Origin: Bombella apis
Lineage (GTDB): Bacteria > Pseudomonadota > Alphaproteobacteria > Acetobacterales > Acetobacteraceae
Length of the DNA: 64,000 nt
Direction of reading: 5' to 3'
Assembly: GCF_018221685.1 (NCBI RefSeq)
Contig: NZ_JAGJTM010000004.1
Span: 562,287-626,286 of the forward strand
Shown: positions 1 through 64,000 of the stretch, piece by piece
Layout of the letters: every line of letters starts with the position of its first letter
Position numbering within the stretch: position 1 is the first letter of the stretch
Position numbers and translations under genes: made by a program
Notes under the pieces: generated by a model
What the model saw: only the letters and a program-made list of their open reading frames with translations
Told to the model about the DNA's origin: nothing
Databases searched by the model: none

Positions 1-1
1 G

Positions 2-532
2 TCCCCCCGGCTGGAGGGAAGGCTGGACCAGAAGCCCCTGCCGCCAAGACGGCCTTCCAGTTATGAGGGCACGTTGGTCAATGGTGTCGGGCGGGGTATT
101 GAACTGCACTTTGCGGGTTGCTGCCGTCCTTTGCCGGGGGACCGCATCGTGGGCATCATTGCCCAGGGCAAGGGAGTGACCGTACATCGGCGCAAATGCC
201 ACAATCTCAGCATGTTTTCGGACATGCCCGAGCGCTTTCTTGAAATCTCATGGAGTGAGGAGGCCCTTGGGCGGACAGGGCGGGATGCCCCCCGTTACAC
301 GGCCCGCCTTTCCGTCGTGGCGGGAAATGACCCGGCTGTTCTGGCAGCGCTGACCAACCTGGCGACACGGCACGAGGCCAGCGTGATCAATCTGCGGATC
401 GTGAACCGCCAGCTGGATTTCATGGAAATTCTGGTGGACCTCGAGGTGCGGAGCAAGGGGCATCTGGCAACGGTTCTGGCAGGGTTCCGGGCCGAGAAGG
501 GTGTTCTTCAGGCCGAACGGACAAAGGGATGA
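2..532 (+). CDS. RelA/SpoT (p)ppGpp synthetase/hydrolase, C-terminal part (5' truncated by window)
   Basis: Only the regulatory C-terminus of a bifunctional (p)ppGpp synthetase/hydrolase is in the window; the frame is open from base 2, so the gene begins outside. Visible are the conserved-cysteine/zinc-finger segment (AGCCRPLPGDRIVG followed by a His/Cys pair HRRKCHN) and a terminal ACT domain (VVAGNDPAVLAALTNLA onward). In this family the catalytic domains lie upstream, and this part senses ribosome or tRNA status. It ends 4 bases before acpS, suggesting co-transcription. Whether it is RelA, SpoT or a single Rsh protein cannot be decided from this fragment; alphaproteobacteria usually have one Rsh. 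Confidence 0.9.
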   Translation, partial: SPRLEGRLDQKPLPPRRPSSYEGTLVNGVGRGIELHFAGCCRPLPGDRIVGIIAQGKGVTVHRRKCHNLSMFSDMPERFLEISWSEEALGRTGRDAPRYTARLSVVAGNDPAVLAALTNLATRHEASVINLRIVNRQLDFMEILVDLEVRSKGHLATVLAGFRAEKGVLQAERTKG

Positions 533-536
533 CCTC

Positions 537-941
537 ATGATTCTGGGGATCGGGGTTGATCTCTGCTCCATCGGGCGGATCGAACGGGCCCTGGCCCGCC
601 ATGGGGATGCGTTTCTGGAGCGTGTGTTCACGCTGGAGGAGCGTCAGTATGTGCAGGCATTGCGGGGGGCGGCCCGGGCAGGGGCCTGTGCCAAACGCTG
701 GGCAGCGAAGGAGGCCTGCGCCAAGGCTTTGGGAACAGGCTTTGCCCAGGGGGTGCAGCTTCAGGATATTTCCGTGGGGCGGAATGATCTGGGGGCTCCT
801 GTGCTCAGCCTTTCGGGCGCAGCGGCGACCCTTCTGGACCAGCGCCTGCCAGCAGGGCATCGGGCCGAATTGCTGTTGAGCCTGAGTGATGAGCCGCCCA
901 TGGCCATGGCACAGGTGCTGATACAGGCTGTTGCCCTTTAG
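537..941 (+). CDS. acpS: Holo-[acyl-carrier-protein] synthase
   Basis: AcpS transfers 4'-phosphopantetheine from CoA to a serine of apo-ACP, activating fatty-acid synthesis. The 134-residue length is normal. The two signature motifs are present: GVDL with metal-binding Asp8, and KRWAAKEACAKALGTG with Glu59. An upstream in-frame ATG at 501 would add 12 residues overlapping the rel gene; the ATG at 537 puts the protein directly at the family N-terminus (MILGIGVDL), so it is preferred. In many alphaproteobacteria pdxJ lies between rel and acpS; here it is absent, and the two genes are only 4 bases apart. Confidence 0.95.
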   Translation: MILGIGVDLCSIGRIERALARHGDAFLERVFTLEERQYVQALRGAARAGACAKRWAAKEACAKALGTGFAQGVQLQDISVGRNDLGAPVLSLSGAAATLLDQRLPAGHRAELLLSLSDEPPMAMAQVLIQAVAL

Positions 942-1064
942 TCTTGGCGGCTTGAAATATCGTCAGGATGGAATTAACGCATGACCCGGCGGGTCAGGCA
1001 GGCTATGGCAGAAACGGGCAGGGCAGTCTGCCTGCTTCTTGCCAGAACAGGATGAACAGGGACC

Positions 1065-1907
1065 ATGAACGAAGACAGACAGGAAGAACAGACAGAAAAG
1101 CCGGAAAGCCTTCTGGCCTCCATAAGACAGATTCTTCTATGGCTCATTCTGGTGGTTGCCGTACGTTCACTGCTGGTCGAACCGTTCAATATTCCGTCTG
1201 CCTCCATGATCCCGACCCTTCAGGTCGGGGATTTTGTGGCGGTCTCCAAGATGAGCTACGGTTATTCCCGGTATTCTTTTCCGTTCTCGCCGCCGTTCAT
1301 TTCGGGACGTGTGTTCGCTTCCATGCCGCACCGTGGGGATGTGGCGGTGTTCCGGTTCACCAAGGATACGTCAGTCGATTACATCAAGCGGATTGTCGGC
1401 CTGCCCGGGGATCGCATCCGCATGGAACAGGGGCATCTCTTCATCAATGGTCAGGAAGTGCCGCGGGAGGACCGGGGGCATTACAGCGTGATGGATGAGC
1501 GGGGCTATGTGCTGTCTGGGACCCGTTATCGGGAAATGCTGCCCCGGGAGGATGGCAAGACGGTACCGCATGATATCCTGAAGATGCGGGATGATGACCT
1601 TGCCAACAATACGCCTGAATATACCGTGCCAGAGGGCTGCCTGTTTGCCATGGGGGATGACCGGGATGACAGTTCGGACAGCCGCTTTCAGGGAGGGCAT
1701 GAGAGCGGTGCCTGTGCTGTCCCGGCCGGGCGTGATTATCTGACGGATAGCGGCGGTCATGATCTGGGGTTCGTGCCTGTGATCAATCTGGTCGGACGGG
1801 CAAAGATGGTGCTGTTCTCCGTTGATATGCGGCATCCGGCCTGGCAGTTCTGGTATTGGCCGACAGAGATACGCTGGGGCCGTTTCCTGCGTGGTATTGA
1901 CGAATGA
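1065..1907 (+). CDS. lepB: Signal peptidase I
   Basis: LepB is the inner-membrane peptidase that removes Sec/Tat signal peptides. A membrane anchor occupies about residues 21-40. It is followed by the catalytic serine motif SASMIPTL (Ser47) and the general-base lysine in YIKRIVGLPGD (Lys108). The conserved box MGDDRDDSSDSR lies near residues 197-207. Directly after it, about 25 extra residues (roughly 209-234, containing one Cys) precede the GFVPVINLVGRA block that is normally adjacent. The gene overlaps rnc by 4 bases, giving translational coupling. Identity is secure; the insertion is unusual but lies outside the catalytic dyad. Confidence 0.95.
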   Translation: MNEDRQEEQTEKPESLLASIRQILLWLILVVAVRSLLVEPFNIPSASMIPTLQVGDFVAVSKMSYGYSRYSFPFSPPFISGRVFASMPHRGDVAVFRFTKDTSVDYIKRIVGLPGDRIRMEQGHLFINGQEVPREDRGHYSVMDERGYVLSGTRYREMLPREDGKTVPHDILKMRDDDLANNTPEYTVPEGCLFAMGDDRDDSSDSRFQGGHESGACAVPAGRDYLTDSGGHDLGFVPVINLVGRAKMVLFSVDMRHPAWQFWYWPTEIRWGRFLRGIDE

Positions 1908-2656
1908 TGACACGTGATGAGGCTGTCCGCCATGTCGAGGCGAAGCTGGAACACCGTTTTGCTGACCCCGCACTTCTGCATGAGGCTTTGACCCACCGGT
2001 CCGCCGTGCCACGGCGGCAGGGACGGAACCGGGGGCGGCAGAAGGGGCATGCTCCGGGGAAAACGCCACGGGGGCAGGGGTCCAACGAGCGTCTGGAGTT
2101 CGTGGGGGACAGGGTGCTTGGCCTGCTGATGGCGGAATGGCTCTTTGAGCGCTATCCGGAGGAGCAGGAAGGCGCTCTGGGGGCCCGCCACGCCCATCTG
2201 GTCTCCCGTCCTGTTCTGGCCCGGATTGCGGAAGGGATTGAGCTTTCCGAGGCGATACAGATTGCCCAGCATGAGGAAAGTGCCGGCATACGTGTTCTGG
2301 CCAGTGTTCTGGCCGATGCGATGGAAGCCCTGCTGGGCGCACTCTATCTGGATGCCGGGCTGGACCCGGCCCGGCATGTGGTCCGTCGCCTCTGGGACAG
2401 GGACATCGAGAAGAGTGGACAGCCCCACAAGGAGCCGAAAACGCTGCTTCAGGAGTTTCTGCTGGGGCGTGGCGAGGCCTTGCCGCATTATGAACTGACC
2501 GCCGCTGATGGGCCGTCCCATGCACCGATATTCCGTGTGGAGGTCCGGGCACTGGGGCAGGTGGGTGTTGGCCGTGCAGGCAGCAAGCGGCTGGCTGAAA
2601 GTGCGGCGGCGACAGATTTGCTGAAGAAGATGGGGCAGGAGACAGAACGTGCCTGA
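1904..2656 (+). CDS. rnc: Ribonuclease III
   Basis: RNase III cleaves double-stranded RNA in rRNA maturation and mRNA turnover. The catalytic signature NERLEFVGDRVLGLL sits at residues 61-75 (Glu65, Asp69), and the second acidic cluster is in ADAMEALLGALYLD (about 137-150). A C-terminal dsRNA-binding domain begins near PKTLLQEFLLGRG. Between the N-terminal helix ending in ALTHRS and the signature there is an extra basic, Gly/Arg/Lys-rich segment at about residues 35-59, which is short or missing in typical homologues. Start and stop overlap lepB and era, the common lepB-rnc-era operon. Confidence 0.95.
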   Translation: MMTRDEAVRHVEAKLEHRFADPALLHEALTHRSAVPRRQGRNRGRQKGHAPGKTPRGQGSNERLEFVGDRVLGLLMAEWLFERYPEEQEGALGARHAHLVSRPVLARIAEGIELSEAIQIAQHEESAGIRVLASVLADAMEALLGALYLDAGLDPARHVVRRLWDRDIEKSGQPHKEPKTLLQEFLLGRGEALPHYELTAADGPSHAPIFRVEVRALGQVGVGRAGSKRLAESAAATDLLKKMGQETERA

Positions 2657-3575
2657 GGATACAGAAAAGACCGCCACGGGCGGAGAGACACGCTGCGGTT
2701 TTGTTGCTCTTGTCGGGGCTCCCAATGCAGGAAAATCCACCCTGCTGAACCGCATGGCTGGGGCCAAGCTGTCCATTGTCAGCCCCAAGGCGCAGACGAC
2801 ACGGTTCCGTACGCTTGGCATTGTGATGCGGGATACGGCGCAGATCGTGTTTGTGGACCTGCCGGGCATCTTCAAGCCCCGCCGACGGCTGGACCAGGCG
2901 ATGGTCAATGCTGCCTGGAGCGGGTCGCAGGATGCTGACCTCAACCTGCTGCTGGTGGATAGCCGCATCGGTCTGACAGACGAGATCAGGGAGATCATCG
3001 CTCGACTGAAAGAGGGGAAGCGGCCTGTCTGGCTGGTGCTGAACAAGACAGACCTCATCCAGCGGGATCAGCTTCTGCCTCTGACGAAGGCCATCACGGA
3101 CCTCCTGCCGGTGGAAGAGGTCTATATGGTCAGTGCCCGGTCCGGTGATGGGGTTGAGGGCCTGCTGGACGGGTTGGCCAGGGCCATGCCCGTTGGGCCT
3201 TACCATTACCCTGAAGATGATCTGACAGATCTGCCAGACCGTCTGCTGGCAGCGGAAATCGTGCGGGAGCAGGTCTTCCTCCAGACCCATGAGGAGATTC
3301 CCTACCATGCCACGGTGGAGACGGAATCCTTCAAGACACGCAAGGACGGATCCATCCGCATCGACGTGACGATCTACGTGTCACGGGCAGGGCACAAGGC
3401 CATCCTCATCGGGGAGCGGGGGCAGCGCATCCGGGAGATCGGGATGCGGGCCCGGAAACAGCTGGAAGGCCTTCTGGATGCTCCCTGCCATCTTTTCCTC
3501 AATGTGAAGGAGAGGGCTGCGTGGGACAAGGAGACAGCCCGCCTGCGGGCCCTCGGTCTTGCAGATTATGGCTGA
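2649..3575 (+). CDS. era: GTPase Era, 16S rRNA / 30S assembly factor
   Basis: Era is an essential GTPase that binds the 3' end of 16S rRNA and guides 30S maturation. The G1 loop is GAPNAGKST (about residues 24-32), G3 is DLPGIF, G4 is NKTD, and the C-terminal KH domain includes the stretch AILIGERGQRIREIG. The start is a GTG at 2649 overlapping the 3' end of rnc by 8 bases; no better start lies between it and the G1 motif. Length (308) is normal. The expected recO, which often follows era in proteobacteria, is not here; pyrH follows after about 90 bases. Confidence 0.95.
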   Translation: MPEDTEKTATGGETRCGFVALVGAPNAGKSTLLNRMAGAKLSIVSPKAQTTRFRTLGIVMRDTAQIVFVDLPGIFKPRRRLDQAMVNAAWSGSQDADLNLLLVDSRIGLTDEIREIIARLKEGKRPVWLVLNKTDLIQRDQLLPLTKAITDLLPVEEVYMVSARSGDGVEGLLDGLARAMPVGPYHYPEDDLTDLPDRLLAAEIVREQVFLQTHEEIPYHATVETESFKTRKDGSIRIDVTIYVSRAGHKAILIGERGQRIREIGMRARKQLEGLLDAPCHLFLNVKERAAWDKETARLRALGLADYG

Positions 3576-3668
3576 AGCGCACGAGTTTCGCTTGTTCATG
3601 CAGGGGTAGCTCTGTATGAGGGAGCAGACAGATTTCAGGACATCATCAACCAGAGAGCCGGTACGATC

Positions 3669-4406
3669 ATGAGCACCGCCCCCCAAGAGCCGAACTTCCC
3701 TTATAAACGGGTCCTTCTCAAAGTGTCTGGCGAGGCGCTGATGGGCAAGGGAACTGCCGGTGTTGACCCGGAGATGGTGGACATGGTGGCTGCGGACATC
3801 GCCGGTGTGGCCGCTCTGGGCGGGCAGGTCTGTCTCGTCGTGGGGGGAGGCAACATCTTCCGTGGACTGGCCGCTGCCGCCAAGGGAATGGACCGGGTGC
3901 AGGGGGACTATGCCGGGATGCTGGCAACGGTCATCAATGCCCTGATGCTCCAGAATGCGCTGGAGAAGCGTCATGTGGAGACCCGGGTGATGACGGCCAT
4001 CCACATGGCCTCCATTGCCGAGCCTTATATCCGCCGCCGGGCCGTCCGTCATATGGAGAAGGGCCGTGTGGTTATCTTCGCAGCCGGTACGGGCAATCCG
4101 TTCTTCACAACTGATACGGCTGCTGCCCTGCGGGCGAACGAGATGGAGTGCGATGCCCTCTTCAAAGGAACGCAGGTTGATGGTGTCTATTCCGATGATC
4201 CTCGCCTGAATCCCGATGCCGAGCGTTATGAACAGCTGACCTACATGGATGCCCTGGCCCGCAATCTGAAGGTCATGGATGCAGCAGCTGTCAGTCTCGC
4301 CCGGGAGAATGCTCTGCCGATCATCGTGTTCAACATGCATGCGCCGGGGGCTTTTGCGGCAGCCATGAAAGGTGAAGGGCGCTTCACCCGGATTGTTGAG
4401 GGTTGA
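3669..4406 (+). CDS. pyrH: UMP kinase
   Basis: PyrH phosphorylates UMP to UDP and belongs to the amino-acid-kinase fold, unrelated to eukaryotic UMP/CMP kinases. Seen in the sequence: the N-terminal [14 protein letters not shown] nucleotide loop, [10 protein letters not shown], the substrate-site [17 protein letters not shown], and the late [13 protein letters not shown]. Length 245 is typical. It precedes frr by 74 bases, the conserved pyrH-frr order (tsf is not visible here). Product is cytoplasmic; the family is allosterically activated by GTP and inhibited by UTP, though this is family knowledge rather than seen. Confidence 0.95.
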
Positions 4407-4480
4407 GAGCGAGCGACCAGATTACCATGTCAGCCCGCACCGGCTGACGAACGGAACGATTACTGAGGAAGTGATTTGCC

Positions 4481-5047
4481 ATGAGCACAGAACTGAACGA
4501 CCTGCTTGATGACCTCAAACGTCGCATGGAAGGGGCGCTGGAGAGCCTGCGCCGTGATCTCTCTGGCCTGCGCTCCGGCCGTGCCAGCCCGAACCTTCTG
4601 GAGCCGGTACGTGTGGAGGCTTATGGCTCCGTGGTGCCCCTCTCCCAGGTTGGTTCCGTTGCCGTGCCGGAAGCCCGGATGCTGACGGTCTCTGTCTGGG
4701 ATGCCAGTGTTGTTTCCTCTGTTGAGAAAGCCATCCGTGACAGTGGGCTGGGGCTGAACCCTGCTGCTGAAGGGCAGACCATCCGTGTGCCCATCCCGCA
4801 GCTGACAGAGGAACGCCGCAACGAGATGGCCAAGGCCGCTGCCCGTTACGCCGAAGGTGGCCGTGTGGCCGTGCGTGGTGTCCGCCGGGATGGCATGGAC
4901 AAGGCCAAGGCCCTGGAAAAGAATGGCGATATCAGTCAGGACGACATGAAGGTCTGGACGGCTGCCATCCAGAAGCTGACAGATGAGCATATCGGTCGTG
5001 TGGACAGCCTGCTGGCTGACAAGGAGCGGGACATCAAACAGGTCTGA
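4481..5047 (+). CDS. frr: Ribosome recycling factor
   Basis: RRF splits the post-termination ribosome together with EF-G. The 188-residue length and the helical-bundle hallmarks fit the family: [14 protein letters not shown] near residues 27-40, [18 protein letters not shown] around 103-120, and [12 protein letters not shown]. The gene sits between pyrH and uppS on the same strand, with only 11 bases before the proposed uppS start, consistent with a pyrH-frr-uppS-cdsA transcript. Confidence 0.95.
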
Positions 5048-5058
5048 TCGCCAGAACA

Positions 5059-5796
5059 TTGTCGGAACTTCACCCTTCTTCCCGCCCGGCTGGCACACTC
5101 CCACGTCATGTTGCCGTCATCATGGATGGTAACGGACGCTGGGCCAGAGCACGTGGCGTACCGATCGCACAGGGCCATCGTGAGGGAGGCGAGGCCGTGC
5201 AGCGTTGCGTCCGTGCCGCCATGGAGCATGGGGTGGATTATCTGACACTCTATGCATTCTCATCAGAGAACTGGCGCCGGTCCGGTGAGGAGATCAGCGA
5301 CCTGACAGGGCTGATGCAGTTTTATCTGCGGCATCGTTTCCGGGAGCTGGATGAGCAGGGTGTCCGGCTGCGCATCATTGGTGATCCTGAACGTTTCGGG
5401 GGGTCTTTCTGCCGGGAGCTGCGTCGGGCAGAGGAAAAGACACGCCACAATACCCGGCTGACTCTGGCTCTGGCTCTTTCCTATGGCAGTCGTGCGGAGA
5501 TTGCCGGAAGTGCCCGCCATTTGGCCGAACGGGTCCGGGCGGGCACGCTGGAGCCGCATGAGATTGACGAAGCCCTGTTCGCCAGTGCCCTCCAGACGCA
5601 TGACATGCCCGACCCCGACCTTGTCATGCGGACGAGTGGGGAGAGCCGACTTTCCAATTTCCTGCTCTGGCAGTCCGCCTATGCAGAACTTGTGTTTCTT
5701 GACGTGCTCTGGCCGGATTTCGGTGAGAAGGATTTTGCCGAGGCCATGATGCGGTACATGCGCCGTCAGAGGCGTTTCGGTGGGCGGCCAGAATGA
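5059..5796 (+). CDS. uppS: Undecaprenyl diphosphate synthase (cis-prenyltransferase)
   Basis: UppS condenses farnesyl diphosphate with eight isopentenyl diphosphates to make the C55 carrier for peptidoglycan and O-antigen. The signature HVAVIMDGNGRWARARG contains the catalytic Asp, and conserved blocks LTLYAFSSENWRR and MRTSGESRLSNFLLWQ follow. The only usable start ahead of the signature appears to be a TTG at 5059, without a clear ribosome binding site, so the exact N-terminus is uncertain. The 3' end overlaps cdsA by 4 bases. Confidence 0.93.
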   Translation: MSELHPSSRPAGTLPRHVAVIMDGNGRWARARGVPIAQGHREGGEAVQRCVRAAMEHGVDYLTLYAFSSENWRRSGEEISDLTGLMQFYLRHRFRELDEQGVRLRIIGDPERFGGSFCRELRRAEEKTRHNTRLTLALALSYGSRAEIAGSARHLAERVRAGTLEPHEIDEALFASALQTHDMPDPDLVMRTSGESRLSNFLLWQSAYAELVFLDVLWPDFGEKDFAEAMMRYMRRQRRFGGRPE

Positions 5797-6563
5797 CAGA
5801 GTTGCAGAAACGCATCCTCTCCAGCCTTGTGATTGTTCCCGTGGTGCTCCTCTGTCTCTGGTTTGGTGGATGGGCCTATCGGGTACTGGTGCTGTTCGTC
5901 ATGGTCGGGATTGTCTGGGAAGGGGAAACCCTGCTTGGCCAGCCGATGAAAAGTCTGCGGGGTGCTCTGCTTTTGCTCTGGCCTCTCTGTGGTGGACTGA
6001 TCGCCATCAAAGGGCAGTGGTTTGCGGCCTTTTACCTTCTGGTGTCCAGCGTCCTGTTTGGCAGGCGGGCCTGCGGTCCGGTTCTGGTGGCCATGCTGGG
6101 TGGTTTTTCCCTGCTCTGGCTGCGGGGGCGGCCTGACGGTTTTTTGGAGACCTTTTTCGTCATTTTCGCCGTCATAGCCAGTGACAGCTGCGCCTACGCC
6201 ACCGGGCGTCTGATTGGCGGGCCGAAACTGGCCCCGGCCATTTCTCCCGGCAAGACCATTTCCGGCTCGTTGGGGGGCATCGTGGGAGCCGTGATCCTCG
6301 GCGGGCTGGTCGGGCACTGGTCGGGTCATGGCTGGTCGTTCTCTGCCTGCCTGACGGGTGGAGTGATTGCCGTGGCGGCCCAGGCAGGCGATCTGCTGGA
6401 GAGTGCCTTCAAGCGGCGTCTGGGCGTCAAGGATTCAGGGCGGCTCATCCCCGGTCATGGGGGACTGCTGGACCGGCTGGATGCCCTCCTGCTGGCGGCC
6501 CCTGTTGCAGCCATCCTGGCCCTCATGGCCGGAGAGGGGCCATTCTGGCAGCTTTTCCGTTAA
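5793..6563 (+). CDS. cdsA: Phosphatidate cytidylyltransferase (CDP-diglyceride synthase)
   Basis: CdsA converts phosphatidic acid and CTP to CDP-diacylglycerol, the branch point of phospholipid synthesis, in the inner membrane. The protein is highly hydrophobic with several membrane helices. It carries the family signature SAFKRRLGVKDSGRLIPGHG followed by GLLDRLD (about residues 205-232), plus SDSCAYATGRLIGGPK earlier. Its ATG overlaps the uppS stop (ATGA), so translation is probably coupled. Length 256 is at the short end of the family but complete. Confidence 0.93.
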   Translation: MTELQKRILSSLVIVPVVLLCLWFGGWAYRVLVLFVMVGIVWEGETLLGQPMKSLRGALLLLWPLCGGLIAIKGQWFAAFYLLVSSVLFGRRACGPVLVAMLGGFSLLWLRGRPDGFLETFFVIFAVIASDSCAYATGRLIGGPKLAPAISPGKTISGSLGGIVGAVILGGLVGHWSGHGWSFSACLTGGVIAVAAQAGDLLESAFKRRLGVKDSGRLIPGHGGLLDRLDALLLAAPVAAILALMAGEGPFWQLFR

Positions 6564-6658
6564 GTCTTATTCTGGAGCGGCAGTCTCTGCTATAGGTCTG
6601 TCATGAGGCAGACCCGCCATCACGTATCATGTTGAAATCATCAAGGGAGAGGTATTCC

Positions 6659-7843
6659 ATGGGGGGAGGTTCCGGGCGTCGGCGCATTAGTGTGCTTGGC
6701 AGTACAGGCAGCATTGGTGTCTCGACAGTCGATCTTCTGAAGCAGCAGGCAGACTCCATCCAGGTGCGGGCTCTCGTGGGGGGAAAGAACGCCGCCCTTC
6801 TGGCCGAGCAGGCCCGTGAGCTGAACGCCGAGCTGGCCGTCCTGAATGATGAGCAGCATTACGAGGAGCTGAAAGAGCGTCTCGCTGGCACCGGCGTGAA
6901 GGTAGCTGCCGGACGGCAGGCTGTCATCGAGGCCGGTGCGCTGGAAGCGGACTGGACGATGGCCGCCATCACTGGGGCTGCCGGCTTGGCCCCCACGCTG
7001 GAAGCCGTCCGCAACGGGCACAAGGTGGCTCTGGCCAACAAGGAAGCTCTCGTCTGTGCTGGCAACGTCATGCTGGAAGCTGTGCGTGATGCCGGAGCCG
7101 AGCTGCTGCCTGTTGATTCCGAACATAATGCGATCGTGCAGTCCCTGGGCGGAGCGGACATGTCCCTCGTGGAGAAGATCGTCCTCACGGCCTCTGGCGG
7201 ACCGTTCCGCTGCTCCACAAAGGAGGAGATGGCGAAGGCCACGCCCGAACAGGCCCTGAAGCATCCCACATGGTCCATGGGGGCCAAGATCACGATTGAC
7301 TCCGCCTCCATGGCCAACAAGGGGCTGGAGGTCATCGAGGCCGCCCGCCTGTTCGATCTGCCTGAACATCAGATAGACGTGCTGGTTCACCCGCAGTCAG
7401 TCGTGCATGGCATGGTCTGTTTCCGTGATGGCAGCTTCGTGGCCCAGATGGGGACGGCGGACATGCGGATTCCCATCGCACACACGCTGGCCGCCCCGAC
7501 CCGGATGCAGACGGGATGCGAGCGTCTGGATTTCGTGAAGCTCGGGCAGATGAATTTCGAGGCAGTGGATGAGGACCGCTTCATCCCGCTGCGTCTGGCA
7601 CGTCAGGTCCTGCGGGCTGGTGGCGTGGCCCCGACCGTGTTCTCCGCTGCCAACGAGATTGCCGTGGAGGCTTTCCTCGCCGGGAAGATCCGTTTCCTTG
7701 GCATTGGTGAGCTGATTGATGCCAGCCTTCAGGCCATGCCGGAAAACCCGGTGCCGACATCTCTGGAGGATGTCTATCACTGGGACGAAATGGGGCGTGA
7801 GCTGGCCCGGACACAGATGAAGCGGATGGTCGGCCATGCATAG
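6659..7843 (+). CDS. dxr: 1-deoxy-D-xylulose-5-phosphate reductoisomerase
   Basis: Dxr catalyses the first committed step of the MEP isoprenoid pathway, supplying precursors for UppS and for quinone and heme side chains. The NADPH-binding motif VLGSTGSIG is at the N-terminus, the metal/substrate motif is DSEHNAIVQSL, and further blocks include ASGGPFR and HPTWSMGAKITIDSA. An ATG at 6629 is also in frame, but a strong purine-rich site (GGGAGAGG, about 6644-6651) lies just upstream of the ATG at 6659, so that start is chosen. The gene overlaps rseP by 8 bases. Confidence 0.94.
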   Translation: MGGGSGRRRISVLGSTGSIGVSTVDLLKQQADSIQVRALVGGKNAALLAEQARELNAELAVLNDEQHYEELKERLAGTGVKVAAGRQAVIEAGALEADWTMAAITGAAGLAPTLEAVRNGHKVALANKEALVCAGNVMLEAVRDAGAELLPVDSEHNAIVQSLGGADMSLVEKIVLTASGGPFRCSTKEEMAKATPEQALKHPTWSMGAKITIDSASMANKGLEVIEAARLFDLPEHQIDVLVHPQSVVHGMVCFRDGSFVAQMGTADMRIPIAHTLAAPTRMQTGCERLDFVKLGQMNFEAVDEDRFIPLRLARQVLRAGGVAPTVFSAANEIAVEAFLAGKIRFLGIGELIDASLQAMPENPVPTSLEDVYHWDEMGRELARTQMKRMVGHA

Positions 7844-8921
7844 TCTTCAGAGCATCCTTGCCGGTCTGGCCGTTTTCGGGATCGTCGTCTTCATTCACGA
7901 GCTGGGCCATTATCTGGCCGCACGCTGGCGTGGTGTGCAGGTGACCGTCTTTTCCATCGGGTTCGGTCCTGCACTGACATCATGGAAGGACCGGGTTGGA
8001 ACACGCTGGCAGATCAGCCTGCTGCCGCTGGGAGGGTATGTCAAACTCCACGGGTTTGAGAACCGTCCCGATGCGCCCCGGGAAGAAGGTGACGAGAATG
8101 CCTTCAACCGCAAGTCTGTCCTCTCGCGGGCAATCGTGACGGTGGCGGGGCCTGTCTTCAACTTCCTGCTGACGATCCTTCTGTTCGTGGTGCTGCTGTC
8201 CTGCTTTGGCAGGCCGGAGGCCCGGCCCGACATCGGCACGCTGGCCCCGAATGGTGCAGCCATGAAGGCCGGGCTTCAGGTGGGTGACGAGATACAGCGT
8301 CTGGACGGGCATCACATCCTGAGCATTGGCGACATCCAGGCGCAGGTGGCGGCCCATCCGGGTGAGGTCATGAAGGTTGGTCTGCTGCGGAAGGGGCAGA
8401 GCCTGGAGCTTCCGGTCACGCTGGACCGTATCCAGCAGGGGGGGCATGACGTCGGTCGGCTGGGGGTTGGTTTTGCCGTCAGCCACAGTGCGCCCCTGCC
8501 TGTCTACAAGGCTGTTCCGGCGGCCATCGGGCAGACGTGGGACATGTGCGGCAACATGCTGGAGGGAATCTGGCAGATCATCAGCGGGCAGCGGAGCGCC
8601 AGGCAGCTCTCCGGGACCATCGGCATCATTCACATGTCCGGGCAGGCCGTGGATTATGGCGTGGCCAGTGCGCTGGGGTTCGTGGCTCTCCTGTCGCTCA
8701 ATCTTGGCCTGCTGAACCTGTTCCCCGTGCCGATGCTGGATGGCGGCCATCTGCTTTTCTATGCTTTTGAGGCAGTTCTGGGGCGGCCTCTCTCCGAGCG
8801 GACACAGAGCTATGCCCTCCAGTTCGGGCTGCTGCTGGTCGTGGGGCTTTTCATTTTCTCAACGGTGAATGATCTCAGAGGGTTGGGAGTTTTTCACTGG
8901 TTGTTTGCACATGGGGGTTGA
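7836..8921 (+). CDS. rseP: Site-2 intramembrane metalloprotease RseP
   Basis: RseP cuts transmembrane segments such as anti-sigma factors and remnant signal peptides. The zinc motif HELGHYLA is in the first membrane helix (about residues 22-29), a PDZ domain spans roughly residues 130-210 (IGTLAPNGAAMKAGLQVGDEI), and the second catalytic motif NLFPVPMLDGGH is in a later helix. Four membrane helices are apparent. It is encoded between dxr and bamA, the standard arrangement, and its start lies within the end of dxr. Confidence 0.94.
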   Translation: MHSLQSILAGLAVFGIVVFIHELGHYLAARWRGVQVTVFSIGFGPALTSWKDRVGTRWQISLLPLGGYVKLHGFENRPDAPREEGDENAFNRKSVLSRAIVTVAGPVFNFLLTILLFVVLLSCFGRPEARPDIGTLAPNGAAMKAGLQVGDEIQRLDGHHILSIGDIQAQVAAHPGEVMKVGLLRKGQSLELPVTLDRIQQGGHDVGRLGVGFAVSHSAPLPVYKAVPAAIGQTWDMCGNMLEGIWQIISGQRSARQLSGTIGIIHMSGQAVDYGVASALGFVALLSLNLGLLNLFPVPMLDGGHLLFYAFEAVLGRPLSERTQSYALQFGLLLVVGLFIFSTVNDLRGLGVFHWLFAHGG

Positions 8922-9073
8922 TCTTTCCCCCTCCAATGATGGAAAAGACCTTCTAGGGTAGAGTATATAACTGAAACAGGCAGCTCCCTTCATTGTGATG
9001 TCGTGGGAGTCTGTCTGGTGCGGTTGTGCGTATGGGACTGTCTGGACCTCCTGCATCAGGGTTGTGTGGCGGG

Positions 9074-11641
9074 ATGGCCGTTCGTAGAAATTTGGGACGA
9101 GGAATACCGGTTTTGTCAGGATTGCGTACGAAAAGGTTCCGGCCGATGGCCGTTCGACTGGCTCTGCTGGCTTCTGTCTGTACGGCACCGGCTTTGCTCT
9201 GTGCGGCAGAGGCAGCCCCCCAGAAGGGGCGCAGCATCCATCATGCCCGCCGGTCTGCGGGGGATGGCTATGCGTCGGCCGGTGGTCTGATCCAGGCCAT
9301 CGAAGTCCACGGCAATACCCGGATCGAGACCAGTACCGTCCTTTCCTACATGGTCGTGCAGCCGGGCGACAGTTTTGACCGTGATGCGCTGAACCGTTCG
9401 CTGAAGACACTTTACGCTACAGGTCTCTTCAGGGATGTGACGCTGAGGCGTGAAGGCAGCACCCTGCTGGTGGAGCTGACGGAAAATCCCGTGGTGAACC
9501 GGATTGTCTTCGAGGGGAACCATGCCCTCAAGGACAAGGACCTGATGAAGGAGATCAGCCTGCGGACCCGTGCCGTCTTTTCGGCCCAGACCGTGGCTGT
9601 GGACAGGCAGAAAATCCTGAACATGTATGCGGCCCGTGCCCGCTATGGGGCCACGGTGGTGCCGCAGGTCATCCGTCTGTCCCACAATCGTGTTGATGTG
9701 ATCTTCAACATCAATGAATCCCAGCAGACACTGGTCCGGAAGATTGCTTTTGTTGGCAATGACAGTTTCAGCGAAGCTGCCCTGTCTCATGTCGTGTCTT
9801 CCAAGGAACATGCCTGGTACCGTTTTTTTTCTTCCTCGGATGAGTATAACCCGGAGCGTATCCGCTACGATGCGGAACTGCTGAGACGTTTCTATCTGCA
9901 TAGCGGCTTTGTGGATTTCCACATGGTGGATGCCACGGGTGAGCTCTCTCCGGACCACAAGAGCTTCTACGTCACCTACACCCTGCATGAAGGGCCACGG
10001 TACCGTCTGGGCAAGATTGGTGTGCGTTCCAATGTGCATCATGTCACGGCTGACACGATGAAGAGGCACATCGAGGTTTACAAGAACCAGTATTATGACG
10101 GTACGGCCGTGCAGGACAATGCGACGGACATGCAGGAGTGGCTCCAGGCCAACGGGCACCCGTTTGCCATGGTCCGGCCTGAGATTGCCCGCAATCCTGA
10201 AAAGAAGGTCGTTGACCTGCTGTTTGATATTGTCGAGGGGCCGCATGTTTATGTGGAGCGGATCGACATCAACGGCAATACGATCACACGTGACCATGTG
10301 ATCCGCCGCAACCTGCCGATGGTCGAGGGCGATGCCTATACGCCGTTCAACCGCAAATATTCCAAGCTGGCCCTTCAGGATATGGGGTATTTCAGCAGCA
10401 CCAATGTGGACCAGTCCCAGGGGTCTGCGCCGGACAAGGTCAATGTCAGTGCCAATGTGGTGGAGAAGCCAACCGGCGAGTTCTCCCTCGGCGGTGGGTA
10501 CTCGACCGATGCCGGTATCATGGGGAATCTCGGGTTGAAGCAGCATAACCTGCTGGGGACCGGGATTGATGCCGGGTTCTCCGGTACGGTTGCCTATTAT
10601 GAGAAACAGGCCGACCTGTCCGTGACGGATCCATACTTCCTCGGGCGCAATTTCGTGGCCGGGTTCGACATTTATACGATCCAGAACAATTACCAGACGT
10701 ATCAGAGCTATAATGAAGGCCAGTATGGTGCGTCTGTCCGGCTTGGTTATGCCTATAACCGGTATCTTTCCCAGTCCTGGACCTATACGGTCGTGGACCG
10801 TCACGTGGGTAACGGGGTGCCGGGGTCGCAGTATCCGGGGTGGGAAGATGACACGCCGTCCGTTTATGTGCGTGATGCCGCAGGCTGGTCGCTCCTTTCC
10901 CAGATTGGCACGAACATCACTTATGACCGTCGTGACAACCGCATGAATCCACGGTCTGGCTACGTTCTCAGTGCCGGAGGTGATTTTGCCGGTCTGGGTG
11001 GCAACGAGAAATATTACCGTGTCAAAGCCAATGGCAGCTATTATCTGCCGCTGGATGACCTGACAGGCAGCCACAGCTGGGGCTTCCAGTTCAAGGGCGG
11101 TGTTGGCTACATGCATGACTGGAGCTCCAGCGGCGACCGCAACATCGTCGACAACTTCTACCTCGGTGGTCAGAACCTGCGCGGGTTCCTCCAGGGTGGT
11201 GTCGGGCCCCGCAGCAGTCATTACAAGGCGCCCTGCCACAGCGGTGCCGCCAATACGCCGCTGGGGCAGGCCCGGAATGGCTACTGCCCGGGTGCCGGAC
11301 AGGAGGACCTGATCGGTGGTACTTTCATGTACACGGCATCTGTCCAGCTGAATTTCCCGCTGCCGATGGGTGACAGCCTTGGCATCTCCGGGCGTGGTTT
11401 CATCGATGCTGGTAGTCTTTCCGGCAAGCGTGTGAGGGACCGCAACCATTACCGTAACTGGAACGACCCGTACTATACGCCGATTGGCGGCAGCACCATG
11501 ACGCCCCGTGTCTCTGGTGGTCTTGGTATTTCCTGGAAGAGCCCCTTCGGCCTGGTCAATATTGACGGTGCGGTCCCGATCCATCGTGAGCATGGGGACA
11601 GGCTTTATCCGGTTCGTTTTGGCTTCGGGCAGCAGTTCTGA
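9074..11641 (+). CDS. bamA: Outer membrane protein assembly factor BamA
   Basis: BamA is the Omp85-family core of the machine that inserts beta-barrels into the outer membrane. Five POTRA repeats (about residues 75-410) precede a C-terminal 16-strand barrel ending in the aromatic FGFGQQF. The barrel loop-6 signature appears as NLRGF within a GGQ/GGVGPR context. Just after it are two cysteines 19 residues apart (APC...GYC), unusual in this loop. The start is uncertain: GTG 9026, ATG 9032, ATG 9074 and ATG 9146 are all in frame. ATG 9074 gives a long basic signal peptide and has GGCGGG upstream. Confidence 0.93.
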   Translation: MAVRRNLGRGIPVLSGLRTKRFRPMAVRLALLASVCTAPALLCAAEAAPQKGRSIHHARRSAGDGYASAGGLIQAIEVHGNTRIETSTVLSYMVVQPGDSFDRDALNRSLKTLYATGLFRDVTLRREGSTLLVELTENPVVNRIVFEGNHALKDKDLMKEISLRTRAVFSAQTVAVDRQKILNMYAARARYGATVVPQVIRLSHNRVDVIFNINESQQTLVRKIAFVGNDSFSEAALSHVVSSKEHAWYRFFSSSDEYNPERIRYDAELLRRFYLHSGFVDFHMVDATGELSPDHKSFYVTYTLHEGPRYRLGKIGVRSNVHHVTADTMKRHIEVYKNQYYDGTAVQDNATDMQEWLQANGHPFAMVRPEIARNPEKKVVDLLFDIVEGPHVYVERIDINGNTITRDHVIRRNLPMVEGDAYTPFNRKYSKLALQDMGYFSSTNVDQSQGSAPDKVNVSANVVEKPTGEFSLGGGYSTDAGIMGNLGLKQHNLLGTGIDAGFSGTVAYYEKQADLSVTDPYFLGRNFVAGFDIYTIQNNYQTYQSYNEGQYGASVRLGYAYNRYLSQSWTYTVVDRHVGNGVPGSQYPGWEDDTPSVYVRDAAGWSLLSQIGTNITYDRRDNRMNPRSGYVLSAGGDFAGLGGNEKYYRVKANGSYYLPLDDLTGSHSWGFQFKGGVGYMHDWSSSGDRNIVDNFYLGGQNLRGFLQGGVGPRSSHYKAPCHSGAANTPLGQARNGYCPGAGQEDLIGGTFMYTASVQLNFPLPMGDSLGISGRGFIDAGSLSGKRVRDRNHYRNWNDPYYTPIGGSTMTPRVSGGLGISWKSPFGLVNIDGAVPIHREHGDRLYPVRFGFGQQF

Positions 11642-11725
11642 GGAAAGGTGCAGGCCACGATGCCGGCTTCATTCCGGGCTGGCAGGGTGACCTGGGGGAT
11701 GCCCATTTTCATAAAGAGGTTTTTC

Positions 11726-12670
11726 ATGTCACGTTTTTCACTGCCTTTGACCCTGATGACCGCGAGTGCTCTGGCTTTCATGGCGGTTGGTTCTTCCGTG
11801 GCTGCTGATGGCAATGATGGAAACGGTGCCTGGTTTGTTCCGAAAACGGCCCAGCCATCGGCTCCAGCCGCCTCCCATCATCATGCGGCTCCGGCTGCTG
11901 CTCCTGCTCCGGCTGCCGTGCCGGACATGGCAGGCCTGGATGATGGTGGTGATGCTGGCGCTCCGGATGGGGAAGGCCAGCAGCAGGCAGCGCCCGTGCT
12001 GCCTCTGCCGTCTGTACCGCCTTCTCCGGCTGTTCCGAAGGAAGATGCCCCGCCGCCGGTTGTGCTTGGCCTCATCAGCGTTCAGGGTGTGATGCAGCTT
12101 TCCACGGCTGCGCAGGAAATGCAGCAGGTGCTTGGTGAGCGTCGTGACCGTCTGGCCCGTGCGGTGCAGAAGGAAGAGGGCGCCTGGAGGGAAGAGCAGC
12201 AGAAGCTTCAGGTTCAGGCTCGCACTCTGACATCCGACCAGCTCCAGCTCCGTGTCCGTCATCTGCAGGAGCGGCGTGCGAAGGATCAGAGGGATTTCAG
12301 CAACAAGGCCCGGATCATTCAGGAAGCCTATCAGGTGGCATTCCATCAGATCGAGCGTGTGCTGGAGCAGCGTGATGGAATCATTGCCAAGGTGGCTGCG
12401 GCCCATGGCATGAATCTTGTTCTGCATGCCGAGCAGGCTGTCCTGCATGTGGATGGTCAGGACATAACCGAGGAGGTAGCAGACCGTCTGAACAAGGTTC
12501 TGCCGCATGTCTTCATTCCGGATGACGGGGTGGACCCGGAGGTTCTGGCAAAATCCGGGAAGATGCCGACAACGGCTGATGAAGAACGCCTGATGAATCA
12601 GGCGGCTCCGCAGCAGCCTGCCGAGGCTCCGGCACAGGCCAAGGGGTCCATCCTGCGTCGCCAGAAGTAA
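11726..12670 (+). CDS. OmpH/Skp-like periplasmic chaperone
   Basis: Skp-family proteins hold unfolded outer-membrane proteins in the periplasm for delivery to BamA. A signal peptide is seen at residues 1-27 (hydrophobic core then GSSVAADG). An Ala/Pro-rich low-complexity stretch follows to about residue 105, then the OmpH-like part with VLGLISVQGVMQLSTAAQEM and a long charged coiled coil, and a further Pro/Ala/Gln tail. At 314 residues it is much longer than ordinary Skp (about 160-190). The ATG at 11726 is preferred over 11648 because AAAGAGG precedes it and a signal peptide follows. Position between bamA and lpxD supports the assignment. Confidence 0.82.
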   Translation: MSRFSLPLTLMTASALAFMAVGSSVAADGNDGNGAWFVPKTAQPSAPAASHHHAAPAAAPAPAAVPDMAGLDDGGDAGAPDGEGQQQAAPVLPLPSVPPSPAVPKEDAPPPVVLGLISVQGVMQLSTAAQEMQQVLGERRDRLARAVQKEEGAWREEQQKLQVQARTLTSDQLQLRVRHLQERRAKDQRDFSNKARIIQEAYQVAFHQIERVLEQRDGIIAKVAAAHGMNLVLHAEQAVLHVDGQDITEEVADRLNKVLPHVFIPDDGVDPEVLAKSGKMPTTADEERLMNQAAPQQPAEAPAQAKGSILRRQK

Positions 12671-12681
12671 GGGGAAGGGCG

Positions 12682-13713
12682 ATGGTGGCGGACCAGCTCC
12701 CGGGTGATTCCCGTTTTTTCAGGCGGTGTGGCCCTTTTGCGTTGAAGCACCTTCTGGAAGTAACGGGAGCGGAGGCCGCAGGTTGCGCTGAGATGGGGGC
12801 GTCTTTCGAGGGCGTGGCCCCGCTTCATGCTGCTGGCCCGCAGCACATCTCCTTTCTGGACAACCGCCGCTATCTGCCCCTTCTCAAGGAGACGAAGGCT
12901 GGCGCCGTCGTGCTGGCCCCTGCTTTTGCGGACAAGGTGCCAGAAGGCTGTGCCGCTCTGGTCAGTCGGGAGCCCTATCTGGCATGGTCCCGGGTTGCCC
13001 GTCTGTTCCATCCTCTTCCGCCTGCACGGGCCAGCCAGCATCCGACGGCTGTCATTGGTGAGAATGTCGTCATTGGTGACCGGGTGGAGATAGGTCCTTT
13101 TGCGGTCATCGGCGATGGCGTGCAGATTGGTGATGGCTGTGTCATTGGGCCTCATGCCATGCTGGGGGACCATGTCGTGCTGGGAGATGGCTGTCGGATC
13201 GGGGCGCATGTAACTCTCACTCATGCTCTGCTGGGGGAGCGGGTCATCCTGTATCCCGGGGCCCGGGTCGGGCAGGATGGTTTCGGCTTTGCGGTGGGGC
13301 CTGACGGATTTGAGACCGTTCCCCAGCTGGGGCGTGTCATCCTTGAGGATGGTGTGGAGATCGGTGCCAATTCAACGATTGACCGAGGCTCCATGCGGGA
13401 TACGGTCATCGGGGCCGGGACCCGGATCGATAATCTGGTGCAGATTGGTCACAATGCCCGTCTGGGTCGGTGCTGCATCGTGGTATCGCAGGCTGGTGTT
13501 TCAGGTTCCACCGAGATTGAGGATTTCGTGACGATTGCAGCCCAGGCTGGGCTCATCGGTCATATTCACATTGGCAGCAAGGCCCGTATCGGGGCGCAGT
13601 GTGGCGTGATGAATGATGTGGAAGCCGGGGCTGATGTCATCGGCAGCCCGGCCATGCCGTTCAGGGAATTCTTCCGAAATGTGGCGACTTTGCGTAAGCT
13701 TTCGCGCAAGTAA
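12682..13713 (+). CDS. lpxD: UDP-3-O-(3-hydroxyacyl)glucosamine N-acyltransferase
   Basis: LpxD adds the N-linked hydroxyacyl chain in the third step of lipid A synthesis, using acyl-ACP. An N-terminal uridine-binding domain (to about residue 105) is followed by left-handed beta-helix hexapeptide repeats, many of the form IGDGVQIGDG. The conserved segment NLVQIGHNARLGRCC contains the expected catalytic histidine. Length 343 is usual. It lies 11 bases after the Skp-like gene in the bamA-skp-lpxD-fabZ-lpxA order known across Gram-negative bacteria. Confidence 0.95.
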   Translation: MVADQLPGDSRFFRRCGPFALKHLLEVTGAEAAGCAEMGASFEGVAPLHAAGPQHISFLDNRRYLPLLKETKAGAVVLAPAFADKVPEGCAALVSREPYLAWSRVARLFHPLPPARASQHPTAVIGENVVIGDRVEIGPFAVIGDGVQIGDGCVIGPHAMLGDHVVLGDGCRIGAHVTLTHALLGERVILYPGARVGQDGFGFAVGPDGFETVPQLGRVILEDGVEIGANSTIDRGSMRDTVIGAGTRIDNLVQIGHNARLGRCCIVVSQAGVSGSTEIEDFVTIAAQAGLIGHIHIGSKARIGAQCGVMNDVEAGADVIGSPAMPFREFFRNVATLRKLSRK

Positions 13714-13837
13714 GATGATCCAGTTGGTGTTTCGGGATTTTTTTTGGTAATAAGGTGTAGACATTGACTGCCTCTCCCCGCGGGGACAGGGGCGGACGGT
13801 TGCATTTTGTTGAAAAAAAAACCGGGAGATGAGATAA

Positions 13838-14308
13838 GTGGGTGATGCTGCTGGGCAGACACATCAGGTGCCTGAGAGCGTAGATGTGATGCAGATTATG
13901 AAGGCGATTCCTCATCGCTATCCTTTCCTCCTGCTGGACCGGATGGAAGAGATCAGGGCGGCGGAATCAGCCGTTGGCATCAAGAACGTGACAGTCAATG
14001 AGCCATTCTTCCAGGGGCATTTCCCAGCACGCCCTGTCATGCCGGGTGTGCTCATCGTTGAGGCCATGGCCCAGACGGCGGCCACGCTTGTCGTGCTGAC
14101 ACTGGGCAAGGCCTTCGAGGGCAAGCTGGTCTATTTCATGACGGTGGAGAATGCAAAATTCCGTCGCCCGGTCGGGCCGGGGGATCAGCTGCGCATTCAT
14201 GTCAACAAGGAACGCGCCCGTGGAACGGTCTGGCGGTTCCGTGGGGTTGCCAAGGTTGATGGAACCACGGTGGCGGAAGCATCTTTCAGCGCCATGATCG
14301 TGGACTGA
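13838..14308 (+). CDS. fabZ: 3-hydroxyacyl-[acyl-carrier-protein] dehydratase FabZ
   Basis: FabZ dehydrates beta-hydroxyacyl-ACP in fatty-acid elongation and competes with lipid A synthesis for 3-hydroxyacyl-ACP. The hot-dog fold markers are present: [12 protein letters not shown], then the catalytic histidine region [13 protein letters not shown] followed by [10 protein letters not shown] with the catalytic glutamate. The start is a GTG at 13838 preceded by GGGAGATGAG. It follows lpxD after 124 bases, the widest gap of this cluster, so an internal promoter is possible. Length 156 is normal. Confidence 0.95.
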
Positions 14309-14313
14309 TCCTG

Positions 14314-15168
14314 ATGCCAGAACCGGGACAGCGCCCTGGAAAAACCGAGATTCATCCCACGGCTCTTGTGGATCCACGGGCGTCCCTCGGTCAGGGAGTG
14401 AGGATTGGTCCCTGGTGCATGGTCGGTGCGGATGTGCGGCTGGGAGATCATGTCCGGCTGCACGCTTCTGTCATGGTGGACGGGCATACGGTGCTGGAGG
14501 ATGGGGTGGAGGTTTACCCCTTTTCGACCGTAGGCTATCCCCCGCAGGACCTGAAATATGCTGGAGAGCCGACCAGGTGTCATATTGGTGCAGGGACGGT
14601 TGTACGGGAGAATGTGACCATCCATCGGGGCACGGCACAAGGCACGGGAGAAACCCGGATTGGCCGGGGCTGCCTGCTCATGGCCAATGCCCATATCGCT
14701 CATGATTGTGTGTTGGGTGATGGTGTCATCATCGTCAACAACGTAGTCATGGGGGGGCATGTCCTGATCGGGGACAATGCCAGGATCATGGGCTCTGCGG
14801 CCTTGCATCAGTTTGTCCGCATCGGGCATGGGGCTGTTGTCGGAGGGCTGTGCGGTGTGGAGATGGATGTCATCCCGTACGGCAGCGTCCTGGGTAACCG
14901 GGCCAGGCTGGTTGGGTTGAACTGGATCGGTCTCAAGCGGTCTGGCGTGGAGGCCAGTGAGATCCAGCAGATGCGTCTGGCGTTCCGGGAACTTTATCCA
15001 CGGTCTGGCCGTGGTGGGCCGCTTTTGGGAGAACGCATGGACCAGGTGCGTCAGCGTTATGGTCACATTGAGCGTGTACGGGAAATGCTACGCTTCATGG
15101 AGGCTCCCAGCCGCCGTGGGCTGACGCGGCCGGGACAGGCTGGCAGTGACAGGGATGTTGACAGGTGA
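14314..15168 (+). CDS. lpxA: Acyl-ACP:UDP-N-acetylglucosamine O-acyltransferase
   Basis: LpxA performs the first reaction of lipid A synthesis. It is built from hexapeptide repeats from about residue 10 (IHPTALVDPRASLG) and carries the conserved catalytic-site segment LLMANAHIAHDCVLGD, the GGLCGVEMDVIPYG block and a C-terminal helical domain with VGLNWIGLKRSG. Length 284 is slightly above the usual 260-265, with the extra residues at the Arg/Gly-rich C-terminus. The gene starts 5 bases after fabZ and overlaps lpxI by 4 bases. Confidence 0.95.
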   Translation: MPEPGQRPGKTEIHPTALVDPRASLGQGVRIGPWCMVGADVRLGDHVRLHASVMVDGHTVLEDGVEVYPFSTVGYPPQDLKYAGEPTRCHIGAGTVVRENVTIHRGTAQGTGETRIGRGCLLMANAHIAHDCVLGDGVIIVNNVVMGGHVLIGDNARIMGSAALHQFVRIGHGAVVGGLCGVEMDVIPYGSVLGNRARLVGLNWIGLKRSGVEASEIQQMRLAFRELYPRSGRGGPLLGERMDQVRQRYGHIERVREMLRFMEAPSRRGLTRPGQAGSDRDVDR

Positions 15169-16016
15169 GCAGGCCTGCACGGGTTGGGATCCTGGCCGGT
15201 GGCGGGCCGCTTCCAGCTCAGGTGGCAGAGGCTCTCAGGAAAAGAGGGCGGGAGCCTTTTCTCATAGGCTTCCAGGGTTTTGCTGATGAAGCCCTGCTGG
15301 CCCCTTATTCTCATGAAATGATCCGTCTGGCAGCGGCCGGTGCGATCCTTCGGTCTCTGCGTCGGCAGGGATGTTCCGAACTTGTCCTGATAGGACCTGT
15401 CCGCCGGCCCTCATGGCGGTCTCTGCGGCCAGATGCGGAGGGGGTGCGCCTGCTGGCCCGGCTTGGGCGTGCCCTGTTTGCCGGTGATGACGGCCTGCTG
15501 GCATCCATCATCCGGCTGCTGGAAGAAGAAGGCTTCCGGGTGCGGGGAGCGCATGAATTCCTGGATACGGAGAGCAATCGTTGGGGAGCATGGGGCAGGG
15601 TTCCCCCTGACCGTCAGGCCATGGCCGACATTCATCAGGCCGTGCGCATATTGTCTGTCATGGGGCCTCTGGACATAGGGCAGGGATGTGTGGTGCAGAA
15701 TGGCCTGACACTGGCTGTTGAGGCCCTTGAAGGAACGGATGCCATGCTGCATCGCTGTGGAGGTCTGCGGCAGGATGGGGTGGCTGGTGGGGTGCTCGTG
15801 AAAATGCCAAAGGCAGGACAGGAGCTGCGGGCGGACATGCCTGCCATTGGGCCGGTCACTATCAGGAATGCGGCAGCAGCCGGGTTGCGGGGGATCGCCT
15901 TTCCCGCACGGCTTACCTTGGTCATGGAGCCAGATCGCTGTATAAAGGAGGCGGATCGTCTGGGACTGTTTCTCTACGGGCTGGGACCAGACTTCCTTTC
16001 TGACAAAAGGACATAA
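15165..16016 (+). CDS. lpxI: UDP-2,3-diacylglucosamine pyrophosphatase LpxI
   Basis: LpxI (DUF1009) hydrolyses UDP-2,3-diacylglucosamine to lipid X; it replaces the unrelated LpxH in alphaproteobacteria. The N-terminal VGILAGGGPLPAQVAEALR and the C-terminal domain with VVQNGLTLAVEALEGTDAM and the segment GVLVKMPKAGQELRADMPAIG match the family. The start is GTG at 15165, inside the lpxA stop region. lpxB, which commonly follows, is not next to it here; gloA is. Confidence 0.9.
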   Translation: MSRPARVGILAGGGPLPAQVAEALRKRGREPFLIGFQGFADEALLAPYSHEMIRLAAAGAILRSLRRQGCSELVLIGPVRRPSWRSLRPDAEGVRLLARLGRALFAGDDGLLASIIRLLEEEGFRVRGAHEFLDTESNRWGAWGRVPPDRQAMADIHQAVRILSVMGPLDIGQGCVVQNGLTLAVEALEGTDAMLHRCGGLRQDGVAGGVLVKMPKAGQELRADMPAIGPVTIRNAAAAGLRGIAFPARLTLVMEPDRCIKEADRLGLFLYGLGPDFLSDKRT

Positions 16017-16022
16017 AGATAT

Positions 16023-16418
16023 ATGAGCATCTATCTTCATACGATGGTCCGTGTGCGGGACCTTGATCGCAGTCTGGCTTTTTATCACCTTCTGGGCATG
16101 CGTGAACTTCGTCGGCTGGAGGTGCCGGAGGGGCGTTTCACGTTGGTTTATATTGGTTATGAGGGTAATGCCCGTGGTGAGGCCGAGATCGAACTGACCT
16201 ATAACTGGGATCAGACCGAGGATTACACACACGGGACAGGCTTCGGGCATTTTGCTGTTGGCGTGCGTGATGTCGCAGCAGCCGTGGACGTGGTCCGCCA
16301 GGGCGGTGGGCGTGTCACCCGTGAGGCCGGACCGATGGGCAATACGGGTATTGTCATTGCCTTCGTGCAGGACCCTGATGGCTACAAGATCGAGCTGATT
16401 GAAAAGAAGGACGCCTGA
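16023..16418 (+). CDS. gloA: Lactoylglutathione lyase (glyoxalase I)
   Basis: Glyoxalase I isomerises the methylglyoxal-glutathione hemithioacetal to S-lactoylglutathione. The protein (131 residues) aligns by eye almost end to end with the E. coli enzyme. The four metal ligands are recognisable as His6 (LHTMVRVRDL), Glu57 (IELTYNW), His76 (GFGHFAV) and Glu124 (KIELIE). Nickel-type rather than zinc-type activation is expected from the short length, which is inference. Glutathione for it would be supplied by gshB, also in this window. It lies 6 bases after lpxI and is likely co-transcribed. Confidence 0.95.
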   Translation: MSIYLHTMVRVRDLDRSLAFYHLLGMRELRRLEVPEGRFTLVYIGYEGNARGEAEIELTYNWDQTEDYTHGTGFGHFAVGVRDVAAAVDVVRQGGGRVTREAGPMGNTGIVIAFVQDPDGYKIELIEKKDA

Positions 16419-16473
16419 GCTCAAAAGCCGGGTACAGCTTCGGGATCTGTCCGCTCTGGATGGAATTGCAGGA

Positions 16474-16502
16474 TTGACAGGGCAGGGCCATCCCCTTAAA
16501 AG
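16474..16502 (+). promoter_or_regulatory. Sigma-70-type promoter for rpmH-rnpA
   Basis: A perfect -35 box TTGACA (16474-16479) is followed after 17 bases by a -10-like TAAAAG (16497-16502; TTAAAA at spacing 16 is the alternative). A small perfect hairpin CCACTC-CCT-GAGTGG lies at 16503-16517 in the leader or start region. The next gene is rpmH at 16593, giving a leader of roughly 80 bases. Assignment is from sequence match only. Confidence 0.6.
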
Positions 16503-16592
16503 CCACTCCCTGAGTGGAGGGGCGTTACTGGGTGCGTCCTGTTCTAATACACGCCTTCACAGGTGTGTTGTTGAGATTAGAGGATTGAAAAG

Positions 16593-16727
16593 ATGAAGCG
16601 CACATATCAGCCTTCCCGTCTGGTTCGTAAGCGTCGCCACGGTTTCCGCACGCGTTCCGCTACTGTTGGTGGTCGTCGTGTTCTGGCAAGCCGTCGCGCC
16701 AAGGGCCGCAAGAAACTTTCTGCCTGA
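16593..16727 (+). CDS. rpmH: 50S ribosomal protein L34
   Basis: A 44-codon gene encodes a highly basic protein starting [18 protein letters not shown] and ending GRKKLSA, the unmistakable L34 sequence. L34 is a small structural protein of the large ribosomal subunit. Too short for usual ORF length cut-offs, it is followed 2 bases later by rnpA in the universally conserved rpmH-rnpA-yidD-yidC order. The leader has a good sigma-70-type promoter at 16474-16502 and the ATG is preceded by GAGGA. Confidence 0.98.
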
Positions 16728-16729
16728 GC

Positions 16730-17080
16730 ATGAAACAGCCTGACCGCCTGAAGAAGCGGTCGCAGTTTCTGCGTGTGGCCCGCAAGGGCCATAAGGTCGT
16801 GTCTCCCGGGCTGATTGGCCAGGTTCTGCCGGAGCCGGGGGACGTGACGGTACGGGCCGGTTTTACCGTGACCAAGAAGGTCGGTAATTCTGTCGTGCGC
16901 AACCGTACCCGTCGCCGCCTGCGGGAGGCTCTCCGCCTGGTGGTGAAAGAGGAAGGTTGTCCTTCCTCTGGTGATCTCGTCCTGATCGGACGCGCCGCAA
17001 CCAGAAAGCGGCCTTTCCCCCTTCTGAAGCATGACGTGCGTCGGGTTCTGCAGGCCCTTGGCCGGGAAGAGGCAGAATGA
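16730..17080 (+). CDS. rnpA: Ribonuclease P protein component
   Basis: RnpA is the basic protein cofactor of RNase P, which removes tRNA 5' leaders. The RNR motif is present ([15 protein letters not shown]), preceded by the [11 protein letters not shown] strand and an N-terminal [14 protein letters not shown]. Length 116 is typical. Its start is 2 bases after the rpmH stop and it overlaps yidD by 4 bases. Confidence 0.96.
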
Positions 17081-17307
17081 GGGCGGCCAGCGGGCTGTTT
17101 TCGCTTCTTCTGTTGGGGCTGATAAGGCTCTATCGCCTGTTCCTCAGTCCATTCATGGGACGGCAGTGCCGTTTTCATCCCAGTTGCAGCGTTTATGGCG
17201 AGGAAGCCATCCGCCGTCATGGTCCTGTGCGGGGTGGGTGGCTGACACTTTGCCGCATTTGCAGATGCCATCCTTTTCATCCGGGTGGCGTGGACTATCC
17301 CCCCTGA
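17077..17307 (+). CDS. yidD: Membrane protein insertion efficiency factor YidD
   Basis: YidD is a small amphipathic inner-membrane-associated protein that assists YidC-dependent insertion. The family pattern is clear: an N-terminal amphipathic helix ([14 protein letters not shown]), then the cysteine-rich core [20 protein letters not shown] and the terminal [15 protein letters not shown]. 76 residues is normal. It overlaps rnpA (ATGA) and precedes yidC by 124 bases. Confidence 0.95.
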
Positions 17308-17431
17308 TCCGCCTCTGATGCTCTGGCAGAAAATGTAAAAAAAATGGCGTGGCTATTGTTTTGAGGACGATTTTACGCCAGTGAAGAGGCAATCTACCCT
17401 TCCAGCATGAAGAAAGAGCGGCTCCAGCCCG

Positions 17432-19216
17432 ATGGAAAGTAGCAAACGTATTATTCTGGCCGTCATCCTGTCGGCCATGATCCTGATCGGTTTCAACATC
17501 TTCCTTCCGCCGGACAGACACAAACCGGTGGAGGATCAGGGGTCTGCTCCGGCACCAGCGTCTGCCGTGCAGCAACCCGCTCTGGCATCTCCGGCGCCTG
17601 CTGGCCCTATGGATGAGGCGGATGATCACCAGGAACATCGGCTGAAGGTTACGTCATCGGATGTGCAGGGTTCCTTCAACCTTCGTGGTGCACGGCTGGA
17701 TGATCTGGAGCTGACCCGCTATCGTGAGACGATTGCCAAGGACAGCCCTCTGGTCCGTCTGCTGGACAGGGCAGGCAGTGCCCAGCCGACCTATCTGGTC
17801 ATTGGCTGGGAAAATGCTGCCGGGTTCACCACCCGTCTACCCAATGACCATTCCCTCTGGCAGGTTGATGGGGAGCAGACCAGCCTGACGCCGGAATCCC
17901 CGGTCAGCCTGCATTGGGACAATGGGGCAGGGGTCCGCTTCCTCATTCATCTGGAGCAGGACCACCACTACATGGTGACGGTGCGGCAGGAGGTGGAGAA
18001 CCATTCCGGCCAACCCGTGTCGGTCTATCCGTTCCAGCGTGTCCAGCGTGACTATCTGCCGGAGGATACCGGTTCCTTCACGGCTTATGAGGGGCCAATC
18101 GCCGTCATGAATGGCCGTCTGGCGGACAAGGGGTACAAGTCCCTGCGGACTGATGGCAACGGCCCGGACCATGTGTCATGGACAGACGCCGGAAAAGGCG
18201 GCTGGGGTGGCATCACGGATAAGTACTGGCTGACAGCCGTTGGGGCGGATGCGTCTGCCAACGTGCGCATCCGGTACAGCTACCTGCCGGAAGAGCACGG
18301 GTCCTATCGTGTGACCTTCACTTCGCAGGAGCCGCAGGTCATTCAGGACGGGGCCCGCCTCGGGCAGGGCAGTTACCTGTTTGCCGGGGCCAAGGAGCCG
18401 GGCCTGCTGCGCTATTATGGTCGCAAGCTGGGGCTGCCCCGTTTTGATGACAGCATCGACTTCGGCTGGTTCAGCTTCCTGACGAAGCCGATCCTGTTTC
18501 TGCTGCACTGGCTCTATGCGCATATCGGCAATTTCGGCCTTGGGCTGATGGCCATGACGCTGATCGTCAAGATTGTCCTGTTCCCGCTGGCCTCCAAGGC
18601 GGCGCAGTCTTCGGCCCGCATGCGCATGATTGCGCCGAAGGTCACGGAGATACGTGAAAAATACAAGAATGATCCGGCAACCATGAACCAGAAGGTCATG
18701 GCCATGTATAAGGAAGAGAAGATCAACCCGGCAGGTGGATGTCTGCCCATGCTGATCCAGGCACCGATCTTCTTTTGCCTGTACAAGATGCTCAATCTCA
18801 GCATCGATGAGCGCCATGCGCCCTTCTTTGGCTGGATCAAGGACCTTTCCGTACCGGACCCGACCAATCTGTTCAATCTGTTCGGGCTGCTGCCGTTTGA
18901 TCCCACGCACATCTTCTCCTTCCTGCATCTCAGCATCTGGGGGGCGGCACTGGGCATCACCTTCTGGCTGCTCCAGAAGCACAGCATGGTCAGCATGGAC
19001 CCGGCCCAGGCCCGCATCATGCAGTTCATGCCCATCGTGTATGTCTTCGTGATGTCCAGCTTCCCGGCGGGCCTGCTGGTCTACTACACATGGAACAACG
19101 TGCTGACTTTCCTCCAGCAGCATTACATCGAGCGTCGGACCAGCCTGCCCGTGCCGTTGATCGGTCGCAAAGGCAAGGCACCGCGCAAGGGCGGTGAGAA
19201 GAAGAAGGGCTCGTGA
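17432..19216 (+). CDS. yidC: Membrane protein insertase YidC
   Basis: YidC inserts inner-membrane proteins alone or with SecYEG. An N-terminal membrane helix (about 7-25) is followed by a large periplasmic P1 domain (about 60-345), then the conserved five-helix core: LTKPILFLLHWLYAHIGNFG, the basic cytoplasmic loop around KVTEIREKYKNDP, and GGCLPMLIQAPIFFCLYKML. The C-terminal tail is strongly basic (RKGKAPRKGGEKKKGS), as in ribosome-binding YidC. Length 594 is normal. The stop overlaps the engB start. Confidence 0.96.
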   Translation: MESSKRIILAVILSAMILIGFNIFLPPDRHKPVEDQGSAPAPASAVQQPALASPAPAGPMDEADDHQEHRLKVTSSDVQGSFNLRGARLDDLELTRYRETIAKDSPLVRLLDRAGSAQPTYLVIGWENAAGFTTRLPNDHSLWQVDGEQTSLTPESPVSLHWDNGAGVRFLIHLEQDHHYMVTVRQEVENHSGQPVSVYPFQRVQRDYLPEDTGSFTAYEGPIAVMNGRLADKGYKSLRTDGNGPDHVSWTDAGKGGWGGITDKYWLTAVGADASANVRIRYSYLPEEHGSYRVTFTSQEPQVIQDGARLGQGSYLFAGAKEPGLLRYYGRKLGLPRFDDSIDFGWFSFLTKPILFLLHWLYAHIGNFGLGLMAMTLIVKIVLFPLASKAAQSSARMRMIAPKVTEIREKYKNDPATMNQKVMAMYKEEKINPAGGCLPMLIQAPIFFCLYKMLNLSIDERHAPFFGWIKDLSVPDPTNLFNLFGLLPFDPTHIFSFLHLSIWGAALGITFWLLQKHSMVSMDPAQARIMQFMPIVYVFVMSSFPAGLLVYYTWNNVLTFLQQHYIERRTSLPVPLIGRKGKAPRKGGEKKKGS

Positions 19217-19881
19217 TGGAGCAGATGCAGACAGTCCTGCCCAGCGAGGATGAGCTGGAGGAAGGCCGCAGACTTTTTTCAGGTCCCTGTGATTTCTTCT
19301 TCGGGGCGCAGACAATCGAGCAGCTGCCCCCGCCCGACCGGGCGGAGGTGGCGTTTGCTGGCCGCTCCAATGTGGGCAAGTCCAGCCTCATCAATGCGCT
19401 GACAGGCCGGAAGGCTCTGGCCCGGGCTTCGTCCGAGCCGGGGCGGACCAAGCAGCTCAATTTCTTCAATCTGGGGGGGAGGCTCTCCCTCGTGGACATG
19501 CCCGGTTACGGCTTTGCCAAGGCCTCCAAAGCGGTGAAGGAAGATTGGCAGAGGACGATGTTCGCCTATCTGCGGGGCAGGCCGAATCTGGCCCGCGTGA
19601 TCCTGCTGATTGACGGGCGTGTGGGCCTCAAGGATTCCGACAGGGAGGTCTGCGACCTGTTGGACAGGGCCGCTGTGGTGTTCCAGATTGTACTGACGAA
19701 ATGTGATGCTCTGTCGGCTTCCGCTCTGGCCACACGGCAGAAAGAGGTGGAGGCTTTGGCAAAGACCCATGCGGCGGCTTTCCCGCATATTGTGGCAACA
19801 AGCAGCACGACATCATTGGGGATTGCCGAGCTGCGTGGCATAATGGCCCGCTTTGCCGAGCCCGCCGGTACACGGCCCTGA
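19216..19881 (+). CDS. engB: Ribosome biogenesis GTP-binding protein EngB (YihA/YsxC)
   Basis: EngB is a TRAFAC GTPase needed for 50S maturation and normal division. G1 is GRSNVGKSS (about residue 51), G2 lies in SEPGRTKQLNFF, G3 is DMPGYGFAKAS and G4 is TKCD. Length 221 is typical. The ATG at 19216 shares its A with the yidC stop; a GTG three bases upstream is an equally close alternative. argB follows after 21 bases on the same strand. Confidence 0.94.
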   Translation: MEQMQTVLPSEDELEEGRRLFSGPCDFFFGAQTIEQLPPPDRAEVAFAGRSNVGKSSLINALTGRKALARASSEPGRTKQLNFFNLGGRLSLVDMPGYGFAKASKAVKEDWQRTMFAYLRGRPNLARVILLIDGRVGLKDSDREVCDLLDRAAVVFQIVLTKCDALSASALATRQKEVEALAKTHAAAFPHIVATSSTTSLGIAELRGIMARFAEPAGTRP

Positions 19882-19902
19882 AAAGTTTTTCTGTATAGTG
19901 AA

Positions 19903-20850
19903 ATGCCCATGTCTTCTTCTGATACCTCTTCTACCGCTTTCCCGGATGCCCTGATGGCCCATGGTGGCCTGCTGAGCGACCAGCAGCAGGCTGCCGTCCT
20001 TGCCGGTGCGCTGCCTTATCTGCGCCGTTATGCTGGCGACACCATCGTGGTGAAGTATGGTGGCCACGCCATGGTCGAGAACAGCCTTGCCGCTACCTTT
20101 GGCCGGGACATTGCCCTGCTCAAGCTGGTGGGCATCAACCCGATCGTGGTGCATGGCGGTGGTCCGCAGATCAACAGCATGATGAAGCGGCTTGGTGTTG
20201 AGTCCCGCTTCATTGATGGCCTTCGTGTCACGGACCGTGAGATGATCGATGTGATCGAGATGGTCCTCTCCGGCACGGTGAACAAGCAGGTGGCCGATCT
20301 CATCAGCCACGCTGGAGCGCTGGCCGTGGGCATTTCGGGGCGTGATGGGCGTCTGATCCAGGCCAGCCGTCTTGTCCATTATCACCGGACGGAAGGAAAC
20401 GGGCGGGAAGCGGTCGATCTGGGCTTTGTCGGCAAGCCGGAGCATGTGGACCCCCGGGTGCTGTATGCCCTGCTGGGGGCTGGCCTGATCCCGGTCGTGG
20501 CGCCGCTCGGGGCTGGGGATGAAGGTGAGATTTACAACATCAATGCGGATACGGCTGCTGGTGCGGTTGCCGGTGCCGTGCGAGCCTCCCGCCTGCTGAT
20601 GCTGACGGATGTTCCCGGCGTGCTGGATGAGAATGGCCAGCGCATCGAGGAGCTGACAGCCGAGGAAGCCCGTCGTCTCATCCGGGAGGGGCACATCACG
20701 GGCGGCATGATTCCCAAGGTGGAGACCTGCCTCAAGGCTGTGCAGGCCGGGGCCAAGGCGGCCGTCATTCTGGATGGTCGGGTGCCACATACCTGCCTGC
20801 TGGAACTCTTCACCAGGGCAGGGCAGGGTACGCTCATCAAGGCGGACTGA
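19903..20850 (+). CDS. argB: Acetylglutamate kinase
   Basis: ArgB phosphorylates N-acetylglutamate, the second step of arginine synthesis. Family motifs in order: VVKYGGHAM (phosphate-binding Lys), PIVVHGGGPQIN, DGLRVTDREMIDVIEMVLSG, NINADTAAGAVAGA, and EGHITGGMIPKVETC. An N-terminal extension before the first strand (about residues 1-45) is characteristic of arginine-sensitive ArgB proteins, so feedback inhibition is plausible but inferred. It sits in the engB-argB-dapD-dapE block. Confidence 0.96.
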   Translation: MPMSSSDTSSTAFPDALMAHGGLLSDQQQAAVLAGALPYLRRYAGDTIVVKYGGHAMVENSLAATFGRDIALLKLVGINPIVVHGGGPQINSMMKRLGVESRFIDGLRVTDREMIDVIEMVLSGTVNKQVADLISHAGALAVGISGRDGRLIQASRLVHYHRTEGNGREAVDLGFVGKPEHVDPRVLYALLGAGLIPVVAPLGAGDEGEIYNINADTAAGAVAGAVRASRLLMLTDVPGVLDENGQRIEELTAEEARRLIREGHITGGMIPKVETCLKAVQAGAKAAVILDGRVPHTCLLELFTRAGQGTLIKAD

Positions 20851-20904
20851 GAGATGGGGCAGGGCAGCCTGCCTGGATTATGGTTGTAGAATAAGGAGCG
20901 TTTT

Positions 20905-21735
20905 ATGGATCACGCAGAGCTTCGCAAGCAGATTGAAACCCTTTGGGAAGACCGTGCCAGCCTGTCCCCGCAGACGCAGGGTCAGGCCCGTGATGTCGTG
21001 GAAGCCGCTCTTGCCGGGCTGGATGACGGGACCTTCCGCGTTGCCGAGCAGCAGGAAGGTGGACGTGTCGTGCATGAATGGCTGAAGAAGGCCGTCCTCA
21101 TGTCCTTCCGCCTGTATGAATCCGAGCCGATGGCCAATGGCTGCGGTGGGGCTCCGGGTTTTGACAAGGTGCCGCTGAAATTCGCCGGCTGGGGCAAGGC
21201 AGAGTTCGAGAAGGCCGGGTTCCGGGCCGTTCCGGGGGCTGTCGTCCGCCGTTCCGCCTACATCGCTCCGGGTGTCGTGCTGATGCCGAGCTTCGTCAAT
21301 CTGGGGGCCCGTGTCGAGAGCGGCACGATGATCGATACATGGGCCACGGTCGGCTCCTGTGCACAGATCGGCAAGAACTGCCATATCAGCGGTGGTGCCG
21401 GGATCGGTGGTGTTCTGGAGCCGCTCCAGGCCGCACCGGTCATCATCGGGGATGACTGCTTCATCGGTGCCCGTTCCGAGGTGGCCGAGGGCGTGGTCGT
21501 GGAGCGTGGCTCAGTCCTCTCCATGGGCGTGTTCCTTGGGGCCTCCACCAAGATCGTGGACCGTACGACGGGTGAGATCCATATGGGGCGTGTTCCGGCC
21601 TATTCCGTGGTCGTGCCGGGAACCCTGCCGCCGAAGACTCCGGGCGGGCCGTCCCTGGCCTGCGCCGTGATCGTCAAGCGTGTTGACGAGCGTACACGCT
21701 CCAAGACATCCATCAATGAGCTGCTGCGTGACTGA
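20905..21735 (+). CDS. dapD: 2,3,4,5-tetrahydropyridine-2,6-dicarboxylate N-succinyltransferase
   Basis: DapD succinylates tetrahydrodipicolinate in the lysine/meso-diaminopimelate pathway, feeding peptidoglycan and lysine. A helical N-terminal domain is followed by hexapeptide repeats: [20 protein letters not shown], then [19 protein letters not shown] and [14 protein letters not shown]. Length 276 is usual. dapE begins 8 bases downstream, so two steps of the succinylase branch are paired. Confidence 0.96.
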
Positions 21736-21743
21736 GTGACCTC

Positions 21744-22889
21744 ATGAGCCATCCATCATCTCCTTCCAATCCCGTCGCCCTGTTGCAGGACCTTCTGCGG
21801 TGCCGCTCCGTCACTCCGGCGGATGACGGGGCACTGGGCGTCGTGGCCCGGTCGCTGGAGATGATGGGGTTTGAGGTCACACGCCTTGCCTTCGGTCCCG
21901 AAGGCGGGCAGACGCCCAACCTCTATGCCCGGCTGGGACAGGGCGGTCCCTGTCTCTGCTTCGCAGGGCATACGGATGTCGTTCCTCCCGGTGAGGGCTG
22001 GAGCTGCGACCCTTTCGCCGGAGACATCCGGGACGGGCATATCTACGGCCGTGGCACGGCGGACATGAAGGGCGGTGTCGCCGCTGCTCTGGCTGCCGTA
22101 GCCCGCAGGCTGGAGGCCGGACCGCTGAAGGGCAGTCTGGCCTTCCTCATAACGGGGGATGAGGAAGGACCGGCCCGGTATGGCACCCGTTCCGTGCTAG
22201 AATGGATGAAAGAACAGGGCGAGGCCCCGGATTTCTGCCTGCTGGGCGAGCCGACCAATCCGGCTGAAATGGGCGAGGTCATCAAGATCGGCCGCCGTGG
22301 CAGCATGAATGTGGTGATTACCGTCAAGGGCACGCAGGGGCATGTGGCCTATCCGCATCTGGCAGACAATCCCATTCACCGCCTTGTGCCGATCCTGCAT
22401 GATCTGACATCCCGCACGTTGGATCACGGCAGTGACTGGTTTGCTCCGTCTTCCTTGCAGATCACGAGTGTGGATGTCGGGAATCCGGCCACCAACGTCA
22501 TTCCCGCCACGGCACAGGCCCGGGTGAACATCCGTTTCAATGACCTTCATACGAGCGGCAGCCTGTGTAACTGGATCGAGGATGTCGTTGCCTGCCATGC
22601 GCCGGAGGCTGATCTTGATGTGGCTGTCAGCGGGGAATCTTTCCTGACGGAACCCGGTGCCGAGGTGGAGAAACTTTCCCAGGCCGTGCAGGCCGTGACG
22701 GGGAGGACGCCGAAGCTCGACACGGGCGGGGGAACATCCGACGCCCGCTTCATCACGCATTGCTGCCCCGTGGCGGAGTTCGGGCTTGTGGGGGCCACCA
22801 TGCACAAGCGTGACGAGCATGTGTCTCTGGCCTCCGTGGAGCAGCTGACACAGGTTTATCTGGAGTTCATGCAGCGTTTTGGTGTCTGA
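21744..22889 (+). CDS. dapE: Succinyl-diaminopimelate desuccinylase
   Basis: DapE is a dinuclear-zinc M20-family hydrolase releasing LL-diaminopimelate from its N-succinyl form. Metal ligands and catalytic residues are visible in FAGHTDVVPPG (His-Asp), GRGTADMKGG (bridging Asp), ITGDEEGPA (catalytic and metal Glu) and the C-terminal GATMHKRDEHV (His). A dimerisation domain occupies about residues 180-295. It is the last gene of the block; a strong intrinsic terminator follows 28 bases after the stop. Confidence 0.96.
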   Translation: MSHPSSPSNPVALLQDLLRCRSVTPADDGALGVVARSLEMMGFEVTRLAFGPEGGQTPNLYARLGQGGPCLCFAGHTDVVPPGEGWSCDPFAGDIRDGHIYGRGTADMKGGVAAALAAVARRLEAGPLKGSLAFLITGDEEGPARYGTRSVLEWMKEQGEAPDFCLLGEPTNPAEMGEVIKIGRRGSMNVVITVKGTQGHVAYPHLADNPIHRLVPILHDLTSRTLDHGSDWFAPSSLQITSVDVGNPATNVIPATAQARVNIRFNDLHTSGSLCNWIEDVVACHAPEADLDVAVSGESFLTEPGAEVEKLSQAVQAVTGRTPKLDTGGGTSDARFITHCCPVAEFGLVGATMHKRDEHVSLASVEQLTQVYLEFMQRFGV

Positions 22890-22917
22890 ACTTCTTCCAG
22901 AATGATGGATGCCTGGG

Positions 22918-22944
22918 AAAACCCGCCCGTCTGAGGCGGGTTTT
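22918..22944 (+). terminator. Rho-independent terminator after dapE
   Basis: A perfect 10-bp stem AAAACCCGCC (22918-22927) pairs with GGCGGGTTTT (22935-22944) around a 7-base loop; the 3' arm supplies the T run. It closes the argB-dapD-dapE unit and separates it from the CLC gene starting at 23004. Confidence 0.88.
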
Positions 22945-23003
22945 CTGTATACAGGGCGGGACTCTGTAGCACGGCCGATACTGGAAAGAGGAGAGAGCCC
23001 CGC

Positions 23004-24782
23004 ATGTCCAGAGGGAACGGGTCATCACGGATGAGACTGCTGGCTCCTGCCATGCTGCGGTCCTTCGTCCGGCGTGACGGGCTGGGGCTGTTCCTGCTGG
23101 CCCTGCTGACGGGGGGACTGGCGGGCTGCTGTGTCCTGCTGATCAATGTCGTGACCCTCGGTCTGCATGTCGTGTTTTATGGCCTGCATAATGGCGGCAG
23201 ACTGTCGGAACTGCCTGCACTGCCACTATGGCGTTGTCTGCTGGTGCTGGGCGGTGGTGGTCTGGCGGTTGGCGGGCTGAGTGCCCTGCTGCGCCGCTGG
23301 ATGAAGCGGCGCCCGGTGGACCCGGTGGAGGCCAATGCCCTGCATGGCGGGCGCATGTCAGTCCGGGACAGTGTCAGTCTTGCTGTGCAGACGGTCCTGT
23401 CCAATGGCGTGGGGGCCTCCATCGGGCTGGAGGCTGGCTATGTGCAGATATCTGCTGCTTTCGGTTCGTGGCTGGGGCGGGTCTTCCATGTCCGGCGGGA
23501 GGACATGCGGATTCTGGTGGGGGCCGGGGCGGCCGGGGCTGTCAGTGCCGGGTTTGATGCTCCGATTGCCGGAGCCTTCTATGCGTTCGAGCTGGTGCTG
23601 GGAACGTACAGTCTTGCCAACCTGTTTCCCATTGCGCTGGCGGCCATGGCCGGGCTGGGTGTCCGGCATCTCATGCGGATGGATGGCGGCCTGCCACCAC
23701 TGGTGACCCGCTGGCAGATGGGCTGGGCTGATGTGCCCGGGGTCAGCCTGCTGGCCATTCTGTGCGCCCTCGTGGCCATTCTCATCATGTACTGCGTGAC
23801 GCAGACCCAGGCGGTGTTCCAGAAGCTGCCTGTACCGGTCTGGCTGCGGCCTGTCGCTGGTGGTCTGCTTGTGGCCTGTCTGGCGGCACCTTTCCCCTCG
23901 GTCTTGTCGGCCGGGCATGGTGGGGTTGGGCTGGTGCTGAAGGGGGAGATCGTGCCGTCCCTGGCTCTTTTGCTGCTGGTCCTCAAGGCGGTGGCGTCGT
24001 GCCTGTCCATCGGGTCGGGCTTCCGGGGCGGGCTGTTTTTTGCCTCGCTGTTTCTGGGTGTTCTGGCCGGTGAGGCGTTCGGGGCTCTGCTGGCTCCTTA
24101 CGGTCTGGCCCCGGTGGATGGTCATGTTTGCTCCGTGCTCGGCATGGCGGCCATGGCCACGGCCATCATTGGAGGCCCCATGACGATGATCTGCATGGTG
24201 CTGGAAATGACGGGGATCATGCCGCTCAGCAGTGCCGTGGTGCTGTCGGCCACCCTGTCCCTGCTGACGGTCCGGCGGCTCTTCGGATACAATTTTGCGA
24301 CATGGCGTTTTCACCTGCGGGGAGAGACCATCCGCTCTGCCGTGGATGTGGGCCGCTTCCGTACCCTGACCGTGCAGAAGCTGATGCGGGCACAGGTCCG
24401 CAGCTTTCCGGCGGCCATGACCATCCGGCAGGCACAGGCGCAGCTGACGCTGGGAATTGAGGAGCGGCTCGTGCTGGTGGATGAGGAGGGCCGGTATCAG
24501 GGAATTGTCCTGGTGTCCGAGATCACGGCGGCCTGCGCAGGCGAGGAGCCTGTCTCCAGTCTGGCCTGCTATCGGGACATCATGCTTGAGCCGCACATGA
24601 CCATCCGTGAGGCAGCCGACCTGTTTGCAGAGGCGGAAGCTGATGTGCTGGCCGTGGTGGAGGATCGTCAGTCCCGCCAGCCTGTCGGGCAGCTGAGCGA
24701 ACGGCACACGCTGCGCTGCTACGCCGTGGAGCTGGAGCGCAGCCGCCGGGACCTTGCCGGGGATGGACGTTTTTCCGTGTGA
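23004..24782 (+). CDS. CLC-family chloride channel/transporter with C-terminal CBS domains
   Basis: About ten membrane helices (residues 25-430) carry CLC features. The gating-glutamate region is present as GASIGLEAGYVQ, the anion-site GFRGGLFFASL is in the second half, and tandem CBS-like segments follow (about residues 455-580). The classical first selectivity motif GSGIP is not evident at the expected place (EANALHGGRMS), so ion selectivity may differ from ClcA. CLC proteins move chloride or fluoride and often exchange protons; such a protein could aid acid tolerance, which is inference. It stands alone between terminator 22918-22944 and a convergent gene. Confidence 0.85.
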   Translation: MSRGNGSSRMRLLAPAMLRSFVRRDGLGLFLLALLTGGLAGCCVLLINVVTLGLHVVFYGLHNGGRLSELPALPLWRCLLVLGGGGLAVGGLSALLRRWMKRRPVDPVEANALHGGRMSVRDSVSLAVQTVLSNGVGASIGLEAGYVQISAAFGSWLGRVFHVRREDMRILVGAGAAGAVSAGFDAPIAGAFYAFELVLGTYSLANLFPIALAAMAGLGVRHLMRMDGGLPPLVTRWQMGWADVPGVSLLAILCALVAILIMYCVTQTQAVFQKLPVPVWLRPVAGGLLVACLAAPFPSVLSAGHGGVGLVLKGEIVPSLALLLLVLKAVASCLSIGSGFRGGLFFASLFLGVLAGEAFGALLAPYGLAPVDGHVCSVLGMAAMATAIIGGPMTMICMVLEMTGIMPLSSAVVLSATLSLLTVRRLFGYNFATWRFHLRGETIRSAVDVGRFRTLTVQKLMRAQVRSFPAAMTIRQAQAQLTLGIEERLVLVDEEGRYQGIVLVSEITAACAGEEPVSSLACYRDIMLEPHMTIREAADLFAEAEADVLAVVEDRQSRQPVGQLSERHTLRCYAVELERSRRDLAGDGRFSV

Positions 24783-24806
24783 TGGTCCGTCCCCGGTGGA
24801 GCGGAC

Positions 24807-25940
24807 TTATGGAGTGGTGCCGAGGATGGCCTGTCCGGCACTGTAGATGTGATAGAGGCTGCTGGCGGGCATGTGGTCCGTGGCAGTCTTACCCTGCTCA
24901 TCCAGCCGGTCGATCCACCCGCCATTGAGCGGGGCCGGGGCATAATGGGTGAAGAAGAGCTGGCTCATGGTGGCGAGCCGTTCCTGCCGGGACTGGAGAT
25001 CCGCCGGACCATGCTGGGCCAGAAGGCGCATCATTTCGGTCTGGGGCCAGATGCGTGTGGAGGCTTCCAGCATCGAGCCATCATCCAGCAGGGCATCCGG
25101 CAGGAGAGGGCCGGGAGCGGTCTTCTGAAGGCGGTCATGGAGGCGCTGCTGCGCCTGACGGGCAGCAGCGGCGTGCCTGCCATCGGGGGCAAGACGGAGA
25201 TACTCGCCCAGTAGCCAGCACCATTCCGCCTGATGGCCGGGTTCGACACGGTTCTGGCCCGCAGGCCGTTCCGGCTTCCATTCCGGCGTGAAGAATTCCA
25301 GCAGGGCATCCGTTCCGGCCGGGATGAAGGAGTGCAGGGCCAGTTTCAGGATGGCATCGGCATGATGGAGGAACACCTCCCGACCCGAGACCTCGAAAAG
25401 TGTCAGACAGGCTTCCAGCAGATGCATGTGGGGGTTCTGGGAGTGCCGGTCCGACGTGGCAGGCAGGACATCCCGGTATCCGCCATGTGTGGAGGGGAAG
25501 AGCTGGTCGATTTCGGCCAGGCTGGCCTCAGCCCTGTGCAGCAGGGCGGGGTCTTTGCCCAGACGGTAGGCCCATCCATGGGCAAAGAGGATGAAGGCGT
25601 GGCCGTACAGGTCCCGTTTCGTGTCGGAAGGGGCCAGATCAGGCCCAAGGGCGAAGACCCAGCCTGCGCTGCCATCAGCCCGGTGATATCGCTGTGTGAC
25701 ATGGTCCAGCACCGTCAGGGCCTGCTCCCCGGCGTCGTAATGGCCGTTCAGGGTGGCCTGACAGTAGGTGGCGATCTGCCGGGCCTGCACCATCAGGCGG
25801 CGATGGGGCAGGGTGATGGGGGTGGCCTCAAAGGTCAGCCGTTCGTGATAGAGGCCTGCATCCCTGTCGAAACCGGCCTGGGACCAGAGGGGCAGAGCCT
25901 TGTGGAGCAGCCAGTCCTGCCATGTCTGTCTGTATGTCAT
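24807..25940 (-). CDS. AGE-family (N-acylglucosamine 2-epimerase/mannose isomerase-like) protein
   Basis: The 377-residue protein has the alternating helices of an (alpha/alpha)6 barrel and the conserved AGE residues: RLMVQARQIATY near 48-59, DLYGHAFIL near 110, NPHMHLLEACL near 168, VEPGHQAEWCWLL near 232, RIWPQTE near 297 and DHMPASSLYHIY near the end. Members interconvert mannose/fructose, mannose-6-P/fructose-6-P, GlcNAc/ManNAc or epimerise disaccharides. Substrate cannot be told by eye. Its start overlaps the hldE stop by 4 bases, so it is translationally coupled to heptose synthesis, hinting at a sugar-phosphate or envelope-sugar role. Confidence 0.82.
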   Translation of the reverse strand: MTYRQTWQDWLLHKALPLWSQAGFDRDAGLYHERLTFEATPITLPHRRLMVQARQIATYCQATLNGHYDAGEQALTVLDHVTQRYHRADGSAGWVFALGPDLAPSDTKRDLYGHAFILFAHGWAYRLGKDPALLHRAEASLAEIDQLFPSTHGGYRDVLPATSDRHSQNPHMHLLEACLTLFEVSGREVFLHHADAILKLALHSFIPAGTDALLEFFTPEWKPERPAGQNRVEPGHQAEWCWLLGEYLRLAPDGRHAAAARQAQQRLHDRLQKTAPGPLLPDALLDDGSMLEASTRIWPQTEMMRLLAQHGPADLQSRQERLATMSQLFFTHYAPAPLNGGWIDRLDEQGKTATDHMPASSLYHIYSAGQAILGTTP

Positions 25941-27427
25941 TGTTGGGTGTCCTTTGCCGGGTGGCTGTCATCCATCGTCTGCACGATGCGGCTTGTGGAA
26001 TGTCCGTCCAGCAGCGGGGCCAGACAGACATGCCCGCCATGTTCCCTGACGACATCACCCCCGACGACCTCATCTTCCCGGTAATCGGCCCCTTTCACGA
26101 GGACGTGGGGCTTCAGGGCGGAGATGATGTCCAGTGGCGTGTCCTCATCAAAGAGGACGACCAGATCGACATGCCGCAGGGCACGGATGACCGTGGCCCG
26201 GGCCTGTTCGGTCTGGAGCGGGCGGCGGGGGCCTTTCAGCCGCCTGATGGAGGCGTCGGTGTTGAGGGCGACGATCAGCTTGTCACCCTGGCTGGCGGCA
26301 AACTGGATGAGCGAGACATGGCCGGGATGGAGCAGGTCGAAACAGCCATTCGTCAGGACGACGGAGGCTCCGTGCCGTTTCCAGTTCTCCACGATGGCGC
26401 AGGCGTCGGGCAGGGGAAGGCAGGCTCCGCTGTCGGCGATTTCTTCCAGCAGCTTCTGGTGCAGTTCGTCCCGGGTGACAAAGGCCGTGCCCAGCTTGCT
26501 GACGGCAATGGCGGCGGCCGTGGTGGCCATGGTCACGGCGCTGGCCAGGGAGCGGCCACTGGCCAGAGCACAGGCGATCGTGGCGATGACGGTGTCCCCG
26601 GCCCCGGAGACGTCATAGACTTCTGAAGGATGGGCACGGCAGTGCAGCGGGGCGGCCTTCTGCTGCCAGAGCGTCATGCCTTTTTCGGAGCGTGTGAGGA
26701 GAATGTTGCCGCCCGTCAGCGGGGCGATGGCGGCGCAGGCCTGTTCCACCTCCTCATCATCCGTCAGTGTCCACGGGCAGCCTGCCGGGTGGGCGATGCC
26801 GGAGGCGGCAAGGGCCTTGCCGAGTTCCTGCCGGTTGGGTGTCAGCAGGCTGGCCCCCCGATAGGCGGAGAGATCGGCCCGCTTGGGGTCCACCAGAACG
26901 GGAATGTTCCGGCGGCGGGCGGCCTCCATGACGGCGTGCAGGACACGGTCGGAGAGGACACCCTTGGCATAGTCGGAGCAGATGAGAATCCGGGATGTTT
27001 CCAGTGCCTTCAGGGTGGAGGCGATGAGGGCCTCCTCGGTGGCTCTGGAGAAAGGGACGAGCTTTTCATTGTCCAGCCGGACGATCTGCTGCCGCCCGCT
27101 GAGGACACGGGTCTTCGTGATGGTCGTCCAGCTGGCATCATCGACTAGACCATCCAGCCTGATCTCCTGCCATACCGAAAGGGCCTGACGGAGCGTCCCG
27201 GCCGCCTGGTCCGTACCCACCACGCCGACCAGATGGACCGGATGACCGAGGGCGGCCACGTTCACGGCCACGTTGGCGGCTCCGCCGGGCGTGGACCGCT
27301 GGTGGCTGCTCAGCAGGACAGGGACGGGGGCTTCCGGCGAGATGCGGGTGACATCCCCGGTGATGTACTGGTCCAGCAGCAGATCACCCAGAATGGTGAT
27401 GGCACCGTCAATCAGCGTGTCAGTCAA
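25937..27427 (-). CDS. hldE: Bifunctional heptose 7-phosphate kinase / heptose 1-phosphate adenylyltransferase
   Basis: HldE makes ADP-D-glycero-beta-D-manno-heptose for the LPS inner core. The N-terminal ribokinase-type domain (about 1-320) shows ILGDLLLDQYITGDV, TPGGAANVAVNVAALG and the catalytic VYDVSGAGDTVIATIACAL. The C-terminal nucleotidyltransferase domain (about 345-490) shows the HxGH motif in TNGCFDLLHPGHVSLIQFA. Length 496 is slightly longer than the E. coli protein (477). An AGE-family gene overlaps its 3' end. Upstream lies an A+T-rich intergenic region shared with the divergent sulfotransferase gene. Confidence 0.95.
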   Translation of the reverse strand: MTDTLIDGAITILGDLLLDQYITGDVTRISPEAPVPVLLSSHQRSTPGGAANVAVNVAALGHPVHLVGVVGTDQAAGTLRQALSVWQEIRLDGLVDDASWTTITKTRVLSGRQQIVRLDNEKLVPFSRATEEALIASTLKALETSRILICSDYAKGVLSDRVLHAVMEAARRRNIPVLVDPKRADLSAYRGASLLTPNRQELGKALAASGIAHPAGCPWTLTDDEEVEQACAAIAPLTGGNILLTRSEKGMTLWQQKAAPLHCRAHPSEVYDVSGAGDTVIATIACALASGRSLASAVTMATTAAAIAVSKLGTAFVTRDELHQKLLEEIADSGACLPLPDACAIVENWKRHGASVVLTNGCFDLLHPGHVSLIQFAASQGDKLIVALNTDASIRRLKGPRRPLQTEQARATVIRALRHVDLVVLFDEDTPLDIISALKPHVLVKGADYREDEVVGGDVVREHGGHVCLAPLLDGHSTSRIVQTMDDSHPAKDTQQ

Positions 27428-27608
27428 AAAACGTCCCTCCCTTCAGGAGACAGCACTGCCCGTGAGTGGCGTTCGGCAGCGTCCGTGGCCTCATGTCTGG
27501 AGAGGAAAGTTTAGGATGTTTTTACCACTCTGTCGTCAGGGAAAGGGTCTTATCCAGCCCGGAAGAGGGTCTGTGGCATAATAAATAAATTTTTATACAT
27601 TTTTGAAG

Positions 27609-27637
27609 TTGACAGTGATAATTATGACACATACTCA
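27609..27637 (+). promoter_or_regulatory. Candidate promoter of the sulfotransferase gene
   Basis: TTGACA (27609-27614) is followed at 17 bases by TACTCA (27632-27637), a weak -10. The surrounding region 27510-27680 is visibly richer in A+T than the rest of the window and contains runs such as AATAAATAAATTTTTATAC. The -35 is perfect, the -10 poor, so the call is tentative. Confidence 0.35.
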
Positions 27638-27682
27638 TGCAATACAGACTGAAACAAAAAAAACAGGGCCGGGAAGTACGTA

Positions 27683-28501
27683 ATGTCTCGTCATGTTCAC
27701 TTTATATCCGGTCTTCCCCGCTCAGGAAGTACCCTTCTTAGTGTTCTTTTAGGGCAGCATCCTGACATTTACTGTGCAGAATATTCAACACCTGTCTGTT
27801 CTCTCATGACAAAGATGCTTTCCGTTATTTCAGAAGGTGAATATAAAACTGAATTCAGCGATGAAAAGGTCATGAATCTTCTTAAGAAGACAATGGATAC
27901 ATATCACGACATGCCATCAAGGCCGAATCTGGTCATTGACAATAACCGGGCCTGGTGCAGCAAGCTTCAGCTTCTGGACTATCTCTACCCTGATGCAAAA
28001 GTGATCTGCTGTGTGCGTGATCCTGTCTGGGTGATCAACTCCTTTGAGCGCATCATTGGCAGGGACCCGATGCTTTCATCCTATCTCGTGCCCGTGGAAC
28101 ATCGGGCCACGCTTCATCAGCGGGTGAATTATCTGCTGTCTCCTGCGGGGGCTTTCGGTTTTGCGTATCAGGCCTTGCAGGAGGCGTTTTTCGGACAGTT
28201 TTCGTCCAAACTGGTACTGGTTGATTATGACAGCCTGGTGACACAGCCCCTGTCCGTCATGCGTCTTCTGGAAAAGGAACTGAACGTTCCTGCTGCAACT
28301 TACGACATGAACAATGTCCGTTACACGCCTCCTACGGCATACGACAAGGCTCTGGAAACGCCGGGCCTGCATGAAATTGCCCAGAAGGTGGAGCCCCAGA
28401 AGCATCCTCTCATATTGCCACCCGATGTCGTGAACCGTCTTGCTGGGGGTGCATTCTGGAGGGACAGAAGCATGAACCCGAAGTCGGTACGGATCATATG
28501 A
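27683..28501 (+). CDS. Sulfotransferase-family protein
   Basis: The N-terminal GLPRSGSTLLSVLLGQHP (residues 10-27) is the 5'-phosphosulfate-binding loop of PAPS-dependent sulfotransferases, and a CVRDPVWVINSFERI segment (about residues 112-126) resembles the 3'-phosphate-binding region. Length 272 is plausible for a single-domain enzyme. The acceptor is unknown. The first third of the gene and its upstream region are A+T-rich and use codons (TTA, AGT, ATA) rare in the neighbours, suggesting recent horizontal acquisition. It is a lone gene between divergent hldE and convergent truA. Confidence 0.75.
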   Translation: MSRHVHFISGLPRSGSTLLSVLLGQHPDIYCAEYSTPVCSLMTKMLSVISEGEYKTEFSDEKVMNLLKKTMDTYHDMPSRPNLVIDNNRAWCSKLQLLDYLYPDAKVICCVRDPVWVINSFERIIGRDPMLSSYLVPVEHRATLHQRVNYLLSPAGAFGFAYQALQEAFFGQFSSKLVLVDYDSLVTQPLSVMRLLEKELNVPAATYDMNNVRYTPPTAYDKALETPGLHEIAQKVEPQKHPLILPPDVVNRLAGGAFWRDRSMNPKSVRII

Positions 28502-28514
28502 AAACCAGCAGAGT

Positions 28515-29306
28515 TTATGGCCGGAAAGGATCATCCGGGTAGCCGACATCCATCAGGCACAGCCCGTCGGGGGGAGCCGTGGGGCCAGCCTTGCAGCGGT
28601 CCCGGGCTTCCAGTGCTTCTTTCACACGGTCCGGGTGCCATTGATGATGGCCGACCAGAGCCAGCGTTCCGACCATGTTGCGGACCTGATGGTGAAGAAA
28701 GGACCGGGCCTGCACGTCCACATAGACATGGTCGCCGGAGCGGGTGATGGTGAGTTCATCCAGCGTCCGCAGGGCGTCCCGGGCCTGACAGGCCGCCGCC
28801 CGGAAGGAGGTGAAGTCATGCCCGCCCAGCAGATGGCTGGCACCTTCCTGCATGGCCTCGACATCCAGCGGGGCACGGATGTGCCAGACGAACCCTTCCT
28901 GCATGGCCGGACGGGCCGGACGGTTGAGGATGGTATAGCGGTAACGCCGCCATGTGGCGGAGAAGCGGGCGTTCCAGCCCTCGGGGGCCGGGGCGGCTTC
29001 CAGAATGGAAATGGGATGGGGCTTCAGATGGTAGCCGATGGCGTCCCGCACGGCCTTGCGGCTGAGGGGGGCATCATCGGGAAAGTCCAGATGGGCCACG
29101 AGTCCGGCGGCATGGACGCCTGAATCGGTCCGGCCCGCCGTCACGCTGCTGACCTTGCGGCCCTGCGTGAGGTGTTCGGCGGCTTCCTCGATGAGCTGCT
29201 GGACGGAAAGGCCACTTTTCTGGCGTTGCCAGCCGACATAGGGCCGCCCGTCAAATTCGATGCGGATGGCCCAGCGGCTGATGCCGGGCGGGGCGGCGTC
29301 AGTCAA
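28515..29306 (-). CDS. truA: tRNA pseudouridine(38-40) synthase
   Basis: TruA converts uridines 38-40 of the tRNA anticodon arm to pseudouridine. The catalytic Asp lies in TAGRTDSGVHAAG, with IEFDGRPYVGWQRQ at the N-terminus and SFLHHQVRNMVGTL near the C-terminus. A GTG at 29336 gives a longer form. The TTG at 29306 is preceded by AGAGGGA at good spacing and gives MTDAAPPG, leaving only an 8-base overlap with fmt, so it is chosen. The gene ends a def-fmt-truA run. Confidence 0.93.
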   Translation of the reverse strand: MTDAAPPGISRWAIRIEFDGRPYVGWQRQKSGLSVQQLIEEAAEHLTQGRKVSSVTAGRTDSGVHAAGLVAHLDFPDDAPLSRKAVRDAIGYHLKPHPISILEAAPAPEGWNARFSATWRRYRYTILNRPARPAMQEGFVWHIRAPLDVEAMQEGASHLLGGHDFTSFRAAACQARDALRTLDELTITRSGDHVYVDVQARSFLHHQVRNMVGTLALVGHHQWHPDRVKEALEARDRCKAGPTAPPDGLCLMDVGYPDDPFRP

Positions 29307-30231
29307 GGCGCATCCCTCTGTCCAGTTTCGTGCCACGGAGGAAGGCCTCCCGGTCCATCATGGCCCGGCCCGGTTTCTGGATGCGCTCGATCCGCAGGCA
29401 GCCTGTCCCGCAGGCAATGGTCAGCCTGTCATCCAGAACCGTGCCTGGAGCAGGAGCCGAGGCCATGAGGGCGGCAGTTTCGGCCTCGTCAGGCAGGCTG
29501 ACGGCTCCGATGCGGTAGGTCTGCCCCTCCAGCAGCGTGTAGCTGCCGGGCCACGGAATGAAGGCCCGTACCTGACGTTCAATCTCCACGGCAGAACGGC
29601 CCCAGTCGATCTGCCCGTCCTTGCGTTCCAGTCTTGGAGCGTAGCAGCTCCGGGAATCATCCTGTGGAACGGCAGTTGGCTGTTCCTCCAGCGTGCGGAC
29701 GACCAGCTGGGCACCGATCCCAGCCAGCCGGTCATGCAGGCTGCCTGCCGTGTCCTCGGGTGTGACGGGGGTGGCCTCGGAGAGAAGGACGGCTCCGGTA
29801 TCCAGCCCCTTGTCCATCTGCATGATGCAGACGCCGCTTTCGGCATCTCCGGCCCGGATGGCGGACTGGATGGGCGAGGCCCCTCGCCAGCGGGGGAGCA
29901 GGCTGGCATGGATGTTCAGGCAGCCCAGCCGGGGAGCCTTCAGGATGGCTTCCGGCAGGATGAGGCCGTAGGCAGCCACGATGGCGGCATCGGCCTTCAG
30001 GCTCTGGAAGAAGGCCAGCTCCTCATCATTGTGGCGCAGTTTTTCCGGGGTCCGCACGGGAATGCCGAGCGCATCGGCTGCCTCATGAACGGGCTGACGC
30101 CGCAGGGCCTTGCCCCGGCCTGCGGGACGGGGGGGCTGCGTATAGACGGCGACAATCTCATGCCCGGCCTCGATCAGGCCGTGCAGGGCCGGGACGGAAA
30201 AATCCGGCGATCCCATGAAAACGAGGCGCAT
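29299..30231 (-). CDS. fmt: Methionyl-tRNA formyltransferase
   Basis: Fmt formylates initiator Met-tRNA using 10-formyl-tetrahydrofolate. The N-terminal MRLVFMGSPDFSVPAL, the catalytic region LNIHASLLPRWRGASPIQ (Asn-His pair), and DTGAVLLSEATPVTPEDT are all present, with the C-terminal tRNA-binding domain after about residue 205. Length 310 is typical. It follows def after 3 bases and overlaps truA; def and fmt act at the two ends of the same N-formyl-methionine cycle. Confidence 0.96.
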   Translation of the reverse strand: MRLVFMGSPDFSVPALHGLIEAGHEIVAVYTQPPRPAGRGKALRRQPVHEAADALGIPVRTPEKLRHNDEELAFFQSLKADAAIVAAYGLILPEAILKAPRLGCLNIHASLLPRWRGASPIQSAIRAGDAESGVCIMQMDKGLDTGAVLLSEATPVTPEDTAGSLHDRLAGIGAQLVVRTLEEQPTAVPQDDSRSCYAPRLERKDGQIDWGRSAVEIERQVRAFIPWPGSYTLLEGQTYRIGAVSLPDEAETAALMASAPAPGTVLDDRLTIACGTGCLRIERIQKPGRAMMDREAFLRGTKLDRGMRLD

Positions 30232-30234
30232 GGG

Positions 30235-30786
30235 TTATCGTCTCCGCTTCTGTTCCTTGGCCAGACGGCGCATGATCATGTTGCGCTTCAGGGAGGACAG
30301 ATGATCGACGAACAGGATGCCATCAAGATGGTCGATTTCGTGCTGGATACAGGTGGCCAGCAGGCCGTCCGCATCCTGCTCGATGGTCTGGCCGTCCAGG
30401 TCACGATAGCGGACACGGATGGACTCCGGCCGGATGACCTCGGCATACTGGTTGGGGAGGGAGAGGCAGCCTTCCTCCCGCACGGCCAGGGTCTCGGTGG
30501 ACTCGATGATCTCGGGATTGATGAGGACCATCGGTCGGCGGGGTTCATCCTCCCGGGCGACATCAACCAGCACGAAACGCTGGCTGAGCCCCACCTGCGG
30601 GGCGGCCAGACCGATGCCGGGGGCCTTGTACATGGCGGAGAACATGCCCGGCAGGGCCTCACGGAGGGCCGCCATGTCTTCCGGGCGGACCTCATGGGCC
30701 ACCTGGCTCAGCACGGGCTGGGGGGCAACAAGGATTGATGTCGGGGCGATGTCATCAAGCCGGTCGAGAAACTCTAAATTTTTCAT
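30235..30786 (-). CDS. def: Peptide deformylase
   Basis: Def removes the formyl group from nascent protein N-termini and is an iron/zinc metalloenzyme. The three motifs are complete: GIGLAAPQVG, EEGCLSLP and HEIDHLDG. The open frame extends back to 30870, but the upstream residues are unlike the family; ATG 30786 (MKNLEFLDRLDD) or ATG 30795 gives a protein of 183-186 residues. The C-terminus is basic (AKEQKRRR). The promoter must lie in the region shared with the divergent heat-shock gene. Confidence 0.94.
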   Translation of the reverse strand: MKNLEFLDRLDDIAPTSILVAPQPVLSQVAHEVRPEDMAALREALPGMFSAMYKAPGIGLAAPQVGLSQRFVLVDVAREDEPRRPMVLINPEIIESTETLAVREEGCLSLPNQYAEVIRPESIRVRYRDLDGQTIEQDADGLLATCIQHEIDHLDGILFVDHLSSLKRNMIMRRLAKEQKRRR

Positions 30787-30860
30787 GGCAGGCATGTTAG
30801 CGGCTGGCTGTGTGTAATGCCAGCCTGTTCTTTGATGCGGCAGGCCGGGGCATGGCGGGC

Positions 30861-30889
30861 CTTGCATCATCGTCTTTCCATCCTCATAT
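30861..30889 (+). promoter_or_regulatory. Possible RpoH (sigma-32)-type promoter of the small heat-shock gene
   Basis: CTTGCAT (30861-30867) and CCTCATAT (30882-30889), 14 bases apart, resemble the heat-shock sigma factor consensus (CTTGAA and CCCCATNT). A start about 6-8 bases downstream would begin the transcript right at the first stem of the leader described next. Pattern match only. Confidence 0.45.
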
Positions 30890-30896
30890 CAGCGGG

Positions 30897-30968
30897 GACG
30901 AGCGATGCCTTGTGTAGGGTCGTTCGTCATCATTCACGTCTCGCTCCCTGAGGAGGCATTTTAGAGCC
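30897..30968 (+). ncRNA. ROSE-like RNA thermometer in the Hsp20 leader
   Basis: Two hairpins can be drawn in the leader. The first pairs GACGAGCGA (30897-30905) with TCGTTCGTC (30920-30928), nine pairs with one G-U. The second contains the ROSE hallmark U(U/C)GCU, here TCGCT (30941-30945), opposite the Shine-Dalgarno AGGAGG (30951-30956). CTCC (30944-30947) pairs with GGAG (30952-30955) around a CTGA loop, leaving G30943 opposite G30956, the G-G opposition known from ROSE hairpins. The ribosome site would open on heating. The ATG is 12 bases further on. Confidence 0.7.
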
Positions 30969-31484
30969 ATGTCGTCTGGACGTCTTTTCACTTCCCCCAT
31001 GTTTCTGGGGTTTGATCATCTGGAACAAATGCTTGAACGGGCATCAAAAACAGCATCGGATGGGTACCCGCCCTACAATATCGAACAGCTGAGCCGCACG
31101 GCACTCCGCATCACGCTGGCTGTTGCAGGTTTTGTCATGGATGATCTCCAGATCACCCAGGAAGACAACCAGCTCGTGATTCGTGGGCGGCAGGCGGATG
31201 ACACGCAGGGGCGCGTTTTCCTGCACCGTGGGATTGCAGCACGGCAGTTTCACAAGGCCTTTGTTCTGGCGGAGGGAATCGAGATTGCTGGAGCCTGGCT
31301 GGATAACGGCCTGCTGCACATCGACCTTCATCGCCCGGAGCCGGAGGTGCGGGTGAAGCATATTGCCATCCAGCAGGGCAGTTCCGGGGGAGCCGTACGG
31401 GCCCCGGCACCACCAGCCCGTGATGTGGAGCTGGCCCGTGATCTTCCTCCTGTCGCAGAGGAGGAGCCTTTTGGCCGGGAATGA
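30969..31484 (+). CDS. Small heat-shock protein, Hsp20/IbpA family
   Basis: Hsp20 chaperones bind unfolding proteins and hold them for refolding by DnaK/ClpB. The alpha-crystallin domain spans about residues 35-135, with YPPYNIEQLSRTALRITLAV at its start, the DDLQITQEDNQLVIRGR strand pair, an RVFLHRGIAARQFHKAFVL region and a final LLHIDLHRPEPE strand. A C-terminal Ala/Pro/acidic tail follows. The N-terminal part (FTSPMFLGFDHLEQML) is of the IbpA type made by alphaproteobacteria. Expression is probably controlled by an RpoH-like promoter and a ROSE thermometer just upstream. Confidence 0.93.
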   Translation: MSSGRLFTSPMFLGFDHLEQMLERASKTASDGYPPYNIEQLSRTALRITLAVAGFVMDDLQITQEDNQLVIRGRQADDTQGRVFLHRGIAARQFHKAFVLAEGIEIAGAWLDNGLLHIDLHRPEPEVRVKHIAIQQGSSGGAVRAPAPPARDVELARDLPPVAEEEPFGRE

Positions 31485-31524
31485 TGAGAGGGGAGCCTCT
31501 GCCGACGCTGGGTTGGCAGGGGAC

Positions 31525-31734
31525 ATGCAGGTCCGGGCCCGTACCATGACGGGTGCGGAGCTGCGGGACTGGGGGATGAAGGAAGTTGCCTATTTCCGGA
31601 CCATAACGCATGAGGGGGCCACGCTGGTGGCCATTCATGCAGCGGACGGCACCCCGGTTGGCATTGCCGAGGATGAGGACAGTGCCGTGGATGCCATCCT
31701 AGAGCAGGACATGGTGCCGACCTTCCTGCAATGA
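31525..31734 (+). CDS. DUF1150 family protein
   Basis: A short acidic protein with the DUF1150 pattern: LRDWGMKEVAYFRTI, then LVAIHAADGTPVGIAEDEDSA and a hydrophobic C-terminus. Its function is not established, but genes of this family commonly follow hsp20 in alphaproteobacteria, as here, so co-regulation by heat is likely. The start is uncertain: ATG 31525 has AGGGG just upstream and gives 69 residues; TTG 31513 or ATG 31546 are alternatives, and the frame stays open back to 31363 inside hsp20. Confidence 0.75.
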   Translation: MQVRARTMTGAELRDWGMKEVAYFRTITHEGATLVAIHAADGTPVGIAEDEDSAVDAILEQDMVPTFLQ

Positions 31735-31759
31735 AGGGCCAGCCGTGGGGCTGCCCTTT
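31734..31759 (+). terminator. Terminator after hsp20-DUF1150
   Basis: Stem AAGGG-(C)-CAGCC (31734-31744) pairs with GGCTG-CCCTT (31749-31758) around GTGG, with one bulged C, followed by T and C. The left arm begins at the last base of the DUF1150 stop codon. Confidence 0.65.
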
Positions 31760-31780
31760 CCTGGCGGAGGGAAGGCTGGA

Positions 31781-32017
31781 TCATCGTCTGTTTTGCGAGC
31801 GGCAACGTGTCTGAATCCAGTCAAACAGCAGGCATAGGGGAAGGACTATGACGACCATGCAGGCGAGGTCGAGGAGGTCACTGTGTCCGATGCCCCAGTA
31901 GAGGCTCAGCTGGTGGGAGGTACGGTCCGAGATCATGCTGCACGTGACGAAAGAGCAGGTCTGTGAACCTTCGAACAGGATTTTTTTCATGGCCTCCCCA
32001 GCATCCGGAGTGGACAT
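31781..32017 (-). CDS. Possible small membrane protein, function unknown
   Basis: In the roughly 350 bases between the DUF1150 terminator and lptB there is one reading frame that looks protein-like. It has a hydrophobic helix (LACMVVIVLPLCLLF) flanked by a soluble N-terminus with three cysteines and a basic tail (RCRSQNRR). Starts are possible at ATG 32056, ATG 32017 and ATG 31990; none has an ideal ribosome site. I recognise no family. It may be spurious; otherwise the gap holds no other visible gene. Confidence 0.35.
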   Translation of the reverse strand: MSTPDAGEAMKKILFEGSQTCSFVTCSMISDRTSHQLSLYWGIGHSDLLDLACMVVIVLPLCLLFDWIQTRCRSQNRR

Positions 32018-32087
32018 GGGCACATCCACTTTTCCTGACAGATACTGGCAGCTCATTATGGCAGGGGTGTGAAAGAGTTTTTTTTCT

Positions 32088-32834
32088 TTACAGGGAGAAA
32101 TTCTCTCCCAGATAGACCCGGCGCACGTCCTCGTTGGCCACGATGGCTTCCGGTGTTCCTTCCATCAGGACACGGCCGCCATGAAGGATGTAGGCCCGGT
32201 CGATGACCTCCAGCGTTTCACGCACGTTGTGGTCCGTGATGAGAACGCCGATGCCACGGTCCTTCAGATGGGAGACGAGGGCACGGATCTCGCTGACGGC
32301 AATGGGATCGATCCCGGCCAGTGGCTCATCCAGAAGGATGTAGTTTGGCTGGCTTGCCAGGGCGCGGGCGATCTCGAGACGGCGGCGTTCACCCCCCGAG
32401 AGAGCCAGGGCAGGAGAGTGGCGCAGACGGGTGATGCCGAATTCAGCCAGCAGGCCATCCAGCATGGCCTGCCGCCTGTCCCGGTCCTTCTCGACGGCTT
32501 CCAGAGCAACAAGGATGTTCTGCTCGACATTGAGCCCTCGGAAAATGCTGGCTTCCTGCGGCAGATAACCGACTCCCAGCCTGGCCCGCCGGTACATGGG
32601 CAGGGGGGTGATGTCGGCACCGTCCAGAGTGATGCTGCCCATGTCTGTCTGCACCAGCCCGACAATCATGTAAAAGCTGGTCGTTTTTCCTGCACCATTC
32701 GGGCCAAGCAGCCCGACAGCCTCGCCACGCTGCACGTGGAGAGAGACATCATGGACGACGGTGCGCTTTTTGTAGCTTTTGCCGATACCCCGGGCAGCCA
32801 GGCCTGGTTTCCCCTGATTTTCCTGCATGGTCAT
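32088..32834 (-). CDS. lptB: LPS export ABC transporter ATP-binding protein LptB
   Basis: LptB powers extraction of LPS from the inner membrane through LptFG and the LptC-A-D bridge. Walker A is GPNGAGKTT (about residues 44-52), the signature is LSGGERRRLEIARAL, Walker B is YILLDEPLAGID and the switch histidine is in VLITDHNVRETL. The YLPQEASIFRGLNVEQN segment is typical of LptB. It overlaps lptA by 4 bases. The rpoN/hpf genes that follow lptB in many proteobacteria are absent here. Confidence 0.96.
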   Translation of the reverse strand: MTMQENQGKPGLAARGIGKSYKKRTVVHDVSLHVQRGEAVGLLGPNGAGKTTSFYMIVGLVQTDMGSITLDGADITPLPMYRRARLGVGYLPQEASIFRGLNVEQNILVALEAVEKDRDRRQAMLDGLLAEFGITRLRHSPALALSGGERRRLEIARALASQPNYILLDEPLAGIDPIAVSEIRALVSHLKDRGIGVLITDHNVRETLEVIDRAYILHGGRVLMEGTPEAIVANEDVRRVYLGENFSL

Positions 32835-33760
32835 TTGCCTGCCTCATTGGGGACGATCAGCCCCTGTACGGGATCGCTGGAGCCGGAGAGCATATGGGAG
32901 ACGCCGGTCTTCATGTTCACGATGGCCTGCGAACCATTGTTCTGGTTCTGCCCCTGCGTGACACGGACATGGCCGATCAGCCGGGCCAGCTCCGGTCCGG
33001 CCAGATAGACGCCACGGTCCCCGGTGGCGGTCTGCCGGTCCGTACGGATGACCACATGGCCCCAGCCATAGGCCCGGTCCAGATTGCCACTCTTCGCTTT
33101 TTCCCCACCAGCAGCCTGGCTGGCCCTGTTGGCGGCTTTCTGGGCATCGGAAAGTTCCACAGCCTGCATGACATCAGCGGTGATGCGTTTGCCGTCACTG
33201 GTATTGACGGTCGCTTCTCCCCAGCCAATGGAGGTATGGGTCTGGGGGTGATATTCCACAAGGTCCCGAGCTGTCATGAGCTGACGGGGCGTAGTGAATT
33301 TCATGGCTTTGCCCGTCATCAGCAGGACGGCCCTGTCAACATCGTACAGCCCGTGATCGCCCCAGCCCTGATCTTCCAGATTGTAGATATGGACATGGCC
33401 GAAGGCCTCAACACGGTACAGTTCCATGTCGCTGCTGCCACCATTTTTCTGGCTCTCATCAGTACCGGATGTGCCTGCGGCCTGCTTTTTCGGGCGCAGA
33501 TAACCGATGAGTGTATCGGCATCGACAGTCATGTCGCCCCGCTGGGCACGGGCACCTCCCGTCAGGGTAACGGTCTGGCGGTTATGGTCGTAGATCTCTT
33601 CTTTCTTCCAGAAAAGATGGACGACCTGCCCATGGGCCTGATCCCCGGGTGTCGGGTCGGCTGCCAGAGCAGTGGGAGAGGGGGCCAGGGCCTCGGCCAG
33701 AAGAAAACCGGCAGCGGCAAGAAAAGCATGAGGGCGGGAAAAAACAGGGAGACGCATCAT
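32831..33760 (-). CDS. lptA: LPS transport periplasmic protein LptA (OstA-like)
   Basis: LptA forms the periplasmic bridge that carries LPS to the outer membrane. A signal peptide is present (MMRLPVFSRPHAFLAAAGFL, cleavage near ALAAD). The OstA/LptA jelly-roll begins around WKKEEIYDHNRQTVTLTGGA and continues with DMTVDADTLIGYL and DGKRITADVMQAVEL. The open frame runs upstream over lptC, but AAGGAAG lies just before ATG 33760, which also gives the signal peptide. At 309 residues it is longer than E. coli LptA (185), with low-complexity insertions. Confidence 0.87.
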   Translation of the reverse strand: MMRLPVFSRPHAFLAAAGFLLAEALAPSPTALAADPTPGDQAHGQVVHLFWKKEEIYDHNRQTVTLTGGARAQRGDMTVDADTLIGYLRPKKQAAGTSGTDESQKNGGSSDMELYRVEAFGHVHIYNLEDQGWGDHGLYDVDRAVLLMTGKAMKFTTPRQLMTARDLVEYHPQTHTSIGWGEATVNTSDGKRITADVMQAVELSDAQKAANRASQAAGGEKAKSGNLDRAYGWGHVVIRTDRQTATGDRGVYLAGPELARLIGHVRVTQGQNQNNGSQAIVNMKTGVSHMLSGSSDPVQGLIVPNEAGK

Positions 33761-33767
33761 GCTTCCT

Positions 33768-34508
33768 TTATGGGCTTTTCGGCGTTGCGGGAGAAGAGGG
33801 GGCGGGTGATAAATCCTCAAAATGATCCGTACGTCCGGCACCGAGGAACTGAAGAGTCCCTGTCTGCTGGTCCATGAAGGCGCCTTCTGCATCCTGCGTG
33901 CCGAAGGGCCCGTCGGCATGGACCCAGTCATGCGTGGCGATGACCTGCTGGGGCAGGTCAATATCGGCTGAAGGGCTGTTCAGCAGGACGCCGTCACTGC
34001 GGTAGATCACGACATGGCCGTTCAGTGTCAGCGTCTGTTCGTGCTGGAGATACATGCCGCTATCCGCCCGGGCATGGACCCACTGATGATTGTGCAGCAG
34101 GATGTCAGCCTCAGGCTCGGTCATGTCGATGCGGTCCGGCTCGCTCTGGCGGGCAATGCGGGATGTGATGGTATAGGGGCGGTCCTGCGAATCAAGATCG
34201 TGGTAGGCGGCATGTTCCATCATGCCGCTATCCGTATGGGCATGACGCATGCTGGCCAGAATGGCGCTGTTCTGGTGGATCAGATGATTGATTTCCGGCC
34301 ATATGGCGACCGAGAACAGCAGGAACATCGCAAGACCGGGGAGACCCCATTTGGCCCGCTTCAGCAGCAGGCTCCGTCTGGCCATGGCTTCGGCTGAAGG
34401 GGGCGTGCGCCGTCTGGCCATGCTTTCCTGTCGCATGGCATCCAGCTGGCGGGTCTTTTCCAGACGGTCCGGGTCAAAATCTTCCCGGTTGGGCTGCGGT
34501 GCGTTCAT
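33768..34508 (-). CDS. lptC: LPS export ABC transporter periplasmic protein LptC
   Basis: LptC is a bitopic protein linking the LptBFG transporter to LptA. A basic cytoplasmic segment is followed by one membrane helix (about residues 52-70, WGLPGLAMFLLFSVAIW) and an OstA-like periplasmic domain with DRIDMTEPEADILLHNHQW and TLTLNGHVVIYRSDG. The N-terminal cytoplasmic part (about 50 residues) is longer than in enterobacterial LptC. Placement between kdsD and lptA supports the call; its start overlaps the kdsD stop. Confidence 0.88.
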   Translation of the reverse strand: MNAPQPNREDFDPDRLEKTRQLDAMRQESMARRRTPPSAEAMARRSLLLKRAKWGLPGLAMFLLFSVAIWPEINHLIHQNSAILASMRHAHTDSGMMEHAAYHDLDSQDRPYTITSRIARQSEPDRIDMTEPEADILLHNHQWVHARADSGMYLQHEQTLTLNGHVVIYRSDGVLLNSPSADIDLPQQVIATHDWVHADGPFGTQDAEGAFMDQQTGTLQFLGAGRTDHFEDLSPAPSSPATPKSP

Positions 34509-35482
34509 GAGAGACCTGCCCGCAGGAGATCATGCAGATGAAGAATCCCGACAGGGCGACGCTCTTCATCCAGAATGAAAAGACTGTTCACCGGGACAGG
34601 GCGGTCATTCATGAGGTGCCGTATGTCCTGAGCCCGCATGTCTGCCGTGCCCGTCAGGGGCGTGCGGTTCATGATCTCCACGGCCGTGGTGTTGTCGAGA
34701 TCACGGTCCAAAGCGGGGCGGAGGTCACCATCGCTGATGAGCCCGGCAAGGCGGCCTTCGTCATCCAGAATGCCGATGCAGCCGAAACTCTTGTGGGTGA
34801 TTTCCAGAATCACGGCACGAAGGGACATGTTTTCATGGCCCAGTGGCATGTCCTGCCCTGTATGCATGAAATTGCTGACGGGGCGGAGCTGGGCACCCAG
34901 CGTCCCTGCCGGATGCAGGAGACCGAAATCATGCGCATTGAAGCCACGGCGTTCCAGCAGGGCGATGGCCAGCGCATCCCCCAGGGCCAGCTGGAGCAGG
35001 CAGGAGGTCGTCGGGGCCAGTCCCATCGGGCAGGCTTCCGGCGCGGCAGGGAGGATGAGGGGAATCTGCACCGACTGGGCCAGTGTCGATGAGGCCCGTG
35101 TCGTAAAGGCGATCTGCGTGAGATTCAGGCGGGCTGCATGAAGCAGGACTGGCGCCAGCTCGTTGGTCTCGCCGGAATTGGAGAGATAGAGGATGACATC
35201 ATCGGCCTCTACCATGCCGAGATCCCCGTGGGCGGCTTCGGCAGGATGAAGGAACAGTGATGGTGTTCCCGTGGAGGCCAGGGTGGCGTTGATCTTGCGC
35301 CCGATATGGCCGGATTTCCCCATCCCTGTCAGGATGAGGCGGCCTTTCATGGACAGTATGGCAGTGAGAGCGGCTTCAAACCCTTCCTGCATGGGGCCAC
35401 GCAGGCACGCCTCGAGCTGCTCAAGCCCCTGACGTTCTGTCTGGAGGGCACGGCAGGCGGTCGAGAGGGAAGATGAGGTCAT
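34505..35482 (-). CDS. kdsD: D-arabinose-5-phosphate isomerase (KpsF/GutQ family)
   Basis: KdsD interconverts ribulose-5-P and arabinose-5-P, the first step to KDO in the LPS core. An N-terminal SIS domain shows GMGKSGHIGRKINATLASTG, PAEAAHGDLGMV and YLSNSGETNEL; two CBS domains occupy about residues 200-322. Length 325 is normal. It is the first gene of the kdsD-lptC-lptA-lptB cluster, so sugar supply and LPS transport are co-expressed. Confidence 0.94.
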   Translation of the reverse strand: MTSSSLSTACRALQTERQGLEQLEACLRGPMQEGFEAALTAILSMKGRLILTGMGKSGHIGRKINATLASTGTPSLFLHPAEAAHGDLGMVEADDVILYLSNSGETNELAPVLLHAARLNLTQIAFTTRASSTLAQSVQIPLILPAAPEACPMGLAPTTSCLLQLALGDALAIALLERRGFNAHDFGLLHPAGTLGAQLRPVSNFMHTGQDMPLGHENMSLRAVILEITHKSFGCIGILDDEGRLAGLISDGDLRPALDRDLDNTTAVEIMNRTPLTGTADMRAQDIRHLMNDRPVPVNSLFILDEERRPVGILHLHDLLRAGLS

Positions 35483-35494
35483 GGAGCAGCTATG

Positions 35495-36145
35495 TCAGGC
35501 ACGATGGGCGAAAATGTCCGACACATCATAGCCCAGAAGATCCAGCTTTGCACGGGCAGGGAGGAAATCATAGCAGCTCTGCGCAAGATCACGCCGCCCT
35601 TCCCGGATGAGCATGGCTTCCAGCTTTTCCCAAAGGGCATGGAGATGCAGCACATCGGAGGCTGCATACTGGCGCTGCTCTTCTGTCAGGGTCGGGCTGC
35701 CCCAGTCGGAGCTCTGCTGCTGTTTGGACATCTCGACGCCCAGCAGCTCCCGGCTGAGATAGGCAAGGCCATGCCTGTCCGTGAAGGTATAGACAAGACG
35801 GGCGGCAATCTTCGTGCAGATGACGGAATTCAGCGTGATGCCGAGATAATGCTGGAGAACGGCCACGTCGAACCGGGCAAAATGCATCAGCTTGGTGACA
35901 GAACTGTCCTGAAGGAGCGCCTTGAGGTTGGGGCAGTGCCCGTAGCCACGCCCGCCCAGATGTTCCGGCACGAACTGTACGAGATGCGCCTGACCATCCC
36001 CGGCGGAAATCTGCACGAGGCAGAGGCGGTCCCGGTGGGGGTTGAGCCCCATGGTCTCGGTATCAATGGCGATGGAAGAGCCCAGCTCAAGATTGTCCGG
36101 GAGGTCGCCCTCATATAGATGAATGGCGTTACGCGGAGTGCTCAT
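35495..36145 (-). CDS. rnd: Ribonuclease D-like 3'-5' exonuclease
   Basis: DEDDy-type 3'-5' exonuclease. ExoI is AIDTETMGLNP, ExoII is KLMHFARFDVAVL, and ExoIII is QYAASDVLHLH with the Tyr. At 216 residues only the catalytic domain is present, without the HRDC domains of enterobacterial RNase D, which is common in alphaproteobacteria. The frame remains open to 36286, but that extension is a translation of the tRNA-Leu gene, so ATG 36145 (MSTPRNAIHLYEG) is the start. It probably trims tRNA or other structured RNA 3' ends. Confidence 0.9.
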   Translation of the reverse strand: MSTPRNAIHLYEGDLPDNLELGSSIAIDTETMGLNPHRDRLCLVQISAGDGQAHLVQFVPEHLGGRGYGHCPNLKALLQDSSVTKLMHFARFDVAVLQHYLGITLNSVICTKIAARLVYTFTDRHGLAYLSRELLGVEMSKQQQSSDWGSPTLTEEQRQYAASDVLHLHALWEKLEAMLIREGRRDLAQSCYDFLPARAKLDLLGYDVSDIFAHRA

Positions 36146-36205
36146 AGATTCACCGGATTTTCTGAGAGGGGACAATTCTGCCCTGCATGTCAGGGGAGAA
36201 AGCCT

Positions 36206-36292
36206 TGGTGCCCAGAAGAAGACTCGAACTTCCACGTCCTTGCGGACACAGGCACCTGAAGCCTGCGCGTCTACCAATTCCGCCATCTGGGC
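36206..36292 (-). tRNA. tRNA-Leu (anticodon CAG)
   Basis: The reverse strand folds into a cloverleaf with acceptor arms GCCCAGA (36292-36286) and TCTGGGC (36216-36210), discriminator A and an encoded CCA (36208-36206). The anticodon stem CAGGC/GCCTG encloses the loop TTCAGGT, anticodon CAG (36258-36256). A long variable arm, as in class II tRNAs, and the T-arm GTTCGAGTC are present. It reads CTG, the dominant leucine codon of these genes. Confidence 0.97.
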
Positions 36293-36616
36293 ATAAAGCT
36301 GTAAGAGGAAGCTGTCTCCGTGAGGAAGCCGCCTCAGCTCTGTTGAAGATGCTTTTACGGCGCAGGAGGGGGGACGTCAATGAGGAAAATGCATCCTTTT
36401 GAAAAAAAACGAATGGAATGATGTCAGGGTGATAATAGGTCCGTTTCGGACTTATTTTGTAAAATGAAAATGACAATCATGCGCATTTTCAGGATGTTAT
36501 GACACTCATTAGGTAAGCGGTACTGTCTGGTCTTTTATGGCTGAGCTGTTTAGTGCTGGGGCGACAAGGACCATTCTGCGCCTCACGGTGCAGGCAAGAC
36601 AGGGATTGATGTCATA
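36293..36616. other. Intergenic region between tRNA-Leu and gltD, with a strong hairpin
   Basis: No convincing gene lies in these 324 bases. They must hold the tRNA/rnd promoter (reverse strand) and the gltD promoter (forward strand). A perfect 10-bp inverted repeat AATAGGTCCG-TTT-CGGACTTATT (36434-36456, one G-U as RNA) stands in an A+T-rich part and is followed by TTGT. It could be an operator for gltDB or a terminator; there is no upstream forward gene needing a terminator. No clear -10/-35 pair was found. Confidence 0.5.
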
Positions 36617-38047
36617 ATGGCTGAACAGATGCTGCGGTTCGTAAACTGCTCCCAGAAACTCCCGGACAAACGCTCGGCTGCCGAGAGACGGGGGGATTTT
36701 GGCGAGATTTACGCCGGGTTCAGCCCTCAGAGGGCGCAGGAGCAGGCGTCACGCTGTTCCCAGTGTGGGATTCCGTACTGCACGGTCCACTGCCCGCTGG
36801 GCAATGTCATTCCCGAATGGCTGCGCCTGACGACGGAAGGGCGGCTGAAGGAAGCCTATGAACTTTCCTCCAGCACCAACAGCTTTCCGGAAATCTGTGG
36901 CCGCATCTGCCCGCAGGACCGCCTCTGTGAAGGGAACTGCGTCATCCGTCCGGGTTTCAGTAGCGTGACCATCGGGGCCGTGGAGCGGTATGTTACCGAG
37001 ACGGCCTTTGCGGAAGGCTGGGTCCTGCCCCGTCTGCCCGCCGAGGAAACGGGGCAGAGCGTGGGGATTGTCGGGTCCGGCCCGGCCGGTCTTGCCTGTG
37101 CCGAGCGTCTGCGGGCCGCAGGGCATGAGGTGCACGTCTATGAACGGCAGGAAAAACCCGGCGGGCTGCTGATGTACGGGATTCCGGGCTTCAAGCTGGA
37201 CAAGAGCGTCGTGGAACGTCGCTGGAAGCTGCTGGAGGAACAGGGAATCATCTTCCACCTGGGGCAGTCCGTCGGGCATGGCGATGGTGCTCTGCCTCTG
37301 GAGGAACTGCGTCAGCGGCATGATGCCGTTTTTCTGGCCACGGGTGTGTATCGTGCCCGGCAGGTGAAGGGGCCGGGGGCCGGTCTGGCCAACGTGGTGG
37401 AGGCCCTTCCTTACCTCAAGGCCTCCCAGACGGAGCATGAGACTGCTGGTCTGACAGCGAAAGGCAAACGTGTCGTGGTGCTGGGGGGCGGTGATACCGC
37501 CATGGACTGCGTCCGCACGGCCATCCGGCAGGGGGCGAGGGAAGTGGTCTGCGCCTATCGTCGGGACCGTGACAACATGCCCGGCTCCCGTCAGGAGGTT
37601 CTCAATGCGGAGGAAGAGGGAGCCCGCTTTGAGTGGATGCTGACACCGGAGGCCTTCCTTGGCGATGACAGGGTGAAGGCCGTCCGCCTGCGGGAGATGC
37701 GCCTCGGGGCAGCTGATGCGGCGGGCCGCCGGGCCGTGGAGCCGACGGAATCCACCCGTGAACTGAAAGCCGATCTGGTCATCTGTGCGCTGGGGTTCGA
37801 GCCGGAAGACCTGCCGGACCTCTGGAACCGGCCCGACCTCGCCGTGACACGGTGGGGCACGCTGGAGGTCTCCGGCAGCGGGCATGAAACCAGCCTGCCG
37901 GGTGTCTTTGCCGGTGGGGACATCGTCCGGGGGGCGAGCCTCGTCGTCTGGGCCATCCGGGACGGGCGGGACGCCGCCGATTCCATCATGAACCATCTGT
38001 CTGCCGGGGCTGCCCGGACCGCAACATCTGTCGGGGAGTGTGCCTGA
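36617..38047 (+). CDS. gltD: Glutamate synthase small (beta) subunit
   Basis: GltD delivers electrons from NADPH through FAD and Fe-S centres to GltB. The N-terminal ferredoxin-like domain has the cysteine clusters CSQCGIPYCTVHCPLG (about residues 47-62) and CGRICPQDRLCEGNC (about 94-108). FAD binding is at GIVGSGPAGLACAERL and NAD(P) binding at VVVLGGGDTAMDCVR; the late segment PGVFAGGDIVRGASLVV is typical. Length 476 is normal. The order gltD-gltB is the reverse of E. coli; the two share one base at the stop/start. Confidence 0.95.
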   Translation: MAEQMLRFVNCSQKLPDKRSAAERRGDFGEIYAGFSPQRAQEQASRCSQCGIPYCTVHCPLGNVIPEWLRLTTEGRLKEAYELSSSTNSFPEICGRICPQDRLCEGNCVIRPGFSSVTIGAVERYVTETAFAEGWVLPRLPAEETGQSVGIVGSGPAGLACAERLRAAGHEVHVYERQEKPGGLLMYGIPGFKLDKSVVERRWKLLEEQGIIFHLGQSVGHGDGALPLEELRQRHDAVFLATGVYRARQVKGPGAGLANVVEALPYLKASQTEHETAGLTAKGKRVVVLGGGDTAMDCVRTAIRQGAREVVCAYRRDRDNMPGSRQEVLNAEEEGARFEWMLTPEAFLGDDRVKAVRLREMRLGAADAAGRRAVEPTESTRELKADLVICALGFEPEDLPDLWNRPDLAVTRWGTLEVSGSGHETSLPGVFAGGDIVRGASLVVWAIRDGRDAADSIMNHLSAGAARTATSVGECA

Positions 38048-41000
38048 TGACCACCATGAACGAAACCACGACCATGACATCCGCTCCGGAAACGGCGCAG
38101 GACTTCGTGAAGGCCTATCAGGCCAATGTTGAACGGCTGGAAGGGCTGTATGACCCGGCGCAGGAGCATGATGCCTGTGGTGTGGGGCTTGTGGCGGCGA
38201 TGGATGGCAGGCCCAGCCGTGCCGTGGTGCAGGCGGGCATCGAGGCCCTGGGCAACATCTGGCACCGTGGTGCCGTCGATGCTGATGGCAAGACGGGGGA
38301 CGGGGCTGGCATCCATGTGGAAATCCCGCAGAATTTCTTTGAGGATGCCATCCATAATGCGGGTGACCTGCGGATCGAGGGACGCATCTCCGTCGGGATG
38401 GTCTTCCTGCCCCGCACGGACCTGGGAGCGCAGGAACGCTGCCGCCAGATCATCGAGACGGAAATCCTGCGGTTCGGCTATGGCATCTATGGCTGGCGTC
38501 AGGTGCCGATTGATACGGCCTGCATTGGCGAGAAGGCCAACGAGACCCGCCCCGAGATTGAGCAGATCATGATCCGCAACACGCTGGGGCGTGATGAGGA
38601 AACGCTGGAACGGGACCTCTACGTCATCCGTCGTCGGATCGAGCAGGCGGCGACACGGGCACAGGTGGAGCTGTACATCTGCTCCCTGTCCTGCCGTTCC
38701 CTCATCTACAAGGGCATGTTTCTGGCGGAGAACCTGACGGATTTTTACCCGGACCTGCTGGATGAGCGGTTTGTCTCCCGTTTTGCCATCTATCACCAGC
38801 GTTATTCCACCAACACCTTCCCGAAATGGAAGCTCGCCCAGCCTTTCCGCAAGATCGCCCATAACGGGGAGATCAACACGCTCTCCGGCAACGTCAACTG
38901 GATGCGGGCGCATGAGACACGGCTGAGCAGCCCGGTGCTGGATGACTACATGGAGGCCCTCAAGCCGGTCGTGCAGGTGGCGGGGTCCGACACGGCCGCT
39001 CTGGACAATGTCTTCGAGCTTCTGACCTTCGCTGGACGGACGGCACCATCGGCCAAGGCCCTGCTGATCCCGGCAGCGGCGGGGGCGAATTCTTCCCTGT
39101 CCGCCCGGGCCAAGGCATTCTACCGCTACTGCAATGCCGTCATCGAGCCGTGGGACGGTCCGGCGGCCTTGTGCGGGACGGATGGCCGCTGGATCATCGC
39201 CGGTCTGGACAGGGCCGGTCTGCGGCCGCTGCGCTACAGCATCACGAAGGACGGGCTGCTGATCGTCGGGTCCGAGACGGGCATGGTGCGTGTGCCGGAT
39301 GAGGCCATCGCCCTGCGTGGGCGGCTCGGGCCGGGGCAGACCCTTGCGCTGGACCTTGATGAAGCCCGTTTCTACACGCCGGATGACGTGCTGGACATGC
39401 TTATCAACCGGCAGGATTATGAAAGCTGGATCAGGGACGGCATCGAGGATGTCGGGCCGCTGATGGCTCGGGTGACGGAACCGGACGGCATTGATGCGGA
39501 GATGCTGCGCCGTCGCCAGCTGGCCGTCAACCTGACCTATGAGGACATGGAGGCCACGCTCCAGCCGATGGTGGAGAATGGCAGCGAGGCTCTGGCCTCC
39601 ATGGGGGATGACACGCCGCTTCAGGTGCTGTCCCGGCATTATCGGGGGCTGTCCCACTATTTCCGGCAGGGATTCAGCCAGGTGACGAATCCGCCGATCG
39701 ACAGCCTGCGGGAAACACGGGCCATGAGCCTGGTGACGAGGCTGGGCAATCTGGGCAACATCCTTGCCGAGGAAGCGGGCCAGTGCCAGCTTCTCCAGCT
39801 TTCCAGCCCCATCCTGACGAATGGCGAATTCAGCCGTCTTCAGGAGATGTGCGGCAGGCAGGGTGAGGTCATCGACTGTACCTTCCCGCTGGCCGAGGGT
39901 GAGGACGGGATGCGGGCGGCCCTGACGCAGATATGCCAGAAGGCCGAGGATGCCGTGCGGGGTGGCTGTGCCCATCTCTTTCTGACCGATGAACACGCCA
40001 CGGAGGACCGCGTGGCGGTTCCCATGGTGCTGGCCGTGGCGGCCGTGCATGTCCATCTCACCAATCACAGCCTGCGGACCTTCACCTCCGTGAATGTCCG
40101 GGCCTCCGATGTGCTGGACGTGCACAGCCTCGCCGTGATGGTCGGAGTGGGGGCCTCCACGGTCAATCCGTGGCTGGCCCAGCAGAGCATTGCCGATCGT
40201 CTCCAGCGGGGGCTGTTCGGAAAGATGACCCTGCGGCAGGCCATGGAGCAGTACCGCAAGGCCGTGGACAAGGGGCTGCTCAAGATCATGTCCAAGGCGG
40301 GGATTTCGGTCGTCTCGGCCTATCGTGGCGGGTACAATTTCGAGGCGATCGGCCTCTCCCGTGCGCTTGTGGCCGAGTTCTTCCCCGGCATGGCGTCCCG
40401 CATTTCGGGCATCGGCCTGCCCGGTATCGCCCGGAACGTCATCAAGGCGCACAGGCAGGCATGGCAGCCCGCCAACGTGTCTCCGCTGCCCATCGGGGGG
40501 CGGTACAAGATCCGCCCGGGTGGGGAGGCGCACTCCTTTTCGGCCAGTGCGGTCCACATGCTTCAGACGGCGGTGCAGGCCAACAGCTACAGGCTCTTCC
40601 GCCGTTATGCGGACGCTCTGGAGGCGCAGGAGCCGGTCGCCCTGCGTGATCTGCTGGATTTCCGTTCCAGCGCACGGTCCATTGACGTGGATGACGTGGA
40701 AGGCATCACCCAGATCCGCCGCAGGCTGGTTGCCCCGGGCATCTCCCTCGGTGCGCTGAGTCCGGAAGCGCATGAGACGCTGGCCATCGCCATGAACCGC
40801 ATCGGGGCGAAGTCCGATTCCGGCGAGGGAGGCGAGGACCCGGCCCGGGCCACACCACGGCCTAACGGGGACAATGCGTCCTCGGCCATCAAGCAGGTGG
40901 CGTCCGGCCGCTTCGGCGTGACGGCGGAATATCTCAACAATTGCCGGGAGCTGGAGATCAAGGTCGCACAGGGGGCCAAGCCGGGTGAGGGAGGCCAGCT

Positions 41001-42606
41001 TCCGGGCTTCAAGGTCACGGAGCTGATCGCCCGTCTCCGTCATGCCACGCCGGGCGTCACGCTGATCTCGCCGCCGCCGCATCATGACATCTATTCCATC
41101 GAGGACCTTGCCCAGCTGATCTACGACCTCAAGCAGATCAATCCGGAGGCGACCGTGACGGTGAAGCTCGTGGCCCGGACGGGCATCGGGACCATCGCCG
41201 CCGGTGTGGCCAAGGCCAAGGCTGATGCCATCCTGATCTCCGGCCATTCCGGCGGGACGGGGGCCAGTGCCCAGTCTTCCATCTATTATGCCGGCCTGCC
41301 GTGGGAAATGGGGCTGAGCGAGACCCATCAGGTGCTGATGCTCAACCGTCTGCGCCACCGGCTGAAGCTGCGCGTTGATGGTGGAATCAAGACCGGGCGT
41401 GACGTGGTGATCGCCGCCATGCTGGGGGCCGAGGAGTTCGGCATCGGTACGGCGGCTCTTGTGGCGATGGGCTGCATCATGGTGCGGCAGTGCCATACCA
41501 ATACCTGCCCTGTCGGTGTCTGCGTGCAGGATGAGGAGCTGCGGAAGAAGTTCGAGGGCACGCCGGAGAAGGTCATCAACCTGTTCACGCTGATCGCCGA
41601 GGATGTCCGCAATATTCTGGCCCGTCTGGGATACCGCTCTCTTGAGGAGATCATCGGCCGGACGGACCTGCTCCATCAGGTCTATCGTGGCTCGGATTAT
41701 CTGGATGATCTGGACCTCAACGCCCTGCTGGTGCAGGCGGATACGGGCGGCTTTGCCCGTCACTGCACGCTGGAGGGCCGCAATGAGGTCCCGGACACGC
41801 TGGATGCACAGATCATCGCTGATGCGCAGCCGTTGTTCGAGCGGCGGGAGAAGCTGCATCTGCACTATATCGTCCGCAACACGCATCGTGCGGTGGGGAC
41901 GAGGCTGTCATCCCTCATCACCCGTCGCTTCGGCATGGCCAGCCTGCCGGAAGGGCATCTGACGCTCTCCCTGCGTGGGTCTGCCGGTCAGTCCCTTGGG
42001 GCCTTCGCCGTACAGGGGCTGCGCATCGAGGTGGAAGGTGATGCCAACGATTATGTCGGCAAGGGCCTCTCCGGGGCCACTCTGGTGCTGCGGCCCAGCA
42101 GTGCGACACCCTGCGCCACGGAGAAGAATTCCATCATCGGCAACACGGTGCTTTATGGTGCGACGGCGGGAGCACTCTTTGCCGCCGGGCAGGCCGGAGA
42201 ACGGTTCGCCGTGCGGAACTCCGGTGCCGTGGCCGTGGTGGAAGGCTGTGGCTCCAATGGCTGCGAATACATGACAGGCGGTACGGTCGTTGTTCTGGGC
42301 AAGGCCGGGGACAATTTCGGGGCAGGCTTCACGGGTGGTACGGCCTATGTGCTGGACCGTGATGGCGATTTCCCGAAACGGGTGAATCACGACACGGTCA
42401 TGTGCCAGCCCGTGACGGCCAGACGGTGGAAAGATGAGCTGCGGGGCCTCGTGGAGCGGCACGAGCGTGAGACGGGCAGTGCCTATGCGGCGGATCTTCT
42501 TCACCACTGGGAGGAGGTTCTGCCGAAATTCCGGCATGTCGTGCCGAAGGATTATGCCCGCATCATCGGGTATGAGGAGGCCGATCTCAGAAGCCTGTCA
42601 GCCTGA
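38047..42606 (+). CDS. gltB: Glutamate synthase large (alpha) subunit
   Basis: GltB makes two glutamates from glutamine and 2-oxoglutarate. After a propeptide of about 43 residues, the class II glutaminase nucleophile is Cys44 in EHDACGVGLV. The central and FMN domains include GRHxx-like segments such as KLVARTGIGTIAAGVAKAKA and ISGHSGGTGAS. The 3Fe-4S cluster cysteines are in CIMVRQCHTNTCPVGVC, and the C-terminal beta-helix (GCGSNGCEYMTGGTVVVLG) is present. ATG 38047 overlaps the gltD stop; GTG 38038 is possible. Length 1519 is typical. Confidence 0.96.
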   Translation: MTTMNETTTMTSAPETAQDFVKAYQANVERLEGLYDPAQEHDACGVGLVAAMDGRPSRAVVQAGIEALGNIWHRGAVDADGKTGDGAGIHVEIPQNFFEDAIHNAGDLRIEGRISVGMVFLPRTDLGAQERCRQIIETEILRFGYGIYGWRQVPIDTACIGEKANETRPEIEQIMIRNTLGRDEETLERDLYVIRRRIEQAATRAQVELYICSLSCRSLIYKGMFLAENLTDFYPDLLDERFVSRFAIYHQRYSTNTFPKWKLAQPFRKIAHNGEINTLSGNVNWMRAHETRLSSPVLDDYMEALKPVVQVAGSDTAALDNVFELLTFAGRTAPSAKALLIPAAAGANSSLSARAKAFYRYCNAVIEPWDGPAALCGTDGRWIIAGLDRAGLRPLRYSITKDGLLIVGSETGMVRVPDEAIALRGRLGPGQTLALDLDEARFYTPDDVLDMLINRQDYESWIRDGIEDVGPLMARVTEPDGIDAEMLRRRQLAVNLTYEDMEATLQPMVENGSEALASMGDDTPLQVLSRHYRGLSHYFRQGFSQVTNPPIDSLRETRAMSLVTRLGNLGNILAEEAGQCQLLQLSSPILTNGEFSRLQEMCGRQGEVIDCTFPLAEGEDGMRAALTQICQKAEDAVRGGCAHLFLTDEHATEDRVAVPMVLAVAAVHVHLTNHSLRTFTSVNVRASDVLDVHSLAVMVGVGASTVNPWLAQQSIADRLQRGLFGKMTLRQAMEQYRKAVDKGLLKIMSKAGISVVSAYRGGYNFEAIGLSRALVAEFFPGMASRISGIGLPGIARNVIKAHRQAWQPANVSPLPIGGRYKIRPGGEAHSFSASAVHMLQTAVQANSYRLFRRYADALEAQEPVALRDLLDFRSSARSIDVDDVEGITQIRRRLVAPGISLGALSPEAHETLAIAMNRIGAKSDSGEGGEDPARATPRPNGDNASSAIKQVASGRFGVTAEYLNNCRELEIKVAQGAKPGEGGQLPGFKVTELIARLRHATPGVTLISPPPHHDIYSIEDLAQLIYDLKQINPEATVTVKLVARTGIGTIAAGVAKAKADAILISGHSGGTGASAQSSIYYAGLPWEMGLSETHQVLMLNRLRHRLKLRVDGGIKTGRDVVIAAMLGAEEFGIGTAALVAMGCIMVRQCHTNTCPVGVCVQDEELRKKFEGTPEKVINLFTLIAEDVRNILARLGYRSLEEIIGRTDLLHQVYRGSDYLDDLDLNALLVQADTGGFARHCTLEGRNEVPDTLDAQIIADAQPLFERREKLHLHYIVRNTHRAVGTRLSSLITRRFGMASLPEGHLTLSLRGSAGQSLGAFAVQGLRIEVEGDANDYVGKGLSGATLVLRPSSATPCATEKNSIIGNTVLYGATAGALFAAGQAGERFAVRNSGAVAVVEGCGSNGCEYMTGGTVVVLGKAGDNFGAGFTGGTAYVLDRDGDFPKRVNHDTVMCQPVTARRWKDELRGLVERHERETGSAYAADLLHHWEEVLPKFRHVVPKDYARIIGYEEADLRSLSA

Positions 42607-42699
42607 CAGGGGCCACCCGGGCAGGGCTGCGGGGCTGGAGGATGGACCGTGACAGAAAAGAGAGTTTTCACAGCCCCCTCGCTTGGCTAGTCTGCAGGG

Positions 42700-44559
42700 A
42701 TGATGACATCATTTCTCAAGACACGCTCCTTTGCCCGTCTGCCGGAAGGCAGGCAGGTTTCCGCCCCGGAAGGTGAGGCGGCTGCGCCCGTGGCTGCCCC
42801 CCGCTGGGACCTTTCCGACCTCTATGCCTCCCCGGAGGACCCGGCCATTGAATCGGATTTCGTCCGGCTGGACCATGAGGCCCGGACATTTGAAAGCCGC
42901 TGGAAGGGTACGCTGGGCAAGGCCTCTCCGGCCGATCTGGCCCATGCCCTCCAGGGCTATGAGGTGATCGAGGAAGGGCTGGGGAAGATCGGTTCCTATT
43001 CCCAGCTTCTCTTTGCAGCCCACACGACCGACCCTGCCTGTGGCCGTTTCGCCCAGAGCGTGCGGGAGCGTCTGACCGCCATTTCAGCTTTCCTGCTGTT
43101 CTTCCCGCTGGAGCTGAACCGGCTGGATGATGCAGCCCTTGAGAAAGGCTTCAGCGAGAATGCGGAGCTGGCCTCATGGAAGCCTTATCTGCGGGACCTG
43201 CGGGTCTTCCGCCCCTATCAGCTTTCCGATGAGGTGGAGCGTGTTCTGATGGACATGGCCGTCTCTGGCCGGAATGCGTGGGTGCGGCTGTTTGACGAGA
43301 CCATGGCCGGGCTGATGGTCTCCTTCGAGGGGAAAGAGCAGCCGCTGGGCGACGTGTTCAATTACATGACGGACAGCGACCGGAAAAAGCGGGAAGGGGC
43401 AGCCAGGGCCATCAGTGCCACGCTGGCAGCCAACAACAAGCTGCTGGTGGGCATCACCAACACGCTGGCCAAGGACAAGGCCACGATTGATACCATGCGG
43501 GGTTACCCCCGGCCTGTCAGCAGTCGCAACCGGGCGAACATGGTGGAAGACGAGGTGGTGGATGCGCTGGTGGATGCCGTGCAGTCGTCCTTCTCCCGTC
43601 TCTCCCACCGTTATTACGGCATGAAGGCCCGCTGGCTGGGGCTGGACAAGCTGGAACACTGGGACCGCAATGCCCCGCTGCCCGACGTGCAGGACAGGCG
43701 GCTGAGCTGGGATGAGGGCAAGGCGATCGTCCAGCGTGCCTATCAGGATTTTGATGAGGAGATGGGCCGCCATGCCAGCACGTTCCTCAACAGCCCGTGG
43801 ATCGATGCGGCAGCCGTACCGGGCAAGTCTTCCGGGGCGTTTGCCCATCCGGTCGTGCCCTCCGTGCATCCTTATCTGCTGATGAACTATCATGGCCGTC
43901 CCCGTGACGTCATGACGCTGGCCCATGAGATGGGGCACGGCATCCATCAGATGCTGGCCGGGAAGAAGCAGGGCTATCTCCGTTCCGACACGCCGCTGAC
44001 GCTGGCCGAGACGGCCTCTGTCTTCGGGGAGATGCTGACCTTCCAGTCCCTGCTGGATGCGGAGAGTGATCCGAAACGCCGTCATCATCTGCTGGCCTCC
44101 AAGGTGGAGGACATGCTGAACACGGTCGTGCGGCAGATCGCCTTCTACCAGTTCGAGGTGCAGGTGCATGATGAACGCCGCAGGGGCGAAATCCCTGCCG
44201 AGCGTCTTGGTGAAATCTGGCGGGACGTGCAGACACGCAGCCTTGGCCCGGCCTTCAGCTTCACCCCGGATTATGACCTCTACTGGTCATACATTCCGCA
44301 TTTCATCCACTCGCCCTTCTACGTGTACGCCTATGCCTTTGGCGACTGTCTGGTGAATGCGCTTTATGGCGTGTATCAGGACAGCCCGGCAGGCTTTGCG
44401 GAAAAATACAAGGAGATGCTTGCCGCCGGTGGCACGTTGCGCCATCAGGAGCTGCTCGCACCGTTCGGGCTGAATGCCGGTGATCCGTCCTTCTGGAACC
44501 GTGGTCTGGATGTCATTTCCGGGCTGATCGACCAGCTTGAGGCTGAACCGGCTGCATGA
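42700..44559 (+). CDS. pepF: M3-family oligoendopeptidase F
   Basis: PepF degrades medium-length peptides in the cytoplasm. The thermolysin-like zinc motif is HEMGHGIHQ (about residues 408-416), followed by the third ligand region TLAETASVFGEML. Preceding DLSDLYASPEDP and the helical N-terminal half fit the M3 oligoendopeptidase F family (619 residues). It starts 93 bases after gltB; a 7-bp inverted repeat around the gltB stop (42594-42610) has no T run and is not a convincing terminator. No signal peptide is seen. Confidence 0.92.
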   Translation: MMTSFLKTRSFARLPEGRQVSAPEGEAAAPVAAPRWDLSDLYASPEDPAIESDFVRLDHEARTFESRWKGTLGKASPADLAHALQGYEVIEEGLGKIGSYSQLLFAAHTTDPACGRFAQSVRERLTAISAFLLFFPLELNRLDDAALEKGFSENAELASWKPYLRDLRVFRPYQLSDEVERVLMDMAVSGRNAWVRLFDETMAGLMVSFEGKEQPLGDVFNYMTDSDRKKREGAARAISATLAANNKLLVGITNTLAKDKATIDTMRGYPRPVSSRNRANMVEDEVVDALVDAVQSSFSRLSHRYYGMKARWLGLDKLEHWDRNAPLPDVQDRRLSWDEGKAIVQRAYQDFDEEMGRHASTFLNSPWIDAAAVPGKSSGAFAHPVVPSVHPYLLMNYHGRPRDVMTLAHEMGHGIHQMLAGKKQGYLRSDTPLTLAETASVFGEMLTFQSLLDAESDPKRRHHLLASKVEDMLNTVVRQIAFYQFEVQVHDERRRGEIPAERLGEIWRDVQTRSLGPAFSFTPDYDLYWSYIPHFIHSPFYVYAYAFGDCLVNALYGVYQDSPAGFAEKYKEMLAAGGTLRHQELLAPFGLNAGDPSFWNRGLDVISGLIDQLEAEPAA

Positions 44560-44631
44560 GGATGAAAGCCGGCCTGCACGCCATGCAGGCTGGCACACTG
44601 CCTGACAGGGCAACAGGTAAGGGTTGAGATC

Positions 44632-45990
44632 ATGGCACGTGAACGTGACATCGACAGGACGGGCTTTGTCGATAACATGCAGCGCATGTTCCGGGCCTCC
44701 AGCATGGTGGGGGGTGTTGCGGCCCGCATGGCCGGGCACAAGCTGGGCCTGCGGAGCAACACGACCAGCCATGCGGAGGAGCTGCGGGCCGTTCTGGGCA
44801 ACCTGAAAGGCCCGATGATGAAGGCTGCCCAGCTTCTCTCGACCATTCCCGGTGCCCTGCCTGATGACTATGCCGAGGAGCTGGCCCATCTCCAGGCCAA
44901 TGCGCCGCCGATGGGATGGAACTTCGTCCAGCGGCGGATGAGGGCCGAGCTGGGGGCGGGGTGGGAATCCCGCTTCCGGTCTTTCAGCCATGAGGCCGTG
45001 GCGGCGGCGTCACTGGGGCAGGTGCATCGTGCGGCTCTGGCCGACGGGCGGGAGGTGGCCTGCAAGCTGCAATATCCCGGCATGGCGGGAGCCATGGAGC
45101 AGGACCTCCGGCAGCTGAAGCGCGGTCTGGGCGTGTTCAGCCTCGTGGGTAATGCCATCCGGCAGGATGAGGTCTATGCCGAACTGGCCGAACGGATGCG
45201 GGAAGAGCTGGACTACACACGGGAGGCCAGCCACCTGCGGCTCTACAGGCTCATGCTGGCGGATGTGCCGGAAGTTACCGTGCCTGCCCCCGTACCCGGG
45301 CTGGTCACGGAACGGCTGCTGACGATGGACTGGGTGGGGGGCCGCTCCATGAAGTCCGTGCTGGAGGAACAGCTCCCGCAGGAAGAGCGCAACGCCATTG
45401 CGGTTGCGCTGTTCAAGGCCTGGTACAGGCCCGTCTATCATTATGGCGTCGTGCATGGTGACCCGCATATGGGCAATTTCACCGTGCGGCAGGATGGTGG
45501 GCTGAATCTGCTGGATTTCGGTTCCGTACGCATTTTCTCGCCCCGGTTTGTCGGTGGTGTCCTGTCTCTCTTCGATGCCCTGCGGGATGGCGATGAGGAA
45601 CGGGCCTACGAGGCCTATCATGACTGGGGCTTCAGGGACATTTCACGGGAGCGGGCCGCCGTGCTCAATGAGTGGGCACGCTTCTTCTATCGTCCTCTCA
45701 TGACGGATGAAATCTGCAACGTGGAAGAGAGCAACAACCCGCAGGAGGCCCGCCGGGTGCTGGAGCATGTCTATGACGGGCTGAAGCGCACGGGCGGCAT
45801 CACTCTGCCACGGGAATTCGTCATGCTGGACCGCTCGGCCATCGGGCTGGGCAGTGCCTTCCTGCGGCTGGGAGCACGGGTGAACTGGCACCGGCTCTTC
45901 ATGGAGCTGACGCAGGATTTCAATGTGGATGTTCTGGCGGCCCGGCAGAAGGACGCCCTGCGGAAGGCGCAGGTCCAGCCCGCCAGATGA
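44632..45990 (+). CDS. ABC1/UbiB/COQ8-family atypical kinase
   Basis: The protein-kinase-like ABC1 fold is indicated by several motifs. The N-terminal LKGPMMKAAQLLSTIPGALP is the family KxGQ region, here KAAQ. The Ala-rich nucleotide loop is in VAAASLGQVHRA, the ATP lysine in VACKLQYPGM, and VVHGDPHMGNF and LLDFGSVR are the catalytic and metal loops. COQ8/UbiB members support ubiquinone synthesis; this KAAQ subgroup is common in alphaproteobacteria and its partner process is unproven. It ends at a strong terminator. Confidence 0.85.
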   Translation: MARERDIDRTGFVDNMQRMFRASSMVGGVAARMAGHKLGLRSNTTSHAEELRAVLGNLKGPMMKAAQLLSTIPGALPDDYAEELAHLQANAPPMGWNFVQRRMRAELGAGWESRFRSFSHEAVAAASLGQVHRAALADGREVACKLQYPGMAGAMEQDLRQLKRGLGVFSLVGNAIRQDEVYAELAERMREELDYTREASHLRLYRLMLADVPEVTVPAPVPGLVTERLLTMDWVGGRSMKSVLEEQLPQEERNAIAVALFKAWYRPVYHYGVVHGDPHMGNFTVRQDGGLNLLDFGSVRIFSPRFVGGVLSLFDALRDGDEERAYEAYHDWGFRDISRERAAVLNEWARFFYRPLMTDEICNVEESNNPQEARRVLEHVYDGLKRTGGITLPREFVMLDRSAIGLGSAFLRLGARVNWHRLFMELTQDFNVDVLAARQKDALRKAQVQPAR

Positions 45991-45994
45991 AGGA

Positions 45995-46028
45995 AAGGCC
46001 GGACGGGTGAGCATACCGGTCCGGCCTT
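45995..46028. terminator. Bidirectional terminator between convergent genes
   Basis: AAGGCCGGAC (45995-46004) pairs perfectly with GTCCGGCCTT (46019-46028). It lies between the ABC1 kinase gene and the convergent gene ending at 46054. T content after each arm is modest. Confidence 0.7.
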
Positions 46029-46053
46029 GCCTGTCAGGGTGGGCAGGGAACTG

Positions 46054-46410
46054 TCAGCGGAAGAATTTGCTCAGCAGGTTGCCGCCGATTTCCTGGATCA
46101 CGTCCTGCTGGAGGGCCTTGCCGAAGCTGGCGAAGCCGCTGCCCTGTTCACCGGAGCTTTCGCCCCCGTTTTTCTCGCCGAGATGGCTCACCAGACCGGC
46201 CAGCTGGCCGACGAGGTCCCCGGCATGGCCCTGGCCATTCTGGAAGATGGAGGAAATCTGCTGGAGGTTCGCAGCCCATTCCCCGGCCTGTGCGTCGCCA
46301 TTCTGCGAGGCATCCTGCATCTGGCCGATCAGCCGGTCAATCAGCTGGAAGGCCTGCTGCGCCGTGTTGCGGAACTGCGTGTAGCTCTGCTCGATCTGTT
46401 CGATATCCAT
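46054..46410 (-). CDS. Small soluble protein of unknown function, Gln/Gly-rich helical
   Basis: A 118-residue acidic protein beginning MDIEQIEQSYTQFRNTA, with a likely helical N-terminal half rich in Gln and Ala, a Gly/Ser-rich linker (GEKNGGESSGEQGSG) and a C-terminal helix ending LLSKFFR. No signal peptide or membrane helix is seen and I recognise no family. The frame is open further upstream, but AAAAAGG precedes ATG 46410. It is divergent from uvrB, with 182 bases between. Confidence 0.65.
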   Translation of the reverse strand: MDIEQIEQSYTQFRNTAQQAFQLIDRLIGQMQDASQNGDAQAGEWAANLQQISSIFQNGQGHAGDLVGQLAGLVSHLGEKNGGESSGEQGSGFASFGKALQQDVIQEIGGNLLSKFFR

Positions 46411-46592
46411 AAGGTTCTGACCTTTTTGTGGAAGTGGAGCCTCATTGGGCAGTGAAGAGGCGGTGTGATGGTAAACGACCCTGTAAAAACTGCCAGTCTT
46501 TTTATGAGGAATGAACAGCCGGAAACGGGTGGCTTCATTTATTCCGTCAGAGGCATCTTGTGGTGGCAGGAACATGCTCCCATCTAGGGGCC

Positions 46593-48710
46593 ATGGCAGT
46601 TTCTTCGTCGTCCCGCAGAAAGAAAAAACCGGTCGCGCCCCGTCAGACGGATTTTTTCCCTGAAAAACAGCCCGCCAAACCGAAGACCAACCGGTTTGTC
46701 GTCAAATCGGATTACGAACCCTCCGGGGACCAGCCGCAGGCGATTGCCGCCCTGCTGGACGGGTTGCAGGCCGGGGAGCGGGATCAGGTGCTGATGGGTG
46801 TGACAGGGTCGGGCAAGACCTTCACCATGGCCAAGGTGATCGAGGCGGCGCAGCGGCCCACGCTCATCATGGCTCCCAACAAGACCTTGGCGGCCCAGCT
46901 CTATAGTGAGATGAAACAGTTCTTCCCCGACAATGCGGTGGAATATTTCGTTTCCTACTATGATTACTATCAGCCGGAAGCCTATGTGCCCCGTTCGGAT
47001 ACCTTCATCGAGAAGGACAGCCAGCGCAACGAGCGCATAGACCGGATGCGCCATGCTGCCACGCAGGCCCTGCTGGAAAGGAACGATGTCATCATCGTGG
47101 CCTCCGTGTCCTGCATTTATGGTATCGGCTCGCCCGAATCCTATGCCCGCATGAAAATCCGCCTCGTGCCGGGGGAGATCATCGATCGGGACGACCTGAT
47201 CCGCCATCTGGTGGAGCTGCAATACCAGCGGAATGATCTGGCCTTCGAGCGTGGGTCATTCCGGGTGCGGGGGGAGCAGGTGGACATTTTCCCCATCCAG
47301 AACGAGGACAGGGCGTGGCGTGTCATGCTCTTCGGGGATGAGGTGGAAAGCATCACCGAATTCGACCCGCTGACGGGGGAGAAGACGGCTGATCTGGAAG
47401 AGGTCAGCCTCTATGCCAGCTCCCATTATGTGACGCCCCGCCCCACGCTCAATCAGGCGATGGTCAGCATCAAGGATGAACTGCAGGACCGCATCCAGTA
47501 TTTCAGGGACAAGGGAAAGCCGCTGGAGGAAGAACGCATCCTTCAACGGACCAATTTTGATCTGGAAATGCTGGAAACGACAGGCGTCTGCAAGGGAATT
47601 GAGAACTACTCCCGCTATCTTTCAGGTCGCCGTCCCGGTGATCCGCCGCCAACCCTCTTTGAGTATCTGCCGGAAGATGCCCTGCTGATCGTGGATGAAA
47701 GCCATGTCGGTGTGCCCCAGATTGGCGGGATGGAACGGGGGGACCGTGCCCGCAAGGAAACGCTGGCAGATTTCGGGTTCCGTCTTCCCTCCTGTCTGGA
47801 TAACCGGCCCCTGTCTTTTTCGGAGTGGGATGCCTTCCGGCCGCAGAGCATCTTCGTGTCCGCCACGCCGGGGCCGTGGGAGATGGAACAGACGGAAGGC
47901 GTGTTTGCCGAGCAGATCATCCGTCCGACCGGCCTGACAGACCCCATCACCATCATCCGACCCGTGGAAGGGCAGGTGGACGACCTGCTGCATGAGGCCA
48001 GGGCGACCATTGCCGAGAATGGCCGTGTCCTCGTCACGACCCTGACCAAGCGCATGGCTGAGGACCTGACGGAATATCTTTCCGAACATGGCGTGAAAGT
48101 GCGGTATCTCCATTCCGACATTGATACGCTGGAGCGCATGGAGATCATCCGGGACCTGCGGCTGGGGGCCTTTGATGTTCTTGTGGGCATCAACCTGCTG
48201 CGGGAAGGGCTGGATATTCCCGAATGTGCCCTTGTGGCGATTCTCGATGCAGACAAGGAAGGCTTCCTGCGGTCCCGCACCTCTCTTGTGCAGACGATCG
48301 GCCGCGCCGCTCGCAACGTGAATGGCCGTGTCCTGCTCTATGCGGACAAGGAGACGGACAGCCTGCGTTACGCCATCGAGGAAACGGCCCGCCGCCGGGA
48401 AAAGCAGATGGCCTGGAACGAGGCGCACGGCATCACGCCGCAGACGGTCCGCAGCCGCATCAGCGACACGCTCTTTCAGGAAGAGCTGGCGGGCAAGGAA
48501 GCTTCGCCGGAGTCTGATCCACAGCTCACCATTGACGATCTGCGCAAGAAAATGCGTGAAGCAGCAGCTGAGCTGGACTTTGAACAGGCCGCCGCCCTGC
48601 GGGACGAGATTCACCGGCGGGAGGCCAGCGACATTGGCCTCATTGCTCCGGCCCCGGCAGCTTCGCAGGCCAGACAACGCAAGACGACCAGACGGAAAAA
48701 GAAGGACTGA
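46593..48710 (+). CDS. uvrB: Excinuclease ABC subunit B
   Basis: UvrB is the damage-verifying helicase of nucleotide excision repair. Walker A is GVTGSGKTF, the DNA-inserting beta-hairpin is in [12 protein letters not shown], the DExx box is [13 protein letters not shown], motif VI is QTIGRAARN, and the C-terminal UVR domain is [20 protein letters not shown] 46593 follows an upstream in-frame ATG at 46560 that would add eleven atypical residues. A basic N-terminal extension ([11 protein letters not shown]) precedes the core. Confidence 0.96.
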
Positions 48711-48712
48711 CC

Positions 48713-49621
48713 ATGCTGGAACTCAAGAGAGACGGGCAGAGCCTGACCATCCTGCCGGAGACGGGGGCTGCCCTTGGCCAGTGGCAGGTGCAGGGGCATG
48801 ACATGCTCCGTCCGGTCGCCAATCCGGCCCTGCGGAACCAGAAGGGCGTGGCCGTGGGGGCCTATCCTCTGCTGCCCTATGTCAACAGGATTGCAGACGG
48901 CCATTTTGCCTTCGGGGGAGAGGAGCACAGGCTTGTCCCCAACATGGAGGGCTGCCCGCATCCCATCCATGGCAATGGCTGGGAGCATGAATGGCAGGTG
49001 GCGCACAGAACGGACAGTCACGCCATCCTGACTTTCGATCACACGCCTTCTGATGATGAAGCCGGTCGGGGGGAATGGCCCTATGCCTATCGGGCCGTCA
49101 TGTCCTACGAGCTGCGGGCGGACGGGCTGCATGTCTCCATCGTGATCCGGAACAGCGATACGGTCGATCAGCCGGTCGGTCTGGGGTTCCATCCTTTCTT
49201 CCATTCGGAGGCCAAATCCCGCCTGAAATTCGCAGCGGACTCGGTCTGGCTGACGGACGGTCACGGCCTGCCGACCGAAAAAAAATCCTGCGAAGGTGAG
49301 TGGGATTTTTCGACAGGGCAGGCCCTTGAGGAGCTGAAGCTGGATAACGGGTTTGCCGGGTTTGCCGGTCAGGCCCGGCTGGAGCAGCCCGGGGGTCTGC
49401 CAGACCTGACGGTGGAAGCGGACCGGATTTTCTCGCATCTGGTGGTCTTCTCCCAGCCGGAGGAGGGCTATGTGGCCATCGAGCCGGTCACGAGCATGAC
49501 GGATGCCCTCAACAGGCCGGAGATCGCCGGGCGTGGCGTGCATGTGCTGGCACCGGGGCAGAGCCTTGGCGGCATGATCCGCTTCCGTGCTGATGTCTCA
49601 CGTCGTCCGGCGGAAGGCTGA
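48713..49621 (+). CDS. Aldose 1-epimerase (mutarotase)-like protein
   Basis: Beta-supersandwich sugar mutarotase family. The substrate-site histidines are plausible in MEGCPHPIHGNGWEHEWQV and GLGFHPFFHSEA, with the C-terminal catalytic glutamate probably in VAIEPVTSMTDALN. Such enzymes interconvert alpha and beta anomers of hexoses or related sugars; the exact sugar is not evident, and a hexose-6-phosphate role is also possible. It starts 2 bases after uvrB, so the two are likely transcribed together despite unrelated roles. Length 302 is normal. Confidence 0.82.
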   Translation: MLELKRDGQSLTILPETGAALGQWQVQGHDMLRPVANPALRNQKGVAVGAYPLLPYVNRIADGHFAFGGEEHRLVPNMEGCPHPIHGNGWEHEWQVAHRTDSHAILTFDHTPSDDEAGRGEWPYAYRAVMSYELRADGLHVSIVIRNSDTVDQPVGLGFHPFFHSEAKSRLKFAADSVWLTDGHGLPTEKKSCEGEWDFSTGQALEELKLDNGFAGFAGQARLEQPGGLPDLTVEADRIFSHLVVFSQPEEGYVAIEPVTSMTDALNRPEIAGRGVHVLAPGQSLGGMIRFRADVSRRPAEG

Positions 49622-49627
49622 CGCCGC

Positions 49628-50128
49628 ATGGCCGCCGAGAAGATTGCCCTGCACCGTTATCTTTCCCCACAGGGTGCGGCCCGGATGCGGGCTGAGCTGA
49701 AAGAGCTGACCCAGAAGGAGCGGCCGCAGGTCGTGGAGGTCGTCTCATGGGCGGCGAGTAATGGCGACCGTTCGGAGAATGCGGACTACCAGTATGGCAA
49801 ACGCCGCCTGCGGGAGATCGACCGGCGCATCCGGTTCCTGACGAAACGGCTGGATCAGGCCGTGATTGTGGACCCGGCAGCCCAGACCAACCGGAACCGT
49901 GTCTTCTTCGGCGCCACCGTCTGCTATGCGGATGAGGAGGACCGTCATTATACCGTGACGATTCTTGGCGTGGATGAGTCCCGGCTGGAGCATGGGGAGG
50001 TCAGCCTGCAGGCTCCGGTGGCCCGTGCTCTCATGAAAGCTGCCGTGCATGACGAGGTCACCATGCAGACACCATCCGGCCCTGTCCTTGTGGAAGTGCT
50101 GTCCATCGCCTATCCAGACCCGGCCTGA
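49628..50128 (+). CDS. greB: Transcription elongation factor GreB
   Basis: GreB rescues backtracked RNA polymerase by stimulating transcript cleavage. The coiled-coil tip with the two acidic residues is in [19 protein letters not shown], followed by [16 protein letters not shown], which is the GreB rather than GreA version. The C-terminal domain (from about residue 90) is the usual FKBP-like fold. Length 166 is typical. It lies 6 bases after the mutarotase-like gene. Confidence 0.94.
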
Positions 50129-50187
50129 TATGGTGGGGGCCTGAAAGAAACCGTTCGGTCCTGAACTGCTTTTGCGGAGTTATTCTT

Positions 50188-51174
50188 ATGGTCCAGTCCT
50201 CTTCCTCCCGGCGGCGTGTTGCCGTGCAGATGGACCCGCTGGAAGACATCAACATCGATGGTGATTCCACCTTTGCCCTGATGCTGGAAGCCCAGCGACG
50301 TGGGCACGAGCTGCATGTCTATCACCCCACCACCCTGTCCCTGCTGGAAGGAAAGGGCACGGCAGGCCGTCTTCAGGCCCGGAGCCGCAGGGTGACCGTA
50401 CAGCGGAAGAAAGGCGATCATGCTGCCTTTGGCCCGGAGGAGGTTCTGGACATCGGCTCATGTGATGTCGTGCTCATGCGGCAGGACCCGCCTTTCGACA
50501 TGGGCTACATCACGGCCACCCACATGCTGGAGCATGTTCATGGCACGGGCGAGGGGCAGGCCCTCGTGGTGAATGATCCGGTATCCGTACGCAATGCACC
50601 GGAGAAGCTGCTGGTCACGCATTTTCCCCAGCTCATGCCGCCAACGCTGGTGACGTGGGACCGGGAGGCGATTGCCGCTTTCCGGCAGAAGCACAGGGAC
50701 ATCATCCTGAAGCCGCTTTATGGCAATGGTGGAGCGGGCATCTTCCGGGTGAAGGAGGATGACGAGAATTTCTCCTCCCTGCTGGAGATGCACTTCTCCC
50801 GCTCCCGTGAACCGCTGATGGTGCAGCGTTATGAGCCTGCCGTGCGGCTGGGGGACAAGCGCATCATCCTTGTGGATGGCGAGCCGATCGGGGCAATCAA
50901 CCGTGTTCCTGCGCAGGGTGATGCCCGGTCCAACATGCATGTCGGCGGCCGTGCCGAGCGTGTGGAACTGACGGACCGTGACAGGGAAATCTGCCGGACC
51001 ATTGGTCCGTACCTGAAGGAACATGGCCTCATTTTCACGGGGATTGACGTGATCGGGAACTGGCTGACGGAGATCAACGTCACCTCCCCGACGGGCCTAC
51101 AGGAACTGGACCGTTTTGATGGCATCAACAGTGCCGGGATGATCTGGGACTGCATCGAGGCCCGTCTTTCCTGA
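50188..51174 (+). CDS. gshB: Glutathione synthetase
   Basis: GshB joins gamma-glutamylcysteine and glycine with ATP. The N-terminal domain has [20 protein letters not shown], the middle [15 protein letters not shown], and the ATP-grasp domain shows [36 protein letters not shown] and the terminal [15 protein letters not shown]. Length 328 is a little above the usual 315. Glutathione is the co-substrate of gloA elsewhere in the window. A terminator follows directly. Confidence 0.96.
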
Positions 51175-51190
51175 AAGGAAACATGGAAGC

Positions 51191-51215
51191 GGCCTGGCCC
51201 TATGGTCAGGCCTTT
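51191..51215. terminator. Terminator after gshB
   Basis: GGCCTGGCC (51191-51199) pairs with GGTCAGGCC (51204-51212), nine pairs with one G-U, loop CTAT, then TTT. It stands between gshB and a convergent small gene and may serve both. Confidence 0.75.
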
Positions 51216-51517
51216 CACCTGTTTGGTGTCTGGTCCGTTTTCCGTGTTACGGTCTCGTGGGGAGGCTCTTCCGGTGATGTGGAGCCGTCCTCTGTCCTGG
51301 CATCTTTTTCAGGGTCGGAAGGATAGAGATTGTCCCGGAATGGAATGGGTACGCCATCAGAGAAATATCCATTTTCCACCTTCAGGTCCCTGGATGGTCT
51401 GTCCCGGCTGAACCTGTTGATGAGCCATGGAAACAGTCTTTCATGGTAATAGACGACATAAAGGGCCACCCAGAAAAACAGGCAGAGAAGGGCCAATATG
51501 AGATCGAGATGCTTCAT
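51215..51517 (-). CDS. Small single-pass membrane protein, function unknown
   Basis: A 100-residue protein begins with a membrane helix (about residues 5-24, LDLILALLCLFFWVALYVVY), followed by a basic segment and an acidic, Pro/Asp/Glu-rich tail (YPSDPEKDARTEDGSTSPEE). It could be a membrane-anchored small protein with a periplasmic or cytoplasmic disordered tail. I recognise no family. The ribosome site is weak, so the start is provisional. It is flanked by the gshB terminator and 184 apparently empty bases before the methyltransferase gene. Confidence 0.5.
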   Translation of the reverse strand: MKHLDLILALLCLFFWVALYVVYYHERLFPWLINRFSRDRPSRDLKVENGYFSDGVPIPFRDNLYPSDPEKDARTEDGSTSPEEPPHETVTRKTDQTPNR

Positions 51518-51701
51518 CGTGTGATCCAGTCATGAGTTCTGGTTCTGTTCTGGACAGGTAGACCAAATTTTTTCGCATAATATCGTCAGAATACCTTGTC
51601 AGCCAAGGGCGTTGGGGGGCAAGAAAGGGGCGGACTGATCGGTATCAGTAGCGATAATGCTCCCCGCTTTGTTGGGGGCAGACAGTTGAGGCTGCATTTT
51701 C

Positions 51702-52358
51702 ATGGTGTCTTCCCTTAAACCCCGTTCTTCCCTCGATGCTGACAGCGTACGTGATGCCTATCGCCGTTGGGCTCGCATGTACGACAAGGTTTTTGGCGGT
51801 GTATCCGCTTTCGGGCGACGGCGGGCCGTGGCGGCTGTCAATGCGCTTCCGGGCACGCGTGTGCTGGAGGTGGGAGTTGGAACCGGGCTGGCCCTTCCTT
51901 CCTACAGGTCCGACAAACGCATTACAGGAATCGACCTCTCGGAAGACATGCTGGCCCTTGCCCGGGAGCGTGTGAAGAGGGAAGGTCTCCGTAATGTTGA
52001 TGAACTTATGGTGATGGACGCCGAACATACCACCTTTGCCGATAACAGCTTTGATATCGCCGTCGGCATGTTCGTGGCCTCTGTCGTGCCTCATCCGGAC
52101 CTGCTTCTGGCAGAGTTGAAGAGGGTGGTGAAACCGGGGGGACACATCCTTTTTGTCAACCATTTCCTTGCCCGTGGGGGCCTTCGGCTGAAGGTGGAGA
52201 AGGTCATGGCCCGGGCCTCCCGTGCGCTGGGCTGGCATCCTGATTTTGCCATTGAATCCCTGCTTCCACCGGAGGATATGGCCCGGGCGACCATCGTGCC
52301 CGTCCCTCCGGCGGGTCTGTTCACCCTCGTGACATTGCCGCCTGAGAAGACTAAGTAG
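51702..52358 (+). CDS. PmtA-type phosphatidylethanolamine N-methyltransferase (class I SAM-dependent)
   Basis: The SAM-binding motif I is VLEVGVGTGLALPSY (about residues 53-67) and motif II includes ITGIDLSEDMLALA; motif DRPGG-like RVVKPGGHILFVNHF follows. The N-terminal RDAYRRWARMYDKVFGG and overall pattern match the Rhodobacter-type PmtA that methylates phosphatidylethanolamine stepwise to phosphatidylcholine. Length 218 fits. The substrate is inferred from family resemblance. It ends at a strong hairpin terminator, so it is probably a single-gene unit. Confidence 0.78.
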   Translation: MVSSLKPRSSLDADSVRDAYRRWARMYDKVFGGVSAFGRRRAVAAVNALPGTRVLEVGVGTGLALPSYRSDKRITGIDLSEDMLALARERVKREGLRNVDELMVMDAEHTTFADNSFDIAVGMFVASVVPHPDLLLAELKRVVKPGGHILFVNHFLARGGLRLKVEKVMARASRALGWHPDFAIESLLPPEDMARATIVPVPPAGLFTLVTLPPEKTK

Positions 52359-52366
52359 GGGAAATC

Positions 52367-52394
52367 CATCTGCCTTCGAGAAAGGCAGATGTTT
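52367..52394 (+). terminator. Terminator after the PmtA-type gene
   Basis: CATCTGCCTT (52367-52376) pairs perfectly with AAGGCAGATG (52382-52391), loop CGAGA, followed by TTTC. It ends one base before the earliest start codon of the next gene. Confidence 0.75.
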
Positions 52395-52395
52395 C

Positions 52396-53667
52396 ATGGT
52401 GGCAACAGGCTGGCGGAATAGAGTGACTTCAAGGCCGTTATTTCAGACAGTATCTTCATCCCGTCATGGGAGAAGCGGTGGGGCGTTTTTTCTGCTGGCG
52501 TTGTTTGCTGGCATGTTGGGGGGCGCCATGGGGTTGCCTTTCCTGCATGTGCATCCGTCTCCTGGTGTCGTTGTGTCCCATGCCGTGCTGATGACATTTT
52601 ATGTTGTATGCCCGGCTTTTCTGGGCGGGATGGCCCGCTGGTTCCTGCCGGACCTGCTGAAAGGCGAGGGCATGGCGCTGCCGTTTGCGGTCCGTACCGG
52701 TTTTGGCGTGCTGGCTGTAGGTGCCTTTCTGCTGCCGGTCATGCCGTTTGTCGGGCTGGCTCTCTGGAGCATTGGCGTGCTGGCGCTGGCTTTCAATGTG
52801 CTGGCCACGGTTCTGGAGATGCGGTCCATCCCCTTCCGTGATTGTCCGCCGCTGGTCTGGGCGTTTCTGGCCAATGCTCTGTCTGTGCTCATCATCGCTC
52901 CCGTTCTGCTGGCTTTTCTGCTGCGGAGTGGTCTGGCTGGTGCCGGGCCTGAAGCCCTTCTGACGGTTCTGCGTGGCAGTGTGGAAATGACCCTGCTGAG
53001 CGTGCCTTCGCTTGGCATCATCATGGCTGCTCTTCTGCCCGGGCAGAAGGAGCAGGGGTGGGTACCCCGCTGTGCTCCCCATGCGTTTGGCGTCATGGGT
53101 GTGGTGCCTGTTCTGCTCTGGGCTGACCATCTCTTCGGCGGGCTTCCGTCATCGGTTTACAGCGCTGGATTAAGCATCGGGCTAGGGGTTCCCTGTCTGG
53201 TTCTTCTCGTAGCCTTTGCCAGGGATATATGGCGTACTGCCCTGCCATCGGGGCCAGTGGCGGCCTGGGCTTCCGGTGGGCTTGTATTGCTGCTTGCTGG
53301 CTGGGCCGCCATGCTGACCGAACCAGTCTGGGGCATACAGGGGGTGCCGCCGGGGGCCTTCGTTCTGGGGGCGGCAGGGCATCAGCTTGTGATGTTCGGC
53401 AGCCTTCTTGCTCTCAGTGCAGCTTTCTATGGCTGGTGCGGGGCCAGACTGGCACGGTGGGGGCGATCTTTCTCCATTTTTGGCATGATTCATGCTTTCA
53501 TCACGTTTGTCGGGGCGCTCTGTTCCATTCTGCCGCAGCTGATCGTGCCTGCCGTGCTGTTGATGGGCTGCAGCCTGCTCATGTTCGCCCTGTCTGCCGG
53601 AATGGTCTGGTATGGCCTGCTGGTAGAGCGGACCCAGGGGACAATGGGGCTTTTTCCTGAAGAGTAA
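52396..53667 (+). CDS. Degenerate cytochrome c oxidase subunit I (CtaD)-like membrane protein
   Basis: A 423-residue, roughly 12-helix membrane protein. By-eye comparison with heme-copper oxidase subunit I shows clear collinearity. SHAVLMTFYVVCPAFLGG (61-78) matches the first heme-a ligand helix (His62). EMTLLSVPSLGII (197-209) matches the HPEVYI segment without its His and Tyr. LWADHLFGG (241-249) matches WAHHM, and GHQLVMFGSLLALSAAFYGW (328-347) matches the TM10 heme-ligand helix (His329). Low-spin heme ligands seem kept; most heme-a3/CuB ligands are lost. It precedes ctaB by 11 bases. The start is uncertain. Confidence 0.7.
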   Translation: MVATGWRNRVTSRPLFQTVSSSRHGRSGGAFFLLALFAGMLGGAMGLPFLHVHPSPGVVVSHAVLMTFYVVCPAFLGGMARWFLPDLLKGEGMALPFAVRTGFGVLAVGAFLLPVMPFVGLALWSIGVLALAFNVLATVLEMRSIPFRDCPPLVWAFLANALSVLIIAPVLLAFLLRSGLAGAGPEALLTVLRGSVEMTLLSVPSLGIIMAALLPGQKEQGWVPRCAPHAFGVMGVVPVLLWADHLFGGLPSSVYSAGLSIGLGVPCLVLLVAFARDIWRTALPSGPVAAWASGGLVLLLAGWAAMLTEPVWGIQGVPPGAFVLGAAGHQLVMFGSLLALSAAFYGWCGARLARWGRSFSIFGMIHAFITFVGALCSILPQLIVPAVLLMGCSLLMFALSAGMVWYGLLVERTQGTMGLFPEE

Positions 53668-53678
53668 GGTGTTTTTCC

Positions 53679-54644
53679 ATGCAGGCATCATCCGGTCTTT
53701 CGGCCTCTCCACTGGCCCGTTTTCTGGGGGCGCTGCGTGTCGAGGGACATGCTGGTGATACGGCTCTGCAAGATTGGGTGGCGCTGCTCAAACCACGAGT
53801 GATTTCACTTGTGGTCTTCACCGGGTTGGCGGGCATGGCCGTAGCGCCGAAATGGCCGTCCGTACCTGTCGGGCTGGTTATCATTGCCTGCATCTGCATC
53901 GGGGCCGGTGCGGCGGGTGCCATCAACATGTGGTATGATCGTGACATTGATGCGATCATGAAGCGGACCCGCATCCGTCCTGTTCCCGGAGGGCGGGTCG
54001 AACCGACGAGTGCGTTGGTTTATGCGGTTGTGCTGTCGGTAGCCTCCGTTGTGCTGCTCTGGTTGGCGACCAACCTGCTGGCGGCAGGGATTCTGGCTTT
54101 TTCCATCTTTTTTTATGGTGTGATCTACACCATGTGGCTCAAGCGCAGCACGCCGCAGAACATCGTGATTGGCGGCGCAGCCGGAGCTTTCCCCCCCATG
54201 ATCGGTTGGGCAGCGACGATGGGATCGCTGGACGTGCTGCCGGTGGTGATGTTCGCCATCGTCTTTCTGTGGACGCCTCCGCATTTCTGGTCGCTCTCTC
54301 TTTATGCGTGCAAGGATTACGAGAGTGCGGGCATCCCCATGCTGCCAGTCGTGAAGGGCGCACGCCATACACGCTGGCAGATCGTCATCTACACTTTCAT
54401 TCTGGGGGCCGTGTCTCTCGTGCCGAGCGTGGTCGGGCAGTGTGGCTGGTTCTACACGGTCTGTGCCAGCCTGCTGGACCTCGGTTTCATCTATTACGGC
54501 CTGCGGGTCCTGTTCGACAGACAGGATGAGAAGGGGAACAGCCTGACGAAAGATAAACCGGCCCGTCATGCGTTTCGCTATTCACTGGCCTATCTGTTCT
54601 TCCTCTTCTGTGGCCTTCTGATTGACAGGGTTCTTCTGGCATGA
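53679..54644 (+). CDS. ctaB: Protoheme IX farnesyltransferase (heme O synthase)
   Basis: CtaB attaches a farnesyl group to protoheme to give heme O, the cofactor of bo3-type ubiquinol oxidases and precursor of heme A. The UbiA-family signature NMWYDRDIDAIMKRTRIRPV with PGGRV is present (about residues 85-110), a second Asp-rich loop lies in LYACKDYESAGIPMLPVV, and about nine membrane helices are apparent. Length 321 is typical. It follows a CtaD-like gene and overlaps a 36-codon coxF-like gene. In acetic acid bacteria heme O would serve the quinol oxidase. Confidence 0.95.
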   Translation: MQASSGLSASPLARFLGALRVEGHAGDTALQDWVALLKPRVISLVVFTGLAGMAVAPKWPSVPVGLVIIACICIGAGAAGAINMWYDRDIDAIMKRTRIRPVPGGRVEPTSALVYAVVLSVASVVLLWLATNLLAAGILAFSIFFYGVIYTMWLKRSTPQNIVIGGAAGAFPPMIGWAATMGSLDVLPVVMFAIVFLWTPPHFWSLSLYACKDYESAGIPMLPVVKGARHTRWQIVIYTFILGAVSLVPSVVGQCGWFYTVCASLLDLGFIYYGLRVLFDRQDEKGNSLTKDKPARHAFRYSLAYLFFLFCGLLIDRVLLA

Positions 54645-54751
54645 GCGATCATAACACTCCTTCCCGCCGCCAGGGCCGTCTCTTCGGCATCGTTCTCGGG
54701 CTTTCCTTTTTCACGCTGGCCCTGTTCGTGGTGGCTTTGTACCGACTGTGA
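54641..54751 (+). CDS. Very small CoxF-like membrane protein
   Basis: A 36-residue product begins MSDHNTPSRRQGRLFG, continues as one hydrophobic helix (about residues 15-33) and ends YRL. Its ATG overlaps the ctaB stop (ATGA). In alphaproteobacterial aa3 oxidase operons, a gene for a similarly short, basic-then-hydrophobic protein (CoxF) sits directly after ctaB and before ctaG/ctaE, so position and shape suggest a CoxF relative. A terminator follows 22 bases after the stop; no ctaG or ctaE is present. Homology is inferred, not proven. Confidence 0.65.
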   Translation: MSDHNTPSRRQGRLFGIVLGLSFFTLALFVVALYRL

Positions 54752-54773
54752 CGTCTTCTCGTAGATGGGAAAG

Positions 54774-54822
54774 AAAACCCCGCCTGCCTGTCCATGAAAG
54801 GTTCAGGCAAGCGGGGTTTTTT
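54774..54822. terminator. Strong terminator after ctaB/coxF-like
   Basis: AAAACCCCGC (54774-54783) pairs with GCGGGGTTTT (54811-54820), extended inward by TGCCTG/CAGGCA, with a T run after the 3' arm. The A run on the other side lets it work for the convergent Tim44-domain gene too. Confidence 0.88.
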
Positions 54823-54878
54823 CATTCAGGTGAGGGCGGCTGAGAGGCAGGGTGGCTGCCTCTCGCCCAGGGGAGTGG

Positions 54879-55856
54879 TCACCCGGCCTGCTGGATGGCG
54901 GAGAGGATCCAGTTACCCCGGCCATCGGCACGGAGGAAGGTCCAGAGTTCCGTGATGGTCTGGCGTTCGGTTTTGCTGCCGTCCAGAACATTGCCCATGC
55001 TGTCGGTCGTGACATCAATGGCGGAATATTGCAGGGCCACGGTGGCGTAGGTGATTGTGCCTTCCCGCCAGGCTTCGGCAAGGTCACCCCGCAGGAACTG
55101 GATATCAGAGACGATGTTGCGGGCACCACGGCTTGTCAGCTCGGAAAGCTGGTTGTTGAAGTAACTGACCATTTCAGGCGTCGCCATGCGCTGGAGGGAC
55201 ATCATGTCCTGTGCGCTCCAGGCAGCCTGTACGTTTATCAGCAACTGCTGGAAGGTGCTGTAATCATCAGGCGTCAGGGTCACGCCCTGCGAAGGAGCCT
55301 GCTGCGGCTGGCTGGTGAAGGGGGAGGAAGCGCCACCGGCTGCACCAAACAGGCCAGAGCCACCTGCATTGCTGGACATGGTGTTGTTGGAAGACCGTTT
55401 CCGCCAGAGTTTGATGAGGAAATTGATGATGAAGGCAACGACCAGCACCTGAATGAGGAAGCCGAAGAAGGACCCGCCGCCTCCGCTGAAACCGCTGAAG
55501 AAGCCATGCCCGCTCAGCATTCCGAACAGCCCGGCCCCAAGGAAGCCACCAGCCAGCCCGGTCAGAAAGGGGTGCCGCATGGCAAAGGGTGGTCGCATGC
55601 TGTTGCCGAAGTTTGGCCGACTGAAGCCGCTCTCCGGTGCCGGAGAGGCATAGGACGGCGTGCGGGGCGTCATGCTGCGGTCCATGGGCCGGGCCCAGTT
55701 GGGGGTGAGGCTGGTGCGGGGCGGGGGGCTATAGGTGCGGGAGCCCCGGCTGCCCAGGGAAGACCCCATGCCAGCTCTGGCATCGGCAGCCGGAGCAAGG
55801 GCAAAGAGTGGCAGGCACAGGGCTGCCGCTGCGAGGGGGAAAAGACGAATACGCAT
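54879..55856 (-). CDS. Tim44-like domain protein with signal peptide and central membrane region
   Basis: A signal-like N-terminus (LFPLAAAALCLPLFALAPA, processed near ADARA) is followed by a Ser/Pro/Arg-rich stretch and a Gly/Phe-rich segment. A membrane helix with a basic end (about 135-160, IQVLVVAFIINFLIKLWRKR) comes next, and then a C-terminal Tim44/MRPL45-type domain (about 200-325, YSTFQQLLINVQAAWSAQD onward). Bacterial Tim44-domain proteins are membrane-associated and of unclear role. ATG 55856 gives the signal peptide; ATG 55877 is upstream. It is the last gene of a thrC-M16-tldE unit. Confidence 0.8.
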   Translation of the reverse strand: MRIRLFPLAAAALCLPLFALAPAADARAGMGSSLGSRGSRTYSPPPRTSLTPNWARPMDRSMTPRTPSYASPAPESGFSRPNFGNSMRPPFAMRHPFLTGLAGGFLGAGLFGMLSGHGFFSGFSGGGGSFFGFLIQVLVVAFIINFLIKLWRKRSSNNTMSSNAGGSGLFGAAGGASSPFTSQPQQAPSQGVTLTPDDYSTFQQLLINVQAAWSAQDMMSLQRMATPEMVSYFNNQLSELTSRGARNIVSDIQFLRGDLAEAWREGTITYATVALQYSAIDVTTDSMGNVLDGSKTERQTITELWTFLRADGRGNWILSAIQQAG

Positions 55857-55863
55857 AATCTGG

Positions 55864-57213
55864 TCAGTCTCCAGCAAGACTCATCTGGTCAATACGGATG
55901 GTTGGGGCGTGATGGCCCGTCATCAGGTTGAGGTCATTGGCGGGGATGAGCCGCGCAAACATGTCAAGCAGATTACCTGCCACCGTGATGCCTGATACAG
56001 GCTCGGCAATCTCGCCATTGCGGATCATGAAGCCTGAACCGCCCCGGCTGTAATCGCCTGTCAGCATGTTGATGGCGTTGCCCATCAGTTCGGTGATGAG
56101 CACACCCTCCCTGATATCACGTCTCAGTTCTTCAGGGGAGTGGGTGCCCGCATGAAGGAACAGGTTGGACGGACCGGGGTGGACATTGCCCCCGCCGGTC
56201 CGGTTGGCCCGGCCATTGCTGGCGGGCAGACCCAGCCTGCGGGCACAGCGGCTGTCCAGCAGCCAGTGGCGAAGCTGCCCGTCTTTCACAAGGTCCAGCG
56301 GCAGGCAGGCCGTGCCCTCACCATCAAAGGGGCGGGAACCGGCAAGACGGGGCAGGGTCGGGTCATCGGTGATGGTGACGCCAGACCCAAATACCGCTTC
56401 ATCCAGCCTGTCCTTGAGGAAGGAAGTCCCCTGCACGATGGCGGATCCATTGATCGCCCCAGCGAGATGCCCCAGCAGGGAGCCGGACACGCGGGGGTCG
56501 AACAGGACCGGATAGAGGCCCGTTCTGGGGCGGGTAGGGTTCAGCCGGGCAAGGGCACGGCGGGCCGCCTCATGGCCCAGCCGGGCAGGATTTTCTAGGT
56601 CGGCCTGATGCACGGCACTGTGCAGGGCATAATCCCGTTGCATCCCTGTTCCTGTTCCCGCCAGGACGCTGACGCCACAGCTGTGGCCGCTGCGCTGATA
56701 CTGGCCGGCAAAGCCGGCACTGGTGGCCAGGGCGATGTCCTGAAGGGTCGTGCTGGTTGAGGCACCACTGCTGTTGGTGATGCCTGCATGTGAGAGGGCT
56801 GCGTCTTCCATCTCACGGGCTCTGTCCAGCAGGGCCGGCGTATCCGGCGTGCCAGAGGGGTCGAACAGGTCGAGCTTTGCAATCGTGCTGGCAGGAACAG
56901 GCATGAGCGGTTCGTCTGCCAGACCGTCATCAGGGGATGGAGGAACGACCCTGGCCATGGCACAGGCCCGTTCTGCAAGCTGTGAGAGGGCTTCCGGCGT
57001 TACGTCATTGCCGGAGACCGTGGCCACACGGCCCTGATGGAAGACACGCAGCCCGAGGGACAGGCTCTCCGCATGGCGGAGGCCTTCCGCCTGACCCTGC
57101 CGGATCATGGCGGAGCGGCTCCGGCCACGGAGCATGACCGCATCGGCATGGTCGGCACCGTGCTGGCGGGCAAACTTCAGGGCGGCCTCAAGATGGGGGA
57201 GCAGATCGGTCAT
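55864..57213 (-). CDS. pmbA: TldD/PmbA-family metalloprotease, TldE (PmbA) subunit
   Basis: TldD and TldE form a heteromeric protease that degrades small unfolded peptides such as CcdA and matures some peptide natural products. The sequence has the family blocks ADAVMLRGRSRSAMIRQG, LGLRVFHQGRVATVSGND, YPVLFDPRVSGSLLGHLAG and the late DYSRGGSGFMIRNGEIAEPV. The HExxxH zinc motif of TldD is absent, as expected for TldE. Length 449 is normal. Its start overlaps the M16 peptidase stop by 4 bases. Confidence 0.88.
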   Translation of the reverse strand: MTDLLPHLEAALKFARQHGADHADAVMLRGRSRSAMIRQGQAEGLRHAESLSLGLRVFHQGRVATVSGNDVTPEALSQLAERACAMARVVPPSPDDGLADEPLMPVPASTIAKLDLFDPSGTPDTPALLDRAREMEDAALSHAGITNSSGASTSTTLQDIALATSAGFAGQYQRSGHSCGVSVLAGTGTGMQRDYALHSAVHQADLENPARLGHEAARRALARLNPTRPRTGLYPVLFDPRVSGSLLGHLAGAINGSAIVQGTSFLKDRLDEAVFGSGVTITDDPTLPRLAGSRPFDGEGTACLPLDLVKDGQLRHWLLDSRCARRLGLPASNGRANRTGGGNVHPGPSNLFLHAGTHSPEELRRDIREGVLITELMGNAINMLTGDYSRGGSGFMIRNGEIAEPVSGITVAGNLLDMFARLIPANDLNLMTGHHAPTIRIDQMSLAGD

Positions 57214-58478
57214 GCGGATTTCAGTGCGGCGTGGATGGCATCTGGCCCGGGGATGTTGCGGGCTGGTCCCATGGTGGTCAGCGTCGGAGCCCCGTTGAAG
57301 ATGGTCCGGGCCATGGCCAGGACGTCTTCTTCCGTTACGGCATCAATCTTGCGGATCATGTCGCTGGTGGAAATGATGCGGTCATGGACCTGGATCTGGC
57401 GGGCGATCTGGGCACAGCGGCTGCCTGTGCTCTCCAGCGACATGAGCAGCGAGGCCTTGAGCTGCGTGCGGGCACGGTCCAGTTCTTGCTTGCTGATTCC
57501 CTTCTGGAGGGTGCTGAGCTCAGTCAGGGCGGCAGGAATCAGTTCGTCCGTCTTGTCTGGCCCGGTCCCGGCATAGAGGCCGAACATGCCGCTGTCCGCA
57601 AAGGGGCTGGCAAAGGTGTAGACGCTGTAGACGAGCCCGCGCCGCTCCCGGATTTCCTGGAACAGACGGGACGACATGCCACCTCCCAGCAGGGTGGAGA
57701 GGATCATGGCACTGTAATAGCCTTTTTCCCGATAGCCGGGGGCGGGGAAACCCAGCAGGAGGTGGACCTGGTCCAGCTTGCGGTCCGTCTGCTTCATCCC
57801 GCCGACATACCGGCCCGGTACGGCCTGTGGTGGCGTGTGCGTGGGCAGGTCGGCAAAATGGGTACGGACGAGGTCGACAACCTCATCATGGTGGAGATTG
57901 CCCGCTGCGGCGATGACCATGTTCTGCGTGCTGTAATGCTCATGCATGTAGGCCATGAGCGTCTCCCGGCTCATGCTGGCGATGCCATCTTCCGTGCCAA
58001 GGATGGGGCGGCCCATGGGCTGATCGGGGTAGGCACATTCCTGGAAATGGTCAAAGACGATGTCATCAGGCGTATCATTCGCCTGACCGATTTCCTGAAG
58101 GATGACACCACGTTCCCGCTCCACTTCTTCCGGCAGAAAGGTGCTGTGGGTGAGGATGTCGCCGATGAGGTCCACGCCAAGTGGCAGATCATCCTTCAGC
58201 AGCTTGACGTAATAGGCCGTGTTTTCTCGGGCCGTGTAGGCGTTGAGATAACCGCCCACATTTTCGATTTCCTCGGCAATGCGGATGGCAGAACGACGCC
58301 CTGTTCCTTTGAAGGCCATATGCTCGAGAAAATGGGCTGCTCCATTGGTGGCTTCGCTTTCATGGCGGGTGCCAGCAGCCACATAGGCTCCGAACGAGAC
58401 GGTTTCGACACGCTCCATCCGTTCCGTCACGATGTTGAGGCCATTTTCAAGAGTCGTACGTCTGATCTGTTCGCTCAT
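57210..58478 (-). CDS. M16-family zinc peptidase (mitochondrial processing peptidase-like)
   Basis: An inverzincin: the HxxEH motif is HFLEHMAFKG (about residues 48-57), with the distal glutamate ligand in RERGVILQEIG. The mid-region glycine-rich segment LGGGMSSRLFQEIRERRGLVYSVY matches the bacterial homologues of the mitochondrial processing peptidase beta subunit. ATG 58478 gives 422 residues and the usual N-terminus (RRTTLENGLNIVTE); ATG 58526 is possible. In alphaproteobacteria this gene typically follows thrC, as it does here. Confidence 0.92.
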   Translation of the reverse strand: MSEQIRRTTLENGLNIVTERMERVETVSFGAYVAAGTRHESEATNGAAHFLEHMAFKGTGRRSAIRIAEEIENVGGYLNAYTARENTAYYVKLLKDDLPLGVDLIGDILTHSTFLPEEVERERGVILQEIGQANDTPDDIVFDHFQECAYPDQPMGRPILGTEDGIASMSRETLMAYMHEHYSTQNMVIAAAGNLHHDEVVDLVRTHFADLPTHTPPQAVPGRYVGGMKQTDRKLDQVHLLLGFPAPGYREKGYYSAMILSTLLGGGMSSRLFQEIRERRGLVYSVYTFASPFADSGMFGLYAGTGPDKTDELIPAALTELSTLQKGISKQELDRARTQLKASLLMSLESTGSRCAQIARQIQVHDRIISTSDMIRKIDAVTEEDVLAMARTIFNGAPTLTTMGPARNIPGPDAIHAALKSA

Positions 58479-58580
58479 GCAGTTCTGCGTGTCCATGATG
58501 TGAGAAGAAGCGGAAAGTGTTTGCAATATGGGGTGCTGGGAGTCTTTTTCCAGTCCCCCCGTTTTTCACGGGGCAGACGG

Positions 58581-58614
58581 AAAAGGGGACAGCCTGACAG
58601 GGCCATCCCCTTTT
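58581..58614 (-). terminator. Hairpin terminator/attenuator between thrC and the M16 peptidase
   Basis: AAAAGGGGA (58581-58589) and TCCCCTTTT (58606-58614) form a 9-bp stem with a T run on the reverse-strand side. It lies between thrC and the M16 gene, so the downstream genes may have their own promoter or receive read-through. Confidence 0.7.
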
Positions 58615-58641
58615 GCCCATGTGTAGCAGCCAGCGGAGGAC

Positions 58642-60039
58642 TCAGCGTCCGCGATGCGCCCGGACAGCCGCTTTGACCTTTTCGAGGTCGTTGGGAAGAA
58701 CCTCATAACGTTCCTTGCGGGAGAAGAGGTCTGCCAGATGCGGCGGCAACTCCGGATGGATGCCGGTTGCTTTCTTTACGGCATCGGGGAACTTGGCCGG
58801 GTGGGCCGTGGCGGCGGCCACCATCGGCACGCCTGCTTCACGGAAGCGCCGCCCCGCTGCCAAGCCGATGGCGGAGTGAGGGTCTGCCAGATAATGGCTT
58901 TCAGCGTAAAGTGCCTTCATCGTGGCGGTCGTCTGCTCGTCACTCAGGGCAACGCCGTGGAAAGTTTCCCGGATCTGCTCCCAGGCGTCATGTGGCACGG
59001 CCATGCAGCCCGTCTGCCGGAATTCTTCCATGATGGCACGGCAGCGGTTGGGATCACGGCCCAGCATCTCGAACAGCAGACGCTCGAAGTTGGACGAAAC
59101 CTGAATGTCCATGGAGGGGGAGAGGCTCGGCTCCACCTGCCGCTTCGTCATGTCGTTGTTCAGAAGGAAGCGGGTCAGGATGTCGTTCCGGTTGGAGCCG
59201 ACACAGAGATGATCGACAGGCAGCCCCATCTGGCTGGCCACCCAGGCGGCCAGGATGTTGCCGAAGTTGCCGGTTGGCACGGCGAAGGAAACCGGGCGGT
59301 CCGGCCCACCAAGAGCGAGGGCGGAGCGGACATAATAGGGAATCTGGGCTGCAATGCGGGCCCAGTTGATGGAGTTGACGGCGGAGAGGGCGCAGTCCGT
59401 ACGGAAGGATTCATCGGCGAACATGGCTTTGACCATGTCCTGACAGTCATCAAAGTCGCCTTCCACGGCGATGTTGAGGACGTTGTCCTCCAGCACTGTG
59501 GTCATCTGGCGGCGCTGGACTTCCGACGTCCGGCCATGGGGATGGAGAATGACGATGGACACATGTTCCCGGCCACGGAAGGCCTCGATGGCGGCGGATC
59601 CTGTATCGCCCGATGTGGCACCGACAATGGTCACATGGTGGTTGCGCTGTTTCAGTACATGTTCGAAGAGGCGGCCAAGCATCTGCATGGCCATGTCCTT
59701 GAAGGCGAGCGTCGGGCCGTGGAACAGCTCCAGCGAAAAGAGACCATCCTCCACTTCCACCAGCGGTGCTACGGCGGCATGGTCGAATTGTCCGTAGACG
59801 TCGTGCGCCATGGTACGGAGTGTGTCACGGTCTATGCTGCCCTCGGTGAACAGGCCGATGACCTCTGCCGCAAGGTCGGCATAGGAGAGGGTGCGCCAGC
59901 CTGTCAGGGTCTCGCGGGGGATATGCGGCCAGTGATCGGGCATGTAGAGCCCGCCATCACCGGCCAGACCGCTGAGCAGAATATCGGAAAAGTCGGGGGC
60001 AGCGGCATCCAGTGTGCCGCGGGTAGATCGATAACGCAT
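58642..60039 (-). CDS. thrC: Threonine synthase
   Basis: ThrC converts O-phosphohomoserine to threonine with pyridoxal phosphate. The N-terminus MRYRSTRG is typical of the long proteobacterial type. The PLP lysine is in HGPTLAFKDMAMQMLG, GATSGDTGSAAIEAFRG is the phosphate cup, and SFAVPTGNFGNILA is another conserved block. Length 465 is normal. It precedes the M16 peptidase gene and follows, after 26 bases, the yellow-like gene of the iron operon. Confidence 0.95.
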   Translation of the reverse strand: MRYRSTRGTLDAAAPDFSDILLSGLAGDGGLYMPDHWPHIPRETLTGWRTLSYADLAAEVIGLFTEGSIDRDTLRTMAHDVYGQFDHAAVAPLVEVEDGLFSLELFHGPTLAFKDMAMQMLGRLFEHVLKQRNHHVTIVGATSGDTGSAAIEAFRGREHVSIVILHPHGRTSEVQRRQMTTVLEDNVLNIAVEGDFDDCQDMVKAMFADESFRTDCALSAVNSINWARIAAQIPYYVRSALALGGPDRPVSFAVPTGNFGNILAAWVASQMGLPVDHLCVGSNRNDILTRFLLNNDMTKRQVEPSLSPSMDIQVSSNFERLLFEMLGRDPNRCRAIMEEFRQTGCMAVPHDAWEQIRETFHGVALSDEQTTATMKALYAESHYLADPHSAIGLAAGRRFREAGVPMVAAATAHPAKFPDAVKKATGIHPELPPHLADLFSRKERYEVLPNDLEKVKAAVRAHRGR

Positions 60040-60065
60040 GCCCCCACTATATCACCGAAACGCCA

Positions 60066-61103
60066 TCAGGGCAGGGTAATTTCCAGAAGATGCTGGTGAT
60101 TGGTTATTGGGGCCGGATTCGTGCCGTTTTCCGGCATGGCGGAACCGGTCAGGACAGCCAGCCGTCCCGGCACGCCTGAGCGGCCTTTGAGCAGTGTGAC
60201 GGCCTGGGCATCATAGAGTTTCTCATCATGAAGCAGGCGCCAGGGCAGGCGGTCGGCACCAAAGGCGAGCAGGTCTCCATGTTCGATGTCGATCATGTAG
60301 ATCGTGTCATCCCGGCTGATGGTCATGCCGCCAAGGCTGGGGGTACGGCGCCAGTTTGTCATGGCTTCTATCCGTTCCGCCGGGCCAAGGCTGGAATCGG
60401 TCAGAATGTCAGTTCCGATTCGGTAAAGTGGCCCTGTCGGGGTCTGATAAAACAGCCAGTTTTTGCCGTGGTCCAGTAGGAGGAAGCGCACGTTGCCCCC
60501 CGTTTTGGGCTGCCCCTGTGCCGTCGTGACGGGCTGGCCATGCCTGATGAGAGGGGCATGGCTGCTGAGGGAGGGGGCGCCTTCCAGCAGACGCTCTGCA
60601 TGACCGCTCCTGAGGTCGATGATGACGAAAGCCGGAACGCCGTCATCGACCAGAAAAGCTTTGCTGTCCGTGACCTGAAGGGCCGAAATGTGGCTGCCGA
60701 CGGCCAGGGCATTGCTGAAGCCGATATGGTTGAGGATGACCCCTGTATCCGGTGCGATATTGAGCAGTGCGGGCGTGGGCGCCTGTGTTACGGCCCAGAG
60801 GCCCTGGGATGTCGCCGTCAGGGCCGTGATGGCGGGCAACTCGTCCATCAGGAGAGTGAGGCGGCTGTCCACGGGGTCCAGACGATAGATCTTGCCCGTC
60901 ATACCCAAGGCGAAGGGGGACCCATCGGGAAGGGAATTCAGCGAGGGGGCCAGCGGCAGGCTCAGCTCATGTTCGCCAACAATCCGGGCCTGCACATGGG
61001 CGTCCTGCCAGGGGCGGTCTGCTCTGGCAGCGGGGCTGAGCCCCAGAACGGCGGCCGACATGATAAGGGCTGAGGTCAGCAGTGAGGACAGACGTATTTT
61101 CAT
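60066..61103 (-). CDS. Secreted yellow/major royal jelly protein-like beta-propeller
   Basis: A signal peptide is clear (residues 1-28, ending ARAD). The 345-residue protein has the repeat style of the yellow/MRJP family (royal-jelly-like): HISALQVTDSKAFLVDDGVP then FVIIDLRSGHAERLLEG, GPLYRIGTDILTDSSLG, and SLGGMTISRDDTIYMIDIEH. Bacterial members are putative secreted six-bladed propellers of unproven activity; insect relatives include amine-binding proteins and dopachrome-converting enzymes. The start overlaps the upstream small membrane gene by 4 bases, placing it in a Fur-controlled operon. Family call is by pattern recognition. Confidence 0.68.
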   Translation of the reverse strand: MKIRLSSLLTSALIMSAAVLGLSPAARADRPWQDAHVQARIVGEHELSLPLAPSLNSLPDGSPFALGMTGKIYRLDPVDSRLTLLMDELPAITALTATSQGLWAVTQAPTPALLNIAPDTGVILNHIGFSNALAVGSHISALQVTDSKAFLVDDGVPAFVIIDLRSGHAERLLEGAPSLSSHAPLIRHGQPVTTAQGQPKTGGNVRFLLLDHGKNWLFYQTPTGPLYRIGTDILTDSSLGPAERIEAMTNWRRTPSLGGMTISRDDTIYMIDIEHGDLLAFGADRLPWRLLHDEKLYDAQAVTLLKGRSGVPGRLAVLTGSAMPENGTNPAPITNHQHLLEITLP

Positions 61104-61420
61104 GGCAGGTATCTGGGTGTTCCCCGATGGTTTTGCAAGTTCCGGCCTTTGGGAGCTGGTGAGTGTGGCAGATGGGGGAGGGTCAGGCCGAGCAGAAAGC
61201 CCGTGGCTGGAGCTGTGAAGACCCAGAGGAATAGTCCGTCCAGTCCTTCCAGAAGGCAGGCTCCGGTCAGGCCGGCGGCAGGCAGGGCCGGGCGGAGAAG
61301 CGTCTGTAGCGTTCCGGCAGGGGGAAGATGGCAGGGATTCTGTCGCCTGTAGGTGGGCAGTCTGTTGAGATGGAGCAGCCAGACAGCAGCCCAGAGGCCC
61401 ATGAGGAACAGGATGATCAT
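61100..61420 (-). CDS. Small membrane protein of the iron operon (DUF3325-like)
   Basis: A 106-residue hydrophobic protein starts MIILFLMGLWAAVWLLHLNR, with a further hydrophobic pair of helices near residues 45-80 and a basic C-terminus. Small proteins of this kind (DUF3325 or DUF3649) typically accompany PepSY membrane proteins beside TonB-dependent receptors. The exact family is not certain. The longer open frame from 61561 lies over the PepSY gene; ATG 61420 overlaps its stop by 4 bases and is the natural start. The 3' end overlaps the yellow-like gene. Confidence 0.65.
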   Translation of the reverse strand: MIILFLMGLWAAVWLLHLNRLPTYRRQNPCHLPPAGTLQTLLRPALPAAGLTGACLLEGLDGLFLWVFTAPATGFLLGLTLPHLPHSPAPKGRNLQNHRGTPRYLP

Positions 61421-62871
61421 GCCGCCTGCTTTCGGAAAAGATGCAGAAGAACGGACAGGGCAGCCAGTCCAAGGCAGGCTGCCAGAAGGTCCACGGCGCC
61501 GAAGAGGAGAGGTCGCCCCGTATGAAAAGGGCGAGTCAGCAGGTCGAGTCCTGTAGTGCAAGTGCCCAGAACAGCCACAAGGGCGAGCTGCTGGCAGGTT
61601 GCCGGTCTGATGATGAAGGCATGGAGCAGTGAGAGGCTCCAGAGACCGAAGAAAACACTTTCTTCCCAGAGAATGGGCGACAGGGAAAACGGCGTGGGGA
61701 GGCGTGTGCTCCAGAACAGGGCCAGCGTGGCCAGGGGCAGCCCCAGTGTGGTGGCGATGGTGACGGCCTCATGACTGCGCTGGAGGCGCTGCCGGATTGT
61801 GGAGGAAACAGGGTGATGGGCGATGCTGTTCCTTTCCGACTGCAGGAAGAGGACCAGGCCGGACCCGATGATGATGCAGCCCATCAGACCGCTGAAGCAG
61901 TAGAACCAGCGTGTTGCCAGTCCGGCCCAGCGCAGGTTGTGCAGTCCCACGAAGAAGCTGTGTACGGTCGGGCAAACGGACCGGGGCGGCAGGGTGGGGT
62001 GGGAAGGTGTCAGGGCCTGCCTCTGGAGGCAGAAATGCAGGGTGTCAGGGCCATAAAGGCCGATTTCCCTGCCGGTCTGCATGAAGAATCCATCTGCTAC
62101 CGTGCCCCACTGCCGCAGGCCGTTTTCGGTCAGGCTGCTGATGATGGCGGGAGACAGGGACGGTGGTATGGCTGTGTGGGCCTGATGGCGACTGGCATGG
62201 CCTGCGGGGTGATGGGGCGGGTTCATCATGTGGATGAGCTTCTGGGACTGAAGGATCACGCCGGACAGGCCGATGATGAACAGGACGGGCAGGCTCAGCG
62301 TGCCGCACAGCAGGTGCAGGTCCAGCCAGCGGCGTTGGGAGGCAGCCCGGGGGCGGAAAAGCAGCAGGTCCGGCAGGAAGCGGCGCAGCTGGAGCCACAG
62401 GCCGGTCAACAGTGTCACGAGCAGACCGATGCCTACGGTGGTTGTCAGTATCTGCCCCCATGGGTTGGGCAGGTGAAGGCTGGCATGGAGGGTCACGAAA
62501 AACGTGCCGCCGGTGACGTCATGGTCTGTCAGCGGCAGGCCCGTGTCAGGCGCAAGGGCGGGGCCGAGGAAGATGCGCCCATCATAGTGCCAGAGGCGGA
62601 AAACGGGGTCCCGTGGAGAGGGAAGTTTCAGGAAAGCGAAGATGCCCGTGTCGAGCTGTGTCTTCAGATTCTGTCCGGCCTTCAGCAGGCCGGTGCGTGT
62701 CATGGCGGGCAGGGGACTGTGGAGGGCGGTGCGGGGCTGCATCCAGCCCTGTATTTCCGGAGAAAAACAGGCCAGCGAGCCGGTGAAGCAGAGAACGAAC
62801 AGGAAAAGGCCAGCCGGGAAGCCGATCCAGCGATGGAAAAGGCGTAGTGCGGTGCGGAGCCTTGGAGACAT
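61417..62871 (-). CDS. PepSY-associated transmembrane protein (putative ferric-siderophore reductase)
   Basis: The N-terminal LRLFHRWIGFPAGLFLFVLC followed by FTGSLACFSPEIQGW is the PepSY_TM signature. Further membrane helices occur near 185-205 (TTVGIGLLVTLLTGLWLQL), 220-245 (LDLHLLCGTLSLPVLFIIGL), 340-375 and three to four more toward the end. Paired histidines in helices (FHRW, LHLL, GLHN) could hold heme, as in FoxB-like PepSY siderophore reductases. ATG 62871 gives 484 residues; the upstream extension covers the promoter. A Fur-like palindrome lies 20-40 bases before the start. Confidence 0.82.
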   Translation of the reverse strand: MSPRLRTALRLFHRWIGFPAGLFLFVLCFTGSLACFSPEIQGWMQPRTALHSPLPAMTRTGLLKAGQNLKTQLDTGIFAFLKLPSPRDPVFRLWHYDGRIFLGPALAPDTGLPLTDHDVTGGTFFVTLHASLHLPNPWGQILTTTVGIGLLVTLLTGLWLQLRRFLPDLLLFRPRAASQRRWLDLHLLCGTLSLPVLFIIGLSGVILQSQKLIHMMNPPHHPAGHASRHQAHTAIPPSLSPAIISSLTENGLRQWGTVADGFFMQTGREIGLYGPDTLHFCLQRQALTPSHPTLPPRSVCPTVHSFFVGLHNLRWAGLATRWFYCFSGLMGCIIIGSGLVLFLQSERNSIAHHPVSSTIRQRLQRSHEAVTIATTLGLPLATLALFWSTRLPTPFSLSPILWEESVFFGLWSLSLLHAFIIRPATCQQLALVAVLGTCTTGLDLLTRPFHTGRPLLFGAVDLLAACLGLAALSVLLHLFRKQAA

Positions 62872-62890
62872 GATGGACGCAACACGGCAT

Positions 62891-62911
62891 AAATGAGAAT
62901 GATTCTCATTT
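62891..62911. promoter_or_regulatory. Fur box 1 (PepSY operon)
   Basis: AAATGAGAAT-G-ATTCTCATTT is a palindrome perfect on both sides of one central base and matches the Fur consensus style (GATAATGATAATCATTATC). It overlaps the -10 box (TAATAA on the reverse strand, 62915-62910) of a promoter with -35 TTTACA (62938-62933), spacer 17. Binding of Fe-Fur would block the PepSY-small protein-yellow-like operon. Confidence 0.82.
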
Positions 62912-62938
62912 ATTACGAGGTTTTGGCAGTTCTGTAAA
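62910..62938 (-). promoter_or_regulatory. Promoter of the PepSY operon
   Basis: On the reverse strand TTTACA (62938-62933) and TAATAA (62915-62910) are 17 bases apart. The start would fall inside Fur box 1, about 30 bases before the ATG at 62871. Confidence 0.6.
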
Positions 62939-63009
62939 TGGGCAGGACGCAAAAATGACAGGGGTGTAAAAAACGGTAAGAGAAAAAAGGTTTTTTTTAT
63001 GAAAAAAAG

Positions 63010-63037
63010 TTGAGAATAATTATCGTTAACATATAAA
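63010..63037 (+). promoter_or_regulatory. Promoter with Fur box 2 for the TonB-dependent receptor
   Basis: TTGAGA (63010-63015) and TATAAA (63032-63037) are separated by 16 bases. The spacer and -35 carry GAGAATAATTATCGTTAAC (63012-63030), which resembles the Fur consensus with its inner GATAATTATTCTC palindrome read from the reverse strand. The receptor ATG is at 63077. Repression under iron sufficiency is the expected behaviour. Confidence 0.68.
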
Positions 63038-63076
63038 GCGGCACTCATTCAGTTTCACAGTTCAGGATGGGCACGC

Positions 63077-64000
63077 ATGGTTATTCCTTTCCGTTTTTCC
63101 CGCAGAACCGTCACTCTCTGGTGCCTTCTGGCAGGCAGCATGCTGACGGGGCATCCCGTCTGGGCTGCCGGAGATGAGGGCAGAGAACAGACGGCAAAGG
63201 GCCAGATGGCCCGGCCCGGCCAGCCGGACGGCAAGGCTGACATCAGGAAGAAGAGCGTCGGAAAGGACCGTCAGCAGGCGGACGCACCCCCGGTGGAAAC
63301 CATCCTCGTCAAGGCACGGCGGCGGGAGCAGATGGAAGTGAAGCTGGGCGGGCAGGCCGGCGTGCTGGGCAACAAGAAGGGGCTGGACCTGCCCTTCAAC
63401 CTGCGCAGCTATACGTCCAGCATGATCCTGAACCAGCAGTCCCAGACACTGGGGCAGGTGCTTCAGAACGACCCGTCCGTGCGGACGACCTATGGTTTTG
63501 GCAATTTCTCGGAGACGTTCATCATTCGGGGGATGCCGGTTTATGGGGATGATGTGGCCATCAACGGCCTGTATGGAATCAGCCCCCGCCAGCTGATCTC
63601 TCCCCAGCTCTATGATTCGGTGCAGGTGTTGAATGGGGCAAGTGCCTTCATCAACGGGGCCGCTCCGGGGGGAACGTCGGTCGGTGGCAACATCAACCTC
63701 CAGTTCAAACATGCGGGGAGCGAACCGCTCGCTCGTCTGACGGGCGACTACACCAGCAGGGGTCAGGGCGGCGGCAGTCTGGATGTGGGACGTCGTTTCG
63801 GCAGGGATGACCAGTTCGGCATCCGTTTCAATGCGGCGGGCATGGACGGCCAGACCTCCATTTCCGGTGAGCGGCGTCATTCTGTTGCGCTGGGCCTGGA
63901 TACGGACTGGCACAATGACGACACCCGGATCAGCCTCGACATCAACTACCAGAACCAGAACGTCCAGCAGGGGCGTGGATCCGTGGTGCTGAATTCCGGT
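63077..64000 (+). CDS. TonB-dependent siderophore receptor, N-terminal part (truncated by window end)
   Basis: The reading frame is open from ATG 63077 to the end of the window (308 codons). A signal peptide (residues 1-31, ending VWAA) is followed by a charged linker and a TonB-box-like VETILVKARR (about residues 74-83). A plug domain contains LGQVLQNDPSVRTTYG, ETFIIRGMPVYGDD, YDSVQVLNGASAFINGAAPG and GGNINLQFKHAG, and the first barrel strands follow. The pattern is that of hydroxamate/ferrichrome-type receptors, but the ligand is not determined. AGGATGG lies before the start; divergent from the PepSY operon. Confidence 0.9.
   Translation, partial: MVIPFRFSRRTVTLWCLLAGSMLTGHPVWAAGDEGREQTAKGQMARPGQPDGKADIRKKSVGKDRQQADAPPVETILVKARRREQMEVKLGGQAGVLGNKKGLDLPFNLRSYTSSMILNQQSQTLGQVLQNDPSVRTTYGFGNFSETFIIRGMPVYGDDVAINGLYGISPRQLISPQLYDSVQVLNGASAFINGAAPGGTSVGGNINLQFKHAGSEPLARLTGDYTSRGQGGGSLDVGRRFGRDDQFGIRFNAAGMDGQTSISGERRHSVALGLDTDWHNDDTRISLDINYQNQNVQQGRGSVVLNSG

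Follow-up and report, generated by a model that had tools for sequence, protein, structure and literature searches.

The cytochrome c oxidase subunit I-like protein of Bombella apis, termed here COX1L, descends from ctaD and has stayed at the position that ctaD occupied in the ancestral cta operon of acetic acid bacteria. Alignments indicate that it keeps the ligands of one heme site and has lost the other. It would be a repurposed membrane protein with one heme, of type b or o, that perhaps works with the heme O synthase CtaB; we put the probability of this reading at roughly one half, and the bound heme is the part of it that we infer. The gene is found in a 64,000-nucleotide stretch of the B. 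apis genome, referred to below as the window. Compared with named genomes, the window falls within or beside Bombella, at 81-82% identity to B. intestini, B. favorum, B. mellum and others.

Gene, locus and predicted fold

COX1L is positioned between two genes on the same strand:

51702..52358, + strand: methyltransferase (Methyltransf_11, by Pfam), directly upstream of COX1L
52396..53667, + strand: COX1L, degenerate ctaD/subunit-I-like membrane protein, 423 aa (open reading frame, phmmer, AlphaFold, family alignment)
53679..54644, + strand: ctaB, heme O synthase, 321 aa (TIGR01473, 330.4 bits; cut-off 210.3)

Thirty-seven bases separate the methyltransferase end from the COX1L start, and ctaB starts 11 bases downstream of COX1L. 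The reading frame is open over all 423 codons (52396-53667, + strand), as had been claimed by an earlier reading made from the sequence only. Among solved structures, the only significant phmmer matches are to cytochrome c oxidase subunit I, the best being 7jro_a (E 1.7e-9). An AlphaFold model built with 52 family sequences (pLDDT 88.3) matches Paracoccus subunit I (1ar1_A) with a Z score of 31.5 and an rmsd of 3.0 Å over 366 residues. The structure prediction proposed as a check in the sequence-only reading therefore yields the fold of oxidase subunit I, and the collinearity with COX1, judged there by eye, holds in both the phmmer alignment and the predicted fold.

The Bombella protein (P0001) matches no Pfam family up to E 10, PF00115 included, and no NCBIfam family; a COX1L member from another genome (G030) passes the PF00115 cut-off with 44.2 bits. 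The NnrS profile also gave no Pfam match up to E 10, yet the homologous PF00115 was missed in the same search, and the structural and PDB sequence matches favour subunit I over NnrS. By homology and fold, COX1L belongs to the heme-copper oxidase subunit I superfamily.

Distribution of the family

Of 299 genomes sampled from this bacterial family, at least 69 carry COX1L, and these have 21 genus codes among them. These genomes were found by single-sequence and profile searches, and 18 further genomes were inspected individually. The count, taken from the matches listed, is a lower bound because the scores of the most distant COX1L proteins overlap those of CtaD. Owing to this overlap the two were separated by reading the sequences: the COX1L form is about 390–520 aa long and without the catalytic residues, and real CtaD frames have 530–700 aa. 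Sequences were read for 68 of the 69 genomes, and one (G247) was counted by search alone. With 34 named loci added from Bombella, Saccharibacter, Gluconobacter, Neokomagataea and uncultured relatives, the set comprised 102 loci and 89 distinct proteins, after 13 identical pairs and wide duplicate loci were collapsed. A fragment cut by a contig edge (L095) was dropped, which left 88 full-length proteins. In a tree with 18 CtaD sequences, the COX1L proteins (55 members) form one clade with 100/100 support, and a quick tree agrees.

A search with P0001 at E 1e-11 in 385 genomes of the class returned only its own gene and a frame in genome G342; it missed the known members in G040, G122 and G056. 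The G342 frame (L152/L153, G342:C11:4509-5939) is CtaD-like, is located near a contig end and comes from another family of the class. By eye it retains the a3 His, the His and Tyr of GHPELY and one of the HH pair; GHPELY and HFH are kept, the HH pair reads WGQHM, and there is no Arg-Arg after TM11. In the tree it branches on the same side as CtaD (three long-branch rows were left out of one tree only, that used for this placement). The frame may represent subunit I decay that began independently and is still at an early stage, or else an atypical oxidase.

Heme and copper ligand positions

Residue counts were made in the 88 distinct full-length COX1L proteins and in 22 CtaD controls. The axial ligands and the K-channel Lys were assigned as in known oxidases, and so were the loop Trp and the Arg residues at the formyl group and the propionates. 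The positions of interest, with counts for COX1L, are as follows:

52579..52581, + strand: His62 codon, TM2 low-spin heme a axial ligand position (His82 of CtaD L070); His in 88/88
52765..52767, + strand: Trp124, COX1L-specific conserved residue; Trp in 82/88, Ala in 20/22 CtaD
52858..52860, + strand: Trp155, invariant in 22 CtaD and 88 COX1L; 88/88
52975..52992, + strand: G194-T199, at GHPEVY, with Glu197 kept; His 0/88, Tyr 0/88, Glu 56/88
53119..53121, + strand: Trp242, invariant in 22 CtaD and 88 COX1L; 88/88
53125..53130, + strand: Asp244-His245, CuB HH pair position; first His 29/88, second 9/88, never both
53374..53376, + strand: Ala327, heme a3 ligand position; His in 2/88
53380..53382, + strand: His329 codon, TM10 low-spin heme a axial ligand position (His398 of CtaD L070); His in 88/88

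In the phmmer alignment His62 falls on the TM2 His, and of the two His in AHFHY the first pairs with Ala327 and the second with His329; GSVEMTL falls on GHPEVYI and Asp244-His245 on HH. The placement of both low-spin ligands on the heme a site, proposed in the sequence-only reading, is thus reproduced by alignment and extends to all 88 family members compared. Its assignments of DH to the CuB pair and of Ala327 to the heme a3 His also agree with the alignment. As for the GHPEVYI segment, it was right that the CuB His and the cross-linked Tyr are lost and that Glu197 is kept, but Ser195 as the exact counterpart of the CuB His is uncertain: the family alignment has a one-residue gap within GSVEMTL, so that the counterpart may be G194 or S195, neither of which is His.

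The retention of the axial pair stands out against the general divergence. The 22 CtaD controls share 260 invariant positions, and only four of these (His62, Trp155, Trp242 and His329) are unchanged throughout the 88 COX1L proteins; the chance that both axial ligands would be among four drawn from 260 is 1.8e-4, assuming that all positions are equal. The same controls share 16 invariant His residues, and only His62 and His329 are kept in 88/88, the next best being kept in 79 and then 29. The spacing of each axial His to its neighbouring motif is gapless in all 88, and therefore the conservation is no artefact of gap placement.

Other parts of the enzyme have fared differently. The propionate-binding Arg pair and the loop Trp are each kept in 0/88 and the heme a formyl Arg in 8/88; thus the edge of the heme pocket has changed, which weighs against the one-heme reading. 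The K-channel Lys (Lys339 of CtaD) is kept in none of the 88. Cox11 is the chaperone that inserts CuB, and it was found in none of the 69 COX1L genomes. Of what a heme-copper oxygen reductase requires, COX1L has the low-spin His pair; missing are the a3 His, the three CuB His, the Tyr and the K-channel Lys, as well as Cox11 in the genome. The first His of the HH pair, present in 29/88, and the frequent Glu of GHPEVY might suggest that the active site was rebuilt and that COX1L still reduces oxygen or NO. This is exceedingly improbable given that the a3 ligand is absent in 86/88, that neither the His nor the Tyr of GHPEVY occurs in any of the 88, and that the K-channel Lys and Cox11 are missing throughout.

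Selection and evolutionary rate

The dN/dS ratios, which the sequence-only reading had named as a check, have medians of about 0.1, far from 1. They were calculated by the Nei-Gojobori method from pairs with dS of 0.1-1.2 only. The median is 0.110 in the Bombella-genus group (21/36 pairs usable; range 0.076-0.160), 0.085 in Gluconobacter (103/210 pairs; range 0.024-0.241) and 0.115 in Saccharibacter/Neokomagataea, where only 2/15 pairs were usable. The neighbouring genes give lower values, 0.027 for CtaB and 0.051 for the methyltransferase in the Bombella-genus group (21/36 pairs each), and 0.045 (156 pairs) and 0.033 (170 pairs), respectively, in Gluconobacter. COX1L evolves faster than its neighbours and is far from neutral.

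The tree of 55 COX1L proteins has a length of 48.7 substitutions per site. On it, the median well-filled column has undergone 19 changes and the five a3, CuB and Tyr positions 15-26, and the His62 and His329 columns have undergone none. On the same tree, synonymous changes between CAT and CAC occurred at least 18 times in one axial His codon and at least 12 times in the other. No internal stops were found among the 30 COX1L matches listed.

These data bear on the possibility that COX1L is a decaying pseudogene, open only by virtue of its place between the methyltransferase gene and ctaB, where translational coupling or promoter spacing might hold it. Its fast evolution fits such a view: the mean corrected distance is 1.75 for COX1L and 0.40 for CtaB, and dN/dS is two to four times that of the neighbours. 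Work by Matsutani in 2014 reportedly found ctaB and ctaA to be functional in E. coli, whereas ctaD had lost its function by 'accumulated mutations'. The pseudogene reading is nevertheless already contradicted by dN/dS near 0.1, by ligands never lost over the whole tree and by new family-specific conserved residues such as Trp124, and we consider it very improbable. The opposite proposition of the sequence-only reading, that of a retained and repurposed one-heme protein, draws support from dN/dS, His invariance and a fixed gene order, with the heme itself putative.

Descent from ctaD

The methyltransferase-COX1L-ctaB order, on one strand, is found at 101/101 loci that have both neighbours in view, a number that includes 13 pairs with identical proteins. 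The proximity to ctaB noted in the sequence-only reading is therefore general at the loci that can be tested. A relative with a real oxidase (L070) has at the same place the order methyltransferase-COX2-COX1-CtaB(UbiA)-COX3-SURF1, each over its Pfam cut-off. It follows that subunit II and the later genes left the locus and that ctaD stayed; ctaC, ctaE and surf1 are gone from the COX1L locus. Other neighbours, gshB and pmbA among them, are also kept nearby, and the adjacency of COX1L and ctaB may in part be inherited synteny.

COX1L and CtaD of the A-type aa3 oxidase share the fold, the gene place, the low-spin ligands, the helices and the cytoplasmic loops. COX1L differs in that it is without the heme a3 ligand, the full set of CuB ligands, the Tyr and the K-channel Lys, in the absence of subunits II and III and SURF1 from the locus and of Cox11 from the genomes, and in its loops. 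With membrane sides and loop borders assigned as we presume them to be, the periplasmic loops are 66% deleted, compared with 3% for the cytoplasmic loops. This is as expected if the side facing subunit II was shed. One member of 520 aa (L091) has lost the catalytic residues and still has part of the TM11-12 loop, which suggests that the oxygen-reducing centre was lost first and the loops later.

Relationship to CtaB

The stop and start codons of COX1L and ctaB overlap by four bases at 39/101 loci; open reading frame starts were assigned mechanically, and ctaB frames are over-extended at 36/101 loci. From this arrangement the two genes look like one transcription unit. A single bis-His site beside a heme-modifying enzyme, apparently co-transcribed, might be thought to mark a membrane protein that senses or buffers heme or redox state and so adjusts how much heme O is made. 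However, the 423 residues contain no output domain and nearly all align to subunit I, and adjacency is the one thing that points to such a role, which we regard as quite improbable.

Seventeen of the 299 genomes are without ctaB over cut-off, and none of these is among the 69 COX1L genomes. Five near-complete small genomes (G210, G066, G070, G029 and G116) have neither ctaB nor COX1L, and G210 shares a genus code (g31) with six COX1L genomes. A further genome without ctaB (G034) was left out of the five; its completeness is 82%, and it encodes both Cox11 and CtaA. In two others (G031 and G007), ctaB is at a contig edge, beside Cox11. The five are also without a typical match to bo3 subunit I, and thus the joint absence may only follow the loss of the heme O user. 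Three of them (G066, G029 and G116) have frames of 785-833 aa that match PF00115 only weakly (E about 1e-41 to 1e-42), and another type of heme-copper oxidase, one without heme O, may serve these bacteria.

Genome G001 provides the reverse case. At its locus (L092) the methyltransferase gene and ctaB adjoin, their matched parts lying only about 60 bases apart, and tblastn gave no match to P0001 between them; two full subunit I genes remain in the genome. Since ctaB is kept there without COX1L, CtaB can do without COX1L in this bacterium. G001 represents a natural COX1L deletion that can be used for comparison.

A published reading holds that COX1L is a scaffold that stabilizes CtaB and binds no heme; it is put forward in the text available of PMC10715153. 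COX1L adjoins ctaB wherever it has been seen and most of its catalytic residues are gone, and both facts accord with a scaffold. But the low-spin ligands are present in 88/88, never change on the tree and are more protected than any Gly or Pro, so that a pure scaffold is insufficient as an explanation, and the survival of ctaB in G001 also speaks against it. We judge a heme-free scaffold rather unlikely.

Covariation of evolutionary rates between COX1L and CtaB gives no specific support for a partnership. The partial correlation is 0.556 with one control gene and 0.216 with five neighbour genes controlled, the latter below two of the five controls (gshB, 0.310; galM, 0.319). A Mantel test on the residuals gave p 0.0008.

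Probable type of heme and genome context

A heme in COX1L would probably be b or o. These are likelier than heme a because about half of the host genomes are without heme A synthase (CtaA is present in 36/69 and absent in 33/69) and because the formyl Arg is mostly lost; CtaA was not found in the genome that contains the window. The eight full-length members that keep the formyl Arg (L028, L031, L033, L050, L076, L085, L086 and L091) all come from genomes with CtaA. As these members fall in few clades, their co-occurrence with CtaA gives a hint only of a link to heme type.

In the genome of the window, one gene (L001) is over the PF00115 cut-off, with 461.6 bits and the full profile. It is assigned to the bo3 type from B. 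intestini (PMC5112900, in the portion available). This CyoB-type protein, subunit I of the bo3 oxidase, belongs to the same superfamily as COX1L and is probably the enzyme that uses the heme O produced by CtaB; it differs in matching the full profile, COX1L being without the catalytic centre. The same genome encodes cytochrome b of the bc1 complex (G000:C4:178784-179089), though L001 is its only PF00115 gene. The presence of bc1 without a cytochrome c oxidase in acetic acid bacteria is a noted puzzle.

COX1L might be an electron carrier, for example for bc1. The low-spin heme a is an electron-entry site in real oxidases, according to the available text of PMC9145763, and B. intestini is described in the text available of PMC5112900 as having bc1 and cytochrome c with no annotated cytochrome c oxidase, so that an acceptor is wanted. 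On the other hand, subunit II is gone from the locus, most of the periplasmic loop sequence is deleted, and 13 of the 69 COX1L genomes have no PF00032 match (cytochrome b of bc1). COX1L therefore cannot serve bc1 in general; a bc1-linked carrier was set aside as a general role, and an electron carrier of any kind we consider unlikely.

A possible function

The reading favoured here, a one-heme protein derived from ctaD, can be set out as follows. With ctaC, ctaE and surf1 gone from the locus, subunit I lost its oxygen-reducing centre and periplasmic loops, yet selection has preserved it as a 12-helix membrane protein, which would carry a single low-spin bis-His heme. It may work with CtaB by accepting the heme O that CtaB makes, storing it or handing it over, and this heme would pass on to the bo3/ba3 quinol oxidase. 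The service to CtaB is perhaps the role of COX1L, and is offered as a hypothesis. To our knowledge, the acquired oxidase operon came without a heme O synthase gene of its own. That the operon was horizontally acquired, and that B. intestini has bo3 and bc1 and no cytochrome c oxidase, is reported in the available part of PMC5112900. A COX1L protein at work with CtaB is a possible answer to the question of how the acquired operon is served by the old ctaB.

Subunit I of heme-copper oxidases has been studied extensively. How hemes enter it is still not known, and during normal assembly the low-spin heme is inserted first, as stated in the available text of PMC9145763. The same source reports that without Surf1 half of the Rhodobacter sphaeroides enzyme has no heme a3; thus a one-heme subunit I can exist. 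That form holds only the low-spin heme, as is proposed for COX1L, but it arises when a normal protein fails to assemble, whereas COX1L would be a state fixed by evolution. The COX1L form might thus be a permanent version of the first subunit I assembly intermediate, with the low-spin heme only. In a more specific version, held tentatively and with less confidence than the general reading, COX1L frozen at this first stage would be a heme carrier: heme O from CtaB would enter its old low-spin site and be delivered from there to the bo3/ba3 oxidase gained by horizontal transfer, a Surf1-like job. If so, a respiratory enzyme now serves as chaperone to its own replacement. A natural low-spin-only family would also offer a direct model of the one-heme stage and a way to learn what a low-spin site requires, since it has no propionate Arg pair and mostly no formyl Arg.

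Published accounts of the gene

The COX1L gene is already known; what is new is the functional proposition. Degli Esposti (2023; PMC10715153) describes, in the text available, a 'deranged COX1-like protein' of Acetobacter that has lost all metal-binding residues and is structural. By that description it is the same gene at the same place beside ctaB, but it is said to be without any metal-binding residue, whereas in COX1L the low-spin pair is invariant and the gene is under strong selection. The present alignments would contradict 'lacking all' unless the Acetobacter protein differs from the 88 read, none of which is from a named Acetobacter; for acetic acid bacteria as sampled here, the published statement is to be corrected. 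The available text of PMC5158111 counts ctaD (A. pasteurianus APT_01775) and ctaB, whose locus numbers are neighbours, among the conserved genes, and that of PMC6915089 treats ctaB and ctaA as working remnants of the cytochrome c oxidase cluster. The main text of PMC8602642, which presents knock-out data, does not mention ctaB, ctaD or cytochrome. In the literature searched, to the extent of the texts available, no account of the low-spin ligand invariance, of selection or of the family-wide picture was found.

A minor observation concerns a small frame upstream of the methyltransferase gene, at window positions 51215-51517 on the minus strand. It encodes 100 aa with a hydrophobic N-terminus and has no Pfam or NCBIfam match; among 39 wide loci that were clustered, 10 have a relative of this frame close by.
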